Positions 1 to 64,000 of a stretch of DNA of 64,000 bases are shown here, piece after piece. The stretch spans positions 124,001 through 188,000 of the forward strand of contig WGME01000004.1 in NCBI GenBank assembly GCA_016125225.1. Reading direction: 5' to 3'. The notes beneath the pieces were generated by a model. It ran no database searches, was not told where the DNA came from, and was given only the letters and a program-made list of their open reading frames with translations. This DNA comes from a bacterium (GTDB taxonomy: Bacteria; Planctomycetota; Planctomycetia; Planctomycetales; Planctomycetaceae). Each line of letters starts with the position of its first letter. Position 1 is the first letter of the stretch. The position numbers and the translations under genes were made by a program.

Positions 1-1891
1 GCTCACGACCTGCGAGAGGGTTGTACGAGTCGCGGCCGAGAACCCAATAGAAGGCGTTCGAAACATTGATGCGGCCCATGTGCCCATCACCGGCAAAACC
101 CAGGTAATAGGCTTCCACACGGTGTTCACGGAACGAGCCGGTCGGATCGGGGCGGGCCAGGAAGTCGTTGTGATCGAACTCGAAACTCGGTCCGTCATTG
201 TTGAAGTGGAAACTGGCTTCCGCGGTGTAGCCGGGGAAGATGAAGTCCTGCCGGTAATAGTTCGCGACAACCACCGTCTGCTCGCGATCATGCGGCGAAT
301 TGAGCTGGCTGTTGGTTTCCTTTTCCAGCATGTCGAACGCCGCGAGGTTGAACTGATCGCGGTTCGCGTTACGTGTTCCGAAGAACCGGAGTCCACGGTT
401 GACATCGTTGAAGATAAAGCCGCGGAAGTCGCTGCTGAAGAATTGCGAACCGGTTCGCACGGAGAGGAAATCATAGTCCGGGCCAATGTCCAGCAGCTTG
501 CGTTCAACAAACCATTCCTGCAAGGCAAAGTCCTGACGGGCACGCGTGGTTCCGGCACGTACATCGGGACTGACAATCCCGAGTTCATTCACGTCTAGAT
601 AATTGAGATTGAAGACGGGAGTAATCTTCACACGCCAATCGACGGGCTTAAAAGCCGCGTTGCCATGAAACAGGTCCAGTGACAACGAGAAGTTCTGGTT
701 ATAGAAGTACTGTTGCGAGTTGCCGAAGAACTCCGCTTGATAGGGATCGACGGTACTCTCGAACGGCGTGGTGCCGGTTGGTACGCCGCGAAATTCATTC
801 AGCATTACCGTTTGAGCGGTGATGTTCAAAAACGTGTGCTGACCAATGACGGGGTAGTCCCCTTTCAGCACGTTCTGGTTGTAGGGGTCCCACCAGTGGC
901 CTTCGACATACTGGTAGTCGTCAACCGGCGGGTGGCCTTTGTCATAGCGATCCCAGTAGGGCAAGCCGACTCGCCAGCGGTCTTCGATGGGTACGAAGTG
1001 GCCGTTCGTTTGTCCTTCCGAAGGCAAAACACTCGATGCTCCGGAATACCCCGTCGGCGCTTCCCGCAGGTGATACACCATCGTTTCGAAGTCGGGAATC
1101 AGCTCGGTCTCGGTCTCAGGAGCAAAGGGTTGCTCAAGCGGCCGGTATAGCACTTCGGGTTCTTCTCCGACGACCAAGGCCACGCCCGGTGCTTCGTCGT
1201 CCATGTCATCCCAATTCGTTTCAACATCGTCGAATTCGAGAGTGACAACCCCACGATCTTCCCAAGCTTCGGACTCGATTTGATTCTCTGTCAGCGAATC
1301 GAGGTCGTCCCACCACATCTTGGTCATTGGATTCGAGGCAGCGGGATCGACCTTTGGGAGGGCGGTCGAAGGAGTCACCGCGACAGCGACGGGAGTGTCG
1401 AGCGGCAAGTTGCTTGCTTCATCTCCCGAGCGAATCGATTTCTCGGGTCCCCAGTCGATCAGCAGCAATTCCGCACGACCTTGCACCAGCGGATCAGCAT
1501 CGTGTTCCACCAACTCTACTACCCGGCGATAAATTTCCAGATCAGGCGGCGACGTTTGTTGTTCCAACTCTTCCAGAGCTTTGCGGCGCAGGCGTGGCTC
1601 AGGAGAGTTCAGACCGCTCAGGATGCGGCCGCGTACCACATCACGGACCAGCTGCGACTCTGGTTGTCCGGCGTTCTTGGGCGTGGAAGACAGCGTGCTC
1701 GATTCGGTGGCCGGTGTGGTGAGGTCTTGTGCGGCAACTTCTGCCGCTAGCCAGTCATCATCGGCAGACAACGCGCTGCCAGCTGGTCCTACCGAGGCAA
1801 TGAGAGTCAGCAGGGCGAACTTGAGAAAGCCCGCCTGGACTTTCAGCGCGACAAATGCACGTCGGCGGTGAGGCGTCGACGAGACCGGCAC
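1..1891 (-). CDS. Exported outer-membrane beta-barrel-like protein, C-terminus off the left edge
   Basis: The minus strand is open without a stop from a GTG at 1891-1889 to the window edge (630 codons). The GTG has a strong ribosome site about 9 bases upstream (GAGGGGGGA). The N-terminus has basic residues followed by a hydrophobic stretch (FALLTLIASVGPAGSALSA), a plausible signal peptide. Residues of about 30-130 are polar and helical (LRRKALEELEQQ). The rest is rich in Tyr, Phe, Asn, Asp and Gly with alternating hydrophobic residues (VKITPVFNLNYLDV, FFSSDFRGFIFNDV, YYRQDFIFPGYTAEASF), which is how outer-membrane barrel strands look. I do not recognise a named family; a porin-like role is inference. 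Plus-strand ORFs across this stretch are its antisense shadows. Confidence 0.75.
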   Translation of the reverse strand, partial: MPVSSTPHRRRAFVALKVQAGFLKFALLTLIASVGPAGSALSADDDWLAAEVAAQDLTTPATESSTLSSTPKNAGQPESQLVRDVVRGRILSGLNSPEPRLRRKALEELEQQTSPPDLEIYRRVVELVEHDADPLVQGRAELLLIDWGPEKSIRSGDEASNLPLDTPVAVAVTPSTALPKVDPAASNPMTKMWWDDLDSLTENQIESEAWEDRGVVTLEFDDVETNWDDMDDEAPGVALVVGEEPEVLYRPLEQPFAPETETELIPDFETMVYHLREAPTGYSGASSVLPSEGQTNGHFVPIEDRWRVGLPYWDRYDKGHPPVDDYQYVEGHWWDPYNQNVLKGDYPVIGQHTFLNITAQTVMLNEFRGVPTGTTPFESTVDPYQAEFFGNSQQYFYNQNFSLSLDLFHGNAAFKPVDWRVKITPVFNLNYLDVNELGIVSPDVRAGTTRARQDFALQEWFVERKLLDIGPDYDFLSVRTGSQFFSSDFRGFIFNDVNRGLRFFGTRNANRDQFNLAAFDMLEKETNSQLNSPHDREQTVVVANYYRQDFIFPGYTAEASFHFNNDGPSFEFDHNDFLARPDPTGSFREHRVEAYYLGFAGDGHMGRINVSNAFYWVLGRDSYNPLAGRE

Positions 1892-2259
1892 GATGAAAAA
1901 TCCCCCCTCAAGCGACCGCTGGTGTCCGTCCGGCCTCCCATGCAGGTTTGATGTCCCTGCGATACCCGGTGGGTTGGCTCGGCGCACAAGCGCACTCTAC
2001 GAACATGAATTCGGCGACATCTCTGGGAAAGTTTGCCGATTTTCCGGTTTGTAGGGATTTTTCTGTCTATAACGAAATTTTGGCGATTTCGGATTGTAGC
2101 GTGGTCGATACCCACCGATACGGAGCGTGCCGACGGGGGGGATTCTGTCGTTTCGCAAGCGCTGGCGTTGTCCGCGAATCACGCCAGTCAGGTCTGACAC
2201 TGTTAATCTGAGTGACCTGCCCTCCCGCCCGGTATTGTGACCGCAGCGTGAGGGATGCC
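1892..2259. other. Divergent intergenic region
   Basis: This stretch separates two divergent exported-protein genes. It contains an AT-rich segment around 2040-2095, where promoters for either gene could lie, and the ribosome sites of both. No RNA gene, repeat or convincing ORF was seen; the short minus-strand ORFs that cross it extend into the neighbouring genes in the wrong frame. Confidence 0.4.
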
Positions 2260-5200
2260 ATGTGGTCTGATTGGCTAATGTCTCTTCGAGGTGCGCCGCG
2301 TCCATCGCATGGCACACACCGGTTGCGTCCGTCGATCCGGACCGCCGCTGTGCAACTCCTGGAAACCCGATTGTATCTGGGAGCTTTACCCGGTACAGAT
2401 GCCGTAGCTTGGGGCGAGACTGATACGACGCCCCCACCAGAACCCGCGATCGTCGAGTTGGTTTCATATGAATCCTCGGTGACCGAAGCGGAGACGAGCC
2501 AATCTCTGGGAACCGCTGAGTCTCCCTCGTTGGAAGCGACGGATTCTGCCAGCGATGCGACGAACGCTCTCAGTGGCACAACTCAGAGTGCTCCAGAAGA
2601 ACCCACCAGTGATGAGATAGTGACCACGCTGTTGGCAACGGAACTGCCCGCGGCGATCGACGAAGGGACCACTCAAGCCGCGGGCGACAGTTCGAATGTC
2701 GAGTCACGCGCTTCTGCCCCGGTAACAACCGCGACAAGCAGCGAGGATTCAGGCGACGATCCCGTTCTGGAAGTCGTTGATCCCGAGGCCGGTGGTGCAC
2801 AAGCGGGTTCAATCCCTATCCTGCTCTCGGATGGTACCGACTCCAGTTCGTCGGCAGCCCCTTCGAATGCCGTCGTCAGCCATGGGGACAGTGCGGCTAT
2901 TGCTGAATTGCTGACCTCCGCAAACAGCGAAGATCCGTTGGTGATCAAATACGACTTCCGCGATCAGGGGGAGTTCGCCAATTCGTTGACCGCGGAACAG
3001 ATGGCCGTGGTCGAGCAGGCGATGCAGGATTGGGAATTGGCACTGCATGGTGCGGTTCGATTCGAGCGTGATACGGCAGCCCCCGATGATGCCATCCTGA
3101 ATGTGGGGATGGGAGATCTTGCGCTGTTCAATGGCCGCAGTGCCGAACGTGGCTCGCTGGGTCTGGGTGGCGGCACGCTCTCCTTCGCAGAAGACGGTAC
3201 ACCGCAGTTGCAGGGAGTGGTCTGGCTCGATCAGGCGGAAAACTGGGACAATGAAATCGGCAATGGCGATGTTGCTGGTACCTTCGATCTCTACACCGTG
3301 GCGTCGCATGAGCTAGGGCATGTGCTAGGGCTGGAAGATGCCCTACCGAACGACGATACGATTTTGAATGGCGGTTATCAGGGCGAGCGGACCATCGTCG
3401 ATCTTTACAATACCGTGGCCACCTCGGGGTTACTGGATTACTCGCCCTGGAATGAGGGAGAGACCTTCGAGGTTGATGCTTCGCCGATGATTGCCGATCC
3501 CAACCAGATCACGATGGCAGAGGTTCAGGAGCGGTTGGAGTTTGCCTCGACTGTTACACCCAGCAACGATGCCATTATTGCGATTGTCGACCGGAATGGT
3601 CGTATTCTCGGGGTACGTGTCGAACAAGATGTGCTCGATACGATCACTGACACGGCGACACTGGTCTTTGCCATCGATGGGGCCGTTGCCAAGGCCCGCA
3701 CCGCCGCGTTCTTTGCCAATGGCGATCCGACCAATGTCGATGACTATTCTCCCAACGGAAACGCCACGCCATTGACATCACGGCTGGTGCGCTTCATCTC
3801 GCAATCGACCGTGACCGAGCGCGAAGTGAATTCTAACCCTAACATTCAGGACCCCGATTCGACCGAGAGGGGCCCCGGGTTTGTGGCACCAATTGGTGTG
3901 GGGGGGCATTTCCCACCGGAAATTCAACACACACCGCCGGTCGATCTTTTCGGCATCGAACACACAAATCGCGACAGTATCATCAATCCAGGACTGGATG
4001 GTATCCGAGGCACGGCGGATGACTTCGAACTTCGCAGCCGGTTCAACATCGATCCCACATATGTGGACGCGGGTCAGGAACTTTACGCACCAGAATCGTA
4101 TGGCTTTGTTTCGGGGCTGGACCCGGATGCTCAATCGCGGGGCATCGCTACTTTGCCCGGTGGCATTCCCTTGTTCCGTGATACCAACATGGATGGATAT
4201 GGCGACACGCTCGTAGGAGGTGTCGGCGTCTTCTTCCCCGGGACTGATGGTTACGCATCCTTTGAACAGAACTTCATCGCAGGGATCGGGCAAACCGAGT
4301 ATGAGCGGACAAATGCACCCAAAGTCCTGGAAGCAGAACTCATTGCCCTGCTCACAGCAGGTGGTAGCGTGGGTGCCTTTCAAGATGGTGCCGATCAAGT
4401 GACACCGAGTTTGACTGATGCCTTTGACGTCCCATTTGGTCGACTCAATCTCGTGGGGATCGAACTGGAAGTCATTGGCCCCACGCCGGGCATTCAAGGT
4501 GTCATCGATCTACTGAATTTCGGGTTGCAGCTCACTGGCGGTCAGGCGTTTGGCACGTTCGCCTCGAGTGGGATCGACATGCCGCTCGATGCCGGTCTGG
4601 ACGGGATGTTCTTTACTCCCGATGACACTTTGTACGATGATGGTTATGTCGTGCCTGATGGCTGGCTCGTGAATCCGCACGATTCAACGGTCGACAATCT
4701 CACCGCTGCCGATGTGGAGCAACTCGTCAATCAGGCGATTGCCGCGGCCGAGTTGACACGATCGGCCATTCGTCTAACCGGCGATCCCAGCGATCCCAGA
4801 CCGGGAGCCCGCGCCCGCATGGTGATTGCCGTGGCGGATACCAGCGGCGAGATCCTGGGTTTGTACCGCATGCAGGATTCGACCGTTTTTTCCATCGATG
4901 TCGCGGTGGCGAAGTCTCGTAATACAGGCTACTACGCTGATGCGACGGCATTGCAACCGGAAGATCAGGTCGACGGAATCGATGCCGGGACAGCTTTTAC
5001 CAACCGCACGTTCCGGTTCCTGTCGGAAGCCCGCTATCCGTCAGGCGTCGACGGCTCGGAACCGTCACCGTTCTCCATTCTGAATGCACCCGGGATCGAT
5101 CCTGCCACGGGGGAAAATATCGGAGCACCGCTGCCTGCCTCGGTCTATGACGGCACCGTGGTGGGTTACGACGCCTTCAACCCCATGACCAATTTCCATG

Positions 5201-5490
5201 ACCTGGGAGATGCCAGTGTCGTAGCGGCGGGGGGCGTGTCGCAGCCGACGGCGAACCAGAATGGCGTGATCTTCTTCCCCGGTAGCACACCGATCTACCA
5301 GAACGACGGAACAGAACTAGTAGGCGGCTTTGGAATCAGCGGCGACGGTGTCGATCAGGACGATGTCGTCACGGCGCTCGGTTCCGACGGATACCTGCCC
5401 GATGGGCAAACCGTCATCCGGGCAGATCAAACCTTTGTGCGAGATGTGCGGTTGCCGTACAGCAAATTCCTGCGGAATCCGTTTGGCTGA
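2260..5490 (+). CDS. Exported matrixin-like metalloprotease with two GlcG/HbpS-like domains
   Basis: A protein of 1076 residues from ATG 2260, which has AGGGA six bases upstream; a GTG at 2212 would add 16 residues. Near residue 32 the motif VQLLETRLYLGA resembles the N-terminal LExRxLLS-type segment of large exported planctomycete proteins. Residues of about 45-230 are acidic, Ser/Thr-rich and probably disordered. The metzincin zinc motif HELGHVLGLED places ligands at H350, H354 and D360 and the catalytic E351, as in matrixin/snapalysin-type proteases. Two GlcG/HbpS-like (heme-degrading family, PF03928) segments follow, near 417-530 (AIIAIVDRNGRILGVRV, AIDGAVAKARTAAFF) and 812-945 (MVIAVADTSGEILGLYRM, SIDVAVAKSRNTGYY). 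Secreted or surface location is inferred. Substrate unknown. The stop overlaps the next start. Confidence 0.8.
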   Translation: MWSDWLMSLRGAPRPSHGTHRLRPSIRTAAVQLLETRLYLGALPGTDAVAWGETDTTPPPEPAIVELVSYESSVTEAETSQSLGTAESPSLEATDSASDATNALSGTTQSAPEEPTSDEIVTTLLATELPAAIDEGTTQAAGDSSNVESRASAPVTTATSSEDSGDDPVLEVVDPEAGGAQAGSIPILLSDGTDSSSSAAPSNAVVSHGDSAAIAELLTSANSEDPLVIKYDFRDQGEFANSLTAEQMAVVEQAMQDWELALHGAVRFERDTAAPDDAILNVGMGDLALFNGRSAERGSLGLGGGTLSFAEDGTPQLQGVVWLDQAENWDNEIGNGDVAGTFDLYTVASHELGHVLGLEDALPNDDTILNGGYQGERTIVDLYNTVATSGLLDYSPWNEGETFEVDASPMIADPNQITMAEVQERLEFASTVTPSNDAIIAIVDRNGRILGVRVEQDVLDTITDTATLVFAIDGAVAKARTAAFFANGDPTNVDDYSPNGNATPLTSRLVRFISQSTVTEREVNSNPNIQDPDSTERGPGFVAPIGVGGHFPPEIQHTPPVDLFGIEHTNRDSIINPGLDGIRGTADDFELRSRFNIDPTYVDAGQELYAPESYGFVSGLDPDAQSRGIATLPGGIPLFRDTNMDGYGDTLVGGVGVFFPGTDGYASFEQNFIAGIGQTEYERTNAPKVLEAELIALLTAGGSVGAFQDGADQVTPSLTDAFDVPFGRLNLVGIELEVIGPTPGIQGVIDLLNFGLQLTGGQAFGTFASSGIDMPLDAGLDGMFFTPDDTLYDDGYVVPDGWLVNPHDSTVDNLTAADVEQLVNQAIAAAELTRSAIRLTGDPSDPRPGARARMVIAVADTSGEILGLYRMQDSTVFSIDVAVAKSRNTGYYADATALQPEDQVDGIDAGTAFTNRTFRFLSEARYPSGVDGSEPSPFSILNAPGIDPATGENIGAPLPASVYDGTVVGYDAFNPMTNFHDLGDASVVAAGGVSQPTANQNGVIFFPGSTPIYQNDGTELVGGFGISGDGVDQDDVVTALGSDGYLPDGQTVIRADQTFVRDVRLPYSKFLRNPFG

Positions 5491-5900
5491 TGGGAACACG
5501 CCACATGCACCGAACTTTGCGGTACCTCGGACTGGCCATGATCGTCATCGGAGTCACAGGGTCATATGCCCTGTCCGCCGACTGGATGCCCCATTTCTGG
5601 CGGCGTCCGTGCCCTCCTACACATTCCGAACGGTTAGAGCGGGCGGGCAACCCCTTCTGTCTTTCTAAGTGGGCACGCTGTTCTGAAGAGAAGTATGACC
5701 GTGGCTACTATGTTGGCGGCGGTGCGGCCAAAGGGGGTGACATCCGCTACTGGCACGAAGGGACCTGGGGCTGGGATTACGATGGTCCTGGCTCGCATGT
5801 GGAACTCGGCTGGTTCCATGGTCGTCGTTATCAGTCGGGAGAAGGGCAGTACGAACCGGATGAAAAGAACCGCCCGTTTGCTCCGGAACGACAACCCTGA
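5490..5900 (+). CDS. Small secreted protein of unknown function
   Basis: Encodes 136 residues. The ATG overlaps the stop of the protease gene (TGATG), which suggests translational coupling; an in-frame ATG at 5505 is an alternative. A signal peptide is visible (LRYLGLAMIVIGVTGSYALSA). The mature part has two Cys close together (RPCPP and NPFCLS, then RCSEEKYDRGYYVGGG) and is rich in Trp, Gly and Tyr (YWHEGTWGWDYDGPG). I do not recognise the family. Coupling to the metalloprotease suggests a shared extracellular role, but this is inference. Confidence 0.65.
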   Translation: MGTRHMHRTLRYLGLAMIVIGVTGSYALSADWMPHFWRRPCPPTHSERLERAGNPFCLSKWARCSEEKYDRGYYVGGGAAKGGDIRYWHEGTWGWDYDGPGSHVELGWFHGRRYQSGEGQYEPDEKNRPFAPERQP

Positions 5901-5913
5901 GACTAGGCGTGCA

Positions 5914-6867
5914 CTAACGGGCGACGGAGTCTGCCGGTCGCTGTGCTTGTGGCAGCACCGGCGGCTGTTCTGGAACACCATCATGATCACCACTCGGCAG
6001 CGGATGAGACGTGTTGCGACTCGCCGCTATCTGTGATCGCGTTCGGTGAATGGTCTCGGCCCCGGTCAGAACGGCGGGTGCACCGGCTTTCCAGGACATC
6101 GTCACGCGCGCACGGCTTTGACCCAGCGTCAGGACATCGCCCGCATCCAGTCTCGCACAGATGATGCGTCGGTCATTCACGCAGAACGGCAGGTCATCGC
6201 TCAACGAAATCGCCAGCAAAGCCCGTGGCGTACGTAGTAGCATGCCCTGGATGGGAGCGGCATCGTGCCAGCTCAGCCGCACCTCACAATCGCGAGCTGA
6301 ACCAATCCAGGTCACGTTGCGGTCAATCTGACTAGTTTCCGTCTGGCCTCCGAGACTCCACTCCAATTCCAGTTGCAGGTCGGCAAGGTGGTCGGGCTGT
6401 TCCGAAGGGTTGCGGAGCGACCCCCGAATGCGGGCGGACCAGCGGCCCCAGTTCCAGGAATCGTCAACAGAGACACGATGGACAGCATCGTGCCAGCGAC
6501 GGGCGGACGTTGTCAGATCGATACGGTAGAGTTCACCGAACAACCAGATCAAAGCCAGCTCTCGCGGTGCCAGTCGCGGCGATTCGATCTGCACATCGCA
6601 GCCGACTCCGTGACCAATGACAAGCCGAGGTTCACAGAGGGGTAGCACAAGCCTCTGACCCGACCAGCGATCATCCAGTTCGAATTGCACACCGGGAGGG
6701 ATAGCCGAGGCCGTCCGCCAATAGTCCCAGTCGGTTTCAGCAACGTAAGTTGTCGCAGGGGGCAGTGTCTCGGATCTTAGCCCGGGATAATCCCATCGTG
6801 AAAGTGCCGCCTGTGCGCGCAGCCACCAGCGACGTCGACGGTTGGCTCGAGAATCTGGCTGCGTCAT
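5914..6867 (-). CDS. Protein with one or two divergent FHA domains
   Basis: Encodes 317 residues from ATG 6867, which has GAGG about 5-6 bases upstream; GTG 6873 is possible. Two stretches have the shape of forkhead-associated domains: around residues 80-125 (RLVIGHGVGCDVQIESPRLA) and around 185-255 (VTWIGSARDCEVRLS, then CARLDAGDVLTLGQSRARV). The usual GRxxxxD and SxxH pattern is only partly kept, so phosphothreonine binding is uncertain. No membrane segment is seen, so the protein is probably cytosolic. The C-terminal tail from about 275 is polar and low in complexity. It converges on the small secreted gene and diverges from the HD-GYP gene. Confidence 0.6.
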   Translation of the reverse strand: MTQPDSRANRRRRWWLRAQAALSRWDYPGLRSETLPPATTYVAETDWDYWRTASAIPPGVQFELDDRWSGQRLVLPLCEPRLVIGHGVGCDVQIESPRLAPRELALIWLFGELYRIDLTTSARRWHDAVHRVSVDDSWNWGRWSARIRGSLRNPSEQPDHLADLQLELEWSLGGQTETSQIDRNVTWIGSARDCEVRLSWHDAAPIQGMLLRTPRALLAISLSDDLPFCVNDRRIICARLDAGDVLTLGQSRARVTMSWKAGAPAVLTGAETIHRTRSQIAASRNTSHPLPSGDHDGVPEQPPVLPQAQRPADSVAR

Positions 6868-6961
6868 TCCCACCTCATCTCTGCCGCGACCTGTGGAGCT
6901 TGTGGGCGCAGCAGAATTCCCCTGATCGTCAAGATCGCAACGGCCGCTGTCAACCGCAGAG

Positions 6962-8349
6962 GTGAGTGAGTTCAGTCAACCGGCAGAAATTCCAGGGATC
7001 AAACTCTCGTTCATGCCTGTCTGGCGGATGTTCAGGCGATTTGAGACGCCTGCGACGATTGTAGTGGAAGATTTCCCATGGTATGCGAGGAATTCCTCAT
7101 CAGAACTTGCGAAATCTGATCTAGGTTCACAACGGATTCGGTCTCGATTCTTCTTGTTTCCGAACGGTTTGCTTTCGCTCGCTGTTCAGAGTTTGATCTC
7201 AATGCCCTATTGCAATGGCAAGCGAAACGAAGCGCATATTCTGGGATGGTTAGTCATCTCCCAGATACTGGCCCTCGGTATTGGCTTGTGGTTAGGAGCC
7301 AAAATCGAATCTGCTCTGATCACATCGCAACTCTCTGAACCCTTTGCATCTCAACCCACGTCAACAAACAAGACGTCTCTCCTGCCAGTTCTGAATCACG
7401 TCGATTACGTTCCGACGTTGATCAGTTTTGGGTGGATTGCAGCCATCCAATTGTTTGCTTTGTGGTTGTATCACGGTCGAATCCGTGTGATCCGCAAACA
7501 AGCATCGCGGCAACTGGAGCAGGAACATGCCCGGCTGAACGCCGACGTCGTGCGCTTGCGGGATGCCATTGTCTTTGGCCTGGCAAAACTGGCGGAGTCG
7601 CGAGATACCGATACCGGTCATCACCTGGAACGCATCGCTGCCTATTCCACACGTTTGGCTCGCGTGATACGGACCCGCCCCGAATTGCAGGATTTGATTT
7701 CGGGGCAGTTTGTGCTCGACATCGGTGTCAGTTCGGCTTTGCATGACATTGGCAAAGTCGCCGTCGAAGATGCCATCCTGCTTAAACCGGGGCCACTCAC
7801 TGCCGATGAACGCCGACGCATGCAACAGCATGCTCTGGTCGGAGCCCAGTGTATTGAACAGATTGGGCGACGGTTGGGTGATGCGAATTTCTTGCAACTC
7901 GCTCATGAGATTGCCTTGCATCATCACGAGCGTTGGGATGGACGGGCTATCCACATCGGTTGGCTGGCGAAGAGATTCCCATTTCTGCCCGCATTGTCGC
8001 CCTCGCAGATGTCTATGATGCCTTGTCGGCCCGTCGCGTCTATAAGGCCGCCATCCCGCACGACCGATGCGTAGAGATCATTCGCCAGGAGGCCGGCAAG
8101 CAATTTGATCCACGGATTGTGGAAGCGTTCCTGCTCATCGCCGATGACTTTCAGCATATCCGGGAACGCTATATCGAAGTTCAGATGGATGTTCTGGAAA
8201 AAGCCGAGCCATTGGCCAGCCGCTGCCGCGAGCACGCGGAAGCGATGTTGACGGCTGAATCGGAACGTGTCCTGTTGTCGATTCTCTCGACTGAAGACGA
8301 TTCCGATCAGAATCAGTTCACCTGGACTTCAACAGTTCATGGACAATAA
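6962..8349 (+). pseudogene. Membrane HD-GYP c-di-GMP phosphodiesterase gene with a one-base frameshift
   Basis: Frame one (6962-8074) encodes three membrane segments (about residues 61-81, 95-116, 150-172), a charged coiled linker and the first half of an HD-GYP domain: DTDTGHHLER, the metal-binding SALHDIGK (H261, D262) and HHHERWDG. The reading frame then jumps: TGYPHRLAGEEIPISARIVALADVYDAL, which must follow WDG, lies in the next frame and runs to 8349. One base is missing near 7941-7942. Either the gene is newly broken or the assembly has an error; both halves are well conserved, so the lesion is recent or artificial. The start is uncertain (GTG 6962; ATG 7013 or 7028 also possible). A repaired product would hydrolyse cyclic di-GMP. 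Confidence 0.75.
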
Positions 8350-9340
8350 TTCTTCTCGTTCGGGAATCTCTGCGATGCGGCATCTGCTCTCTTCCAGCCA
8401 GTCGCGATTCATCGAAGTCTCGCTTGTCCTTTCGATATTTGGGATTGGCTGCCTTACGCATTTGATGCCGACCCAGAAGAGCACCGTGCTCTATCTCTTC
8501 TTTCTGGCCGTCATTCTGGGTGGGTTCTTTCTGGGACGTTATCGGGCCGGAGTTCTGGCATTACTCTCCGTGGTGTTGACCACGATTGTGGTCATGTCCG
8601 ACTTTCACAGTTTTCTATTGCCTCCCCATCCATTGACAGTGTTCCTGCAATTGGCCGTCTGGGCAGCCGTTCTGGGGCTCGCAGCCGTGCTGGTCGGAAC
8701 CTTAAGTGATGATCGCGAACTCAAACGAGACGAAGCCCGCGAAGCTCAGCATGGCGTGGTCGATGTGCTCCGGGCCTATCTGCAATCGATTAATCCTCGG
8801 CTACAATCCCAAACGCAGCGGGTGATGGAGATCTGTGATCGGCTGGGGAAACAATTGAACCTGGGAGAGATGGAACTTGAGGATATGCGGGTCGCAGCCT
8901 TACTGGTCGATCTGGAACCCGTCGAAATCACCTCGCGTGCGATTCGCCAGGCCGTCGACCAGCTGCAGGAAGATCCATCACCCCGAACGTTTGCCGGAAG
9001 TGAGCTCGTCTGCTCGCTGGGCAACGTACTGACATCAGCGTTTCCCATTGCCCAATGGGTGACACAAGACCATCGCGTGTCGAACCCGGAACGTCGTGCC
9101 CCTGTGACTGCGGAAATCATTCGAGCGGCCAGGGCTTATGATTTGCGGCTACACAGTACCTTTCGCCCAGCCGATTCGACTCCGCTCGATGTCTGGCAGG
9201 AAATGCAGCAGGATGACGGTCTGAATCTTCCCGATCCCGTCTTGCAGGCGTTACATCGGGTGATCACTTCAGGGTCCACATCGCGGATCTCCCTGGGAAC
9301 GATGCCGCGTCGCGCTGCCACAACGGCGCAGCTCAATTGA
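8339..9340 (+). CDS. Membrane protein with a degenerate HD-GYP-like domain
   Basis: Encodes 333 residues from ATG 8339, overlapping the end of the HD-GYP frame by 11 bases. About four membrane segments lie in the first 120 residues (LVLSIFGIGCLTHLM, VLYLFFLAVILGGFFLG, GVLALLSVVLTTIVVM, LAVWAAVLGLAAVLVG), a layout like the DUF4118 sensor region. The rest aligns by eye with an HD-GYP domain but has lost the metal ligands: AALLVDLEPVEI stands where AALLHDIGKxxI is expected, DHRVSNP replaces HHExxDG, and APVTAEIIRAARAYDLRL matches the IPxxARIIxVADAYDAL segment. It is probably a non-catalytic partner or regulator of the upstream protein; this is inference. Confidence 0.7.
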   Translation: MDNNSSRSGISAMRHLLSSSQSRFIEVSLVLSIFGIGCLTHLMPTQKSTVLYLFFLAVILGGFFLGRYRAGVLALLSVVLTTIVVMSDFHSFLLPPHPLTVFLQLAVWAAVLGLAAVLVGTLSDDRELKRDEAREAQHGVVDVLRAYLQSINPRLQSQTQRVMEICDRLGKQLNLGEMELEDMRVAALLVDLEPVEITSRAIRQAVDQLQEDPSPRTFAGSELVCSLGNVLTSAFPIAQWVTQDHRVSNPERRAPVTAEIIRAARAYDLRLHSTFRPADSTPLDVWQEMQQDDGLNLPDPVLQALHRVITSGSTSRISLGTMPRRAATTAQLN

Positions 9341-9593
9341 TCGACCATCGGTCGCTGTTTCCATGTGATCTGCCAGCAGAGTCTCATTCCGCGTGCACCA
9401 TCCCACTGCTTGGCGCGCGTGTTGCTTATCTTCAGGGAGTGTGATGCTTCGGTCTGTCAATTTGACCGTCGGGGCTGGTTTCGCCCCGGTGTGTGGTCGC
9501 TTGGACACTGTCGATCTGGCAGTTTTCCCGGTGTGACGGACATTGAAATCCCGACGAATTCACCGTTTGAGACTGTTTGCAGGGGAGTTGCGC

Positions 9594-11477
9594 ATGAGTA
9601 CTGCCGCCGATCAGCAGGAATTTACTTTTCAGGCCGAAATTGCCCAACTGCTGCATATTCTCTCGCATTCGCTGTATCAGAATCGTGAGATCGCCCTGCG
9701 TGAATTGATTTCAAATGCCTCGGACGCGTTGAACAAGTTACGGCACATCCAACTGACGGAAGAGCAGTACCGCGACGATCAACCGCTCGAAATCACTCTG
9801 CTGCCCGATGAGGCCACCACCATTCTGACCATTCAGGACAATGGCATCGGGATGACGCGCGAGGAACTGGTGCAGAACCTGGGCACTATCGCCAAGAGTG
9901 GTTCCAAAGAGTTTCTCACAAAGTTGAGCCATCAATCGCAAGGCGATCTTTCGCTGATCGGCCAGTTTGGTGTGGGCTTCTATTCGGCATTCATGCTTGC
10001 TGATAAAGTCGAAGTGGTGACACGTTCGTATCTGGAAAGCTGCGGCTGGGTTTGGGAATCGGATGGCAGCGGGCGATTTGCCATCAGTGCAGCCACGGAA
10101 GACGTGCCGCGTGGAGCCCAGATTCGCTTGCATCTGAAGTCCGATCTGAAAGAGTTTCTGCAGCCGACCCGTCTCAAGGAGATTGTGCGACGGTATTCCA
10201 CGTTTGTGCCTTATCCGGTGAAGATTGAAGGCCAGACGGTGAATGATCAGCCCCCCATCTGGGTGGAGCCGAAGCATCAGGTGACCGCCGAACAATATGA
10301 CGGGTTCTATCAGTGGTTGTCGCATCGCAGCACGGAAAAGCCGTTATGGCATCTGCATCTCTCCGCAGACTCACCGCTACAGTTTCAAGCCATTCTCTAC
10401 TGCCCGGAAACCAACTTTGAGTTGTTAGGTTTCGGGCGGATGGAACATGGGCTGCACCTGTGTGCGAAACGCATTCTGGTTCAGCCTGACAATCAGGATC
10501 TCCTGCCGGAGTATCTGCACTTTTTGTATGGCTTGGTCGATTCCGCAGACCTGCCGTTGAATGTTTCGCGGGAGACATTGCAAGACCACTTGCTGATTCC
10601 CAAGTTGCGGCGCGTGTTGACCCGCAAAGTGCTCGATCATCTCAGCACACTCGCCGAAGAAGACGCTGGCAAATACCGCCGGTTCTATGAAGAGTTCGGC
10701 AGCATATTGCGCACCGGAGTGGCATCGGACTGGGACAACCGCGAAAAGATCGCCGGACTTATGCGGTTCCATTCGACCTACGGTGATGATCGCGAAGCTC
10801 TCTGCTCGCTGGATGACTACCTGAAACGTGCAGCCGAGGGGCAATCGCAGATCTATTATCTCACCGGTCTGAAGCGGGAAACGCTGGCCAACCATCCGCG
10901 TTTGGCCGCGTTCCGTCAGCGTCAACTGGAAGTCTTATTGCTGGACGACCCGGTGGATGAATATGCCTTGGTTCAACTCGGCACTTATCATGAAAAGCGT
11001 TTGGTCTCCATTGATTCCGCGGACGTGCAGTTCCCGGAATCGACTAATCCGGCGGAGTCGGAAACCGCAGCGCCGCCAGCCGGGTTTGAGCGAGTGCTGG
11101 AACTGTTCCGTGGTGCCGTCGACAGCGATGTTCAGGAAGTTCGATCATCGTCCACACTCGGACCCGCAGCATGTTCGCTGATCAACCCGCAAGGGGGTTA
11201 CAGCCGTGTGCTGCAACAGGTCTTGCGGCAGAATGCCAAGGAAGTTCCGGCGGTGAAACCGGTCATGGAAATCAATCCACAGGCGGCTCTGATCGGGCGT
11301 CTGTCGGAGTTGACCAACAATCCGGACAATGAAGAGTTCATCCGCGAATGTGGCAAGCATTTGCTGGCCTGTGCTCAATTGCAGGACGGCTTGAACCCGA
11401 ATCCCCAGGAGACTTCTGCCCAGATGCTGAAGTTCATGGAAGAACTCGCGCAGACGAAGCGTTCGATCATTGTCTGA
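9594..11477 (+). CDS. htpG: Chaperone HtpG (bacterial Hsp90)
   Basis: Encodes 627 residues. ATG 9594 has AGGGGAG at a good distance; an upstream in-frame start at 9543 would add 17 residues that do not fit the family. The N-terminal GHKL ATPase domain carries ELISNASDALNKLR, DNGIGMTREEL, GTIAKSGSKEF and QFGVGFYSAFM. The middle domain has ILVQPDNQDLLPEYLHFLYG and DLPLNVSRETLQ. The length is normal for bacterial HtpG. It is an ATP-dependent cytosolic chaperone that refolds stressed proteins. The 253 bases upstream (9341-9593) hold its leader and no visible gene. Confidence 0.95.
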   Translation: MSTAADQQEFTFQAEIAQLLHILSHSLYQNREIALRELISNASDALNKLRHIQLTEEQYRDDQPLEITLLPDEATTILTIQDNGIGMTREELVQNLGTIAKSGSKEFLTKLSHQSQGDLSLIGQFGVGFYSAFMLADKVEVVTRSYLESCGWVWESDGSGRFAISAATEDVPRGAQIRLHLKSDLKEFLQPTRLKEIVRRYSTFVPYPVKIEGQTVNDQPPIWVEPKHQVTAEQYDGFYQWLSHRSTEKPLWHLHLSADSPLQFQAILYCPETNFELLGFGRMEHGLHLCAKRILVQPDNQDLLPEYLHFLYGLVDSADLPLNVSRETLQDHLLIPKLRRVLTRKVLDHLSTLAEEDAGKYRRFYEEFGSILRTGVASDWDNREKIAGLMRFHSTYGDDREALCSLDDYLKRAAEGQSQIYYLTGLKRETLANHPRLAAFRQRQLEVLLLDDPVDEYALVQLGTYHEKRLVSIDSADVQFPESTNPAESETAAPPAGFERVLELFRGAVDSDVQEVRSSSTLGPAACSLINPQGGYSRVLQQVLRQNAKEVPAVKPVMEINPQAALIGRLSELTNNPDNEEFIRECGKHLLACAQLQDGLNPNPQETSAQMLKFMEELAQTKRSIIV

Positions 11478-11791
11478 GATTGAGAATCAGCAGCACGGCA
11501 AAATCATCAGAATCGGATGAATTGTTTCCATCGGCATTGAGTGACGCTCCAAAGTGCGAGATCGTTGCCGCCGTTACCGATTACAGCACCCAGACATCTG
11601 AGAAATTCCCAAGAGTTTTGGGCGAATGCAGGCAGAGGCAGGATTCGCCTCAAATCCTAACCTAGCTTTATATTCGGAAGACACTCGACGGTCTGGTGGG
11701 CCGATGGTGTCTTCCGGGTCTGCCTCACGAACCGCATTCACCGTGATTCAGCCGACCGAATCAACTGTACGAGAATGCGCGACAGGTAGGC
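11478..11791. other. Intergenic region with an inverted repeat
   Basis: No gene is visible in these 314 bases. Bases 11676-11684 (GGAAGACAC) and 11707-11715 (GTGTCTTCC) form a perfect 9-bp stem around a 22-base loop. There is no T-run after it, so a factor-independent terminator of htpG is not well supported. It may be an mRNA structure or operator upstream of the kinase gene, whose ribosome site AGGTAGG lies just before 11792. Confidence 0.35.
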
Positions 11792-13897
11792 ATGCTGCGA
11801 TTGATCGATCCGGCGTTGCTGCGGAGCTGGTTCTTCCAAGCCTCTGGGTTGGAAGCTCTGATCGGCTGCGCAATGACTGCCAGTGCCCTGATGCTCTGGG
11901 GAACAATCCTGTTGGATCGTTCCCCAGGCCGTCAACGTTGGATCGCTCCTGCTGAAAAATACGAACCTCTTCTGTGGGCCCTACTGCTCGGACTGCCTGG
12001 ATGTGTGTTGGCCGCGTTCCTGACACAGCATGTGGCCGCGTTACCGGGGATGGAACTGCCGTGGTATCTCGCGGCGATTGCATTCGGCACGATTTGCGGC
12101 TTTCTGGCGAGTCGACAATTAGCGCGACAACGACGAGAGACTCGGTCACAGGTGACGGCTGTGTCTCCCGTTGTGGTCTCAGATGCCGAACTTCAGAGAC
12201 AGTTACAGCATGTGCAGGGGCGCCTTTCTCTGCTGACGGAAAGTCTGCCGATTGGTGTATTGGAAGCCGATATCGCAGGACGCTGCCGATACCTGACACC
12301 AATGTGTGCGGAAATTCTCGGCGTTACTTTTCTCGATGGCTTCATTGGCAGTTGGTTCGATCACGTTGTGCAGGATGACCGTGACGAACTCACAGCAAGC
12401 TGGCGGGCATCCTGGGAACGGAGTGAACCCTTCTCGGCGGAATGCCGGGTACGGGCCAAAGATGGGGGTGTTCGCTGGATTCATGTCCGCTGTCGTCCAT
12501 TGATCACCGATTTCGGTATGTCCTATGTGGCCGCTGTGGAAGATATCACCCAGCATAAGCGCACGGCTCGTCACCTCCAGAAATCCATCGAAACGCTGGA
12601 ACAACTGCGTTTGAAGGAACAGGAAAAGAGCCGACTGCTGGAACAGTCCATCGGCGAATTGGAACAAGCGAAGCGAACCGCTGAGCAAAGTTGTCAGGCG
12701 AAGAGCGAGTTTCTGGCGAATATGAGCCATGAAATTCGCACACCGATGACGGCCATTCTGGGTTTCGCGGATGTCCTTATCGATGAATGTGCTGAGGCTT
12801 CGAATAGTGATCAGCCACTGATTACCATCCGTCGCAATGCCGGATATCTGCTGAAACTCCTCGATGACATTCTCGACTTATCAAAGATTGAAGCCGGGAA
12901 GCTCGATCTGGAATGCCTGCATTGTTCTCCGCATGGCATCATTGATGAAGTTGTGGAGTTGTTGCAGGTACGTCTTCGCCATCGTCCGGAAGTGCAATTC
13001 CAGCAGTTCATCGCTTCCCATGTGCCCGTGTCGCTATTCACCGACCCGACACGGTTAAAGCAAGTGCTGATGAACCTCGTGAGCAATGCGATCAAGTTCA
13101 CTGAGGCGGGCTCCATTCGAATTCATCTCGACTACTTCGAGAACGAGTCTGAGCAAGAAGGCTATGGAACTCTGGTGTTGGAAGTGGAGGACACCGGGAT
13201 GGGCATGACGCCCGAGCAGCTTGAGCGGCTCTATCAGCCATTCAGCCAGGCCGATGTCTCGATCGCACGAAACTTCGGCGGAACAGGTCTTGGGCTCACC
13301 ATTTCGAAGCATTACGTCGAACAGTTGAGCGGGGCCATCACTGTTGAGAGTTCTCCGGGCATCGGAACGAAATTCCGGATCGAGTTACCTGCTCATGATC
13401 CGAAGTTTGATTCTGTTGTCGCACAGGCTGACACACCGCAATCAATGACGGCTCTGATACTCTCGTCTGCTACTGAGGAATTGCGGCTGGATGGGCGTCG
13501 CGTTCTGTTAGTTGAAGACAGTGCCGATAACCAGAGGTTGCTCAGTTACTTGCTCGTCAAAGCAGGGGCTCAGTTGACTATTGCAGAGAACGGTCAGATT
13601 GCTGTCACGGAGATTCTGCAGGCAGCACCGACCGAACATGCGTTTGAGATCGTGCTGATGGATATGCAGATGCCTGTGATGGATGGTTATACCGCCACGC
13701 AGCAGCTACGCGCCGCAGGATATCAGGGACCAATCGTGGCTTTGACCGCTCATGCGATGCAGGGTGACCGCGAGAAATGCCTGGCGGTTGGCTGCAACGA
13801 GTATCTCTGCAAGCCGGTCCAACGCCAGACACTGCTGGAGATGGTGCAACGTCTGCTCAAATCAGCGACGACCAACCCGGTCGTCTGTCGGTCGTAA
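11792..13897 (+). CDS. Membrane-bound hybrid histidine kinase (PAS, HisKA, HATPase, receiver)
   Basis: Encodes 701 residues starting after AGGTAGG. Three membrane helices are seen in the first 110 residues ([53 protein letters not shown]). A PAS domain with its C-terminal PAC part spans about 145-265 ([24 protein letters not shown]). A coiled segment leads to HisKA with the phosphoacceptor H313 in [13 protein letters not shown]. The ATPase domain has the N box ([13 protein letters not shown]), EDTGMGM and [13 protein letters not shown]-terminal receiver (about 567-685) has LVEDS, the phosphoacceptor D624 in [11 protein letters not shown], and the conserved Lys in CKPV. No output domain or response regulator gene is adjacent, so the target is unknown. 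Confidence 0.92.
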
Positions 13898-13920
13898 GAG
13901 ACCTTCTGTTTGCGGCAGCA

Positions 13921-14424
13921 CTATTCGAGTACGGGTAGTCCGTACTGCTTTCGCCACTGATTCACGAGCTGCCAGGCTCGGGGTTCCAACCGCAAAAACT
14001 TGCGAAGTTGACTCGAAGTGCAGGCCAATTGCTCGGCTGAGTGTGTGAACTGTGCATGACGGTACGCGAGCACATCGAGTGCTTCCGCCAGGAGTGCAGC
14101 GAAGTCGGCATGGTCCGGGTTAATGATGATCCGCGTTTGCGGACAACGCTGTCTCCAGAGTTCCGACGGTGCAAATTCTCCCTGCTCGGCACTGCGGACT
14201 TCGAGCGCGAGATTCACACGCAAGCGTTTCAATGCTTTCTGCTGATTCTCGATCTGGCTGCGACGCTCACTGGCCTGGCCGGTGACATTGGTGGGTCGAT
14301 GCGTGAGCACCACCGCCGACTCGGTTTTATTCCGATGTTGCCCACCCGGCCCGCTACCGCGCGATGTCGTTGCGGCACATTCCTTCAGCAACACATCGAC
14401 CGGAAGCGAGCAAGGATGAATCAC
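13921..14424 (-). CDS. Short class-I release-factor-like protein with a GGQ motif (ribosome rescue type)
   Basis: Encodes 167 residues from a GTG start. It contains SRGSGPGGQHRNKTES with the peptidyl-tRNA hydrolysis motif GGQ at 27-29, followed by VVLTHRPTNVTGQASERRSQ and the helical KALKRLRVNLALEVR. There are no codon-recognition domains 1 and 2, so it is not RF1 or RF2. Size and layout match the ArfB/mtRF-R-like group, which releases peptides from stalled ribosomes or large subunits. The region after GGQ reads HRNK where ArfB usually has NVNK. The C-terminal part (LRKFLRLEPRAWQLVNQWRKQYGLP) is less basic than a typical ArfB tail, so mode of ribosome entry is uncertain. Confidence 0.8.
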   Translation of the reverse strand: MIHPCSLPVDVLLKECAATTSRGSGPGGQHRNKTESAVVLTHRPTNVTGQASERRSQIENQQKALKRLRVNLALEVRSAEQGEFAPSELWRQRCPQTRIIINPDHADFAALLAEALDVLAYRHAQFTHSAEQLACTSSQLRKFLRLEPRAWQLVNQWRKQYGLPVLE

Positions 14425-14433
14425 GGTTCGAAA

Positions 14434-16380
14434 TTAGTCTTCCTGCTCTCGCAGTTTGGCCATGACCGAGAGATCTTCCAGTGTGGTGGTATCCCCGGTC
14501 GATTCACGACCGGCGGCGATGTCTCGCAGGAGCCGCCGCATGATCTTTCCACTTCGCGTTTTGGGCAGAGCCGCCGTGAAGCGGATTTTGTCGGGTGTGG
14601 CCAATGCGCCGATGTGCTTGCGGACGTGTGAGGTCAGATCTCGCTCCAGCGATTCGTTGCCATCGCCGCTCTTCAAAGTGACGAAGCAGCAAATGCCTTC
14701 GCCTTTGAGGTCGTGGGGGAATCCGACGACCGCCGCTTCCGCCACCAGTGGGTGTGCCACCAGGACTGATTCGACTTCCATAGTGCTCAAGCGATGGCCG
14801 GAAACATTGAGCACATCGTCCACGCGGCCCATCACCCACACATAACCATCTTCGTCTTTGCGGGCACCGTCTCCGGCGAAATAATGACCGGCAATCGTGC
14901 TGAAGTAGGTTTGCTTGAAGCGTTCGTGATCGCCATACAAAGTTCGCAGCATGGAGGGCCACGGCTGCTTCATCACCAGCAACCCGCCCTCATTCGCGCC
15001 CAGGCTGTTGCCCTCTTTGTCGACAATGTCGGGGACCACACCCGGCAACGGCCGCGTACAACTGCCCGGCTTGGTCGGTGTCACACCCGGCAGCGGGCTG
15101 AGCATGATCGCCCCGGTTTCCGTTTGCCACCAGGTATCGACGATGGGACAGCGTTCGGCCCCAATCACCTTGTGATACCACATCCACGCTTCAGGATTAA
15201 TCGGCTCGCCGACTGAACCTAGCAACCGCAGGCTGGAGAGATCGTACTTCGCCGGCCATTCATCGCCCCACTTGATGAAAGCCCGAATTGCCGTCGGCGC
15301 GGTGTAGAAAATCGAAACGCCATACTTTTCGATGATCTCCCAGAAGCGGCCTTCGTTCGGCCAGTTGGGAGCCCCTTCGTACATCACCACCGTGGCCCCA
15401 TTCTGGAGTGGGCCGTAGCAGATGTAGCTGTGTCCGGTGATCCAGCCGATATCGGCCGTGCACCAGTAGGTGTCGTCTTCCTTGATGTCGAACACCCAGT
15501 TGGTGGTCATCTGCGTGCCGAGCAGATAGCCCGCCGTGGTATGCAACACGCCCTTGGGTTTGCCGGTGCTGCCGGAGGTGTAGAGGATGAAGAGCGGGTG
15601 TTCGCTGTCAACGTCGACCGGTTCGCAATCAGCGGTGACGTCGGACATCAAATCGTGCCACCAGTAATCGCGGTCGGGAACCATGTGAATGGGTTGGCCG
15701 AGCCGGCGGACCACGACGACCTTTTGCACCGTGGGCGATTTCTCCAGGCTTTCATCGACGGCCTGCTTGAGCAGCACTTCTTTCCCGCGTCGCCAGCCCC
15801 CATCGGCGGTCACCACCACTTTGGCCTGGGCGTCATTGTTGCGATCAGCCACGGCATCGGCACTGAAGCCGCCGAAGATGATCGAATGCGTGGCACCCAG
15901 ACGGGCACAGGCCAGCATGGCGATCGTCAGTTCGGGAATCATCGGCATGTACAGAGTGACGCGGTCGCCGGTCTGCACGCCCAGCCGCTTCAGGGCATTA
16001 GCGAACTTGCAGACCTCACGATAAAGATCCTGATAGGTCAGCACGCGGGTGTCACCCGGTTCGCCTTCCCAGATGATGGCGGCTTTGTTCTTCCTCCACG
16101 AACCGAGATGCTTGTCGACACAATTGACACTGGCATTCAGCTTGCCGCCGGTGAACCATTTCGTTTCCGGCATTTCCCCTTCGAGGACTTTGTCGAAGGG
16201 CTTGGACCAGGTGAGATTTTCGCGGGCGAGTTCCCCCCAGAAACCGGCGGGGTCATCCTTGGCCTTCTGCCACATCGCCTGATACTGCTCTTCGCCGCTG
16301 ATATTCGCTTGCGCTACGAATTCGGGAGTCGGAGGAAAGAGACGCGTTTCTTGCAGAACGGACTGAATCGAACCGGACAT
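14434..16380 (-). CDS. acs: Acetyl-CoA synthetase (AMP-forming)
   Basis: Encodes 648 residues from ATG 16380 ([10 protein letters not shown]), the usual family length; an upstream in-frame extension to 16515 does not fit. Motifs seen include the phosphate-binding loop [13 protein letters not shown], the adenylate motif [32 protein letters not shown], and the C-terminal [15 protein letters not shown] with the catalytic Lys that is commonly acetylated in this family. The enzyme converts acetate, ATP and CoA to acetyl-CoA in the cytosol. The stop lies 9 bases from the start of the GGQ gene on the same strand, so the two may be cotranscribed. Confidence 0.95.
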
Positions 16381-16804
16381 AAGGAACTGGCTCCCGATGC
16401 GAATCTGATTGAGTGAATCAAGTCGGAGAAGACCAAAAATGAGCCTGAATCTTACGAGCCCCGCTTCTGCGGTGTCAAACGCGTTCCCTGAATCTGGAAT
16501 AGCGGGGCAGAGCACGAGTCAGCGGATTGGTCAATTTTCTGAACCGCCCACTCAAGAAATGAATCAAGATCGCGACTTAACCACCAATTTGGGGTGAGTT
16601 TGTTGGTTGCGGTGGTTGAGCGGGTTCGCTTTTCAGAGGCGGAAAAGGGCCAGGCACTGAACGCGACGGTCAAGTTTCCCCCTTCGACAGGAACCAACCC
16701 AAAGTCTTGATTTTCCGTCATCTGCGCTCGACGATGACCGGCTCGTATGCGCGTCGCTCTATTCTCTGCCAACCAGATTGTTTGCCTGTGCGGGGAGATC
16801 GGCT
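16381..16804. other. Divergent intergenic region between acs and a lipoprotein gene
   Basis: About 420 bases without a convincing gene. A minus-strand ORF of 106 codons (16452-16772) and a plus-strand ORF of 62 codons (16409-16597) overlap each other, have no ribosome site that stands out and no recognisable motif. The region should hold the promoters of acs and of the lipoprotein gene. Confidence 0.35.
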
Positions 16805-18043
16805 ATGGATTTTCTGCGTAAAGTGTTGTTAACAGGCTGCGGAATTCTGGCCCTCATGATCTCGGGAGGCTGCGGAGGTGCGGCCGCGGTGCTGGGTACA
16901 AACCCGTACGGGGATCAAGGGGGAGAAGGGACGCTGGCTGCTGATGCGGCCACCCTCGATACTCCCCTTCGTCGTGGCAAACACGATCCCTGGTTGCAAA
17001 TCCAACAGGGTTCCTGCCGTCCGGAATCTCGGGGGCCGGGAATAGGTCCGTTTGTTACCAGTACCCACGAGCGGCAGGTGCTGTGCATCGCCTACCATAC
17101 CGACAAGGAAATCGTCTTCGCCGAATATCCTCGTTGTGAATTCGTGGTGGTCGTGAAGAACGATCGTGGAGAACGACACGAATTCATCAGTAATCCCCGA
17201 GCTGGAATTGGTATGGGGTATCCCGGCCGACCACCGTCTCTCAGCCGGTTGTCGTCTCTTTTGCGGAACGGGCGAAGCACCGGAATCGGCCTGGCAGGAG
17301 AATGGTCGCTGGTGGAAGATTTCTTCGGCCAGTCGACGAAAACCAGCAACATGGAAGTCTATGTGGAGATGGTCGACTATTCGCGTGGAGAACCAGCGGC
17401 CCGATTCAAAATCTCCAATTCGGTGACGATCGGGACCATCCCCCAAATTACAAAAGCGCGAAACTGGACGACGGAAGAAACGACGCGATTCAGCCAACCG
17501 CGTCCTCAACCCGAGCCCGTCGCCAAACCGGACAGCGATGCGAAAGAGAAGCCGCAGCCTAACGCTTCTCCCCGTCGGTTGCCCGCGTCACCCGGCGAAC
17601 AGGATTCTCTGGAAATCGGTGGCGCGGGCGGCCGACCTTTCCGACAGGTTCGCCCGGGCCAGCATCTGCTGGGCTTTATTCATCGAGATGGCAAATGGAA
17701 CAATCAGGACTGCATCGGCGGCGTTTCGGCTCAATGGTCTGCTAAAGATGCAACCTTCGGGCAAACCCGCACCTTTGCCAAATCGGGCTATGCCGTCGGA
17801 GGATTGAATCTGGAGGCAGAGCAGTATGTGACGGCCATGCAGGTGGTCTTCATGAGAATCAAAGACGATGGTTCCCTCGATCCCGCCGACCAGTACACCA
17901 GTGACTGGATCGGGTTTCCCAAAGGGGAAAAGGTGAAATCCGTCCTCAGCGAAGGCCAGAAAGTCACCGGGTTCTTCGGACGCCGGCAAGTCGTCATGGA
18001 TGCGATGGGTCTTGTGATGGAAGCCGAGGCGGCTAAACCGTAG
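16805..18043 (+). CDS. Lipoprotein with a jacalin-like C-terminal domain
   Basis: Encodes 412 residues from ATG 16805 (an upstream in-frame start at 16778 would precede the signal peptide). The N-terminus MDFLRKVLLTGCGILALMISGGC is a lipoprotein signal with the lipobox ending at Cys23. A first domain (about 55-215) has beta-rich stretches such as EFVVVVKNDRGERHEF. A proline-rich linker (PRPQPEPVAKP) follows. The C-terminal part ends in VTGFFGRRQVVMDAMGLVM after EAEQYVTAMQVVFM, the pattern of jacalin-type beta-prism lectins (EYITxVxG and GFFGRxGxxLDAIG). Carbohydrate binding is inferred from that likeness only. Confidence 0.65.
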   Translation: MDFLRKVLLTGCGILALMISGGCGGAAAVLGTNPYGDQGGEGTLAADAATLDTPLRRGKHDPWLQIQQGSCRPESRGPGIGPFVTSTHERQVLCIAYHTDKEIVFAEYPRCEFVVVVKNDRGERHEFISNPRAGIGMGYPGRPPSLSRLSSLLRNGRSTGIGLAGEWSLVEDFFGQSTKTSNMEVYVEMVDYSRGEPAARFKISNSVTIGTIPQITKARNWTTEETTRFSQPRPQPEPVAKPDSDAKEKPQPNASPRRLPASPGEQDSLEIGGAGGRPFRQVRPGQHLLGFIHRDGKWNNQDCIGGVSAQWSAKDATFGQTRTFAKSGYAVGGLNLEAEQYVTAMQVVFMRIKDDGSLDPADQYTSDWIGFPKGEKVKSVLSEGQKVTGFFGRRQVVMDAMGLVMEAEAAKP

Positions 18044-18109
18044 GAGGCGCGGAAATTTACAGTCGAAGTTTCCATTCTCTCGCGGCGTCGCGGAAGGTGG
18101 GCTGACAGC

Positions 18110-18502
18110 ATGCCGAACCGTCTGCGATCACTGGCCGGGTATCTCGGCCACCTCTCGTTGAACCGGTTGATCTTATGGTGTTATCTGCTGTGGTATCTCA
18201 CGATTGTCGCCCTGTATTTCGAACCTCGCTGGAATCTGTGGCTGTCTTCCGTGGGCATGAGTGCCATCATTGGTTTTGCCCTGGTATTGAGTACGACTAA
18301 CGGACAGCATCGCCCCGACCGCTGGACGATCATGCGGCTGTTTCTCATGCCGTTCTGCGTATCCAGTTATTCCGCCATCATCAAAGGACGTGGCTTCTGG
18401 CTCATTTTCCCACCGGTCTGGTGGCAGATCCTTTTGGCCTTTGGCTTGTGTGGAGCATTTGTCGCGACCTGCACGCTGTGCCGGAAATCGTTCCGCATGT
18501 AG
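18110..18502 (+). CDS. Small integral membrane protein, uncharacterised
   Basis: Encodes 130 residues. Four hydrophobic segments are visible: LILWCYLLWYLTIVALYF, LSSVGMSAIIGFALVL, MRLFLMPFCVSSYSAII and WWQILLAFGLCGAFVATC. A conserved-looking centre reads DRWTIMRLFLMPFCVSSYSAIIKGRGFWLIFPP. Similar small proteins are known in planctomycetes and other bacteria, but I know of no function. It lies 66 bases after the jacalin-like lipoprotein gene on the same strand and may share its transcript. The following 274 bases up to the next gene contain nothing I can name. Confidence 0.65.
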   Translation: MPNRLRSLAGYLGHLSLNRLILWCYLLWYLTIVALYFEPRWNLWLSSVGMSAIIGFALVLSTTNGQHRPDRWTIMRLFLMPFCVSSYSAIIKGRGFWLIFPPVWWQILLAFGLCGAFVATCTLCRKSFRM

Positions 18503-18776
18503 GTTTGTCACCCATCGGCGATTTCTGCCGCATTTGGCACCGGGTGTGCATGAAATTAGGACAGCGGGATCGATTTCGCGACAACCATCGGGACAAGCTG
18601 CCGCCAGTCCCGGCAACATTACTCGCAATGAAATCAGAAGATTCCGTGAATCATCACGGTCGAAATCAGGATGATGACGGCTGCGGTGTGTTGTAAGAAT
18701 TGCCAGCGGGGAACTGTTGGTTTGTAGGTCCTACAAACCGTGACCACGTGCCAAACGAGGCAAGGAGGCCGAGTTG

Positions 18777-20576
18777 ATGCACCCGAATCGCGTTGTTGCG
18801 CCGTCATCGTCTGTCCAATCGACCTGGACACAAAAACTTTGGGCCGGCGCGGTATGCCTGGCCAGCCTCCTGGCGGGGGCGGCATTAATCATGTCGGCTG
18901 CACCGCAATCGCGGCTGCGAGCCGGAGCCACTGCCACGGGTCGATTGCCCGAGACCGTGCTGCTCGACTTCACCGCGACATGGTGTGGTCCCTGTCAGCA
19001 GATGAGCCCGATCATCGACCGGTTGGCCGAGCAGGGTTACCCGGTGAGGAAAGTCGATGTCGATCAGCATCGGGCTCTCGCGGAACGCTTTCGCATCGAT
19101 GCGATGCCCACGTTCGTGCTGGTCGTGAATGGCCAGGAAGTGATGCGGCAAACCGGTGCAACATCGGAAGCCCAACTGCGTCGCATGTTGCTGCAGATTC
19201 CGAACTGGCAACAGGAATTTGCACGGCAATCTCAACCGGGCCGACCAGCGGCTCCACCACAGGACCATCCAGCATCGCCATTTGCGATCGACTTAGGTGA
19301 TGCCCAACCGCTGGCTCCAGTCTTTGCCGAGAATAAGCCCAAGCGAGGTTTCGGTGGCTTACCGTTGCCATTCATCGGTCGCAACAAATCAAAGCCTGAA
19401 GTCGTGGCGGAAGTGGCGGAACCTGCCATTGTGCGAGGGCAAAGTGGCGATGCCAGCGCACCAGCCGAGAAGCCGACGAACGATCCGCTCTCGGCCAGCA
19501 CACGCCTGCGGGTGAAAGACGCCGAAGGGATCAACTACGGTTCCGGAACCATTCTGGAAAGCCGAGTCGGTCGGACGTTGATTCTGACCTGTGGTCATAT
19601 CTTTCGGAATCTGGAACAGCAGGGTGTCATCGAAGTCGATCTGTTCACGCAGGGCGACAAGCCCGTCACTTACATCGGTAAAGTGCTGCACTACGATCTG
19701 GATGCCGATGTGGGGCTGGTGGTGATTCCCACCACGGAACCACTATCAGTCATCAGCCTGGCATCCATGAACGAACCCTTGGAAGTCGGTGATACGGTTC
19801 GCAGCATCGGTTGCAGTGGCGGCGATCTGCCCACGACGGAAGTCATCGAAGTTACTGCGGTCAACAAGTACGATGGTCCGGACAATATCGAAGGGACGGG
19901 CTTGCCGGTCCCCGGTCGATCTGGCGGCGGTCTCTTCCGTGGCCAACAGCTTGTGGGAGTTTGCATCGCGGCTGATCCGAAAGACCGTCGCGGCGTCTAC
20001 ACGGGTTTGAACCCCATTTACGACATCCTGGAACAAACCGGGTTTGGTCACCTCTTGCCCGTGGGTCGTCCCTCGGCCGTCCCCGCACATTTTGCCGAGA
20101 CATCATCTCCGGCGGCTGCACCCGTGGGGACAACCGGCCCAGTGAAGCCGAAAACTGATGTGTTGTTGACGAATGTGGCCGACCCGGCTGCCCTGTTTGC
20201 TGATGCGACTGCCAAACCTCGGGGTGGGAATGATCCGCAGGCGTCGCGAGAATTGCATGCAGTGCTGGGGCAGGCTCCAGATGCCGAGATCATCTGCATC
20301 GTTCGGCCGAAGAATCCTCAGATTCCCAGCCGGGTGGTGGTGATTCACGAAGCCTCGCCGAAGCTGGTGAGCTACCTGCTCGACTCGGTGGGTGAATTGC
20401 CCGATTCCCCCGGTTCCATGAACGACGTCTTCGCGCGGTCTGAAGGCCTGGTGCCGACCACCGCCGTCGATGCCGTCAGCCCGTTTGCTCCGGTGGAATT
20501 CGAGGCGGCTCCCACTTTCCCGGAACCCGCGAAGCGGCCACCGCCTCAACGCCCGGCCTCACCGCGGGGATTCTAG
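18777..20576 (+). CDS. Exported thioredoxin-like / trypsin-like serine protease fusion
   Basis: Encodes 599 residues from ATG 18777, with AGGAGG eight bases upstream. A membrane anchor or signal (LWAGAVCLASLLAGAALIM) is followed by a thioredoxin domain with W69-CGPC-73 in LLDFTATWCGPCQQMSPI and the cis-Pro in DAMPTFVLV. A Pro-rich linker leads to a chymotrypsin-fold protease domain: His274 in TCGHIF, Asp311 in DADVGLVVI, and Ser382 in GRSGGGLF. This fits an HtrA/trypsin-like (PF13365) triad, with GRSGGG in place of the usual GNSGGP. No PDZ domain follows; the last 150 residues are low in complexity with a small predicted domain (AEIICIVRPKNPQIPSRVVVIHEAS). A periplasmic role in folding or quality control is inferred. 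Confidence 0.82.
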   Translation: MHPNRVVAPSSSVQSTWTQKLWAGAVCLASLLAGAALIMSAAPQSRLRAGATATGRLPETVLLDFTATWCGPCQQMSPIIDRLAEQGYPVRKVDVDQHRALAERFRIDAMPTFVLVVNGQEVMRQTGATSEAQLRRMLLQIPNWQQEFARQSQPGRPAAPPQDHPASPFAIDLGDAQPLAPVFAENKPKRGFGGLPLPFIGRNKSKPEVVAEVAEPAIVRGQSGDASAPAEKPTNDPLSASTRLRVKDAEGINYGSGTILESRVGRTLILTCGHIFRNLEQQGVIEVDLFTQGDKPVTYIGKVLHYDLDADVGLVVIPTTEPLSVISLASMNEPLEVGDTVRSIGCSGGDLPTTEVIEVTAVNKYDGPDNIEGTGLPVPGRSGGGLFRGQQLVGVCIAADPKDRRGVYTGLNPIYDILEQTGFGHLLPVGRPSAVPAHFAETSSPAAAPVGTTGPVKPKTDVLLTNVADPAALFADATAKPRGGNDPQASRELHAVLGQAPDAEIICIVRPKNPQIPSRVVVIHEASPKLVSYLLDSVGELPDSPGSMNDVFARSEGLVPTTAVDAVSPFAPVEFEAAPTFPEPAKRPPPQRPASPRGF

Positions 20577-20682
20577 GCTCCCCGTGGCTCCTTCTGTCGC
20601 TGTGACTTCTCGCGCTACAGAAACTGCACCATAATGACATCACTGAAACACTGCGAAGTAAAACGCCTGGAAGGAGTCTTGC

Positions 20683-21606
20683 ATGTTGGTCTTTGCTGAT
20701 AACTCGGAAACAATCGGCCGTACCCCGCTGGTGAAGATCAACCGTCTCACGCAGGGACTGAAGGCGACCGTCCTGGCCAAGATCGAAGGGCGTAACCCGG
20801 CTTACAGTGTGAAGTGCCGCATCGGTGCGAACATGATCTGGGACGCCGAGCAGTCGGGCAAGCTGAAGCCCGGCATGCATGTGGTCGAGCCGACCAGCGG
20901 CAATACCGGCATCGCCTTGGCCTACGTGTGTGCCGCTCGGGGTTACAAGCTCACGCTCACGATGCCCGAAACCATGTCGGTCGAACGCCGCATGATGCTC
21001 AAGGGATTCGGTGCGGAACTCATTCTCACACCCGGTGCCGATGGCATGAAGGGGGCGATTGCCAAGGCTGAAGAATTGGCTGCGACCCCCGGTTATTTCA
21101 TGCCGCAGCAGTTCAAGAATCCGGCCAATCCGGCCATCCACTTTAAGACGACGGGTCCGGAAATTTGGCACGATACCGATGGCAAAATCGACATCTTTGT
21201 CGCGGGCGTTGGTACCGGCGGAACGATCACCGGGGTCTCGCGGTATATCAAGCAAGAGAAGTTGCACGCCTTGAAGTCGATCGCTGTGGAACCAGTTGCC
21301 AGTCCGGTTCTCTCCGGCGGAGCACCGGGCAAGCACAAGATTCAGGGCATTGGTGCCGGGTTTGTCCCCGAAGTTCTGGATCGTGAGATCATCGATGAAG
21401 TGGTGACCGTTACTGACGACGAATCTTTCGAAATGGCCAAACGGTTGATGCGCGAAGAAGGCATCACTTGCGGCATCAGTTGCGGTGCTGCCATGGCCGC
21501 CGCCCTCAAAGTCGCCGCCCGTCCGGAATCGGAAGGCAAAGTCATAGTCACTATCCTGCCCGACAGTGGCGAACGGTATCTGTCAACGGCTTTGTTTCAG
21601 GAATAG
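20683..21606 (+). CDS. cysK: Cysteine synthase A (O-acetylserine sulfhydrylase)
   Basis: Encodes 307 residues after a strong ribosome site (GGAAGGAG). The PLP lysine is K44 in [11 protein letters not shown], the substrate-binding loop is [12 protein letters not shown], the phosphate cup is [10 protein letters not shown], and the end [18 protein letters not shown] is typical. The enzyme makes cysteine from O-acetylserine and sulfide in the cytosol. It has the normal CysK length and lacks a CBS domain, so it is not cystathionine beta-synthase. The next gene starts 24 bases later with its own ribosome site. Confidence 0.95.
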
Positions 21607-21630
21607 TGTGCCTTTTCGAAGGAGTGTTGC

Positions 21631-22257
21631 ATGCTCACCTGCATCTGTCTGTCGCTGGCTCTTGGTCAAATCGACGCACCTGCTTCAGCCGACGCTGCCG
21701 TCTGGAGAGCACGCCTCGCTGGAATGACAAGGCATGACGTTCGCAGGGTGGATGAACAAGCCCTGCTGGAAACCCCCATCGCAAATGTGAATGGCAATGT
21801 GATTCACCTTCGTGAGCCAATTCACCGTTATCATTTTTACCTGCAGGATGCTCGAACGCGTTTGACACCAGAGGCGTATGCCAGTGTCATCCACCAACTC
21901 GTTGCTCGTGACCTACCTCGACAGATTGATCTAACGTTGTTGGTTCAGGCGGCAGAACAGGAGTTTGGTGCGGAGAGACTTGAACAAGTCCAAACACTGA
22001 TCGAGCGACAATGGCAGGAAGTTGCCTTGCCAGAGTTGGCACGGGAATTGTCAGATCCTACGTCCAGGGCCACTCTCGATGCAGCTCACTTAGACTTGTG
22101 CAAGCAAAATTGGATGCAAGAGCGTTTGGCCAACGAATACTTGTTCTCTCAGTCGATCGGATCTGCTGCAGCGCGGCAAAAGTATCTGGACGGTTTGCGA
22201 CAGAAGGCAGACATCAGGACTGCATATTTACTGACCGGAACAGGCTCAATTCGCTAG
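21631..22257 (+). CDS. SurA-N-like (peptidyl-prolyl isomerase-associated) protein without a catalytic domain
   Basis: Encodes 208 residues after AAGGAG. A short hydrophobic N-terminus (MLTCICLSLALGQIDAPASA) looks like a signal peptide. The centre (ANVNGNVIHLREPIHRYHFYL, then a helical EAYASVIHQLVARDLPRQIDLTLLVQAAEQEFG) follows the SurA/PrsA N-terminal chaperone pattern, in which a VNGxxI strand precedes helices. No parvulin domain is present; the protein ends about where it would begin. It may be a periplasmic holdase or a shortened paralogue. The assignment is by pattern and is moderate. Confidence 0.55.
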   Translation: MLTCICLSLALGQIDAPASADAAVWRARLAGMTRHDVRRVDEQALLETPIANVNGNVIHLREPIHRYHFYLQDARTRLTPEAYASVIHQLVARDLPRQIDLTLLVQAAEQEFGAERLEQVQTLIERQWQEVALPELARELSDPTSRATLDAAHLDLCKQNWMQERLANEYLFSQSIGSAAARQKYLDGLRQKADIRTAYLLTGTGSIR

Positions 22258-22299
22258 CCAATAGACTTTGCAATTTTATCCGAGCAAGGAGGCTCGACC

Positions 22300-22695
22300 A
22301 TGTCCCGTATTTCCCTAATTGGGGCGTTTTCGTCTGTCGTCGCCCTGTGCATGGCAGGCATTGCTTCGGGGGGACCCGCTGCCGATGCCTTGCGTCCCGA
22401 GAATGATCGGGTGACACAACTGGAACGCCGCATCGCGGAATTGGAACAGCGGCTGGCGCGTCTGGAACAGAATCCCGGCGTGCAACCCGCCGTGCAGTAT
22501 GTCACTCCCATACCGTCGCGATATTTCGCGACACCGGCGAATCCGGTACCGGGGACACAACCGGCCCCGCTGCCTGAGCCTTCCAACGAAATCAACGGTA
22601 TCAAATTCCGGATGTATCTGCTTGGGGGTGAGCAGGAGAAGTCCGCTTCACCACCCGAGGGATTCATCTTTGGTGGCGTCCGCATCAATCGCTGA
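22300..22695 (+). CDS. Small secreted coiled-coil protein
   Basis: Encodes 131 residues after a strong ribosome site (AAGGAGG). A signal peptide is seen (ISLIGAFSSVVALCMAGIASGG). A short coiled coil follows (VTQLERRIAELEQRLARLEQ, about residues 37-56), then a proline-rich part and a C-terminal segment NGIKFRMYLLGGEQ. I do not recognise the family. It follows the SurA-like gene by 42 bases on the same strand, so both could be part of one envelope-related transcript. Confidence 0.6.
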   Translation: MSRISLIGAFSSVVALCMAGIASGGPAADALRPENDRVTQLERRIAELEQRLARLEQNPGVQPAVQYVTPIPSRYFATPANPVPGTQPAPLPEPSNEINGIKFRMYLLGGEQEKSASPPEGFIFGGVRINR

Positions 22696-22824
22696 ACTCG
22701 GTTTACTTGTCGGCAGCAATCGCCGCGCTGTACAGTTTTCTCTGTTCGGAACGCTGGTTTGTTCCGCCCACCCCGCACGCTCTTCGAGTCGTGCAGATCT
22801 CTGACAGCAAGGCATCGCTCTAAC

Positions 22825-23994
<1,170 letters not shown>

Positions 23995-24005
23995 TGTTGA
24001 TTTCG

Positions 24006-24035
24006 GAAGCCCAGGAATCGCAATTCCTGGGCTTC
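24006..24035 (+). terminator. Perfect 13-bp hairpin after icd, palindrome family copy 1
   Basis: GAAGCCCAGGAAT at 24006-24018 pairs fully with ATTCCTGGGCTTC at 24023-24035 around the loop CGCA. It begins 12 bases after the icd stop and ends before the lpxK start. No long T-run follows, so it could end transcription weakly or protect the mRNA 3' end. Three other places in the window share the stem core and 4-base loop. Confidence 0.7.
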
Positions 24036-24059
24036 TGTTCGATTAAGGATACGACGCTC

Positions 24060-25130
24060 ATGGATGAGCGGGCCGCGATTGCCGTGATCTCCGGCGAGCG
24101 ACGGGATGTCGTCGCTTGCGGATTGCGCGCGGGCTGCCAAATTGCGTCCTGGGGTTATGCCGCCGCGATCGCGTTGCGGAACGCCGGCTATGATCGTGGG
24201 TGGTTACCGGCGACGAAACTTCCCGTGCCGGTCATCAGCATCGGCAACATCACTACCGGCGGCACCGGGAAGACGCCTGTCGTGGCATGGTTCGTCCGCG
24301 AACTTCTGCGGCGGGGTTACCAACCGGGCATCGTCAGCCGGGGCTATCGCAGTCTTGATGGTCACATCAACGACGAAGCCCTGGTACTGGAACGACTCTG
24401 CCCCGGTGTCCCCCATGTGCAGGACCGTGATCGCGTGCGGGGTGGTCAGCGGGCCATCGATCAGTTCGGCTGCGATGTCCTTGTTCTGGATGACGCTTTC
24501 CAGCACCGCCGCATCCAGCGCGATCTCGATGTCGTGCTGATCGATGCGCTGCAGCCGTGGGGTTACGGGCATCTGTTGCCACGCGGGCTGTTACGTGAAC
24601 CGCGGTCTGCCCTGCAGCGTGCCGATGTCGTCCTGGTCACCCGTGCCGATCAACTCGCCAGGACAGAACTGGAATTGCTTTCGACGGAGATCGCACAGCA
24701 TCGTGCCGGGGAGACTCCGCTCCCGATTCAGTTTCGCCAGCAGGAATGGTTGACGATTGATGGCAGGAGATGCCCGCTGAGCACCTGGCAGACCCAGCGC
24801 GTCGCGATGTTCTGCGGCATCGGTAGTCCTGCTGGGTTCCGGCAATCGCTGCAACCCTATGCCAACGTGGTCGTCGAACGGCTCTTTCCCGATCATCACC
24901 ATTACACGCCCGCAGATCTCGATGCGCTGGAACGCTGGCGGCAAGAACTTGGCGTGGCGGCATTGGTTACCACTCTGAAAGACGCCGTCAAGATCCCGGC
25001 CAGTCATCCGCTGGCAGACAAAGTGTTCGCGTTGCAGATTGGGACTGTGGTGGAATCCGGCGCGCAAGTTCTTGCTAAGAAATTGGATGCGATTTGCCCA
25101 TGCCGTGATGAATTCCGCCATGCGGCTTAG
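24060..25130 (+). CDS. lpxK: Tetraacyldisaccharide 4'-kinase
   Basis: Encodes 356 residues from ATG 24060. The family signature VISIGNITTGGTGKTPVVAWF includes the Walker A loop GGTGKTP near residues 67-73. Further family motifs are PGIVSRGYRS, VLVLDDAFQHRRIQRDLDVVLID, LLPRGLLREP and LVTTLKDAVKIP. The inner-membrane enzyme phosphorylates the lipid A precursor at the 4' position, using ATP. With lptB it shows that this organism makes and exports LPS. The first helix (around residues 25-40) is the usual membrane-associated segment. Confidence 0.93.
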   Translation: MDERAAIAVISGERRDVVACGLRAGCQIASWGYAAAIALRNAGYDRGWLPATKLPVPVISIGNITTGGTGKTPVVAWFVRELLRRGYQPGIVSRGYRSLDGHINDEALVLERLCPGVPHVQDRDRVRGGQRAIDQFGCDVLVLDDAFQHRRIQRDLDVVLIDALQPWGYGHLLPRGLLREPRSALQRADVVLVTRADQLARTELELLSTEIAQHRAGETPLPIQFRQQEWLTIDGRRCPLSTWQTQRVAMFCGIGSPAGFRQSLQPYANVVVERLFPDHHHYTPADLDALERWRQELGVAALVTTLKDAVKIPASHPLADKVFALQIGTVVESGAQVLAKKLDAICPCRDEFRHAA

Positions 25131-25255
25131 ACTTTCCGATCGGGGACAGGGTTCAGCGGCCAACTTCCGATTCACCGCGGTCCCGGATTCTGTTAAATTA
25201 CAGGTCTTGGATAGGGGTGGGATGATCGGCGCAGACACGCCGCAAAGAGGTTTCC

Positions 25256-27070
25256 ATGGCACGCCAGAAATCAAAACTTGAAGAGGCGGCCCGGGCCACT
25301 CAAGCCGAATCGAAGAAGCCCGGCTCGCAGGACAGCGTCCGTGAGACCGTCGAATCGGTGGTGGTCGCGTTCGTGCTGGCGTTTCTCTTTCGCACATTCA
25401 TTGCTGAAGCCTTTGTGATTCCCACGGGGTCGATGGCCCCCACGTTGTTCGGCCGGCATAAAGATGTCGTCTGTCCGCAGTGTGGCGTCGAGTACGAAGT
25501 CGGTGCCAGTTGTGAAATGACCGACGATGGGAACCGCCTGGATTGGCGGCTATCTCGGGCGCAGTGTCCCAACTGCCGATTTGTGACCGACGCCCACGAA
25601 TTGCTGGCCTTCAAAGGCGATCGCATTCTCGTCAACAAGTTTCCCTATGAACTGGGGCAGCCCCAGCGCTGGGATGTCTGTGTCTTCAAGTATCCTGAAG
25701 ATCCCGAGCGGAACTACATTAAGCGTCTCGTTGGTCTGCCCGGTGAAACCATCCGGATCAAGCGGGGCGATGTCTACGCACGGCCTGTCGATGGTCAAGA
25801 GTTCTCCATTCTGCGAAAAGGAGATCCGGAAAAGCAGCGGGCGATTCAGATTCTGGTAGCGGATGACACACACCCCCCCCGCCAGTTGCTCAAGGCGGGT
25901 TGGCCCGAACGCTGGGCGGGCATGCAACCTTCAGGTGATGCTGGATCGCTGGATGGCTGGACCGATTCCAGTGCAGGCCTGACGTTTGATGCCGAGAATC
26001 GAACCTACACATTGGACGGCAAATCGGCAGCCTGGCTGCGCTATCGCAACTTCGTGCCGAACGATCTCGACTGGAGAAGTGTGACCGAGGGGTTGTCGAC
26101 CACGCCGAATCCTCGTCCGGAACTGATCACCGATTTCTACGCTTACAACTCCTTTGATGCCAAAGGGCGGCCGGTACCGGAACCGAGTTTCTTCTGGGTC
26201 GGAGATCTAACGGTTAGTGGCCGCATGCATATCCGCTCGGTCGACGATCCTCAGGCCACCGTCAAACTGGAACTGGTGGAAGGGGTTCGTCGGTATTGGT
26301 GTGAGATTGAACTGTCCACAGGGAAGGCGACACTCAGCCATACCAACGAACTCAATCCCGATGGCGAACCGATTGTGCTCGCGACGGGGAACACCTACAT
26401 GCGTCCGCCCGGTCGCTTTGACTTTGTCTTCGCCAATGTCGATGACCGATTGTGCCTGTGGATCAATAATCGTCTGATTCCCTTCGGAGCCGACTCTGCG
26501 TACAAGGCTTCAGCACTCCCCGATCCGCAGGAAGCCGACCTGTTACCGGTGGGCTTTCAGTCGCAAGGGGCGGTGGTCGAGTTCAGTCGACTGAAGCTGC
26601 AGCGAGACATTTACTATCAGGCCTATGCGGAAGCCAATGATGATGTCGGCCCATTTCCTGATCAAATGAATCGAGGGGAATATAACCGTTCGCTCGAACG
26701 TCCTTTGCACGATGCCTTGAGCCATCCGTCGGACTATGCCCGGTTGTATCGCGAGAACCTGGGACCGATCGAATTCCATGAGCTAAAGGGGAATGAGTAT
26801 TTCGTCATGGGCGACAACAGCCCTCAAAGTCTCGACAGTCGGTTATGGCCGAATACCCGCCAGGCTATCAACCGCCATGCCGTCCCTCGGAATGCGTTTG
26901 TCGGGAAGGCCTTCGCCATCTACTGGCCACATGGCATTCCCTTTCTGAACGACGGCCAAGGCTACGGCATCGTTTCGCATTCACGCACTAACAGCCACGT
27001 AGAAAATTATCCGGCTTACACCATTCCGTTTTATCCGCAGTTTGGACGACTGCTGAAACGGATTCGATAA
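25256..27070 (+). CDS. lepB: Signal peptidase I with zinc-ribbon and large beta-rich insertions
   Basis: Encodes 604 residues after AAGAGG, about twice the usual length. One N-terminal membrane helix (VESVVVAFVLAFLFRTFIA) precedes the catalytic Ser59 in IPTGSMAPTL and Lys156 in YIKRLVGLPGET; the closing motif is MGDNSPQSLDSR (G519, D520). Two extra segments break the fold: CPQC (73-76) and CPNC (104-107) form a likely zinc ribbon right after the Ser box, and residues of about 180-500 hold a beta-rich insert that looks like a lectin/LamG-type sandwich (FFWVGDLTVSGRMHI, FDFVFANVDDRLCLWINN). It cleaves signal peptides of exported proteins at the outer face of the inner membrane. The role of the insert is unknown. 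Confidence 0.9.
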   Translation: MARQKSKLEEAARATQAESKKPGSQDSVRETVESVVVAFVLAFLFRTFIAEAFVIPTGSMAPTLFGRHKDVVCPQCGVEYEVGASCEMTDDGNRLDWRLSRAQCPNCRFVTDAHELLAFKGDRILVNKFPYELGQPQRWDVCVFKYPEDPERNYIKRLVGLPGETIRIKRGDVYARPVDGQEFSILRKGDPEKQRAIQILVADDTHPPRQLLKAGWPERWAGMQPSGDAGSLDGWTDSSAGLTFDAENRTYTLDGKSAAWLRYRNFVPNDLDWRSVTEGLSTTPNPRPELITDFYAYNSFDAKGRPVPEPSFFWVGDLTVSGRMHIRSVDDPQATVKLELVEGVRRYWCEIELSTGKATLSHTNELNPDGEPIVLATGNTYMRPPGRFDFVFANVDDRLCLWINNRLIPFGADSAYKASALPDPQEADLLPVGFQSQGAVVEFSRLKLQRDIYYQAYAEANDDVGPFPDQMNRGEYNRSLERPLHDALSHPSDYARLYRENLGPIEFHELKGNEYFVMGDNSPQSLDSRLWPNTRQAINRHAVPRNAFVGKAFAIYWPHGIPFLNDGQGYGIVSHSRTNSHVENYPAYTIPFYPQFGRLLKRIR

Positions 27071-27081
27071 GAGAGAAACTG

Positions 27082-27097
27082 AGGGATCACCATCCCT
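27082..27097 (+). terminator. Short hairpin after lepB, palindrome family copy 2
   Basis: AGGGAT (27082-27087) and ATCCCT (27092-27097) pair around the loop CACC, 12 bases after the lepB stop. The stem is short and no T-run follows, so activity as a terminator is uncertain; it is listed because it shares its core and 4-base loop with the hairpin after icd. Confidence 0.4.
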
Positions 27098-27137
27098 GGA
27101 GTGAACAACGCACGACCCGAGTCAAGGAGGACTCACG

Positions 27138-27941
27138 ATGTCGCTACTCGAATGCATCGGTCTTGTAAAACAGTACCCGCGACGTGCCAAGCGGGCGGTG
27201 GATGGCGTTAATTTTCACGTCGAAACGGGCGAGATCGTTGGGCTGCTCGGTCCCAACGGAGCGGGCAAAACTACCAGCTTCCGTATGACCTGTGGTCTGG
27301 TCGCCCCGACCCAGGGCCGCGTGATCTTCAACGGTGTCGATGTCACCCGTTGGCCACTCTATCGCCGGGCCCAACAGGGGATGGGCTATCTGCCGCAGGA
27401 TGAAAGCATCTTCGTCAAACTGTCGGTGGAACAGAACATCATTGCGATCTTGGAATTTCTGCCGCTGTCGTACAAAGATCGCATGCAACGACTGAATCAT
27501 CTGCTCGATCAGTTTGGTCTCACCGACAAACGCAAACAGGTCGCGAGCACGCTCTCCGGCGGGGAACGCCGTCGGCTGGAAATCGCCCGGTGTCTGGCCA
27601 GCAAACCGAAGCTGATTCTGCTTGATGAACCATTTACGGGGATCGACCCGGTTACCATTCACAGCATTCAGGACATCATCGCCGACCTGCGGAATCAGGG
27701 GATTTCGATCCTGCTCACCGACCACCGCGAACGCGAGACCCTGACGATTACCGACCGCAGTTACATTGTGTTCGCCGGCCGCATTCTCTGCAGTGGCGAT
27801 GCCGAGGCCGTCCTCACCCATCCCGATGCTCAGCAGTACTACTTCGGCAAACGCTTCGATGCCAGTTCGATCATCGAAAGCAAAGGCACCTTCCAGACGA
27901 ACTACAGCGAAGGCGACGTCGGAGCCAAGCGGGCAGCGTAG
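27138..27941 (+). CDS. lptB: LPS export ABC transporter ATP-binding protein
   Basis: Encodes 267 residues after AGGAGG. The Walker A loop is GPNGAGKTT, the signature LSGGERRRLEIAR, Walker B LILLDEPF followed by GIDPVTIHSIQDII, and the switch His lies in LLTDHRERET. The early QYPRRAKRAVDGVNFHVETGEIVGLLG and GMGYLPQDESIFVKLSVEQNI match LptB closely. It energises the LptFG permease that moves LPS from the inner membrane to the cell surface; lptFG are not in this window. The C-terminal 25 residues extend slightly beyond the E. coli protein. Confidence 0.9.
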   Translation: MSLLECIGLVKQYPRRAKRAVDGVNFHVETGEIVGLLGPNGAGKTTSFRMTCGLVAPTQGRVIFNGVDVTRWPLYRRAQQGMGYLPQDESIFVKLSVEQNIIAILEFLPLSYKDRMQRLNHLLDQFGLTDKRKQVASTLSGGERRRLEIARCLASKPKLILLDEPFTGIDPVTIHSIQDIIADLRNQGISILLTDHRERETLTITDRSYIVFAGRILCSGDAEAVLTHPDAQQYYFGKRFDASSIIESKGTFQTNYSEGDVGAKRAA

Positions 27942-27975
27942 CTGCAAATCCGATATTCGAATTGTGCTGATCGCA

Positions 27976-29427
27976 TCACGCAATCAGCGCGTCGACCACA
28001 TTGCCGTGCACATCGGTCAGGCGGAAATCGCGGCCGGCAAACCGGTAGGTGAGCCGTTCGTGATCGAAGCCCAAGAGTCGCAAAATCGTGGCATGCAGGT
28101 CATGCACGGCGACTTTGTTCTCAATCGCCTGGAAACCGAATTCATCGGTCGCGCCGTAAACCTGTCCGCCTTTCACACCGCCGCCGGCCATCCAGACGGT
28201 GAAGCCCCAATGGTTGTGATCGCGGCCGTTGATCTTCCCGGCATTGGCTCCGGCTTGCGGCAACTCAACGGTGGGCGTTCGGCCAAACTCACCGCCCCAC
28301 AGAATCAGCGTTTCATCGAGCAGGCCGCGCTGCTTCAAATCTTTGATCAAGGCACCGAGCGGTTGATCGATGTCTTTGGCTAACCGGCGATGATTGACTT
28401 CGATGTCGTCATGGTTATCCCACGGCTGACCATCGCCGTGCCAGAGTTGCACATACCGCACGCCGCGTTCAACCAGCCGCCGGGCGACGAGCAACTGCCG
28501 GGCATGGACGCCGCTGCCATACATCTCGTGAATGTGCTTGGGTTCCTGCTCAATGTCGAAAGCGTCAGTGGCTTCCATCTGCATCCGGTAAGCCAACTCA
28601 AACGAATGAATGCGGGCTTCCAAAGCCGGGTCCTGATTACGGGCCTCGGCATGGCGACGATTGAGCGCCTGCAGCAAATCAACCTGCTGCCGCTGTTCCG
28701 GACGAGGCACGAAATCGTTGCGGATGTTCTCGATCAGCTTGTCGATTTCTTTGTGCTTCGTGTTGATGTACGTCCCTTGGAACACCCCTGGCAGAAACGC
28801 CGACCGCCAGTTTTGCGGACCAGTAATCGGTAAACCACCCGGCACCATGCTGATGAAGCCCGGCAGATTCTGGTTGTCGGTGCCCAGACCGTAAGTCACC
28901 CACGACCCGACACACGGCCGCACCAGTGTCGAATCACCGCAGTTCATGAGCATCAGGCTTGGCTCATGATTCGGCACCTGGGCATACATGGAACGCACGA
29001 CGGCGATGTCATCGATCGATTGGCCGACATGATCGAAAATCTCGCTGACTTCGATGCCGCTTTCGCCATACTTCTTGAACTTGTACGGAGACGGCAAGGC
29101 GGCACCGGTTTTGCGTTCGGTCCGCAGGTTCTCAGTCGGCAGCATCTGCCCGGCATACTTGGCGAGCGCTGGTTTCGGATCGAAGGTATCGACATGCGAC
29201 GGCCCGCCATTACAGAACACGTGAATGACGTGCTTGGCCTTCGCCGGGAAATGCGGCTGACGGGGCAGCATCGGGGCAGACGCCGCATCGGCCGAATTCG
29301 AGAGACCATAAGTATCCGCGAGAACGCTGGCCAACGCGAGTGTCCCCAGGCCGGTCCCACTGCGGGCCAGAAACTCGCGGCGAGACAACGGCAACGGTTC
29401 GTAGTTTTGGCAGCCCAGGTGACTCAT
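27976..29427 (-). CDS. DUF1501 protein with Tat-type signal
   Basis: Encodes 483 residues. The N-terminus LSRREFLARSGTGLGTLALA has the twin-Arg motif. DUF1501 (PF07394, alkaline-phosphatase/sulfatase-like fold) motifs include VIHVFCNGGPSHVDTFDPKP, LLVARRLVERGVRYVQLWH, DETLILWGGEFGRTP and GRDHNHWGFTVWMAGGGVKGG. The likely metal ligands are the Asp/His residues in HVDTFD and RDHNHW, by analogy. These proteins are very common in planctomycetes, usually beside DUF1549/DUF1553 genes; here no such partner is adjacent. The biochemical role is not established; periplasmic location is inferred from the signal. Confidence 0.88.
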   Translation of the reverse strand: MSHLGCQNYEPLPLSRREFLARSGTGLGTLALASVLADTYGLSNSADAASAPMLPRQPHFPAKAKHVIHVFCNGGPSHVDTFDPKPALAKYAGQMLPTENLRTERKTGAALPSPYKFKKYGESGIEVSEIFDHVGQSIDDIAVVRSMYAQVPNHEPSLMLMNCGDSTLVRPCVGSWVTYGLGTDNQNLPGFISMVPGGLPITGPQNWRSAFLPGVFQGTYINTKHKEIDKLIENIRNDFVPRPEQRQQVDLLQALNRRHAEARNQDPALEARIHSFELAYRMQMEATDAFDIEQEPKHIHEMYGSGVHARQLLVARRLVERGVRYVQLWHGDGQPWDNHDDIEVNHRRLAKDIDQPLGALIKDLKQRGLLDETLILWGGEFGRTPTVELPQAGANAGKINGRDHNHWGFTVWMAGGGVKGGQVYGATDEFGFQAIENKVAVHDLHATILRLLGFDHERLTYRFAGRDFRLTDVHGNVVDALIA

Positions 29428-29588
29428 GGCAGGCTCTCATTTCGGCGGGAGAAGCGGGCAGGCAGACACATCTATTATGCCGCGCGTACCGGCAAGTTGT
29501 CACGGAAAAACCAGTGATAACTGGCGACCTGTTGTCGAGCGGTGTCCAACGGATCGTCGCGGTGAACAAGAGAAATTCAGATGATTCT

Positions 29589-29662
29589 GGCCACAAAAAG
29601 CACAAGATTCACAAAAAGAACTTCTGAACAGACTCTTTGTGTCTTTTGTGCTTTTTGTGGCC
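29589..29662. repeat. Long imperfect inverted repeat downstream of guaA
   Basis: GGCCACAAAAAGCACAA at 29589-29605 pairs perfectly over 17 bases with TTGTGCTTTTTGTGGCC at 29646-29662; after a short mismatch the inner arms (CACAAAAAGA and TCTTTGTG) pair again. The left arm is built from AC-AAA-AG units with a period near 9. Such CACAAAG-type palindromes occur between genes in many bacteria. It lies 61 bases beyond the guaA stop, on the 3' side of that minus-strand gene, and could act as its terminator. The rest of 29428-29722 holds no visible gene. Confidence 0.6.
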
Positions 29663-29722
29663 GAAAACGGATTTCTCCATCAATCAGCGCTCGGCGATTG
29701 CCTCGCGGCTAACAGGGCGATG

Positions 29723-31324
29723 CTATTCCCATTCGATCGTGCTGGGGGGTTTTGAGCTGATGTCGTAGACCACGCGGTTGACGCCGCGGACCTCGTTGAT
29801 GATGCGTGTTGAAATCTTCTGCAGCACCGGATAGGGCATCGGGTACCAGTCGGCGGTCATGAAGTCGTCGGTGGTGACGGCCCGCACGGCGATCACGTCT
29901 TCATAGGTCCGGCCGTCGCCCATCACGCCGACCGACTGCACCGGCAGCAGCACCGCAAAGGCCTGCTGAATGTCACGGTACAACCCCGCCTTGCGGAGTT
30001 CTTCCAGCACAATCGCATCGGCTTCCCGCAGCTTGTCCAGACGATCGGGATTGATGGCTCCCAGCAGACGGACAGCGAGACCGGGACCGGGGAACGGATG
30101 CCGCCAGATCAGTTCTTCGCTGAGCCCCAATTCCAGACCCATGCGACGAACTTCGTCTTTGAAGAGATCGCGTAACGGCTCGATCAGTTCAAAACCGAGT
30201 TCTTCGGGCAAGCCGCCGACGTTGTGGTGATGCTTGATCGTCGCAGCGGGACCATCCGCATGACCTCCCGACTCAATCACATCGGGATACAACGTCCCCT
30301 GAGCGAGGAACCGGGCATCGGGAATTGACTCGGCTTCCTTGCGGAAGACTTCGATGAAGACCCGGCCGATGATCTTCCGCTTCTGCTGCGGATCGGAAAC
30401 GCCGTGCAGTTCCTTGAGGAACCGCTCACTCGCATCAACCACATGCAGGTCGGTCTTGAAGTGGTTCTGAAAGCGGTCGCGGACTTTGTCGGATTCCCCT
30501 TTTCGCAGGCAACCGTTGTCGACAAAAATGCACGACAGTTGCGAGCCAATCGCCTTATACAGCAAGGCGGCCGTGACCGAGGAATCGACACCGCCGGACA
30601 AGCCGCAAATGACACGGGCGTTGCCGACGCGGGCTTTGATGGCGGCGACTTCGCGTTCAATCAGCGAACTCATCCGCCACGTACCCCGGCAGCCGCAGAT
30701 CTGCTTCACAAAGTTTTCGAGCAGTTGCGTACCGAATTGTGTATGTGTCACTTCGGGATGGAACTGCAGGCCATAGACCGCTTGCGACTGATGCTTCACG
30801 GCCGCGATGGGACAGGTATCGGTTTCCGCGAGCGAGATGAATTCGTCGCTGATGGTTTCGACCTGATCGCCGTGACTCATCCAGACTGTTGACGCTGCAG
30901 GCAGATTGGCGAAGAGTCCGTCCGACGCTTTGGCGTGGAGTTCGGTCCGGCCGAATTCACGCTTGGCACCGGGTTTCACCGCGCCGCCACGCACCTGGCA
31001 GGCGAGTTGCATGCCGTAGCAGATGCCGAGAATCGGGATGCCGAGCTTGAAGATTTCCGGGTCGGGCTTGGGCGATTGTTCGCCGTACACGCTCGCCGGG
31101 CCGCCGGAGAGAATCAGTCCCTTCGGGTTGAGTTCGCGAATCCGCTCGGCCGACAAGTCATGCCGGACCAATTGGCAGAAAACATGCCGGTCGCGGATGC
31201 GGCGGGCAATGAGCTGCGCCGTCTGCGAGCCGAAATCCAGGACGAGAATCAACTCTTCCTGCTGGGGATCAACAACGTGAAGGTCTCCCGATGCGGGAGC
31301 CGTGGAAGACGCATCTGCAGTCAT
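29723..31324 (-). CDS. guaA: GMP synthase (glutamine-hydrolysing)
   Basis: Encodes 533 residues. The class I glutamine amidotransferase half has [32 protein letters not shown], the nucleophile Cys102 in [10 protein letters not shown], and the His/Glu pair in QFHPEVTHT. The ATP-pyrophosphatase half has the PP-loop [27 protein letters not shown], and [10 protein letters not shown]. The C-terminal dimer domain ends in [16 protein letters not shown], the usual end of the family. The enzyme converts XMP to GMP with glutamine and ATP in the cytosol. The first 22 residues are an extra polar leader compared with E. coli. Confidence 0.96.
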
Positions 31325-31524
31325 ACGTTACAGCCGTTGGCACGCCCCGGTAGGAACCGCGGCAAAGTCGTAAACCGTGAGTTTACCACGGCAAGGCGTC
31401 GGCGTAAAACGTCGGCAAGGCCCGCTTGAATCCGGGTTGAGGTGTGTAATCCTGACTAGATCGGTAGACTACGCATCAGCCGCGCCGCATATTTTCGTTG
31501 ATGCTGTCTGTCGGAGACCCTTCC

Positions 31525-32865
31525 ATGACGCCGCCAGGATTGTCTCGTCGCGGATTTCTGGCCTCTTCGGTCTCTGCTGCCGCGGCTGGTGCAACGCTCT
31601 CTGCTAAAAACACTTACGGCGATGACCGTCCGCCGGTGACGAATCCCCGGGCGACCTCGTTCGATCAGCGTGTCGAACCGAACTGGGACGAACGGCTGAC
31701 CGTTTCCGTCGGTCCAAAAGACGCGGACATCGTCGGCACCAGTCATAAAGCGGTGCAGGCGGCGGTCGATTATGTCGGTAACCTCGGCGGCGGAACGGTG
31801 CTGCTGCAACCGGGCAAGTATGTCTTCCGGGGAGCGGTCCATCTCCATTCGCATGTGCGGCTGCTGGGAATCGGCGACGACACATTCATCACGAAGATCC
31901 CGTCGCATAGCAGCAAACTCGCCGCCGATTCCGACTGGTACGATCAGGAACTCACCTTCGCACCGGGACATGGATTCCAGGTCGGTGACAGCATCTGCCT
32001 GCGGGCCAAGAATGCTCACTACGGCAATCCGGAAGTCCTCAAGCGGCGGTTGATTGCCCGATCCGGAGATCGATTCAAACTTGATGAGCCCCTCAAGGAA
32101 AACTTCTGGGAGTTGGGAACACCGACGGTGCATGCCCTGTTCCCTCTGCTCACCGGGGAAGAGATCGAAGACATCGCCATTCAGAAGCTCACCCTCGATG
32201 GCGATCGCGCGAATAACGAAAACCTCGATGGCAACTACGCGGGCTGCATCTTCCTGCAGGATTGTCGCGACATTGCGATTCGGAATGTGACCGCCCAGAA
32301 CTACAACGGCGACGGCATCAGTTGGCAGATCTGTCACGATGTGGTCGTTGAAGATTGCCGCAGCACCAATCACGCGGGACTGGGGTTGCATCCCGGTTCG
32401 GGTTCACAACGACCGCTGATCCGGCGGAACACCCTCAGCGGCAACCACATTGGCATCTTTTTCTGCTGGGGTGTGAAGTATGGCCTCGCGGAAGAGAACC
32501 TCTGTGATGGCAACCGCTATGGCATTTCGATCGGACATCGCGATACCGATAACCTCGTCCGTCGGAACCGCGTGATCAACAGTGGGGAAGTTGGTTTGAT
32601 CTTCCGGCCGGAACGCGGGCCGTCGTTCTGTGCGCATCGCAATGTCATCGAACAGAATACGTTCGTGAACAATGGTGGCGATGCCGCTGCCACGATTGAT
32701 GTGCAGGGCGGGACTGAATCGGTCACCATCCGTGGCAACACGCTCGAAGAAACCCGCAGCCCGGCCCAACGCGTTGGCATCCGTCTGGGTGAACTGACCA
32801 AAGACATTCAACTCACCCAGAACACCGTGAGCGGCTTTGCCAACGATGTTGTGCGGATGGGATGA
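31525..32865 (+). CDS. Tat-exported right-handed beta-helix protein (pectate-lyase-like fold)
   Basis: Encodes 446 residues from ATG 31525, with GGAG about 8 bases upstream; ATG 31501 is also in frame. The N-terminus LSRRGFLASSVSAAAAGATL is a twin-Arg signal. AVQAAVDYVGNLGGGTVLLQPGKYVFRGAVHL is the typical N-cap of pectate-lyase-3-like helices. Repeated coils rich in Asn follow (IAIRNVTAQNYNGDGISWQ, PLIRRNTLSGNHIGIFF, NLVRRNRVINSGEVGLIF, NVIEQNTFVNNGGDAA). It is probably a periplasmic or surface polysaccharide lyase or epimerase; substrate and catalytic residues cannot be told from sequence. Confidence 0.82.
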   Translation: MTPPGLSRRGFLASSVSAAAAGATLSAKNTYGDDRPPVTNPRATSFDQRVEPNWDERLTVSVGPKDADIVGTSHKAVQAAVDYVGNLGGGTVLLQPGKYVFRGAVHLHSHVRLLGIGDDTFITKIPSHSSKLAADSDWYDQELTFAPGHGFQVGDSICLRAKNAHYGNPEVLKRRLIARSGDRFKLDEPLKENFWELGTPTVHALFPLLTGEEIEDIAIQKLTLDGDRANNENLDGNYAGCIFLQDCRDIAIRNVTAQNYNGDGISWQICHDVVVEDCRSTNHAGLGLHPGSGSQRPLIRRNTLSGNHIGIFFCWGVKYGLAEENLCDGNRYGISIGHRDTDNLVRRNRVINSGEVGLIFRPERGPSFCAHRNVIEQNTFVNNGGDAAATIDVQGGTESVTIRGNTLEETRSPAQRVGIRLGELTKDIQLTQNTVSGFANDVVRMG

Positions 32866-32886
32866 AGTCCTCACTTCATCGGCTGT

Positions 32887-33585
32887 TCATCGCAAGCCGC
32901 GTAACAGCAGTAGTGTGGCGATCACCAGATCGATGGCGAACCGGTATTTCCAGACCCGCACGCACCATCGCGGCGTGGGGCCGATGGCTCGGGCAGCCAG
33001 CACCAGATAAAGGTTCGAAGCGAACAGAAACGCGAAGTGGACCACCACGGCGAGGGGGACGGCGACCAGCACCGTGGCGACATCGAGCCGCTTGATCAGG
33101 TTCACGGCGACGGTATGCCCGATCGCCGCCGCCACGCAGAAATGGGCCAGCCACCAGGCGGCGATCCAGGGTTTCCAGAACCAGGTTAGCAGCGGCATGC
33201 GGGCTGCCATCGCCAGGGCAAAGGGGAGTTTGATCACGGGCAGCGTCGGATCAAACGTCAACGGGGGTTCATCGGAATCATGCAGCCGGCCGACCGACGC
33301 TTCGGCCGCCATGCGGGCAATCAATAAGGCCAGCCACCCGGTCGCGAACATCAACGGCAGCATGATCGCCACCAGATTCCAGCGGGCTTGTGCAAAGCCG
33401 ACGATCGCGAGAATGCCGAAGACGACCGGGGCAAAAAAGCCGATGAAAAACGCGGCCAGCAACCCGAGAGTGGTTTCGAAAGTGACCTGCACCACCAGCG
33501 GCCCATGCCAGCTTTGCACATCACTGTGTTCTGCCAACAGACTCACGCTCTTAACCTGTTTCGCGAACCTGAAGGATGCCCCCAC
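32887..33585 (-). CDS. Multi-pass membrane protein, uncharacterised
   Basis: Encodes 232 residues from a GTG. Hydrophobic segments include [79 protein letters not shown] and a C-terminal helix [13 protein letters not shown], giving about five or six membrane passes. A cytosolic loop reads [21 protein letters not shown]. No family recognised. The antisense plus-strand frame (33074-33646) is also open, but the clean hydrophobic pattern supports the minus strand. It converges on the beta-helix gene with 21 bases between stops. Confidence 0.6.
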
Positions 33586-33725
33586 CCTCTCGAATGTACT
33601 CCGGGCGATCAGGGACCACCAGCGGAAACAACCACCCCGCTACTGACTTTCCGCTAACCTTGCATCGACTGGTCGCAGAGACGATTCTATGCTCGCCGAA
33701 CTTCATCTCCAGACAGGTTCCGACC

Positions 33726-34604
33726 ATGCAGCGCGTTTCGACAGGCCTTCCCGATCTCGATCAACTTCTGGGAGGAGGGCTCATTCCTGGTACGATGACG
33801 GTAGTGATGGGGGCCACGGGGATCGGCAAAACGCAACTCGGTCTGCAGTTCGCCAATGCTGGTCTGGCACAAGATGGTCAGCGCGGCTGCCTGTTCGATA
33901 TGACCACCCGCGGTGACGCCCAGAATCATACGGCTTATGCCCAGCGGATGTTCGACTGGAACTTGCGGGAACGACCGCTCGATCGGACGTTCACCCCCGC
34001 CGATTTATGGAACTGCGAAGCCTCACGGTTCGATTACTTTCACATCTTCGAACGGAGCGGCCGCCGGGTCACGGTTCACGACATCGATCATGACCAGTGG
34101 CAGGAATGGAAGGCCGAGCTGAATCGCAAGCTCGATCAGGCGATTGCCTATTTTTACGCCAATTTTGTGCATGGCGTGCGGCGGTGCGTGATTGATGGCG
34201 TGGAACCGGCCGACAAAGCGAGCGAGTCGTTTCAGTTTCACGTCTTCGATTACATCTACCACCAGATTCTGCATAAGGATCATGACTGGGTCGCCCGCGA
34301 TCTGTTCCGGGTGCATTACCGCGAATTTGAACCGCAGGTGCTGCAGCATGCCTACGATCATCAGCACCTGACGGCGATGCTGCTCTATACCTCGCACGAG
34401 GTGATGCTGGATGATCTCATCAGCCGCCCGATTGAAAGTGGGGACGAACTGGCCAATGCCAACACGATTCTGTTGATGGGTAAGATTCGCGACGGCCTGA
34501 AAATGCGGCGGGCGTTGTACATTGCCAAGCACCGTGGCAGCGCCTGCGAGGAATCGATCGTTCCCTACGAAATCACCGAACAGGGCCTGAAGCTGGTTTC
34601 GTGA
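33726..34604 (+). CDS. KaiC/RadA-like RecA-fold ATPase, single domain
   Basis: Encodes 292 residues from ATG 33726, where the family homology begins ([19 protein letters not shown]); an in-frame start at 33576 would add 50 unlike residues. The Walker A loop is GATGIGKTQ in a KaiC-like start ([29 protein letters not shown]). A hydrophobic strand before VDGV-type Asp ([10 protein letters not shown]) could serve as Walker B. The end [14 protein letters not shown] resembles the KaiC-family C-terminus. Only one ATPase domain is present and the catalytic Glu pair of KaiC is not evident. It may be a RadA/Rad55-type regulator of unknown target. Confidence 0.7.
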
Positions 34605-34610
34605 GGTCGT

Positions 34611-35387
34611 TCAAACTTTCGGAGGGACGCCGAGTGATTTGCCGCCATCGATGGCAATGCTGGTGCCGGTGACCATCATCGCGGCATCGCTGGCGAGGTA
34701 TTCAATGGCTTGTGCGACTTCATCGGGGGTCATCATCCGACGATGGGCTTTGGCCATGGGGCTGGCATCGATGAAAGCCTGCCGCATGGATTCTCGATCG
34801 GGAGCACGACCCAAATCGGCATTCACCATGCCGGTGTCACTGACCGGTCCCGGGCAGACCGCGTTGATGCGGATGCGGTCAGGGGCATGGCACAAGGCCA
34901 GGCTTTTCGTGAGCCCCACCAGCGCGAGCTTGCTGATGCTGTAAACCGGGTCGTGGGCTCGCGGCAGCAGGCCGGCATTGCTCGCCACATTGATAATGCT
35001 TCCCCCGCCACCCGCCTTTATGAGGGGAATGGCATGCTTGCAGCCGAAAAACGCCCCCTTCAGGTTGGTGTCGAGGCAGCGGTCCCATTCTTCCTCGGTC
35101 ACTTCAGTGATCGGCTTGACCAGCCCGACTCCCGCATTGTTCACCAGCACATCCAGTCGCCCAGTGACCTGCACCGCCGAGTTGATCAGGTTTGCGATAT
35201 CCGCTTCAGACCGGACATCGCAAACCTGCCGGGAGATGGCTAATTCACCGTAAATCGTTTGATTTTCGTCGCGAAGTTGCACGTCCCCGGTGAAAACGCG
35301 GCATCCGGCCAGTGCCAGCCGCAACGCCGTGGCTCGTCCAATGCCCGATTCGGCGCCGGTTACAATTGCAGTGCGGGGTGATGTCAC
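34611..35387 (-). CDS. Short-chain dehydrogenase/reductase
   Basis: Encodes 258 residues from a GTG. The classical SDR motifs are complete: cofactor loop VTGAESGIGRATA, DVR in the adenine pocket, NNAGVG, catalytic Ser in INVASNAG and Tyr-x-x-x-Lys in VYSISKLALVGL, then INAVCPGPVSDTGMV and the closing SDAAMMVTGTSIAIDGG. Asp at the end of beta-2 (FTGDVQ) suggests NAD rather than NADP. Substrate unknown. Its stop faces the stop of the KaiC-like gene 6 bases away. Confidence 0.88.
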   Translation of the reverse strand: MTSPRTAIVTGAESGIGRATALRLALAGCRVFTGDVQLRDENQTIYGELAISRQVCDVRSEADIANLINSAVQVTGRLDVLVNNAGVGLVKPITEVTEEEWDRCLDTNLKGAFFGCKHAIPLIKAGGGGSIINVASNAGLLPRAHDPVYSISKLALVGLTKSLALCHAPDRIRINAVCPGPVSDTGMVNADLGRAPDRESMRQAFIDASPMAKAHRRMMTPDEVAQAIEYLASDAAMMVTGTSIAIDGGKSLGVPPKV

Positions 35388-35737
35388 GATGAGCCGCCTT
35401 CAGCAAATGTCGTTTGAGTGCGTGAGACAACAAAGAGTTTCGCCGGGTGAACACGGTGTCAACTTTACCGATTGAGCCAGCCGGAGGGTATCCGACAGAG
35501 AGGCCTGAACACGGATGCTATCTAAATATCAGAAAAGAACTTGCAACGACTAACGGAACATTTCAGAATATTTTCTGGCGAACATTCCCCCGGCCGGGTT
35601 GGTATAGTTATTAGCCAGCTAAATCCGGGAGAGATTCTTTCAGACAGCAGTGTACGGCACCGTCACAACCCCGGTGGTGTAAGCATGTTACAGCGATGTT
35701 TACGGGCGGGCTTGTTAGGGCACATAAGGGGACAGGC
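35388..35737. other. Intergenic region upstream of the DUF1549/DUF1501 block
   Basis: About 350 bases between divergent genes with no convincing ORF. A possible -10 element TATAGT lies at 35603-35608, just after a C/G-rich palindrome (CCCCCGGCCGGG, about 35587-35598), but no clear -35 box was found. The ribosome site for the next gene (GGGGACAGG) is at the right end. Confidence 0.3.
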
Positions 35738-37417
35738 ATGACCTTCGGTCAGCGCAGCGAACAACGATTCTGGATGAATGGCAGCGTGGTCACTGGCATG
35801 CTGCTCGCGACCCTGGTTTGTAGTGTGGCTGTTGCCGCGGACGATGAAAGTGTCCGACTCGGGGCCGGCGATCCAGTCGTGGAGTTTATCAATGCCAAAA
35901 TCCGCCAGGGGTGGACCGACAACGAAGTGATGCCCTCGCCTGCGGCAGAAGATGCCGAATGGCTCCGCCGGGTCTATCTTGACATTGTCGGCCACATTCC
36001 CCCCGTGGAAGAGATTGAAGCCTTCCTGAAGGATAAAGACAAAAGCAAGCGGGCCAAGGTTATTGAAAAACTGCTCGAAGACCCGGGCTATGTCCGCAAC
36101 TTTACCACCGTCTGGACCAACAACTGTATCGGTCAGCAGACGCCCCGGTTCGTCAGCCGCGCGGGCATGGAAAAGTTCTTCCGTGAAGCCTTCGGCCGCA
36201 ACCGTCCGTGGAATGAAGTCGTTTACGACCTTGTTGCCGCCGACGGGCACTATGAACAAAATGGGGCGGTCAATTACCTGCTGGCACAGATGCAGGATAA
36301 TGACGATGGCGTGCAGGCCACGGCGATGACCGCCCGGTTGTTCCTCGGTCTGCAGGTGCAATGCACGCAATGCCACAACCATCCGTTCAACGATTGGAAG
36401 CAGGATCAGTTCTGGCAGTTCAACAGCTTCTTCCGTCAGGCTCAGAAGCGGGAACATCGCAAATTCAATCCGCAGACGGGCCAGATGGAAGACGACTATG
36501 CCGAAATCGTGTTCCGCGACTTCGATGGCCCGGTTTACTACGAAAAGCGAAACGGCGCCATGCAGGTGGCGTTCCCGATTTTCGAAGGTCACGAAATCGA
36601 TTCTGGAGCCTCCAGCGATCGCCGCGTGGAATTCGCCAAGCTGATCACCAGCGGCGAAAAGCCCTTGATTGCTTCGGCGATGGTGAACCGGACGTGGGGC
36701 CACTTCTTCTCGTACGGCTTCACCCGTCCGATTGATGACATGGGCCCGCACAACCCTTCGACTCATCCGGAACTGCTCGATCGCCTCACCGAAGAGTTCG
36801 TGAAATCGGGCTACGATGTTAAGCAATTGATCCGTTGGATCGCCAACTCCGAGGCCTACAGCCTGACCAGTAAGTTTGGCACCAAGAATACTCACGACAG
36901 TCCGGGTGCTGGCGAGACCGCTCTCTTCAGCCACATGTACATCAAGCCAATGCGGGCCGAGCAGTTGTATGACTCGCTGATCGTCGCCACGAATGCCCAT
37001 CGTTCCGGCCGGTCGGGTTGGGAAGAATCCGAGCGGCAGCGGCAACAGTGGTTGCAACAGTTCGTGCGGGCCTTCGGGAACGACATGGCTGAGGAAAGCA
37101 ACAACTTCGACGGCACGATTCCGCAAGCCTTAATGATGATGAACACCAATCCCCGTCCGCAGGGCGGCGACGCCACATTAATGTCAGGAGCGGTGAGCCT
37201 CGAATCTGGCAGCCATCTTGCCGAGTTGCTGGCGGGTCCGGGAGGCGAAGCTCAGAAGATTCAGCAGTTGTTCCTGACCTCATTGAGTCGGATGCCGACG
37301 CGGTCGGAACTGAATGGCATGCAGAAGTTTCTCAGGGCCAATCGCGACCCGCGTATGGCTCTGCAAGACATGTTCTGGGCATTATTGAACTCGAATGAAT
37401 TCATTCTGGTGCACTAA
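35738..37417 (+). CDS. DUF1549/DUF1553 protein with one c-type heme motif
   Basis: Encodes 559 residues from ATG 35738. A signal peptide or anchor is seen (VVTGMLLATLVCSVAVAA). DUF1549 (PF07583) covers about 40-250: EDAEWLRRVYLDIVGHIPPVEEIEAFL and RNFTTVWTNNCIG, then CTQCHNHPF with Cys209, Cys212 and His213, the CxxCH heme motif. DUF1553 (PF07587) follows: MVNRTWGHFFSYGFTRPIDDMGPHNPSTHPELLD and MRAEQLYDSL, ending FWALLNSNEFILVH. These proteins are exported and numerous in planctomycetes; an electron-transfer or oxidoreductase role is inferred from the heme motif. The DUF1501 gene follows 117 bases later. Confidence 0.88.
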   Translation: MTFGQRSEQRFWMNGSVVTGMLLATLVCSVAVAADDESVRLGAGDPVVEFINAKIRQGWTDNEVMPSPAAEDAEWLRRVYLDIVGHIPPVEEIEAFLKDKDKSKRAKVIEKLLEDPGYVRNFTTVWTNNCIGQQTPRFVSRAGMEKFFREAFGRNRPWNEVVYDLVAADGHYEQNGAVNYLLAQMQDNDDGVQATAMTARLFLGLQVQCTQCHNHPFNDWKQDQFWQFNSFFRQAQKREHRKFNPQTGQMEDDYAEIVFRDFDGPVYYEKRNGAMQVAFPIFEGHEIDSGASSDRRVEFAKLITSGEKPLIASAMVNRTWGHFFSYGFTRPIDDMGPHNPSTHPELLDRLTEEFVKSGYDVKQLIRWIANSEAYSLTSKFGTKNTHDSPGAGETALFSHMYIKPMRAEQLYDSLIVATNAHRSGRSGWEESERQRQQWLQQFVRAFGNDMAEESNNFDGTIPQALMMMNTNPRPQGGDATLMSGAVSLESGSHLAELLAGPGGEAQKIQQLFLTSLSRMPTRSELNGMQKFLRANRDPRMALQDMFWALLNSNEFILVH

Positions 37418-37534
37418 TGCTGGAATTCGGCGAACATTGATGTGCGGGCCAACGTTCATCTGTGTCACCTGTTAACTCTGTCCAAATTAACGCAGTTCCA
37501 TTCACATCGCAGCGACCACTTTTTGGAGTTATCC

Positions 37535-38839
37535 ATGCATCTGCCGACCCCCGCTGGCATGAACCGGCGCCATTTCATGCGACATCTGGCCGCCAGCGCG
37601 GCGACCATTCCGGCGTTGAATTTCATCTCCCACGTCCAGGCCAATGCTGCCCAACTCAAGCGGAACAACAAGGCCTGCATTCTGATGTGGATGAGCGGCG
37701 GTCCTCCCACGATCGACATCTGGGACTTGAAGCCTGGTTCCAAGAACGGTGGTGAATTCAAGCCGATTTCCACCAAAGGCAACCTGCAGATCAGCGAGCA
37801 CATGCCCAAGACCGCGCAGGTCATGGACAAGCTCTCGGTCGTGCGGGCGATGAGCACCCGTGAAGCCGACCACGGTCGTGGCCGCTACTACATGCACACT
37901 TCCTACGTCCCCAACCCCACCGTCGTCCACCCGGCCTTTGGTTCGGTGGTCAGCTACGAAGTCGGTACGAAGCGCAAGGAACTCGAAATCCCCGCGTTCG
38001 TCTCGATCGGTGGCGGTGGCAGCAGCCCGGGCTTCCTCGGCATGTCGCACTCGCCGTTCCTGGTCGATACCTCCGGCCGCATTCGTAATGCCGACATGGG
38101 CGACCTGGAACCCGCTCGCCTCAATCAACGCCTCGAAATGCTCGGCGTGATTGAAGACGGCTTCATCAAGTCGCAGCGCGGCGAGTATCCGCAAGCCCAT
38201 AAGGACATCTATCAGAAAGCGGTCAACCTGATGACTTCCCAGCAGATGGAAGCCTTCAAGGTCGATCAGGAATCGCCCGAAACCCTCGCCATGTACACCG
38301 GTGCTCCGGCACAGGGCGGCATGATGGGTGGCGGCGGTCAGTTTGGTCGTGGCCTGCTGATGGCCCGTCGTCTGGTCGAAGCCGGTGTTCCGTTCATCGA
38401 AATCGACTTCGGTGGCTGGGATCTGCATAACAACGTCTTCGACACCCTGAAGAATCAGCGTCTGCCGCAACTCGACGCCGGGATTGCCGGGTTGGTTGCC
38501 GATCTGACCCAGCGGGGCATGATCGATGACGTCACCCTGGTCTGGATGGGTGAATTCGGTCGTACGCCGCGGATCAACCAGGATGTCGGTCGCGATCACT
38601 GGGCAGCCAGCTGGTCGGTGATGATTGGCGGCGGTGGCCTCAATGGCGGCGTCGCCGTCGGCGAAACCGACAAGGATGGCACCTCGATCGCCAGCGGCAA
38701 GAGCTATCTGCCCGGCGATATCTGGGCGACGGTGGCTCGCCAGATGGGAATCCCGCTCGATACGGTCCACACCTCCAAGCGTGGTCGTCCGATGCGGATC
38801 GCCAACGGTGGTTCGCCGATCCAGGAATTGATTTCCTAG
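37535..38839 (+). CDS. DUF1501 protein, partner of the upstream DUF1549/DUF1553 gene
   Basis: Encodes 434 residues from ATG 37535, after GGAG. The export signal is [20 protein letters not shown], with a twin-Arg start. DUF1501 motifs: [59 protein letters not shown] and [21 protein letters not shown]. The central stretch has Gly-rich [13 protein letters not shown]. It is a separate paralogue from the other two DUF1501 proteins here. Its stop TAG shares its G with the GTG of a small downstream ORF. Function not established. Confidence 0.88.
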
Positions 38840-38997
38840 TGAATGATCAACCCGTGACTCTCATTTTCATGATTGTTACGGGGTGCAGTTTCGGGATGGA
38901 TAGTGATGCGGGGGGCATGTTTGCCCCTCGCATTGCTCCCGATTTGAGCAGACTCATCGAGGATCACGTGCTCATCCCTGCGGAACAGCCAGCGTGA
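38839..38997 (+). CDS. Candidate 52-residue small ORF coupled to the sigma factor gene
   Basis: An uninterrupted frame from GTG 38839 to TGA 38997. The start overlaps the DUF1501 stop (TAGTG) and the stop overlaps the sigma-factor start (GTGA), so both junctions have the geometry of translational coupling. The product starts with a short polar segment, then VTLIFMIVTGCSFGM, a hydrophobic run ending in Cys16 that resembles a lipoprotein box, then an acidic tail ending LIPAEQPA. No family is known to me. A chance ORF in a 154-base gap is possible; the double overlap is the main support. Confidence 0.4.
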   Translation: MNDQPVTLIFMIVTGCSFGMDSDAGGMFAPRIAPDLSRLIEDHVLIPAEQPA

Positions 38998-39548
38998 GTA
39001 CTCAGGAAACCTCTCCGCCGTCTCTTCCCGGTGGTCCCAGCACCGAGTTTGTGCAGCTATTTACCCGGCATCAGCGCCGCCTGTACCTGCACATTCTCAT
39101 GCAGGTGACACATCCGGTCGACGCCGAGGAGATTCTGCAGGAAACCAATCTCATCGCCTGGAGCAAGTTCGCCCAGTTTCAGTTGGGGACGAATTTTCTC
39201 GCCTGGGTCTCGCAGATTGCGACCTTTGAAATCATGAAGTACCGCAGCCGGAAGCGGCGAGAGCGGTTGCAGTTCAGTGAGGAGTTTCTGGAAGTCGTCG
39301 CCCAGGAATCGCTCGCCCGTACTGATGAACTCGAACAACGACGGCTGGCTTTGGTGCATTGCCTGCAGAAGCTCCGCCCGTCGGATCGTGAGTTGATTCA
39401 GCAACGCTATGCTCCCGGGGAATCGGGAAAGGCATTGGCGGAAACGATGGGTCGCCCGGCGAATTCCGTCTATCAATCCTTAGGAAGAATTCGACGAACA
39501 CTGCTGGAATGTATCGAACGTCGATTGGCGGCTGAAGCCGTAACCTGA
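38994..39548 (+). CDS. ECF-type RNA polymerase sigma factor (planctomycete type)
   Basis: Encodes 184 residues from GTG 38994. Region 2 lies at about 22-90: LFTRHQRRLYLHILMQVTH, the core-binding DAEEILQETNLIAWSKF, and FLAWVSQIATFEIMKYRSRKRR. Region 4 lies at about 118-178, with the helix-turn-helix ESGKALAETMGRPANSVYQSLGRIRRTLLECI. There is no region 3, as expected for ECF factors. The pattern fits the Rhodopirellula/Verrucomicrobium ECF family (TIGR02989-like). The next gene, 52 bases downstream, carries a FecR-like N-terminus on the cytoplasmic side of one membrane helix and is the likely regulator. Confidence 0.9.
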   Translation: MSTQETSPPSLPGGPSTEFVQLFTRHQRRLYLHILMQVTHPVDAEEILQETNLIAWSKFAQFQLGTNFLAWVSQIATFEIMKYRSRKRRERLQFSEEFLEVVAQESLARTDELEQRRLALVHCLQKLRPSDRELIQQRYAPGESGKALAETMGRPANSVYQSLGRIRRTLLECIERRLAAEAVT

Positions 39549-39600
39549 AACGAACCGAAATCTTGTTGAAGAGTGAGAGTCACCAGCGAAAGTTTTGATC

Positions 39601-41736
39601 GTGTCACTGTCCCATGCTGAACGCCAACGATTGCTGACACGGCTCGATGCCGTGTGCGATCAGCGTGCGCAGGCAGAAGACATCGCGGACATCGAACGTC
39701 TGGTACTGGCTTCCGAAGAGGCCCGTTGGCTGTATCTCACCTACCTCGATCTGCATGGTACTCTGGTTTGGGATACCGCTGGTGGAGCAGATACGGCCGC
39801 GGAGCTGGCCTGCTACGTGCCACCCTCAGACGCCCTGCCCATGCCTCCCGCCACTCAGCCCAACCGCAAGTTCGGGCTGCAACTGAAGTGGTCGGCCATG
39901 ATCGCCTTGGTGTTGTTGTGCGGCATACTGGTAGGCCGTTATCTCACGCCTCCGGAGATTTCGACTCCCGACCAATTGGCAGCACAGCCCACCGAAGAGG
40001 TGATTCCCGCCACGAATGTGGTGGCTGTTCCTGATCGTGAGCCGACTCGGCATCGGCCGGTGGAACTGTCAGGCAACCCTCTCACGCAGGCGAATCCAGC
40101 CACTGACACGACGGTGACAAATCCCATTCCGACGCTGGCTGCTGTTCCTGCTCGAGTCGAACCCGACTGGTCCGCGCAATCGCTTGATGAAATCAGCCGG
40201 GTTTCCCGACGGATCGATTTCTGGCTCGCCGCCGATTGGGAACAGATGGGAATTTCCCCCTCGCCGCGCGTGAGCGATGTACAATGGCTGCGGCGAGCCA
40301 TGCTCGATCTGGCGGGGCGCATTCCTACTGTCCCGGAAGTAACGGCGTTTCTGTCGGAGGAATCACGGAACAAACGCCGTGAACTGGTCGATCAGATTCT
40401 GGCCGACGGCGAGTACGCGCGAAACTTCACTACGGTCTGGTCAAACCTGTTAATCGGCCGTTCCCCGCAGCCCGATGTGGATCAGGAGGCTTTTCACAAA
40501 TATCTGCGGATGAGTTTCGCGACGAATCGGCCGTGGAATGCCGTGGTGGCCGATCTGGTCTCTGCCGAGGGGAACACGCACGAGAATGGAGCCACGAATT
40601 ATCTGGTGGCCCATCTCAACAATCAGGCGGTCCCGGCGACCGCGATCACGGCCCGGTTATTTCTCGGTCAGCAGCTTCAATGTGCACAGTGCCATAATCA
40701 TCCCTTCAACGATGTGCAGCAGTCGAGCTTCTGGGAACTCAACAGCCTGTTCCAGCAAGCGAAAGTGGTGACGGAACGTCCGAAAATGATGACGGACAAC
40801 CGTCGCGGCCCCGCTATGGCTGCCTTGACGACCGAAGTGGAAGGAGGCCCGATTTACTATGAGACGACTAACGGACTCATGAAAGTCGCCTTCCCCCGTT
40901 TTAACGGGCAGGATGTCGATCCCGCGCCGGAGGTCAATCGCCGAAAAGCACTGGCGACTTTGTTGACCACCACCGATCAGCCGCAACTGGCGGCGGCGTT
41001 TGTGAACCGGATGTGGGCTCATTTCTTTGGGGCAGGTTTTACGACGCCGGTCGATGACATGGGGCCGCATAACCCTCCATGTCACCCGGAAGTCTTGAAC
41101 ATTCTGACCGAGGAATTCGTTCGCAGCGGCTACGATATTCAGCGACTCGTCCGGTGGATCACGGACACGGAAGCTTACCAGCTGGCAAGTCGGCCGGGTG
41201 AGCAGAACATCAGCGATGACATCGCCACTGGCGACATTCCCTTGTTCTCGCGGGTCTATCCCAAGCCGATGACAGCCGAACAACTCTACGATTCGCTGCT
41301 GACTGCGACTCAAGCACACCAGCAGGGAGTGAGTGACTGGGCCGCCGCGGAAGCCCAACGGCAAGCCTGGCTCGATGAGTTCGTGGTCTCTTTACAGAAC
41401 GATGAGAACGGCGAGAGCGAAACGCTGTCGGGCACGTATGCCCAGGCGCTCACGGTTATGAACGGCGATTTGATGGACAAGGCCGTGGATTTATCGCCGG
41501 GAACTTTTCTGGGGGAACTCGTTCGCTCGAAATCCACCGAGACTGAGAAGATTCGCACGCTTTGCCTGGCTGCGTTGTCTCGCGAACCAACTCCCAAGGA
41601 ACTCGCCGCCATGCAGCGGCTGGTGCATGAAAGTTCGGCAAACCGCAAAACAGCCGCCAGTCGCGTGAGCGGTTCCGGCTATCAGGACCTCTTCTGGGCC
41701 CTGCTGAATTCCAACGAATTCGCCATCGTGCATTGA
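39601..41736 (+). CDS. Putative anti-sigma (FecR-like) N-terminus fused to a membrane helix and DUF1549/DUF1553
   Basis: Encodes 711 residues from GTG 39601 (TTG 39595 would add two). Residues 1-60 (LLTRLDAVCDQRAQAEDIAD, LVLASEEARWLYLTYLDLHG) match the cytoplasmic N-terminus seen in planctomycete FecR-like anti-sigma proteins. A membrane helix lies at about 96-113 (WSAMIALVLLCGILVGRYL). After a Pro/Thr-rich linker, DUF1549 begins near 200 (VQWLRRAMLDLAGRIP), with the heme motif CAQCH (Cys361, Cys364, His365). DUF1553 follows (FVNRMWAHFFGAGFTTPVDDMGPHNP; FWALLNSNEFAIVH). The upstream sigma gene makes a sensor/anti-sigma role likely by inference. Close kin to the DUF1549/DUF1553 protein at 35738. 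Confidence 0.85.
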   Translation: MSLSHAERQRLLTRLDAVCDQRAQAEDIADIERLVLASEEARWLYLTYLDLHGTLVWDTAGGADTAAELACYVPPSDALPMPPATQPNRKFGLQLKWSAMIALVLLCGILVGRYLTPPEISTPDQLAAQPTEEVIPATNVVAVPDREPTRHRPVELSGNPLTQANPATDTTVTNPIPTLAAVPARVEPDWSAQSLDEISRVSRRIDFWLAADWEQMGISPSPRVSDVQWLRRAMLDLAGRIPTVPEVTAFLSEESRNKRRELVDQILADGEYARNFTTVWSNLLIGRSPQPDVDQEAFHKYLRMSFATNRPWNAVVADLVSAEGNTHENGATNYLVAHLNNQAVPATAITARLFLGQQLQCAQCHNHPFNDVQQSSFWELNSLFQQAKVVTERPKMMTDNRRGPAMAALTTEVEGGPIYYETTNGLMKVAFPRFNGQDVDPAPEVNRRKALATLLTTTDQPQLAAAFVNRMWAHFFGAGFTTPVDDMGPHNPPCHPEVLNILTEEFVRSGYDIQRLVRWITDTEAYQLASRPGEQNISDDIATGDIPLFSRVYPKPMTAEQLYDSLLTATQAHQQGVSDWAAAEAQRQAWLDEFVVSLQNDENGESETLSGTYAQALTVMNGDLMDKAVDLSPGTFLGELVRSKSTETEKIRTLCLAALSREPTPKELAAMQRLVHESSANRKTAASRVSGSGYQDLFWALLNSNEFAIVH

Positions 41737-41824
41737 GCATGAGCTGATGGTCAAGGGCTAAGGGCTGAGTGACCAGACCAGTAGAACGGCTACGATTCTT
41801 CTGGCTCTTGACACTCGACAAACC

Positions 41825-43159
41825 TTACGCCAGCAGTTCGCGAATTGGCTGGGCGTCTTCGGGTAACAAGGTAATCGGCCGTTCGTTGATGTCGCGGACA
41901 TAACTGTGCGGATCAATGCCCAGGTTATGGTAGACCGTGGCCAGGACATCGCGGTAATGGATCGGGCGTTCGGTGGCATAGCCCGCATCTTTATCGGTCG
42001 CCCCGATGACTTGGCCGCGACGCATGCCGCCCCCCGCGAACAAGGCCGATTGTACCGGTGCCCAGTGATCTCGCCCCGCGTTGGTGTTGATCTTTGGGGT
42101 GCGACCGAATTCGCCCCACACCACTACCGAGACGTCGTTATCCAGGCCGCGATCGGCGAGGTCTTGAATCAAAGCCGACAGGCCAGCATCAACAGTGGGC
42201 AGATGCTGCTTCAGATGGGCAAAGTTGTTGCCGTGCGTATCCCAGAAACCGTAAGCCACGGTCACCACTCGCACGCCCGCTTCTACCAGCCGGCGAGCGA
42301 TCAGCAACTGATCATTCCACAGGGGGGCACCATCGCCCAAGTGCTTCGAAGACCCTTTGCCATATTTCTCACGCAGCAGCGGGTCTTCCTGCTCGACATC
42401 CATCGCCGTGACGATTTTTGACGAAGTCAGCACATCGAAGGCCCGGCGATAGCTCTCGTCGACATCCTGCACGATCGGGGCTTCCAGATCGCGACGGATC
42501 TGTCCCAGGTTCTTCAGCAGTTGTTGACGGCTGTGAAATTGCGGGGTTGGAATATACCGCAGTTTCATGCTTGCGATATCTTCGCCATCCGCACGCACCT
42601 GGTTATAAGCACTGCCAAGAATTCCCGCTCCCGTACTGTTGTAGGGGCGATGCTTCATGGTGGGAAAGAGGTCGACGAAGGGGGGCGTGAGCGGGTCCAC
42701 CGGTCCCAGCACCTTGGCCGTTGCTGACCCGAAGTTGGGATACTGGCTGCGTTGCACATCGCCCATGGTGTAGCCGGTCAGGCTTTGAAAGCTGGAATGC
42801 TCATCTCGCTGTCCGACAATCGACCGCACGATGGCACACTGATCGGCGACTTTCGCCAGCTTCGGCAGATGCTCGCAGAATTCGATTCCCGGAACCGAGG
42901 TGGCAATCGGCGCGAACTCGCCTCGAATTTCCTTAGGAGCGAGTGGCTTCAGATCAAACGTATCCTGATGAGCCAGCCCACCCGACAGGTAGACCATGAT
43001 CACCGCTTTGTGACGTTGAGTCGCCGCGGCGGCAGCGTCTTGCCGCAAGAGGTCGGCCAGGGTCAGTCCGCCGACTGCCAAACCCCCGACTTGCAGGAAC
43101 GAGCGGCGTGAGACACCATCGCAAAACTGTTGTCGACCACCCCAGCACGTCAGCATCAT
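41825..43159 (-). CDS. DUF1501 protein with Tat-type signal, convergent with the fusion gene
   Basis: Encodes 444 residues from ATG 43159 (AAGG upstream). The twin-Arg signal is VSRRSFLQVGGLAVGGLTLADLL. DUF1501 motifs: [70 protein letters not shown] and ALFAGGGMRRGQVIGATD. The likely metal ligands are in HQDTFD, DTHG and GRDHW by analogy with alkaline phosphatase relatives. It is on the opposite strand to the sigma/DUF1549 group, stops facing 88 bases apart, and so has its own promoter in the 282 bases upstream (43160-43441), where no gene was seen. Confidence 0.88.
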   Translation of the reverse strand: MMLTCWGGRQQFCDGVSRRSFLQVGGLAVGGLTLADLLRQDAAAAATQRHKAVIMVYLSGGLAHQDTFDLKPLAPKEIRGEFAPIATSVPGIEFCEHLPKLAKVADQCAIVRSIVGQRDEHSSFQSLTGYTMGDVQRSQYPNFGSATAKVLGPVDPLTPPFVDLFPTMKHRPYNSTGAGILGSAYNQVRADGEDIASMKLRYIPTPQFHSRQQLLKNLGQIRRDLEAPIVQDVDESYRRAFDVLTSSKIVTAMDVEQEDPLLREKYGKGSSKHLGDGAPLWNDQLLIARRLVEAGVRVVTVAYGFWDTHGNNFAHLKQHLPTVDAGLSALIQDLADRGLDNDVSVVVWGEFGRTPKINTNAGRDHWAPVQSALFAGGGMRRGQVIGATDKDAGYATERPIHYRDVLATVYHNLGIDPHSYVRDINERPITLLPEDAQPIRELLA

Positions 43160-43441
43160 CACAGACCTTACTCTCGGAATCTCGTCGTCACAGTCGCAAA
43201 GTCACTCAGAATTCTTTTCGGCATCTGAGTCACGATAGCATAAACGACGGTTGAACTATCCGAAAGTGGAGTCGAGCCCGCTGCATGGACCGGGATCTAA
43301 TATAGAAAAAGGAGGTCCGCAAAAACGAACCCCCTCATGGTGAAGACCTTGCCAAGTGGCTGCGTTTGATGGCTAGGTGAACATTACGGAGGGTTTGCAG
43401 TGGGTGTTCAAGTCGCTTGAATCGACTGCTGCTTTCCGCGT

Positions 43442-43933
43442 TCACGCTTTCGGCTTGCTGGTAAGCTGGAAGTCGAACACGTTTTCCCCGGGTTGGACGT
43501 CGGCTTCCAGTTCGGACTTCAGGTTGTATCGCACGGGGATTTTGACTTTCTTGCGCTCGAAGGACTTCTGGCCGCCCCCCGTGCTCTCTTCGTCATCGCC
43601 GAGTTCTTCCTCGGTGTCTTCTTCCCCTTCTTCGCTCGTGGCGATTTCCACGCGGTTATGGCCCACCTTGGTTCCGCGAGTATTGCGGATATAGGTCAAT
43701 TCATACTTGCCAGTTGAGTCTGTCTTCCCGTATGCGGGACGGCCATTGTCGGGTTGGAAAACCACAGCGATGCCTTGCAACGGCTCCCCATCCATCGTAA
43801 TCGTCCCAGTGACCAGACCGAGTTCCGGTTGATCACTTCCACTACCACAACCGGGCAGCAGGAAAGTCAGCATCGAAAGAGAAAGTACGGTCAGGGCGAC
43901 TTGAGTCGTCTTCACAATCAGAACTCGCTTCAA
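43442..43933 (-). CDS. Small lipoprotein with a carboxypeptidase-regulatory-like fold
   Basis: Encodes 163 residues. The signal VALTVLSLSMLTFLLPGC ends in a lipobox Cys29. The mature part is a transthyretin-like beta sandwich: LVTGTITMDGEPLQGIAVVFQPDNG, then GKTDSTGKYELTYI and GTKVGHNRVEIAT. An acidic insert (EEGEEDTEEELGDDEE) precedes the last strands. Such lipoproteins are regularly found beside DUF1559 genes in planctomycetes, and here it lies 110 bases downstream of one on the same strand. Role in the envelope not known. Confidence 0.8.
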   Translation of the reverse strand: MKRVLIVKTTQVALTVLSLSMLTFLLPGCGSGSDQPELGLVTGTITMDGEPLQGIAVVFQPDNGRPAYGKTDSTGKYELTYIRNTRGTKVGHNRVEIATSEEGEEDTEEELGDDEESTGGGQKSFERKKVKIPVRYNLKSELEADVQPGENVFDFQLTSKPKA

Positions 43934-44043
43934 CTGGAGAAACTATTGAGGCTGAACTAGATATGGGCCTGTGGCCCGGTGGTCTGCTTATCAGTCGATT
44001 CGCTTGGGAAGCAGACGCATCCGGGCACCCACTTGCACCGACT

Positions 44044-44985
44044 CTAGAATTCACCCAGGACTTCGCCATCCCTGCGAGTACTCAGACCCTGATACGTGGG
44101 CATGTTCATGTTCTCGGACAGAAACCGTACTGAGCCATCGCCCAGCAGGAAGTGAGCGCCGCCTACGTGCCAGCTTCCTGCGGCTTCTTCAGCACCACCA
44201 TTGATTGGGTCGTTGCTTTCTGCTGCGATGAGGTACTCCGACATCTCCGTGGGGGGATTCGAATCTGCACCGCTTGAGAAGATGGCTCGACGATCGCAGC
44301 CAGCACCGAACTGACCGATGGCATCGCCACCGCTATCGGGAACTTCGCTGACGAAGATGGTATTCGAGAGACCGTCGGTCACATCGCTAAAGCGGACGGC
44401 GCTGCTGATGTAGAAAATGCCGTTGCCGTTCATGCAGCCCCAGGGCTTATTCACCATATCGGCAGGGGTAGCGACAGAACCGCTGATGCAGTCATCGGAA
44501 CCATCGCCGATGCGGGTTCCCATGTTGCCGTTGTAGTTGCAGGTCTGGTAGCCGTTCTTCTGCGAGGCCGTGCGGACATCCGGCTGAGACGGACACCAGA
44601 ACACGGAGAAGGTCGAATTGCGGAAGACCTGAGTCTTGCCGGTGTTTTGGTCGCCGTTCTCGTTGCCCATCCCATCATCGCCCTGGATGGCATTATAAAG
44701 AGTCGCTTGATCGAGGTAGGGCAGAATGCTGGCATGCCAAGTCCAACCGTGGCCGTTGTACCGCGAGCCGTTCCAGAGGACGATGCTGCCCGAGGGCAGG
44801 GCAATGAACGCATCGGCATAGTTATGCAGTGCGAGGCCGATCTGCTTGAGATTGTTGCGGCATTGAGTACGTCGTGCGGCTTCCCGAGCCTGTTGCACTG
44901 CTGGTAACAACAGTGCGATCAGGATTGCGATAATCGCAATCACAACCAGAAGCTCGATGAGCGTGAAGCCTGTCCGCTTTTTCAT
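44044..44985 (-). CDS. DUF1559 pseudopilin-like protein
   Basis: Encodes 313 residues from ATG 44985; an in-frame extension to 45105 precedes the methylation motif and is unlikely. The start [20 protein letters not shown] is a type IV pilin/pseudopilin signal cleaved before Phe, with Glu at position 5 of the mature helix. Then [26 protein letters not shown] is typical of DUF1559 (SBP_bac_10). The C-terminal [21 protein letters not shown] has the H-x(9)-DG pattern that ends these proteins. Families of tens of paralogues occur in planctomycetes. Surface or periplasmic filament role is inferred. Confidence 0.92.
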
Positions 44986-45537
44986 TCTGAATCTTTCTTG
45001 TTCACTCGAAGAAGAGTTCGACAGCTTGAAACTCGGAACCGGAGTGAGCAGCGGTTGCGGTTCGAAAACCGGGAGAATACGGTTCAACTTGCTGTCTGCC
45101 ACCAAAACATCGCGTCCTGTTGTGACGCACCGACAAATTGCTTGAAAATCAACTCCAAATCGGTGATGTCAAAATCCTGCGCGGGCGGCTTTGCCAGAGG
45201 ATAAACGAAGTACACAACGAACCTTTGGCGCGGCTAAGTTAGCGATCGTTTGTGAAGGAAATGTGAAAGAAGTGTGAGGATCAGAAGATACCCATTTCTG
45301 AGAAACACTCAGGAGCATCAATCACGTGATCTGATGGGTACACGGTACAGATGTGGGCTGTCTTGATTGGTCAGATAGCATGTAAGTTCACAGGTCAGTT
45401 GCTCATCACGGCGTATGACCCACTGCCCAGAGCCGATGCCTGATGTGGCATGATTTTCGTGGGCCATGCCGGTCGCTATCATGTTCAGTGATGTCGGCGT
45501 GTACTGGACCGACATGAGCACTTAAAGGAACCGGACG
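44986..45537. other. Long divergent intergenic region (regulatory)
   Basis: About 550 bases between the DUF1559 gene and the Dabb gene, with only short non-coding-like frames. It holds the phased repeats at 45251-45278. Near the Dabb gene, ATGTCGG and CCGACAT (about 45492-45516) can form a 7-bp stem. No RNA gene was recognised. Confidence 0.4.
45251..45278 (-). promoter_or_regulatory. Three 11-bp-phased direct repeats, possible response-regulator operator
   Basis: On the minus strand CTCACA (45278-45273), TTCACA (45267-45262) and TTCACA (45256-45251) recur with exactly 5 bases between them, that is one helical turn per unit. This is the layout of PhoP/PhoB-type binding sites (TTnACA-N5 repeats in Bacillus, GTTCACC units in Streptomyces). 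The site is 266 bases upstream of the DUF1559 start and 260 upstream of the Dabb start, so it could serve either. The binding protein is unknown. Confidence 0.4.
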
Positions 45538-45954
45538 ATGCAACGCGGATCTGGGAAAACTGGCCTGGCGTTTCTGGCTGGCGTGTTGATCACCTGCGGC
45601 TTCTTGACAGGAACTTCATCCATGGCCGATTCAACCACGACCGCGCGACCGCTGGTCCATAATGTCTACTTCAATCTGAAAGACGGTTCACCAGAAAATA
45701 TCGCCAAGCTGACGGCGGCTTGCCACAAGTATCTCAATGGCCATGATGGCGTGGTGTACTTTGCCGCCGGACCGGTTGTGGAAGAGTTGAGCCGCCCGGT
45801 GAACCAGAAGGACTTCCACGTCTGCCTGTGCGTGGCCTTCAAAGACAAGGCGGCTCACGACGTCTACCAGACTCATCCCCGGCATCTGGAATTTATCGCC
45901 GAGAATAAAGAGACCTGGGAAAAGGTCCGCGTGTTCGATAGCTGGGGCAACTGA
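45538..45954 (+). CDS. Exported Dabb-domain (stress-responsive alpha/beta barrel) protein
   Basis: Encodes 138 residues. A signal peptide (GLAFLAGVLITCGFLTGTSSMA) is followed by a Dabb domain (PF07876): LVHNVYFNLKDGSPENIAKLTAACHKYLNG, then FAAGPVVEELSRPVNQKDFHVCLCVAFKDKAAHDVYQTHPRH and HLEFIAENKETWEKVRVFDS. The pattern of a ferredoxin-like fold, with DVYQTHPRHLEF as the usual hallmark, is clear. Dabb proteins form dimers; most are cytosolic, so the signal peptide is notable but common in planctomycetes. Substrate unknown. Confidence 0.85.
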   Translation: MQRGSGKTGLAFLAGVLITCGFLTGTSSMADSTTTARPLVHNVYFNLKDGSPENIAKLTAACHKYLNGHDGVVYFAAGPVVEELSRPVNQKDFHVCLCVAFKDKAAHDVYQTHPRHLEFIAENKETWEKVRVFDSWGN

Positions 45955-45970
45955 AACGCATCATCAACAC

Positions 45971-45992
45971 CCGGGGATAGCGATCCCTGGGC
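45971..45992. terminator. Hairpin between convergent genes, palindrome family copy 3
   Basis: CCCGGGGAT (45971-45979) pairs with ATCCCTGGG (45984-45992) through one G-U wobble around the loop AGCG, and is followed by CTTTAGTT. It lies between the stop of the Dabb gene and the stop of the Wza-like gene and may end transcription from both sides. Confidence 0.6.
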
Positions 45993-45993
45993 T

Positions 45994-47820
45994 TTAGTTC
46001 CCGCCGCCGTTCAGATTCGATGCGGCGACACTGAAGAGCGCGCCTTCCAACAGGTGGCGTTCGACAAAGGCCATGAAGGCTTCGCCCCGGGTGTACTGCA
46101 GAATCAGATAGTCACCCGGTTGGATGGTAATGCGTTCATTCGGATTGCGGACCGCCTCATACAGGTCGATCTGCAGTGTCACCTGATTTCCATCGGTGAG
46201 CGGTCGCAGCACGATTAGTTGACTGGCGGAAATCGACACGTCGGCATTCAAGGCGGACTGTCCGCCGACCGATTGCGTTGCCCGGCTGCCGCCACTACCG
46301 CCGCCGCGATTGCCTTGAGCAATGGCGATCGCACCGAGGACATCCAGGTCATAGTCACGCGGCAGGGTGTATTGTCCGCCACCGAGCAAGCCGCCGGTAT
46401 AGAAGACTTCCGTCTCACGAGATTCGATGAAAACGATGTCGCCATCGTAGAGGATAATGTCCGACTCTTTCACGTCGGCCTGTTCGCCAGGGCCGAGGCG
46501 GATGGGGATGCGGATAATGTGTCGGTTATCCAGGTTCGAACCGATATCCACAGGCCAGTCCCCGAGAGTGTTGGGACCATAATTCACGGCCGCTTCCGGG
46601 ATGGGCGAGATCGGCCATGCAGGCGCAGGCATCGCTTCAACTGGCATCGGAGCCGCTGAGTACGCCGGTTGTGGCTGAGGGGGCAGCGGCTGACCGTAGG
46701 CCATCGACGGCGGCTGCATGCGAGGATCGGTCATGGGAACCAACGGTTGCGCTGCAGGCGGCATCGACTGCGGCGGTGGCGTCATCTGCGGCATGACTGA
46801 ATATGGCGCACCATACGGTTGATGCAGGGTGGTGGCCTGCGGCGGCGGATACGGTGTGTATTGCACCGGTTGAACCGAGCCGTCAGCACTCGGCAGCGCC
46901 GATTGGACCATGGGAGTGGTTGCTGGTTGTGGTGACGATGTGGACATGGGCTGTTGAACCGGAGCGGACCGCATCAGTCCCGCCGAGCGATAGTCGGCCT
47001 GCGGATTGAACCCACCCGTGGGCGATTGTCCCCGAATGATGTAGTCCGACTTGTGAGCCGACGCCGGTGGCAACGGCGATGGGGGATAGGCCTGCGAAGG
47101 GGGCGACTGGCCCGGTGGACAGTTGCGGCCTCGAATGATGTAAATCGCATTCTCTGCATCAAGACCGGGCAGACCACCGGTCTCGGCGAGCGCATTCAGA
47201 ACATCATTCTTGTAGACCGGCAGGTTCACCGCCTTGCCCGTTCCCCGTTTCAAGTCGCCGATGTTGAGGGTGCCGTTTGATCCCACCGACAACTGGCTGC
47301 CCGCTTCCTGGCGGATGACCAGCACGCGGTACGATCGGGGTTGTTGCAGGGCGACAAAGATCCGATCGCGTTCCTTCTGCAGAAAATTATGGTCGACCGT
47401 GTAGGCCTTGCGGATAGTTTCTTCGACGGCTCGCAGCGAAAGCCCGCGAACGGAGATCGCACCCACCAGCGGCAACGAGATGGTGCCATCATCACGCACC
47501 GGAATCGGATAGCCCACACTTGGAGGCAGGTTGCTGTTCTGCGGGAAGTAGACCGGTGGCTGTTCTTCGCGGCGACCGAGAATGCCTTCAATGTAAATGC
47601 TGAGCAAGTCGCCCGTGTCAACGAGATGCATAGCGGGGGGCGACTGCCGCAAAAGAGAAAGATCGATCGTTTCCTTGCCGGAACGGGACGGCCCGCGGAA
47701 CTCATCGGGCATGTATCGGGCTGGTAAACCTTTGATGGGATGAAACGCGGCGCAGCCCATCACCAGTGGCAGGCATATAGCCGCCCATCCGAGTCGGTGA
47801 GTTGCAATCCCGTTCAACAT
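45994..47820 (-). CDS. Wza-like polysaccharide export lipoprotein with SLBB and a proline-rich insert
   Basis: Encodes 608 residues from ATG 47820; an upstream in-frame start at 47892 precedes the signal. The lipobox is CLPLVMGC (Cys about 24). The polysaccharide export domain starts with HLVDTGDLLSIYIEGILG and continues to VRDDGTISLPLVGAISVRGLSLRAVEETIRKAY. SLBB-like parts follow (VYKNDVLNALAETGGLPGLDAENAIYIIRG; GEQADVKESDIILYDGDIVFIES). Between them lies a long Pro/Gln-rich insert (about 250-430) with many PPP and QP units. The C-terminus has another SLBB-type stretch and an end helix. It should form the outer-membrane channel for capsule or exopolysaccharide. No Wzc/Wzy partner is in the window. 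Confidence 0.85.
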   Translation of the reverse strand: MLNGIATHRLGWAAICLPLVMGCAAFHPIKGLPARYMPDEFRGPSRSGKETIDLSLLRQSPPAMHLVDTGDLLSIYIEGILGRREEQPPVYFPQNSNLPPSVGYPIPVRDDGTISLPLVGAISVRGLSLRAVEETIRKAYTVDHNFLQKERDRIFVALQQPRSYRVLVIRQEAGSQLSVGSNGTLNIGDLKRGTGKAVNLPVYKNDVLNALAETGGLPGLDAENAIYIIRGRNCPPGQSPPSQAYPPSPLPPASAHKSDYIIRGQSPTGGFNPQADYRSAGLMRSAPVQQPMSTSSPQPATTPMVQSALPSADGSVQPVQYTPYPPPQATTLHQPYGAPYSVMPQMTPPPQSMPPAAQPLVPMTDPRMQPPSMAYGQPLPPQPQPAYSAAPMPVEAMPAPAWPISPIPEAAVNYGPNTLGDWPVDIGSNLDNRHIIRIPIRLGPGEQADVKESDIILYDGDIVFIESRETEVFYTGGLLGGGQYTLPRDYDLDVLGAIAIAQGNRGGGSGGSRATQSVGGQSALNADVSISASQLIVLRPLTDGNQVTLQIDLYEAVRNPNERITIQPGDYLILQYTRGEAFMAFVERHLLEGALFSVAASNLNGGGN

Positions 47821-47857
47821 AGAAGTCGCATCCCCTGGGTGTTCCAGCAGCGGCTGG

Positions 47858-48532
47858 CTAGTGCAAACGTGGTGAAGTCTCGCCAGCATCAAAATTCACC
47901 GGCACCATCTGTCCGTAACGATCAGAAATTGCTGGTGAAGCAGTCGCATCATTCGCCGAGGTCATATCGCGAGACTGGGCGTCTCGTTCGGTGGGAGCGG
48001 CAGCATAACCGGGACCGTATACGGGACCTTGCATGGGCCCGTTGGAGTAGGCCGGTGCCGTTGGGCAAGCACCCGCATTCGACCATGAGGTGGCGATGCG
48101 GTTGAATCGGGAAATGCCCCCTTGCTGACCGCGCTCGAGACCCAACTGATACCCGGCAAACCAGTCGGCGACGTTATCAGCCCCCGCACAAGAGCGGTAA
48201 TAGGCATTCCAGTATTTGCTGGGCGGAACTGTGGGCGTGAGTGCCGGCCGACCCATCGACAGATCGATGTAGGCCTGTCGGTAACCATCCTGAAAATCGT
48301 ACGAAATCTTCCCGCACGATTTCTTGAGATCCTTCAAGTCATCGTTGGCACATTTGACCGCCGTACCCTGGGTGATGTACTCGTCCTTCCACTGCCAGTA
48401 GGTGGGGCAGTAGGAGTACGTTTTGGGCGGCACGCAATCGTCGCAACAGGATGACTTCGGTGCCGATTGGCAACCGCACATCATCCCGGCAACAAGGCCG
48501 GAATAAATCAGTTCGCGTCCCATGGACTCCAT
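47858..48532 (-). CDS. Lipoprotein of unknown function beside the export gene
   Basis: Encodes 224 residues from ATG 48532 (ATG 48523 is three codons further; an in-frame start at 48676 precedes the signal). LIYSGLVAGMMCGC is a lipobox signal. The mature part is rich in Cys at the start (SCCDDCVPP), then YWQWKDEYITQGTAVKCANDDLKDLKK and the conserved-looking YWNAYYRSCAGADNVADWFAGYQLGLERGQQGG. The C-terminal tail is Pro/Ala-rich. It lies 37 bases upstream of the Wza-like gene on the same strand, so cotranscription and a role in polysaccharide export are likely inference. Confidence 0.7.
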   Translation of the reverse strand: MESMGRELIYSGLVAGMMCGCQSAPKSSCCDDCVPPKTYSYCPTYWQWKDEYITQGTAVKCANDDLKDLKKSCGKISYDFQDGYRQAYIDLSMGRPALTPTVPPSKYWNAYYRSCAGADNVADWFAGYQLGLERGQQGGISRFNRIATSWSNAGACPTAPAYSNGPMQGPVYGPGYAAAPTERDAQSRDMTSANDATASPAISDRYGQMVPVNFDAGETSPRLH

Positions 48533-48769
48533 TCCGTGGCCGCTGGTTGTGCCGCATTCCCAGGTCACCGGCCAGGGAGCATTCCCGTGAATCCTCTGCC
48601 AGGCCGATGGGCGATCGACACCCATACGTTCTGGTGTATCGGAAACCGGTGGCAGCGAATCAGCCGTTTTCCCCACGCGTAGGGATTGGTCCGGTTATGT
48701 CGGGCGAATTTGCGGAATCTCCCCCTCCGCACTGAATCGGACTCAAGTGGCAGGGAAGGATGAGAGAGT

Positions 48770-49561
48770 TCAAGCCGGGTTCATCGTCGGCAAGACGCTG
48801 TGAGCCCCGGTGGAATGCGGCGCACGGACCAGGTTGGTTCCGTGTACGTTCGTCCACAAGGCGATGCCGCCAAGCAGGCCAGCGATGTTGTCGACAATGC
48901 GCACATCGTTCGGCATAGTCTCGGAATCCAGCAACCGGGAGTTGCCCCCGCCAAGATAGAGCACGTCGAAGTTAAAGGTGTGACGCATTTGGGCGACCGC
49001 GCGATCGAGCCAGTCTTTCCAGGCGGTTTCACCGAGACTTTCGAGCGACTTGTTACCCAGCCACTCTTCATAGGTTTTGCCCTCGGCGAAAGGGTGGTGG
49101 GCCAGTTCCAGGTTGGGGACCAGAATCCCATCGACAAACAACGCCGACCCCATCCCCGTTCCCAGGGTGATGACCATTTCCAGGCCTTCTCCATGGATGG
49201 CACCAAAGCCCTGCATGTCGGCGTCATTGCATAGCCGCACCGGTTGCCCCAACCGATCAGCAAGTTCACGTCCGGCATCGTAACCTTCCCAACTCTGATC
49301 GAGGTTCGGAGCGGTCTTCACCACGCCGTGTTGTACCACGCCGGGAAAACCGACCGACACGCGATGATAATGGGGCTGTTCCTGGGCCATCGCAACAATG
49401 GTTTCAATCATCGCTGCCGGTGTGGCGGGGTGGGCTGTGGGACGTCGGCTGCGTTCGCTCAGCGGTTCTCCGGCTTCGTCGAGCACCAGCACTTTGATGC
49501 CGGTTCCGCCTATGTCGACGGCCAACGTCCGCAGTCCCGAGATTTCGGCCAACTCCCCCAT
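48770..49561 (-). CDS. ROK-family kinase, polyphosphate glucokinase-like
   Basis: Encodes 263 residues from ATG 49561; an in-frame start at 49615 is less likely. The ROK motifs are the phosphate loop TLAVDIGGTGIKVLVLD, the GFPGVVQHGVVKTAPNLDQSWEG segment, the catalytic Asp in LCNDADMQGFGAIHG, and VITLGTGMGSALFVDGILVPNLELAHHPF. The TYEEWLG stretch and absence of the ROK Cys-rich zinc motif match polyphosphate glucokinases (PpgK), which phosphorylate glucose with polyphosphate or ATP. Donor choice cannot be read from sequence. It is cytosolic and stands alone between exopolysaccharide genes. Confidence 0.82.
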   Translation of the reverse strand: MGELAEISGLRTLAVDIGGTGIKVLVLDEAGEPLSERSRRPTAHPATPAAMIETIVAMAQEQPHYHRVSVGFPGVVQHGVVKTAPNLDQSWEGYDAGRELADRLGQPVRLCNDADMQGFGAIHGEGLEMVITLGTGMGSALFVDGILVPNLELAHHPFAEGKTYEEWLGNKSLESLGETAWKDWLDRAVAQMRHTFNFDVLYLGGGNSRLLDSETMPNDVRIVDNIAGLLGGIALWTNVHGTNLVRAPHSTGAHSVLPTMNPA

Positions 49562-49786
49562 GATTTCGCCTACTCCTGAACAGTTCTCAACGAGGATGTC
49601 GGGCATTGTACGCAATTGCCAGTCGGCATGCCGTCAAAATCGTCAGATTCGTTGCCTGCTGTTCGACCAGCGGGATTGGAAACGTCCGTTGGTCACACCA
49701 ATCCCGCCAGTATGAACTAGGTTAGCTCATACAGAGGAATCTCTTTCCACTATCGAACAGATTCCCGCATCCACCGGAAGCGCTTC

Positions 49787-50632
49787 ATGAGTGTTACAGT
49801 TTTGGACGATCCGCAGGTGCAACGCTCTGCCGACCTGTCTGACATTTTCGATCAGTATGCCGCCGATGAGTCGCTCCCGGCTCCGGACTGGTTAACCACG
49901 CTGCATCTCGATCGTCCCAGGCGAAACACCCGTTCGTTGGGCGAAGCGACACGACTGGCGAAACGGCTGGGCGATCTGGCGGGGGCCTCTGTCCTCCTGA
50001 TCCTGTTATCCCCCGTGATGCTGCTGGTCGCCATTGCAGTCCGGCTCACGTCTCCCGGGCCGATCATCTTCCGGCAGACGCGAGTGGGTTTGAACCTGCG
50101 GGAAAAGAAACGGGACCGACGCAGCCGTTCGGAATTGCCGCCAGATGGGGTCGATCGCCGCGGTAGCGGTCATGATCGACGTCGGCAGGTCACCTATGGC
50201 AAGCACTTCACGCTTTACAAATTCCGGACAATGCGCGTCGACGCTGAGAAGGCGGGCGCTCAGTTCGCTGCCAAGAATGATGCCCGCGTGACACCCATCG
50301 GCCGGTTTCTGCGCCTGACCCGTCTCGACGAACTGCCGCAACTCTGGAACGTCTTGCGGGGGGAAATGTCGCTGGTGGGACCGCGTCCCGAACGTCCGGA
50401 ATTCATGGAGCAATTGTCGTCGCAGATTCCGAACTATCTGAACCGGTTGGGACTCAAGCCGGGGCTGACCGGCCTTGCACAAATCGTCAACGGTTATGAC
50501 GCCGACCTGGAAAGCTTTCGACGCAAGGTACAGTTCGATTTGCTCTATCTGCAGAACTGCTGCCTGTGGAACGATTTTAAGATTCTGTTACGCACGGTCC
50601 GCGTTGTCTTGACCGGTAGCGGTGCCCGTTAG
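49787..50632 (+). CDS. Undecaprenyl-phosphate sugar-1-phosphate transferase (WcaJ/WbaP type)
   Basis: Encodes 281 residues. The hydrophobic helix [22 protein letters not shown] leads to [18 protein letters not shown], then [50 protein letters not shown] and [12 protein letters not shown], which define bacterial sugar transferases (PF02397). It loads the first sugar phosphate onto the lipid carrier for exopolysaccharide synthesis, at the inner membrane. A basic insert of about 30 residues ([25 protein letters not shown]) splits the RVGLN and FTLYKFRTM segments, which are normally a few residues apart. The N-terminal 50 residues are polar, so it lacks the four-helix domain of longer WcaJ proteins. 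Confidence 0.9.
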
Positions 50633-50743
50633 GTTACGGCGTTATATGACTCCGAGCGGCGGTGACGGCTTTTCAAATGGTCATTTTGCCGTCGCGAATC
50701 CAGCCTGTTATGCTGGCCTCGTCGTTTCCGATGAGGAGTTCGC

Positions 50744-52792
50744 ATGCGCTGGTTCACCGTTTGTATCTGGGTTGGCTTCCTCAGCTTCGCCAAACCCGTA
50801 TCGGCGGAATTGGTCCGCTTCGAGATCACCGATCGCCAGGTGGTTGCTGAGGGTCAATCGTTCGGTGAACGGGGTTCCTACGAACGCATCCGTGGCCGTG
50901 TCTATTATGAACTTGACCCCGCGTTGCCGCAGAATCAGGCGGTCGTCGACCTTTCATTGGCACCGCGCAATGCTCGTGGTCGCGTCGAATTCTGGGCCGA
51001 TCTCGATGTGTTGACCCCCGCTGATCCTACGCAAGCCAACGGGGCGATTCTGTATGACGTTAACAATCGCGGCAACAAACTGGCTCTGCGGATGTTCAAC
51101 GATGGCGGCGGTAACAATCCGACGGCGCCAAGTGACTTTGGCCACGGCTTCCTGATGCGGCACGGCTTCACCCTGGTCTGGAGCGGCTGGGATGGTGAGT
51201 TGTTGCCCGGCGGTGATCGTCTGCGGCTGGCGGCTCCGATGGCGAAGTCTGAAGACGGCCCCATCACGGGCTTCGTGCGATGTGAAGTAGTGGTCGATTC
51301 CCAAACCAATCGAGCCCCTCTCAACTGGGCCAATCATGGTTCGTATCGGCCGACCGTACATGGTCTGGAAACGGCGACGTTGACCGTCCGTGAAAAACCC
51401 GGTGATCGGCGGCCGGTGTTGCCACGGAGCCAATGGGCTATCACGGTCGAAGACGTTTCGAGTGATGTGCCCACGCAACTGCCCAAGATGGAACTCACCG
51501 TCGAGGGGGGCCTGCAACCGGGGCTGTTGTACGAAGTGATCTACGAAGCCCAAGACCCGCTGGTTATGGGAGTCGGTCTGGCAGCCGTGCGCGATTTGAT
51601 GGCGGCGATGAAAGCAGGAACCGGCGATCACAACCCGTTTCTAATCGACGGACAGTCGTATCTCAATCGTGCGCATGGCTTCGGTGTTTCGCAATCGGGA
51701 CGGTTTCTGCGCGAGTTCCTGTGGTCCGGCTTCAACCAGTCGGAAACAGGGACAAGGGTCTTCGATGGTCTGATGCCCCATGTCGCGGGGGGCGGGCTCG
51801 GTTCGTTCAATCATCGATTCGCCCAGCCCACCCGCCACGGCAGTCAGCATGATCATCATGACTACCCGCCCGACCGTTTTCCCTTCGCTTATGAACTCCA
51901 ACGCGATCCCTTCACCGGTCTGGAAGACGGCCTGATGGTGAAAGCATTGGCAACCGACACGGCACCGAAGTTGATGCACACGCAATCGGCGGCCGAGTAC
52001 TGGACCCGGGGCGGTTCGCTGCCTCATACCGATCCGCTGGGCACTCAGGATGCCTCGCCGCCGGAGAACGTGCGGTTCTATACGTTCGGTGGCACGCAGC
52101 ATGGTCCGAGTGGCTATCCACCGGGCTATGGCGTCGGCATGAACAAAGCCAACCCGGCCGATTACCGTCCTTTTCTGCGGGCCTTGCTGTTGAGTCTCGA
52201 TCGCTGGGTCCTCTCCGATGTCGCACCACCGGCCAGTCGCAACCCCCGGATTGATGCGCAAACGTTGGTCAAATTCGCTCAGCAATCGACCGGTTTCCCG
52301 CAGATCCCCGGCGTGGCCTACCCGCAGGTCATCCATGCCCCGCTGTGTCTCGACCGTGGTCCGCGCTGGGAAACCGAGCGGATCATTGATCGCAAGATTC
52401 CCAAGATCATCGGCGAGTATACCCCACTGGTGCCGCACTGTGATGCCGATGGGAATGACCAGGCTTGCCTGTTACCGCTGGAGGTCGCAGTGCCGGTGGC
52501 GACGTACACGGGTTGGAACATTCGTCGTCATTCGGCCGGTGCCGGTGGCGAACTCGTCAGTCTGACAGGGAGCATGATTCTCTTTCCCCGCACCCCCGGC
52601 GATCGCATCACCAGCAGCGATCCCCGACTCTCTGTCGTTGAACGTTATGGCAACGCCGAAGGATATCTCAAGGTCTTTAGCGCGTATTGCGACAGCTTGA
52701 TGGCCGATGGTTACCTGCTGCCGGAAGATGCCGAGCGGCTCACATCGCTTTGGGCGAAGCGTGTCGCGGATCTCTTTCCCGTTACTCGATGA
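50744..52792 (+). CDS. Exported alpha/beta-hydrolase-domain protein (Abhydrolase_10 type)
   Basis: Encodes 682 residues after GAGGAG. A signal peptide is seen (FTVCIWVGFLSFAKPVSA). The N-terminal half is beta-rich (VRFEITDRQVVAEGQSFGERGSYERIRG; GAILYDVNNRGNKLAL; GFTLVWSGWDGELLPG). The nucleophile region is GFGVSQSGRFLREFLW, with Ser in GVSQSG, and VFDGLMPHVAGGGLGSFNHRFAQP follows, as in PF20091 proteins. The catalytic Asp and His cannot be fixed by eye. Substrate unknown; a secreted esterase or lactonase is plausible. Its stop overlaps the stop of the convergent PSD1 gene by 11 bases. Confidence 0.82.
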   Translation: MRWFTVCIWVGFLSFAKPVSAELVRFEITDRQVVAEGQSFGERGSYERIRGRVYYELDPALPQNQAVVDLSLAPRNARGRVEFWADLDVLTPADPTQANGAILYDVNNRGNKLALRMFNDGGGNNPTAPSDFGHGFLMRHGFTLVWSGWDGELLPGGDRLRLAAPMAKSEDGPITGFVRCEVVVDSQTNRAPLNWANHGSYRPTVHGLETATLTVREKPGDRRPVLPRSQWAITVEDVSSDVPTQLPKMELTVEGGLQPGLLYEVIYEAQDPLVMGVGLAAVRDLMAAMKAGTGDHNPFLIDGQSYLNRAHGFGVSQSGRFLREFLWSGFNQSETGTRVFDGLMPHVAGGGLGSFNHRFAQPTRHGSQHDHHDYPPDRFPFAYELQRDPFTGLEDGLMVKALATDTAPKLMHTQSAAEYWTRGGSLPHTDPLGTQDASPPENVRFYTFGGTQHGPSGYPPGYGVGMNKANPADYRPFLRALLLSLDRWVLSDVAPPASRNPRIDAQTLVKFAQQSTGFPQIPGVAYPQVIHAPLCLDRGPRWETERIIDRKIPKIIGEYTPLVPHCDADGNDQACLLPLEVAVPVATYTGWNIRRHSAGAGGELVSLTGSMILFPRTPGDRITSSDPRLSVVERYGNAEGYLKVFSAYCDSLMADGYLLPEDAERLTSLWAKRVADLFPVTR

Positions 52793-55700
52793 ACACGAAC
52801 TCTTTCACATTCACCAGCACATGGGCCAGATCGCGGTAGCGTTGAGGGTCTTGCCCGGCCGACTCTACAAACTGCAGCGCCGCGGAAAGCTCTTCGTCTG
52901 AGGGTTCGCGGCTCATGGCCTCCCGATAGAGTTGCCGGACACGGTCTGTCGGTGTGGGAGTGGCGGCCATCACGCGGTCAGCCCACGCTGCCGTCTGCTG
53001 CACGACTAGCGGATTGTTCATCAGCGTCAAGGCTTGGGCTGGCACGTTCGACGATGATCGCAGTCCCATCGTGGTGAAGGGGGTCGGAAAGTCAAAAGCG
53101 AGGAACATCGGTGAGAGGAAGTTCCGGCGGACATTGATGTACAGGCTGCGACGACCGTTGCCATCCAGCGGACCACTCGACGGGCGACCACGGCCTTCCA
53201 TGAACGGCGTCAGATGGGGCAACACACTCGGCCCATACAAGCGGTCATCGAGACGACCGGACAGTTGCAGCAGGGCATCGCGAATCGGCTCGGCTTCCAG
53301 TCGCTGCACCGAATAACGATGCAGCCAGATGTTCCGCGGGTCGATTTCCTCGGCCTGCGCATTCTGCAACTGGCTCGATTGCTGATAGACCGCCGAGGTC
53401 AGCATCAGCCGATGCATGTGCTTGATCGACCAACCGCTCTGTTCGAATTCACTGGCCAGCCAGTCAAGCAATTCGGGATGAGACGGCGGCTGGCCCATTT
53501 TGCCGAAATCATCGGGCGTGGGGACCAGTCCGCGACCAAAATGGTGCTGCCATAATCGGTTGACCAGCACGCGGGCTGTTAACGGATTCGCGGGGTCAGC
53601 CAGACACTCGGCGAGTTCCAGCCGACCGCTGCCGACCTGTTCATTCTCGGGTCCGAGGCGACCGGTCAGCGTGACGGGTTGCAACGCCGTGAGAAACTCT
53701 CGTGAGACGGCATCGCCCCGCTTCTTCGGATTGCCGCGAATCAACAGATGTTCGTCCTCCGCCGTGCCATCGGTTAAAGCCATCGTCCATTGTGCGGCGG
53801 GGAAGCGAGCTTCGATTTCATTCTGAGCGGCGAAAGCAGGGGCCAGAGTTTTCGCGGTCTCTGCGTCGACATTGGGCGCTTGCTTCAGCAGCCAATCCAT
53901 CAGAACCGCCAGTGCCGCGGCATCATCGCCTGTTCCGGTCGGGCCTTCGCGATGCATCCGCTCAAGGGCCGTCTCAAACGCGGCCTGGTAGATGTCGGCG
54001 AGTTGTTCCGTGGTTGAAATGTCCGCCGCATCGACGCGGGCCGTGAGGAGCGTGTTGTAAGCCGTGGGAGACGGACCCTGCGTATTGAACTCGATCTTCT
54101 CGACAATAATTTCCCCGTCATCGAGGTCTTCAATTTCGATATAGGCCTGACTGCCGATGAAGCGGGCGACATCTTGCCGATACCATTTGGGCTGCTCGGC
54201 CTGTTCGACGTTGAATGTCAGATGGCCATACAGCGGATTCCGGATGATCTGAAAGCCATCGACAATCAGGCTCACTTGCCCCTGTTTGTTGGGGCGCGGC
54301 GGATGAGCATCGCCACTCCGGCGGTGCATCCAGTAATCAATGTAGGGAGTGGTGATGGTGAAGGTGGGCGATCGCAAGACCCCATGATCTTTGCCCGTCA
54401 CACGGCCGCTGTGGGCCCATGTCGTGGGACTCACCGCACCACGGAGCGGCTTCTCGGGACTGTTGCTCGGCAACCAGCTCAATTCCCCTGGATGCTGGAA
54501 AGCCTGGCCTTCGGTAATCCATGGCGACAACGGTGTGCCATCAGCGGCGACGGTTTCATAGGGAGCGGCGAGTTGCTGAGTTGGCGGCGAAGCCGCCCGG
54601 GCGGTCGCTTCCCGTTCCCGCAACTGTTGCCAGTCGTGAATCCGGTGGGGGATGTTATCGGTATGAGCCCAATGGACCCAGAGATGGAACGGATGGCTGC
54701 GGTCCTTACGGGCCGCTTCTGCCCAGGAATCACGCCAGGCCACATCGATAGGATCAGCCGACAGCAAACGCGATTTCAACGATCGCACCATCGGCTCAAC
54801 CGCAGCAGCCGAAGCCTGGAGCCACGACGGTGTCTGTTGCTCGTGCAGAACTTCCAGTTCGACGTCCAGTTGTACCCGAAGTTCGGCCGGAGCCACATCG
54901 GTCAGGGTTTGCCGGGAACTCTGCAGGAACCCCGCCAGGGCGTAGTAATCTTTCTGCAGTAACGGATCGAATTTGTGATCGTGGCAGCGGGCACAGGCGA
55001 TGGTCAGGCCCTGAAACGTTTTGCCGATGACATCGAGCTGGTTATCAACGGTGTCGCATTCTTCGGCCCGCACATCCACGGGAGAATGCTTCCCCTGACC
55101 GAACCAGTAAAACCCCGTGGCAATCACGGCTTCATTCATCCCAGTAACAGTGTGATACCGCGGAGCCAGCAAGTCGCCCGCGATGTGCTCACGGATCAAT
55201 TGGTCATATGGTAAGTCATCATTGAACGCGCGAATGATGTAATCGCGATACCGCCAGGCAAAGGGAATTTCGTAATCGAACTCGTGCCCCGAGGTCTCCG
55301 CGAATCGCACGAGATCGAGCCAGTGCCGACCCCAGCGTTCGCCGTAATGCGGGCTGGCCAGCAACCGATCGATCGCACGATCCCAGGCATCGGGATGATC
55401 ATCGGCCAGGAAGGCGGCCAGCTCATCGGGTGTCGGTGGCAGACCAATCAGGTCGTAACTGACGCGGCGAAGCAACACCGCACGATCAGCCGGAGTACTC
55501 GGCATCAGGCTTTGTTCGGTGAGCTTCCGGGCAATGAACCGATCGATCGGCGTTTGGGACCAGGAATCGAGTGGCGTCGCAGGAGGAACAGGGCGTGTGA
55601 CCGGTTGGAACGACCAGTGTTTTGCACGTTCTTCGAGATCGAATTCCTTGCCCGCCGTCATGACACCGGCCACTTGACCGGGCCAGATGGCTCCCTGCTT

Positions 55701-56045
55701 GACCCATTCCGTGAGGGCGGCGATCTCCGCATCACTCAACTTGCCGGTGGGGGGCATCTGGTAGCCATCCGGGGTGTAACGAATGGCTTCAATCAACACG
55801 CTCTTGTCGGGTTCGCCGGGCAAAATGGAGGGGCCGGTATCGCCCCCCTGCATCATCGCCGCCCGGGCATCCACCCGCAGGCCCCCCTTTTGCTGCTCGG
55901 GACCGTGGCACTTGATGCAATGTTCAACCAGAACCGGGCGAACCGATTTCTCAAAGAACTCGATCGCCGCGGGTGACGCTTCTTCGGCGACAACCGGCAT
56001 GGCGATCCAGGTGAATACAGCGAGACACAGCCAGCAGCGCATCAT
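52782..56045 (-). CDS. Planctomycete-type cytochrome C (PSD1) / DUF1549 / DUF1553 protein
   Basis: Encodes 1087 residues from ATG 56045 (GAGG upstream). A signal peptide (CWLCLAVFTWIAMPVVA) precedes PSD1 (PF07635): VRPVLVEHCIKCHGPEQQKGGLRVDARAAMMQGG with the heme motif Cys43, Cys46, His47, and GYQMPPTGKLSDAEIAALTEWVKQGAIWP. DUF1549 follows (AVLLRRVSYDLIGLPPTPDELAAFL; HWLDLVRFAETSGHEFDYEI), with a second heme-type motif CARCHDHKFDPL. A central beta domain (about 480-680) and DUF1553 (ARVLVNRLWQHHFGRGLVPTPDDFGKMG) complete it. Likely a periplasmic diheme protein; linked in the literature to sulfatase/polysaccharide use in planctomycetes, but function is not proven. No DUF1501 partner is adjacent. 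Confidence 0.9.
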   Translation of the reverse strand: MMRCWLCLAVFTWIAMPVVAEEASPAAIEFFEKSVRPVLVEHCIKCHGPEQQKGGLRVDARAAMMQGGDTGPSILPGEPDKSVLIEAIRYTPDGYQMPPTGKLSDAEIAALTEWVKQGAIWPGQVAGVMTAGKEFDLEERAKHWSFQPVTRPVPPATPLDSWSQTPIDRFIARKLTEQSLMPSTPADRAVLLRRVSYDLIGLPPTPDELAAFLADDHPDAWDRAIDRLLASPHYGERWGRHWLDLVRFAETSGHEFDYEIPFAWRYRDYIIRAFNDDLPYDQLIREHIAGDLLAPRYHTVTGMNEAVIATGFYWFGQGKHSPVDVRAEECDTVDNQLDVIGKTFQGLTIACARCHDHKFDPLLQKDYYALAGFLQSSRQTLTDVAPAELRVQLDVELEVLHEQQTPSWLQASAAAVEPMVRSLKSRLLSADPIDVAWRDSWAEAARKDRSHPFHLWVHWAHTDNIPHRIHDWQQLREREATARAASPPTQQLAAPYETVAADGTPLSPWITEGQAFQHPGELSWLPSNSPEKPLRGAVSPTTWAHSGRVTGKDHGVLRSPTFTITTPYIDYWMHRRSGDAHPPRPNKQGQVSLIVDGFQIIRNPLYGHLTFNVEQAEQPKWYRQDVARFIGSQAYIEIEDLDDGEIIVEKIEFNTQGPSPTAYNTLLTARVDAADISTTEQLADIYQAAFETALERMHREGPTGTGDDAAALAVLMDWLLKQAPNVDAETAKTLAPAFAAQNEIEARFPAAQWTMALTDGTAEDEHLLIRGNPKKRGDAVSREFLTALQPVTLTGRLGPENEQVGSGRLELAECLADPANPLTARVLVNRLWQHHFGRGLVPTPDDFGKMGQPPSHPELLDWLASEFEQSGWSIKHMHRLMLTSAVYQQSSQLQNAQAEEIDPRNIWLHRYSVQRLEAEPIRDALLQLSGRLDDRLYGPSVLPHLTPFMEGRGRPSSGPLDGNGRRSLYINVRRNFLSPMFLAFDFPTPFTTMGLRSSSNVPAQALTLMNNPLVVQQTAAWADRVMAATPTPTDRVRQLYREAMSREPSDEELSAALQFVESAGQDPQRYRDLAHVLVNVKEFVFIE

Positions 56046-56108
56046 CACAGCCTCAGCATCAATCAACAATTGCGGATGCGTTTGAGTATACACTCAAAAA
56101 GAAGCCTA

Positions 56109-56152
56109 GGAATAGCCATTCCCATTTCGCCCCCGTTGGTTGTCAACGGGGG
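56109..56152. terminator. Degraded palindrome copy 4 and a GC-rich hairpin after asnB
   Basis: GGAAT (56109-56113) and ATTCC (56118-56122) flank AGCC, a short relative of the hairpin after icd. Next to it CCCCCGTTG (56130-56138) pairs fully with CAACGGGGG (56144-56152) around GTTGT, ending 3 bases before the asnB stop codon. The second stem is a likely 3'-end structure for the minus-strand asnB transcript. Confidence 0.5.
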
Positions 56153-56154
56153 GG

Positions 56155-58062
56155 CTAAATGGACCGTGACGCATCAAGCCAAGCTTGGAACATCAGAATG
56201 TCCCATAACAGGTAGGCCCGATCATTTCGGCCTGACTGATGCTCTTCCCAAGTCCTCTGAATGATACCGGCGTCGAACCAGCCCTCATTCCGCAGCCGTG
56301 AGGCGTCCAGCAACGCGGCCCCCCAGTCTTTCAGCGGCCCACGCAACCATTCGGCAATCGGAACACCGAACCCTTTCTTGGGACGTTCGAACAACGGACG
56401 CGGCACATACTTCGCCAGCACGTCTTTCAAAATGCGTTTGCCCGACCAACCCTGAGCCTTGAGTCCATGGGGAATCTGCCATGCCAGTTCGACCACTTGC
56501 GGATCGAGTAACGGCACCCGCGCTTCCAGCGAGACCGCCATGCTGGCCCGATCGACTTTGACGAGGATGTCATCCGGCAGGTAGTTCAAGGTATCGAGCC
56601 ACATCCAGCGCTGTTGCGGCGAGGGGAAGTTCGGCCATTGATCGGGATGCAGGAACGCGGTGTCGACCGGCTGCGGATTGCCCAGGACAACACCGTCGTT
56701 GAGAGCCCAGTGCGACATCCCGCGGAGATAACGCTGATCGGGGTCGGCGTCGCCCAGAAACTGACTGGCCCGCGACAGAAATTTCCGCCACTTGGCCGAC
56801 GGCATCCAACCGGCGGCCACACGAGCCCCCCAACTCGCCGGTTGCCGGATGGCCTGTGGCAGCAGCCCCCCCCGCAATCCGAACAACGGAGCGAAGTACC
56901 GCAGATAGCCGCAGAAAAGTTCGTCCCCCCCATCACCCGAGAGAGCGACCGTTACCTGTTGCCGCGCCAGTTTCGATACCAGATAAGTCGGGATCTGAGA
57001 GGAGTCCGCGAACGGTTCGTCGAACATCGTGGGCAACAACGGGATCACATCGAGCGCTTCCCGCGCGGAGACATAGTGCTCGGTGTGATCGGTCTTCAGG
57101 TGCTGTGCAATTTCCGCCGCGAATGGGGCTTCATTGTAATCCGCGAGCTCAAAACCAATCGAGAAGGTCTTCACGGGTTGCGAACTTTGCCGCTGCATCA
57201 AAGCGACGACCAGTGACGAATCAATGCCGCCACTCAGAAACGCGCCCAGCGGAACATCGGCCAGCATCTGTTCACCGACCGCCCGGATCAGTTCGGACTC
57301 CAACCGGTTCGTGATGTCGTGGATAGTGCCGTTGAGTGGCTGCTGAGCACCGGCCAACGCGTGCTCAGTCATTGACCAGTAGGGTTGGGGGACTGGTTGC
57401 ACTTTGTCGGATCGGAACACGCAGTACGTCCCGGCGGGCAATTTCTGAATGCCACGATAGATCGAATACGGCCCCGGAATGTAATTGTGCCGCAGGTACT
57501 GAGGGAGCACCTGACGGTTGATTTCGCCCTGGAAATCGGGATGGGCACGGAGTGCCTTCAGTTCCGAACCAAAGAGCAACGAACGTCCCTGCTGACCGTA
57601 ATACAATGGCTTGATGCCGAGGTGATCGCGGGCCAAGGTCAGTTCGCGTGTCACCGTGTCGTACACGGCGAGGGCGAAGATGCCCCGGCAGCGTTGCAGG
57701 GTGGCAGGCACACCCCACACGCGGATGGCTTCCACCAGGGTTTCGGTGTCAGATGTTCCACGAAACGCGAACCCGAGATGTCCCAGGTCCCGCCGGAGTT
57801 CCTCGTGGTTGTAGATTTCTCCGTTATAGACGAGCCAGAGTCGGCCATCGTGTGAGGGCATGGGTTGATGCCCAGCCGGAGAGAGATCAAGAATCGACAG
57901 ACGCCGTTGTCCCAGAGCGATCCCGGCAGCGGCATCGACCCAGATCCCGCGATCATCGGGACCCCGATGCACCAGCATCGCCACCATCCGTTCAATCGTG
58001 GCCGTGAGTTCTTCCGCGGAAGTCGATGGCTGAAGATCGAGAAAGCCGGTGATGCCGCACAT
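56155..58062 (-). CDS. asnB: Asparagine synthase (glutamine-hydrolysing), exopolysaccharide-associated type
   Basis: Encodes 635 residues from ATG 58062, so that the nucleophile Cys2 (MCGITGF) is exposed after Met removal; the in-frame extension to 58125 would block it. The N-terminal amidotransferase has LVHRGPDDRGIW, RRLSILDLSPAGHQPM and LVYNGEIYNHEELR. The synthetase half has the PP-loop FLSGGIDSSLVVALM, KTFSIGFELADYNEAPFA, and VALSGDGGDELFCGY. It makes asparagine from aspartate, ATP and glutamine; relatives of this length in polysaccharide loci may amidate sugars or peptides instead, so true substrate is open. 59 bases separate it from the phosphatase gene, same strand. Confidence 0.88.
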   Translation of the reverse strand: MCGITGFLDLQPSTSAEELTATIERMVAMLVHRGPDDRGIWVDAAAGIALGQRRLSILDLSPAGHQPMPSHDGRLWLVYNGEIYNHEELRRDLGHLGFAFRGTSDTETLVEAIRVWGVPATLQRCRGIFALAVYDTVTRELTLARDHLGIKPLYYGQQGRSLLFGSELKALRAHPDFQGEINRQVLPQYLRHNYIPGPYSIYRGIQKLPAGTYCVFRSDKVQPVPQPYWSMTEHALAGAQQPLNGTIHDITNRLESELIRAVGEQMLADVPLGAFLSGGIDSSLVVALMQRQSSQPVKTFSIGFELADYNEAPFAAEIAQHLKTDHTEHYVSAREALDVIPLLPTMFDEPFADSSQIPTYLVSKLARQQVTVALSGDGGDELFCGYLRYFAPLFGLRGGLLPQAIRQPASWGARVAAGWMPSAKWRKFLSRASQFLGDADPDQRYLRGMSHWALNDGVVLGNPQPVDTAFLHPDQWPNFPSPQQRWMWLDTLNYLPDDILVKVDRASMAVSLEARVPLLDPQVVELAWQIPHGLKAQGWSGKRILKDVLAKYVPRPLFERPKKGFGVPIAEWLRGPLKDWGAALLDASRLRNEGWFDAGIIQRTWEEHQSGRNDRAYLLWDILMFQAWLDASRSI

Positions 58063-58121
58063 TCGGAGAGTTTCACTCAGGGACTTGAGCCGCACATCCG
58101 GTAGAAGGATGCCGGTTGTGT

Positions 58122-59444
58122 TCAAAGGATATCGGCAATCACCAACGTGCGGTCATCACTGGGCGGGTCACCTTGGGTAAATTCCTCGATGGCTTCCAAT
58201 ACGCGGCCGAGTGTCGCTGAGGGTTCGCGGCCACAATCGGAAATGAGATCATCGAGCCGTTCCACGCCGAATAACTCACCCCCGCGAGCCGCCTCGGTGA
58301 TGCCATCCGTATACAGCACGAGGCGGTCTCCTGACTGCAGATCGATTTCACCATCACGATATTCCAGCTGCGGGGCAATGCCCAGCGGCAGATAGTTCGC
58401 ACGATTGAGAGGCACAATGCTGCGGGTGCCACAACGCCGCAACCGCGGGGGATTATGGCCGGCACTGGCATACATCAACCGCCGGGTGCGGGGATCGTAG
58501 ATTGCATAAAACGCCGTGACAAAATGCCCTGACACGCCAGTGTAACGGGCTGTCAGATGGTCGTTCAGAAAACGCAGCAAGTCGCTGGGATGTTCCGCCG
58601 CTCCATGGTGCATGTGGGCAATGCAATGAGTGATGGCCATCATCACCGCCGCGGGGGTTCCATGCCCGCTGACATCGGCGATCAGAATCCCCCAGCGTCC
58701 GTTCTTCAAGGGGAAGAAATCGTAGTAATCACCGCCCGCCCGTTGCGATGTCTGGTAGTGCGTTGCCAGTTTCATGGTCAAAATGTGCGGGAGTTGGGCG
58801 GGGAGTAGCGAGCGCTGGATATCAGCGACCGCTTTCAATTCCCGATCGACATCGCGATAAGCCTGGTCGAGATGCTCCGCGAGGACCAGATTCTGCGTGG
58901 CTCGGCCGAACAGATTCGACATCCAGACCCGCTCGGGCAGTTCTTCTGGTCGAAAAGCCCCACGCTCTTTGCGGGTGACGACCACCATGTTCATCGCCAC
59001 GCCCTGATCATACAGGGGCAATGCCAGCAGAGAATGTTGTCCCTGCAGATACTCATGGGCTGGATCAGCGGGGTCGAGATCCAAATCATTGATGATGCGG
59101 GGCTCGTCACTATAGATCAGTTCGGCAAGCAGACCGCCGGAAAGCAGCGGCAACCGTTCTTCCTCTTTCCAGGGATTGATTTCATCGAGCCAGCCACTGA
59201 ACCGTGTGATGCGATACTGGGGTTCCGTCAGACCCCGCCTGCTGAGTGATAGCCGGCGGTCCACCGGCATCAGCTCCTGCATCCGTTGCCCGTAAACTTT
59301 GACCATCACCTGTGGATCAGTCTGCAGGCTCATTTCCCGCATGGTGGCCACAATATGAGACAGTCGGTCTTGCCAGTCGCCTTCCATAAAGGAGTGGGGA
59401 AACGAGTGCGGAGATTCGTTCCAACCTTCAGTGATCGACGACAT
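58122..59444 (-). CDS. GAF / PP2C-type SpoIIE serine phosphatase
   Basis: Encodes 440 residues. A GAF-like domain covers about 25-190 (LLAELIYSDEPRIINDL, EYLQGQHSLLALPLYDQG, MNMVVVTRKERGAF). A coiled segment (VDRELKAVADIQRSLLPAQLP) introduces the SpoIIE/RsbU phosphatase: YQTSQRAGGDYYDFFPL, ILIADVSGHGTPAAVMMAI, YASAGHNPPRLRR and LVLYTDGITEAAR, with acidic metal ligands in GGDYYD, DVSGHG and DGITE. Such phosphatases dephosphorylate anti-anti-sigma factors. No cognate kinase or antagonist gene is adjacent, so the target is unknown. Confidence 0.9.
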   Translation of the reverse strand: MSSITEGWNESPHSFPHSFMEGDWQDRLSHIVATMREMSLQTDPQVMVKVYGQRMQELMPVDRRLSLSRRGLTEPQYRITRFSGWLDEINPWKEEERLPLLSGGLLAELIYSDEPRIINDLDLDPADPAHEYLQGQHSLLALPLYDQGVAMNMVVVTRKERGAFRPEELPERVWMSNLFGRATQNLVLAEHLDQAYRDVDRELKAVADIQRSLLPAQLPHILTMKLATHYQTSQRAGGDYYDFFPLKNGRWGILIADVSGHGTPAAVMMAITHCIAHMHHGAAEHPSDLLRFLNDHLTARYTGVSGHFVTAFYAIYDPRTRRLMYASAGHNPPRLRRCGTRSIVPLNRANYLPLGIAPQLEYRDGEIDLQSGDRLVLYTDGITEAARGGELFGVERLDDLISDCGREPSATLGRVLEAIEEFTQGDPPSDDRTLVIADIL

Positions 59445-59750
59445 GCGTCACCATCCCCAGGCAGCTTGCAGACAGAGAACTATGAAGTTTCAATTCACAT
59501 CTTAGCCAGCATTCCCAGGGCCACGTAATGCAAGTCGCGGCTGGAAAAGAGATTTACGGCTTCCGGATGTCGGCCTGGATGCGATGTAACATATCTTCGG
59601 GAAAGGTTTTACGGAGAATTTATCGTTCCGGGCTGCCAGACTGGAATTCCGGACCGTCTTGGCATACACTCTTCCGTTCCCAACGGGAGAGCGTGCGAAC
59701 ACGCCTGCCCGCGTTGGCTCTATCCAATTTTGTCGCAGCGAATTCCTGAT
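59445..59750. other. Intergenic region upstream of rpsT
   Basis: About 306 bases between divergent genes. It should contain the rpsT promoter and leader. No terminator, repeat or separate ORF is clear; ORFs reported in other frames run into rpsT antisense or lack a ribosome site. Confidence 0.35.
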
Positions 59751-60023
59751 ATGCCTAACACCGAGAGTGCCAAGCGAGCCTTGCGAAAAGCCGAACGTCG
59801 GCGGATCAAGAACAAGTCCGAGCGTTCTGCGCTGCGGACCACGGTGAAGAAAGTGCGCGTGGCCGTGGGCACCACCGATCAGGACGCGGCGAAGTCGGCC
59901 CTGCAGACCGCCATCAAGAAGCTCGATCAAGCCGCCGATAAGCACCTGATCCATAAGAACAAGGCCGCTCGTTTGAAGAGCCGTCTGACCAAGAAGGTGA
60001 ACAAGCAAGCGGCGGCTTCCTAA
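59751..60023 (+). CDS. rpsT: 30S ribosomal protein S20
   Basis: Encodes 90 residues from ATG 59751 ([20 protein letters not shown]). The basic helical composition, [18 protein letters not shown] and the end [22 protein letters not shown] match S20 throughout, and the length is normal. It binds 16S rRNA early in 30S assembly. An in-frame ATG at 59730 would add seven residues not found in the family. A hairpin follows 62 bases after the stop. Confidence 0.95.
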
Positions 60024-60085
60024 GCTCACCGCCTGAGATTGACAAGATCGGTCTCGCGAACAATCTTGTCACAGCACAATAAATC

Positions 60086-60118
60086 AAGCCGTTGCGACCA
60101 CAGTGATCGCAACGGCTT
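60086..60118. terminator. Bidirectional factor-independent terminator after rpsT
   Basis: AAGCCGTTGCGA (60086-60097) pairs fully with TCGCAACGGCTT (60107-60118) around CCACAGTGA, followed by TTCG; on the other strand the stem is preceded by A-rich sequence that gives T residues. It sits between the convergent rpsT and the membrane-protein gene and can serve both. Confidence 0.75.
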
Positions 60119-60136
60119 TTCGTATTTCTGCCGGTG

Positions 60137-61054
60137 TTACTTGATCGATTCCAGTAACTGCTGCACCTTGGCCGGATCGTATTTCTCAGCGGACATATAG
60201 AGCCGTAAGGTGACATCGTTAGTTTTGCCCGGGAAGATCCCCTGGACTTCGACAACCTTGCGGCCAGGTTGCGGGGCGGCAGGGGTTTCGGCAGGAGCCG
60301 CGGGATCGACATCCGCAGGAGGGGTCTCCGCTGCAGGTTCCGCCGGGGCAGGTTCGGCAAGAGTGGTGACCGTCTCTTCCTGGACGACCATTTCCTCGCC
60401 ATCGTCGGCCATTGCCACTTTCTGGTCTTCTACCTGAGTCCAGTCGATCTCTTCCCCTTGCACAATGTAGAAGGTGCACTCACGGCCCTTGATCGTCAGA
60501 ACTTTCTTCTCAACGGTGGCGTTGTTGTAGCGTTCCTTCAAGCCTTCTTCGGAGTGTTGCTGCTCCAATTCCTCGGGATCTTCGACCGCGACCATCTCGT
60601 CATCCTGTTTGCCATAGGAAGAGAGCGTCAACAGATCGTAGGTCTCGAAATCGACACTCTCACTATCCCCCGCCGCATCAGCATCGATATCGTTTTCCGC
60701 GTCAAAGCCTTGAGCCGGGGGACAATTGCCTTCCGGACAATACCGATACATCAGAATGGTGACGCCAAAAATTCGTGTTCCACTGTACGGCGCGAATTCG
60801 GGAGGCAAGGAAATGTCAGCGATCTCCGTCGTCATCTGTTGAATCACGGCAGGATCATTGACGAAAGCCTGGCCCAGGTTCTGCTTGAACCATAAGTACC
60901 CACCAACACCCACTCCGGCGCACACTAAAATCATCAAGCCGAAGATCACAACGAGCGTGATCAAGATCACTTTGGTGGTATCGCCTCGTCGAGCCGCTGA
61001 CCGGGTTGGTGCCACGATCGGTGAGTAGTGCTGCATTTGGGGTTGGAACTCCAT
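60137..61054 (-). CDS. Single-pass membrane protein with acidic periplasmic domain
   Basis: Encodes 305 residues from ATG 61054 (MEFQPQMQHYSP); an in-frame start at 61108 is less likely. A membrane helix lies at about 27-52 (VILITLVVIFGLMILVCAGVGVGGYLWF), preceded by basic residues. The outer part has PEFAPYSGTRIFGVTILMYRY with CPEGNCPP, an acidic stretch (FDAENDIDADAAGDSESVDFE) and a Pro/Ala-rich segment (EPAPAEPAAETPPADVDPAAPAE), and ends EVQGIFPGKTNDVTLRLYMSAEKYD. No family recognised; secreted-domain proteins of this shape are common in planctomycetes. Divergent from the dehydrogenase gene. Confidence 0.65.
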   Translation of the reverse strand: MEFQPQMQHYSPIVAPTRSAARRGDTTKVILITLVVIFGLMILVCAGVGVGGYLWFKQNLGQAFVNDPAVIQQMTTEIADISLPPEFAPYSGTRIFGVTILMYRYCPEGNCPPAQGFDAENDIDADAAGDSESVDFETYDLLTLSSYGKQDDEMVAVEDPEELEQQHSEEGLKERYNNATVEKKVLTIKGRECTFYIVQGEEIDWTQVEDQKVAMADDGEEMVVQEETVTTLAEPAPAEPAAETPPADVDPAAPAETPAAPQPGRKVVEVQGIFPGKTNDVTLRLYMSAEKYDPAKVQQLLESIK

Positions 61055-61228
61055 GAAATGTGAGGCTGCGTGCCCTATCTCTTTCGCATTGTGGGGGCGG
61101 ACGATCACCTCTGCAATCCCCCCGAGACGAAGAAATCGAATTCCCGGGCACGATTGCCCTGTGCACCATGTTGCCCTACCTTGTTCAGAATCTCTTCATA
61201 TTCCTCGTCGCCTCAGAGGTCTTGTCGC

Positions 61229-64000
61229 ATGGTTCGATATCTTAAGTGGGCGGTCTTATTTGCCGTGCCGTGTCTGGTGTGGACCTGTCCGGTTTCGGCA
61301 CAGAATCCACTGCTCGTGGCAGAAACGGAACCGCTCACGGCGCAAGAACAACTCACAAAGTTCCATCTGCCGCCGGGCTTTCGTATCGAGTTGATTGCGA
61401 CGGAACCCGATTGCCAGAAACCGATGAACCTCAAGTTCGATGCGGCAGGCCGTCTATGGTTTACGCAATCGATTGAGTATCCGTGGCCCATTCAAGAAGG
61501 GCAAACAGGGCGTGACACCATCCGTGTGATGACCGACACCAATGATGACGGTGTGCCCGACGAGACATCGGTGTTCGCTACCGGGCTCAATATCCCCATC
61601 GGTGTGACACCGGTTTCCGATGGAGTGCTGGGTTATTCCATTCCTACCTTGTATGCCTTTGCAGATCTCGATGGCGATGGTCGGTCGGACAGTCAGCGCG
61701 AGCTGTATCGCACTTTTGGTTTCCGTGATACACACGGCATGTGCAGTTCGCTTAACTGGTGGATTGACGGCTGGGTCTACGGTTGCCACGGTTTTGCGAA
61801 CGACTCGGAAGTGACCGGGGCCGATGGCAAGCCGGTCAAAATGAACTCCGGGAACACGTACCGCTTGCGACCCGATGGCTCTCACATCGAGTATGTGACT
61901 CACGGCCAGGTGAATCCTTTCGGCATGTGCTTTGACCCGCTCGGAAATCAATACGTTTCCGATTGCCATACCAAACCGGCCTATGTGGTGTTGCGGGGGG
62001 CGTATTATCCCAGCTTCGGCAAACCGCATGACGGTCTGGGTTATGGCCCGGAGTTGATGCAGCATCTGCATGGTTCGACCGGTATTGCCGGCGTGGTTTA
62101 CTACGCGGCTCAACACTTCCCCGCGGAGTTTCACGATAATCTGATCATTGGCAACCCAGTCACCGGTCGGATCAATCGCGATCGGTTGGAAGTTCATGGT
62201 TCGACATATCAGGCAATTGAGCAACCCGATTTTCTGACCTGTGATGATCCCTGGTTCCGGCCAGTGGACCTGCAGTTGGCACCCGATGGTTCACTCTACA
62301 TCGCCGATTTTTACAACCGCATTATCGGTCACTATGAGGTGCCATTGACGCACCCCGGCCGTGATCGCGAACGGGGCCGCATCTGGCGTGTCAGTTATGT
62401 TGGTACCGATGGTAACCAAACGGCACCTCGCATCGCTGATCTCACACAGGCAACCACCGAAGAGTTGCTGCAGGCAGTGGATCATCCGCATTTGCCGGTT
62501 CGCGTGCAGGCCACGCATCAACTGGTGGATCGGATGGGTTCGGATTGCCAGACCGCCGTGAGCCAACTTCTGGAGACCGGGACCGCCACGCAACAGGCTC
62601 ATGCCTTGTGGGTCTTGGAACGTCTGGCAGGGTTAAGCGACCAGCAATTGCAGGCGGCGGCCGCGCAACCGGATCGGCTGGTGCGGGTGCATCTGGCGAA
62701 AGCCCTGGCGGAGCGAAGTGAATGGACGGCTGTGGCCCGACAGATTGCCTCCGAGCAACTCCTCTTTGACAGTGATCCCTTTGTGCGTCGCGCGGCGGTC
62801 GATGCCGTCGGCCGACATCCGTTGCCCGGCTTGGAACGTCCGTTGATTGCCGTCTGGTTGCAGGCGGCTCCCAATGATGCCCTGCTGATTCACACGGCGA
62901 AGATGGCCGTGCGCGATGTGCTGGTTTCTGAGCAGAGCGAGATCTCGTCCGATCTCCGGATGTGGAGCAGTGCCGAACGCCGCTGCTTGCTGGAAGCCAT
63001 TCTGGGGACGCATCAAGCGGCTGCGGCAAAGTTGGCCCTGCGGATGTTCCGCATCGAACCGTGGCCGGAACCCCTGGCCGCCGATCTCACTCAGTTCGTG
63101 ATGCGGTACTTACCCGCCGATCGACTGGCAGAGGTGGAGTGGGTGTTGAATTATTACCGTACGCAAGGTGAAGGGCTACAGTTGGCCATCGTGCGGTCCG
63201 GTCTGCGTGGCATGCAACAGCGCGGACAAGCATTGCCCGAGTCATGGATGGCTTGGGGCAACGATCTCGCCGGTCAGTTTCTTAGCCGCAACGATGAGGG
63301 AGCGTTACGGATCGGCCTCGAATTGATTCGTGATCTGCGTCTGATCAATTCCGCGACTCTCCTACCGCAGCGCCTCGCGGAGTCCTCGTTTCCACCATCA
63401 CTGCTCGTCGTCATGCTCGAAACTCTGGCAGCGCTTGATCACCCGGAACTCGTCACCACGGCGACCGCCTTGTTAAGTCGTGAAGACCTGCCGGTCGAAT
63501 TGCGGCAGCAGACTGCGCAGTTGCTCGGCGGCTGGAATCGTGATGATGCCCGTGCTGCCTTGCTGGCCCGGTTGAGCACGGCTCCTTCCAACATGGCATT
63601 GGCGATCGGCCGTGGTCTGGCCCTCACTCCCACGGGAGCCGAACTGCTGTTGCAATCGATCGAAACGGGCAAGGCCTCCGCTCGATTGTTGACCGATGCT
63701 ACCATCGACCAGCGGCTGCATGCCGCCAAGCTGACCGAATTCGATAACCGTCGGGCCAAGCTGCTCGAAGGATTACCCGAAGTCAGTGAAGAACTGACGC
63801 AGTTGATTCAGCAACGGAAACAGGCATTTCTGTCGGCGACTCCCAATCTGGAGCAGGGACGGCTGATGTTCGAAAAGACATGTGCCGCCTGCCATCGCAT
63901 CGGCAACAAGGGAGCCAAAGTCGGCCCGGAACTTGATGGCGTCGGCCTACATGGTCTGGATCGTCTGTTGGAAGATACGTTGGACCCCAATCGGAATGTG
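61229..64000 (+). CDS. PVC-type membrane-bound dehydrogenase with C-terminal cytochrome, cut by the right edge
   Basis: An open frame of 924 codons from ATG 61229 with no stop before the edge. A signal peptide (WAVLFAVPCLVWTCPVSA) is followed by a beta-propeller dehydrogenase region of the Pirellula/Verrucomicrobium type (TIGR02604): KFHLPPGFRIELIATEPDCQKPMNLKFDAAGRLWF, DTNDDGVPDE, NVIFATGLNIPIG-like FATGLNIPIGV, and PVDLQLAPDGSLYIADFYNRIIGHYEVP. HEAT-like helices fill about 400-850. Near the end LMFEKTCAACHRIGNKGAKVGPELDGVG holds the heme motif Cys885, Cys888 and His889 of a TIGR02603-like cytochrome domain. Periplasmic sugar or alcohol oxidation is the family suggestion, not shown here. Confidence 0.85.
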   Translation, partial: MVRYLKWAVLFAVPCLVWTCPVSAQNPLLVAETEPLTAQEQLTKFHLPPGFRIELIATEPDCQKPMNLKFDAAGRLWFTQSIEYPWPIQEGQTGRDTIRVMTDTNDDGVPDETSVFATGLNIPIGVTPVSDGVLGYSIPTLYAFADLDGDGRSDSQRELYRTFGFRDTHGMCSSLNWWIDGWVYGCHGFANDSEVTGADGKPVKMNSGNTYRLRPDGSHIEYVTHGQVNPFGMCFDPLGNQYVSDCHTKPAYVVLRGAYYPSFGKPHDGLGYGPELMQHLHGSTGIAGVVYYAAQHFPAEFHDNLIIGNPVTGRINRDRLEVHGSTYQAIEQPDFLTCDDPWFRPVDLQLAPDGSLYIADFYNRIIGHYEVPLTHPGRDRERGRIWRVSYVGTDGNQTAPRIADLTQATTEELLQAVDHPHLPVRVQATHQLVDRMGSDCQTAVSQLLETGTATQQAHALWVLERLAGLSDQQLQAAAAQPDRLVRVHLAKALAERSEWTAVARQIASEQLLFDSDPFVRRAAVDAVGRHPLPGLERPLIAVWLQAAPNDALLIHTAKMAVRDVLVSEQSEISSDLRMWSSAERRCLLEAILGTHQAAAAKLALRMFRIEPWPEPLAADLTQFVMRYLPADRLAEVEWVLNYYRTQGEGLQLAIVRSGLRGMQQRGQALPESWMAWGNDLAGQFLSRNDEGALRIGLELIRDLRLINSATLLPQRLAESSFPPSLLVVMLETLAALDHPELVTTATALLSREDLPVELRQQTAQLLGGWNRDDARAALLARLSTAPSNMALAIGRGLALTPTGAELLLQSIETGKASARLLTDATIDQRLHAAKLTEFDNRRAKLLEGLPEVSEELTQLIQQRKQAFLSATPNLEQGRLMFEKTCAACHRIGNKGAKVGPELDGVGLHGLDRLLEDTLDPNRNV

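Follow-up and report, generated by a model that had tools for sequence, protein, structure and literature searches.

Gene content of the A-B-S-F unit

The window, i.e., the whole 64-kb stretch of DNA that was analysed, contains a four-gene unit, A-B-S-F, which spans positions 35696-41736 on the forward strand (Table 1). As the longest ORF, A encodes 573 aa; its probable start is the ATG at 35774, which is followed by a signal-peptide-like stretch, and A is probably exported, judging from its sequence. B probably starts near 37535 and contains a Tat-like RR stretch, although its TAT_signal match is weak and under the cut-off (E 0.043). Both Sigma70_r2 and Sigma70_r4_2 exceed the Pfam cut-offs in S, whose TIGR02989 score is 161.4 bits compared to a curated cut-off of 124.55. 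The structure of S predicted from one sequence had a pLDDT of 47 and was set aside.

The head of F is modelled as three helices (residues 7-21, 27-39, and 41-54) and carries the motif ..RLE.lv..ar..Yl.y..LHGxLxWD.., and the model indicates that the linker following the membrane helix is probably disordered. The body contains PSCyt2/DUF1549 at residues 207-389 (E 7.9e-41; 140.7 bits against a cut-off of 29.8) and PSD1/DUF1553 (E 1.9e-36; 126.2 bits against 28.5). The window's own genome has 51 DUF1549 matches, as well as two matches to the cytochrome c assembly family. Export of the F body is predicted from its one membrane helix; F has the sequence feature of a c-type cytochrome, a CxxCH motif in a domain predicted to be exported, and is a candidate for heme attachment.

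The original prediction placed an ECF sigma gene beside a fusion of a FecR-like head, a membrane helix, and a DUF1549/DUF1553 region with CxxCH at 38994-41736. This pairing is real: the domains score above their cut-offs, and in 29 of 36 relatives from the same family F likewise comes next after S. The helix after the head and both body domains were also found where they had been described. The predicted interval omits A and B, which are both part of the unit.

Table 1. Position of the A-B-S-F unit and its features in the window.
Feature	Position	Strand	Basis or remark
Candidate ECF promoter GGCGAACATT-N14-GGTATA before A	35577..35606	+	Tentative; best window site by motif model
A, free DUF1549/DUF1553 protein	35696..37417	+	PSCyt2 E 3.5e-44, PSD1 E 3.8e-36
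B, DUF1501 protein	37442..38839	+	DUF1501 E 5.9e-95
S, ECF sigma factor, TIGR02989 class	38994..39548	+	GTG start, 184 aa
F, head + membrane helix + linker + DUF1549/DUF1553 body	39595..41736	+	TTG start, 713 aa
F head, residues 8-66	39616..39792	+	Gapless alignment of 27 heads; model
F membrane helix, residues 95-116	39877..39942	+	Hydropathy 2.04 over 95-113; modelled helix 98-116
F linker, residues 117-198	39943..40188	+	Low-confidence model, pLDDT <50 for 117-177
F body, residues 199-713, paralogue of A	40189..41733	+	PSCyt2/PSD1 matches; trees
CxxCH (CAQCH; C363, C366, H367), candidate covalent heme site	40681..40695	+	Residues 363-367 of F

The head of F belongs to the FecR-type regulator heads by family membership

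No family in Pfam or NCBIfam matched the F head, and the FecR domain (PF04773) was absent from F at E<=1. When the 27 fusion heads of the window's family were compared to Pfam up to E 10, ten families were listed, with DUF4880, zf-HC2, and other anti-sigma N-termini not among them, in a scan where the HMMER filters drop most matches above ~0.1. A profile of the same 27 heads (L182, which is split, L199, L206, and L091 were left out of the alignment) found matches in 122 of the class's 198 genomes (E<=1e-4). From the listed matches to this profile we hand-picked 20 non-fusion proteins with the window-type (L) head. All 20 follow an S-class sigma gene, which scored 122-206 bits against the family S profile, and 18 contain a FecR domain (E<=1e-3), 15 of these above the curated cut-off. 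The claim that the first 60 residues of F are FecR-like, which drew no Pfam or NCBIfam match, is nevertheless right by family, as judged from these relatives.

Window-type heads are also found on FecR, LamG, CBM96, and serpin bodies, and the P-type heads of Pirellulaceae, described below, also occur on VWA/YfbK and FecR bodies. The matching sigma class lies beside the heads on other bodies (20 and 30 loci), as expected for a sigma-binding module. A fusion-like head at the own-genome sigma at C26 (L031) was not supported, as the head profile gave 2.9 bits there.

Structural comparisons were made with F and its head. Neither F nor the head profile produced a credible hit when PDB sequences were searched, and a Foldseek fold search of F gave no match at E<=0.001. 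VIA-align of F produced rows with Z <6 only, which were phycobilisome-linker-like at ~560-713 and helical proteins for the head. The head, a small helical bundle within the whole-F model, matched mostly large helical proteins at Z ~5. Helical models reach Z <6 by chance, and we therefore drew no family from these rows.

Sigma class and head class change together

Six of the 36 same-family relatives contain A-B without S-F within the stretch read, so the pair can occur on its own. The A-B-S-F order recurs in Pirellulaceae, where S and F are adjacent on one strand in 37/37 fusions read. Of the 40 Pirellulaceae stretches, 33 had been selected because a long frame or an N-terminal reach made them resemble fusions, and seven as A-type matches; four of the seven contain S-F (L326, L327, L329, and L330), and S-F is absent from L324, L325, and L328 within the stretch read.

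Against a profile built from six Pirellulaceae sigmas, the 37 Pirellulaceae sigmas reached 198-306 bits; against the window-family S profile they reached 21-43 bits. The P head was recognised in 35 of the 37 fusions, two of them at 17-20 bits. The heads of L326 and L327 have diverged too far for the P-head profile to recognise them (3.6 bits or less). These P profiles were trained on six sequences, and two of the contigs under test were among their sources (L295 = L094 and L303 = L092); alignment A3 of the P heads has 31 rows, with some heads left out. The window-family head profile matched none of the other 33 P heads. Judged by these profiles, the switch of head class between the window's family and Pirellulaceae goes with a switch of sigma class. 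One genome (G068) holds both classes, each head with its own sigma: at L250 an L head lies beside an S-class sigma (124 vs 35 bits), and at L322 a P-head F lies beside a P sigma. Among class-wide P-head loci, the upstream sigma was P-leaning in 30/30, in one case at a distance of 0.87 kb.

Within the window's family, distances of S and of the head were compared at 23 loci by a distance-correlation (mirror-tree) test, from which L191 and loci without B were left out. The correlation between S and head distances persisted when B was corrected for (r 0.47; 5/2000 permutations) and also when the F body was (r 0.36; 8/2000 permutations). S and F-body distances correlated as well (0.51; 0/2000 permutations), so coevolution with S is not specific to the head.

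Origin of the F body

In trees of the bodies, A and F form separate clades inside each family, and F groups with the A of its own family with support of 96/79 and 100/100. Seven long or distant rows were left out of the support tree, and A and AP were thinned. A single clade of all F bodies had a p-AU of 0.020 in an AU test that was picked after the tree had been seen. Branches are longer in F than in A. The CxxCH motif is intact in 27/27 F bodies of the window's family and in 37/37 of Pirellulaceae; the original prediction had pointed it out in F itself. Window-family F keeps many A-conserved residues, and Pirellulaceae F has lost many of those conserved in A; D238, for example, is present in 28/29 A proteins and in 0/37 Pirellulaceae F.

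Because F sits with the A of the same family in both cases, the trees suggest that the A-B-S-F design arose twice, each time recruiting the sigma and head of a different anti-sigma class. The same pattern could be mimicked by gene conversion between A and F. One can picture a single ancient A-B-S-F unit in which S and the head segment were later exchanged in one lineage while the F bodies were homogenised to A, a history that concerns origin only and is compatible with the mechanism proposed below. Gene order is common to both families, and S and the head are contiguous, so that one recombination could swap both. Conversion would, however, have to have stopped early in both families to leave A and F in separate clades, and the AU result for one F clade also speaks against such a history, which we consider possible but doubtful.

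Promoter motifs upstream of S and A

In Pirellulaceae, TGAGTACTT-N14-CGYTT was found in 22 of 36 S upstream regions (L326 left out) and TGAGTAC-N14-CGTT in 14 of 24 A upstream regions, both above shuffles; a good site is missing from the remaining 14/36 and 10/24. Among the A genes preceded by the motif are those of two unlinked A-B pairs that lie far from S-F (G040 and G068). Across 10 genomes the promoter pattern had 49 matches compared to 41 for the reversed pattern, which gives no sign of a wide Pirellulaceae regulon. Among the 30 of these 49 matches with loci, seven lie before S and two before A.

In the window's own family, the motif in S upstream regions was at shuffle level. The A motif, from a model built on the upstream regions of 29 same-family A genes, that of the window among them, was moderate (statistic 17.9 vs 12.3-15.2 in 10 shuffles); its candidate site in the window precedes the longest A ORF by 119 nt and the probable start by ~197 nt. 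A TGAGTAC-type promoter was rejected for the window's family (13.5 vs shuffles of 11.6-14.0). The CGAAC/GGTA motif was not common to the FecR-type L-head operons (14.2 vs shuffles of 11.6-15.4); with another seed, these operons gave a different motif above shuffles (17.2 vs 12.3-15.3).

Taken together, the presence of the A paralogue and B in the unit, the second family with another sigma/head pair, and the common promoter motif suggest that the circuit controls A and B. The original prediction had missed the A paralogue and B, the second family with its different sigma/head pair, and the common promoter motif.

A proposed sigma/anti-sigma circuit and its alternatives

We consider it likely, from comparative sequence data, that A-B-S-F is a self-regulating circuit of an ECF sigma factor and a membrane anti-sigma factor in which the sensor is a duplicate of the protein it controls. 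F is probably the anti-sigma factor that holds S inactive, and its head would keep S at the membrane. The exported body may report on the condition of the A-B system outside the cytoplasm, such as how far it is loaded with heme, its redox state, or whether a partner or substrate is engaged; this is the least certain step. On signal, F would free S, either through a conformational change or because its linker or membrane helix is cut by a protease, and freed S would transcribe the S and F genes and the A-B pair. The last step is drawn from the promoter evidence in Pirellulaceae and is tentative in the window's family. A more specific version is speculative: that F senses via a covalently heme-bearing duplicate of the regulated protein, such that the cell gauges how far its exported DUF1549/1553-DUF1501 system is loaded with heme or put to redox use and sets the supply, in a design invented twice with two unrelated heads. 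The original prediction of a heme-bearing periplasmic sensor that releases the sigma factor is thus supported in part: the domain order, the conserved adjacency, and the retained CxxCH agree with it, while heme binding, signal reception by the body, and sigma binding by the head are hypothetical.

F may instead be an ordinary FecR-type anti-sigma factor whose body is a generic ectodomain for ligand or protein binding, with a structural or metal-binding CxxCH and with A-B as co-transcribed neighbours only. The variety of bodies that share the window-type head indicates that this head accepts many ectodomains, the CxxCH is a candidate heme site by its motif, and A-B can lack S-F in relatives. 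Against this reading, which we consider unlikely, the body groups in the two families with the A encoded beside it, and the S motif recurs before unlinked A-B pairs; both link F to A-B as more than an accidental neighbour. We give even less credence to a role for F as mainly a membrane-anchored enzyme or cytochrome whose head recruits or activates S (a pro-sigma function) instead of inhibiting it. The 59 N-terminal residues of E. coli FecR are reported as essential for ECF activity (PMC7406223), and the retention of A-conserved residues in window-family F would suit an enzyme; the loss of such residues in Pirellulaceae F and the longer F branches fit a sensor better.

A repeated origin of a sensor made by copying its own target would represent a general way for feedback sensors to evolve. 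According to PMC5615132 and PMC4452313, respectively, planctomycete-specific cytochrome domains and DUF1501 have no known function; a sigma circuit devoted to these proteins, with its promoter motif defined, offers a direct route to the inducing signal and hence to the function. The switch of head and sigma class with the body kept is also a natural domain-swap experiment on sigma/anti-sigma specificity.

Comparison with known systems

Like the class I anti-sigma domains (ASDI), F has a short cytoplasmic helical N-terminal domain, one membrane helix, and an adjacent ECF gene, but its head, three modelled helices over ~54 residues, has no Pfam or PDB sequence match. As for B, the DUF1501 genomic modules of PVC bacteria (Kamneva 2012) likewise set a DUF1501 protein beside an exported partner; the passages of PMC4452313 and PMC4960237 that cite them mention neither sigma nor fusion genes, unlike A-B-S-F.

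For Rhodopirellula baltica, a pairing of a sigma factor with a PSD1-PSC2 protein was already suggested in 2004. PMC2754498, citing Studholme 2004, presents RB10049 (ECF sigma) and RB10051 (PSD1 + PSC2) as a proposed regulator-target pair, with RB10049 up-regulated in three stress conditions and RB10051 named as its target, for which a function in redox processes is suggested. Like S and F, these genes pair an ECF factor with a DUF1549+DUF1553 protein; the passages on them do not mention an anti-sigma head, a membrane helix, or a same-unit paralogue. By comparison with a Rhodopirellula contig (L092), we infer that RB10051 is a P-head fusion. Full-text literature searches, of partial coverage, did not return a description of an F-type fusion, and an earlier one may exist.

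The planctomycete FecR-type anti-sigma regulators (head, helix, and FecR, some with LamG or CBM96) share with F the head family, the helix directly after the head, and the adjacent S-class sigma gene. They differ in the exported body, which in F is a DUF1549/DUF1553 region with CxxCH, paralogous to a product of its own unit, rather than FecR or LamG. FecR-type heads beside ECF genes are known and the RB10049/RB10051 pairing has been suggested; the variant proposed here from sequence comparison is an ectodomain apparently copied from the unit's own A.

The four-gene unit and its conservation

The sigma gene and the adjoining fusion gene were present in the checked sequence where the original prediction had placed them. 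Upstream of the ECF sigma factor (S) and the fusion (F), on the same strand, lie genes for a free DUF1549/DUF1553 protein (A) and a DUF1501 protein (B). An A start at 35774 looks signal-peptide-like as read from the sequence, and B has a Tat-like RR stretch, although its Pfam TAT_signal score is under the cut-off; these features suggest that A and B occupy the compartment outside the inner membrane together with the F body. F has a single hydrophobic segment, at residues 95-113.

Features of the four-gene unit in the window
Feature	Position	Strand	Basis
Candidate promoter upstream of A	35577-35606	+	motif model; tentative
A, free DUF1549/DUF1553 protein	35696-37417	+	domain matches
B, DUF1501 protein	37442-38839	+	domain match
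S, ECF sigma factor, TIGR02989 class	38994-39548	+	161.4 bits vs cut-off 124.55
F, DUF1549 + DUF1553 fusion	39595-41736	+	domain matches

One locus was fetched from each of 36 same-genus or same-family relatives (G001-G036). Headed F lay directly after S in 29 of the 36, and 23 of these 29 loci had all of A, B, S and F on one strand. Among the 29, F was broken into two ORFs in L182 and truncated by the contig end in L199 and L206; in one further relative (L208) the contig stops inside S. In the remaining six (L198, L200, L201, L202, L207 and L209) no S-F accompanies A-B within the stretch read, and extra sequence fetched for three of them (L331-L333) contained no S or head. S and headed F occur likewise on a named contig (L091, 'Planctomycetaceae bacterium'). 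In L182:5094-7226 (G011) the split falls in the linker region and leaves head and body in separate ORFs; the genome search reports one in-frame TAG.

The A-B-S-F order also occurs in Pirellulaceae, on contigs named Rhodopirellula (L092), Planctomycetota (L094) and Pirellulaceae (L096), and S was followed by F on one strand in 37 of the 40 Pirellulaceae stretches fetched.

Head classes and sigma classes

Twenty-seven F heads of the window's family align without gaps, with fragment positions Y40, H47, G48 and L50 invariant, and a Pfam scan of these heads gave no credible match. Of 198 genomes from the class, 122 contain matches to the head profile at E<=1e-4, and often more than one or two each. 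All 20 non-F proteins that we picked by hand from the matches listed had a hydrophobic segment after the head and an upstream S-class sigma gene (122-206 bits with a profile of 27 S of the window's family vs 16-48 with the Pirellulaceae profile). FecR was found in 18 of these 20 bodies (E<=1e-3; 15 exceed the curated cut-off), with LamG or CBM96 in addition in some; one of the other two has LamG without FecR, and the last is a serpin. FecR in 18 of the 20 chosen matches bears out the proposal that the cytoplasmic part of F is FecR-like, a likeness invisible to standard family libraries.

The serpin protein (L252:1007-3933, G200) follows an S-class sigma gene and consists of head, membrane helix and full serpin domain (E 4.3e-111), and nearly full-length relatives occur in 3 of the 81 genomes in that family, G200 included (the others L409, G162, and L410, G302); it is a possible protease-sensing anti-sigma. 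At L242:3264-6500 a sigma gene precedes a headed protein that carries WD40 repeats and a FecR match below cut-off. Regions upstream of the FecR-type sigmas (L241-L260) share an unexplained motif, ttgTctaaTT / cATTTc (17.2 vs 12.3-15.3 in shuffles). In the window's own genome, a sigma near the TIGR02989 class (L034, C32:41874-45344; 117.6 bits, below cut-off) is followed by a membrane protein for which the fusion head profile gives only 5.2 bits.

Pirellulaceae hold a second class of both partners. The 37 S scored 198-306 bits with a profile of six Pirellulaceae sigmas vs 21-43 with that of the window's family. Their F head, of about 35 residues (DPxLDxxLEEVLGGxxPPDLxxRIL), differs from that of the window's family; its profile matches 33 F, with two more at 17-20 bits and two too diverged, and the window-family head profile matched none of the 33.

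The Pirellulaceae-type head was matched in 30 of the 198 genomes. At all 30 loci the upstream sigma, in one case 0.87 kb distant, prefers the Pirellulaceae profile (101-311 vs 21-54 bits), three of the loci (from G040, G049 and G057) containing sigmas used to train it. Eight bodies were scanned: six were VWA-type, of which four belong to a third family and two to the window's, one was FecR and one a weak DUF1549. A within-genome control is provided by G068, which carries both classes: at L250 a window-type head accompanies an S-class sigma (124 vs 35 bits), and at L322 a Pirellulaceae-type F stands next to a Pirellulaceae-type sigma (292 vs 43 bits). Similarly, G005, of the window's family, has F with its own head type (L180) and a VWA protein with the Pirellulaceae-type head beside a sigma scoring 157 bits with the Pirellulaceae profile vs 33 (L384).

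Because Pirellulaceae-type heads occur on other bodies (VWA-type, FecR) beside Pirellulaceae-leaning sigmas, heads track sigma classes, not bodies. This pairing, which is statistical, is the best evidence for the head as the sigma-binding part, and the head very likely holds the sigma factor. The proteins with Pirellulaceae-type head, membrane helix and VWA/YfbK-type body behind such sigmas (L394, L395, L397, L398, L384 and L391) are another anti-sigma-like architecture, whose head has no named-family match above cut-off.

The CxxCH motif and structure of F

The CxxCH motif claimed for the DUF1549/DUF1553 region is there, as CAQCH at residues 363-367, and is conserved in every F body counted: 27/27 F of the window's family and 37/37 of Pirellulaceae have C363, C366 and H367. 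In A, the counts are 29/29, 28/29 and 29/29 in the window's family and 24/24 for all three in Pirellulaceae. Other A-conserved residues are lost in Pirellulaceae F (e.g., D238 0/37, Y528 1/37, F371 4/37), and only six of the listed A-conserved columns stand at 37/37 (R234, C363, C366, H367, W474 and F551). A retained CxxCH amid such losses would be expected if a sensor keeps its cofactor site and sheds other functions. There are two matches to a cytochrome c assembly family in the window's own genome. The F body probably carries heme.

An AlphaFold2 model of F, built only from the window sequence and related-locus sequences, had a mean pLDDT of 81.5, with the body mostly well predicted and low confidence at 57-97 and 117-177. 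The modelled head is three helices (7-21, 27-39 and 41-54), and the membrane helix spans 98-116. A fold search with the model gave no clear match; residues 560-713 (window 41272-41733, the DUF1553 end) weakly resemble phycobilisome linker domains (VIA Z ~5.6 over ~110 residues), within the chance range for helical models.

Origin of the F body

A tree that combined 78 bodies with 12 outgroup rows placed F with A of its own family, both in the window's family (support 94) and in Pirellulaceae (99). The same groupings came out (96/79 and 100/100) when a tree was built more carefully from 62 rows, with long or distant rows left out; in that tree most F branches exceed the A branches in length, in either family. 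By these trees the fusion arose either twice or once, in the second case with the S-head segment exchanged later and with early gene conversion; this second history may hold, since gene order is identical in both families. Forcing all F bodies into one clade cost 60 log-likelihood units on the quick tree (p-AU 0.020), in a test picked after the tree was seen.

Promoter motifs

In Pirellulaceae, tTGAGTACTT-N14-CGcTT precedes S (good sites in 22/36; median of kept sites 23.7 bits vs 10.5-12.9 in shuffles) and nTGAGTACnt-N14-CGTTt precedes A (14/24; 21.6 vs 12.2-13.8). The motif also precedes A-B pairs not adjoining S-F, on another contig in G040, ~1 Mb away in G068 and, more weakly, in G235. It is quite likely that S controls A-B in this family. 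Exact matches numbered 49 in 10 genomes vs 41 for the reversed pattern, and of 30 matches with loci, 7 lay just before S and 2 ~100 nt before A. With the motif hardly commoner than its reverse, this genome-wide search gave no sign of a wide regulon; the circuit appears local, acting on its own genes and A-B. Counted from 5 nt beyond the -10 element of the S promoter, the first in-frame start codon at seven Pirellulaceae loci (L335, L339, L340, L347, L361, L362 and L363) sits only 5-23 nt from that element, and the sigma mRNA may thus have little or no leader.

In the window's family, a CGAAC-type, GGTAT motif before A was only moderately above shuffles (17.9 vs 12.3-15.2), which is why the candidate site in the window is tentative; before S, no motif exceeded shuffles (11.7 vs 10.5-13.6). 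This would fit a single transcript that starts ahead of A, and we lean towards control of A-B by S here too.

Proposed mechanism and comparison with known systems

The mechanism that we propose builds on features seen directly: gene order, conservation, head-sigma class pairing, the kept CxxCH and, in one family, the promoter motif. With the head inside and the body outside, F would hold S through its head, and the body would report on A-B or on heme/redox; that it senses A-B status is a tentative suggestion. S would be released by proteolysis or conformational change and would then feed back on A-B.

The pairing of an ECF gene with a PSD1/PSC2 protein is not new, because a 2009 R. baltica study (PMC2754498) cites Studholme and colleagues (2004) for the suggestion that ECF factor RB10049 regulates RB10051, a PSD1+PSC2 protein; RB10049 was up in all three stresses tested. 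Among class I anti-sigma domains, according to another account (PMC7406223), the group with E. coli FecR stands apart from the others. Searches of full-text literature, whose scope excluded the main ECF classification papers, turned up no account of a DUF1549/1553 anti-sigma fusion. The unit would thus be of the known ECF/anti-sigma kind but use an unusual sensor, one that duplicates its probable target, may bind heme and may have been recruited twice.
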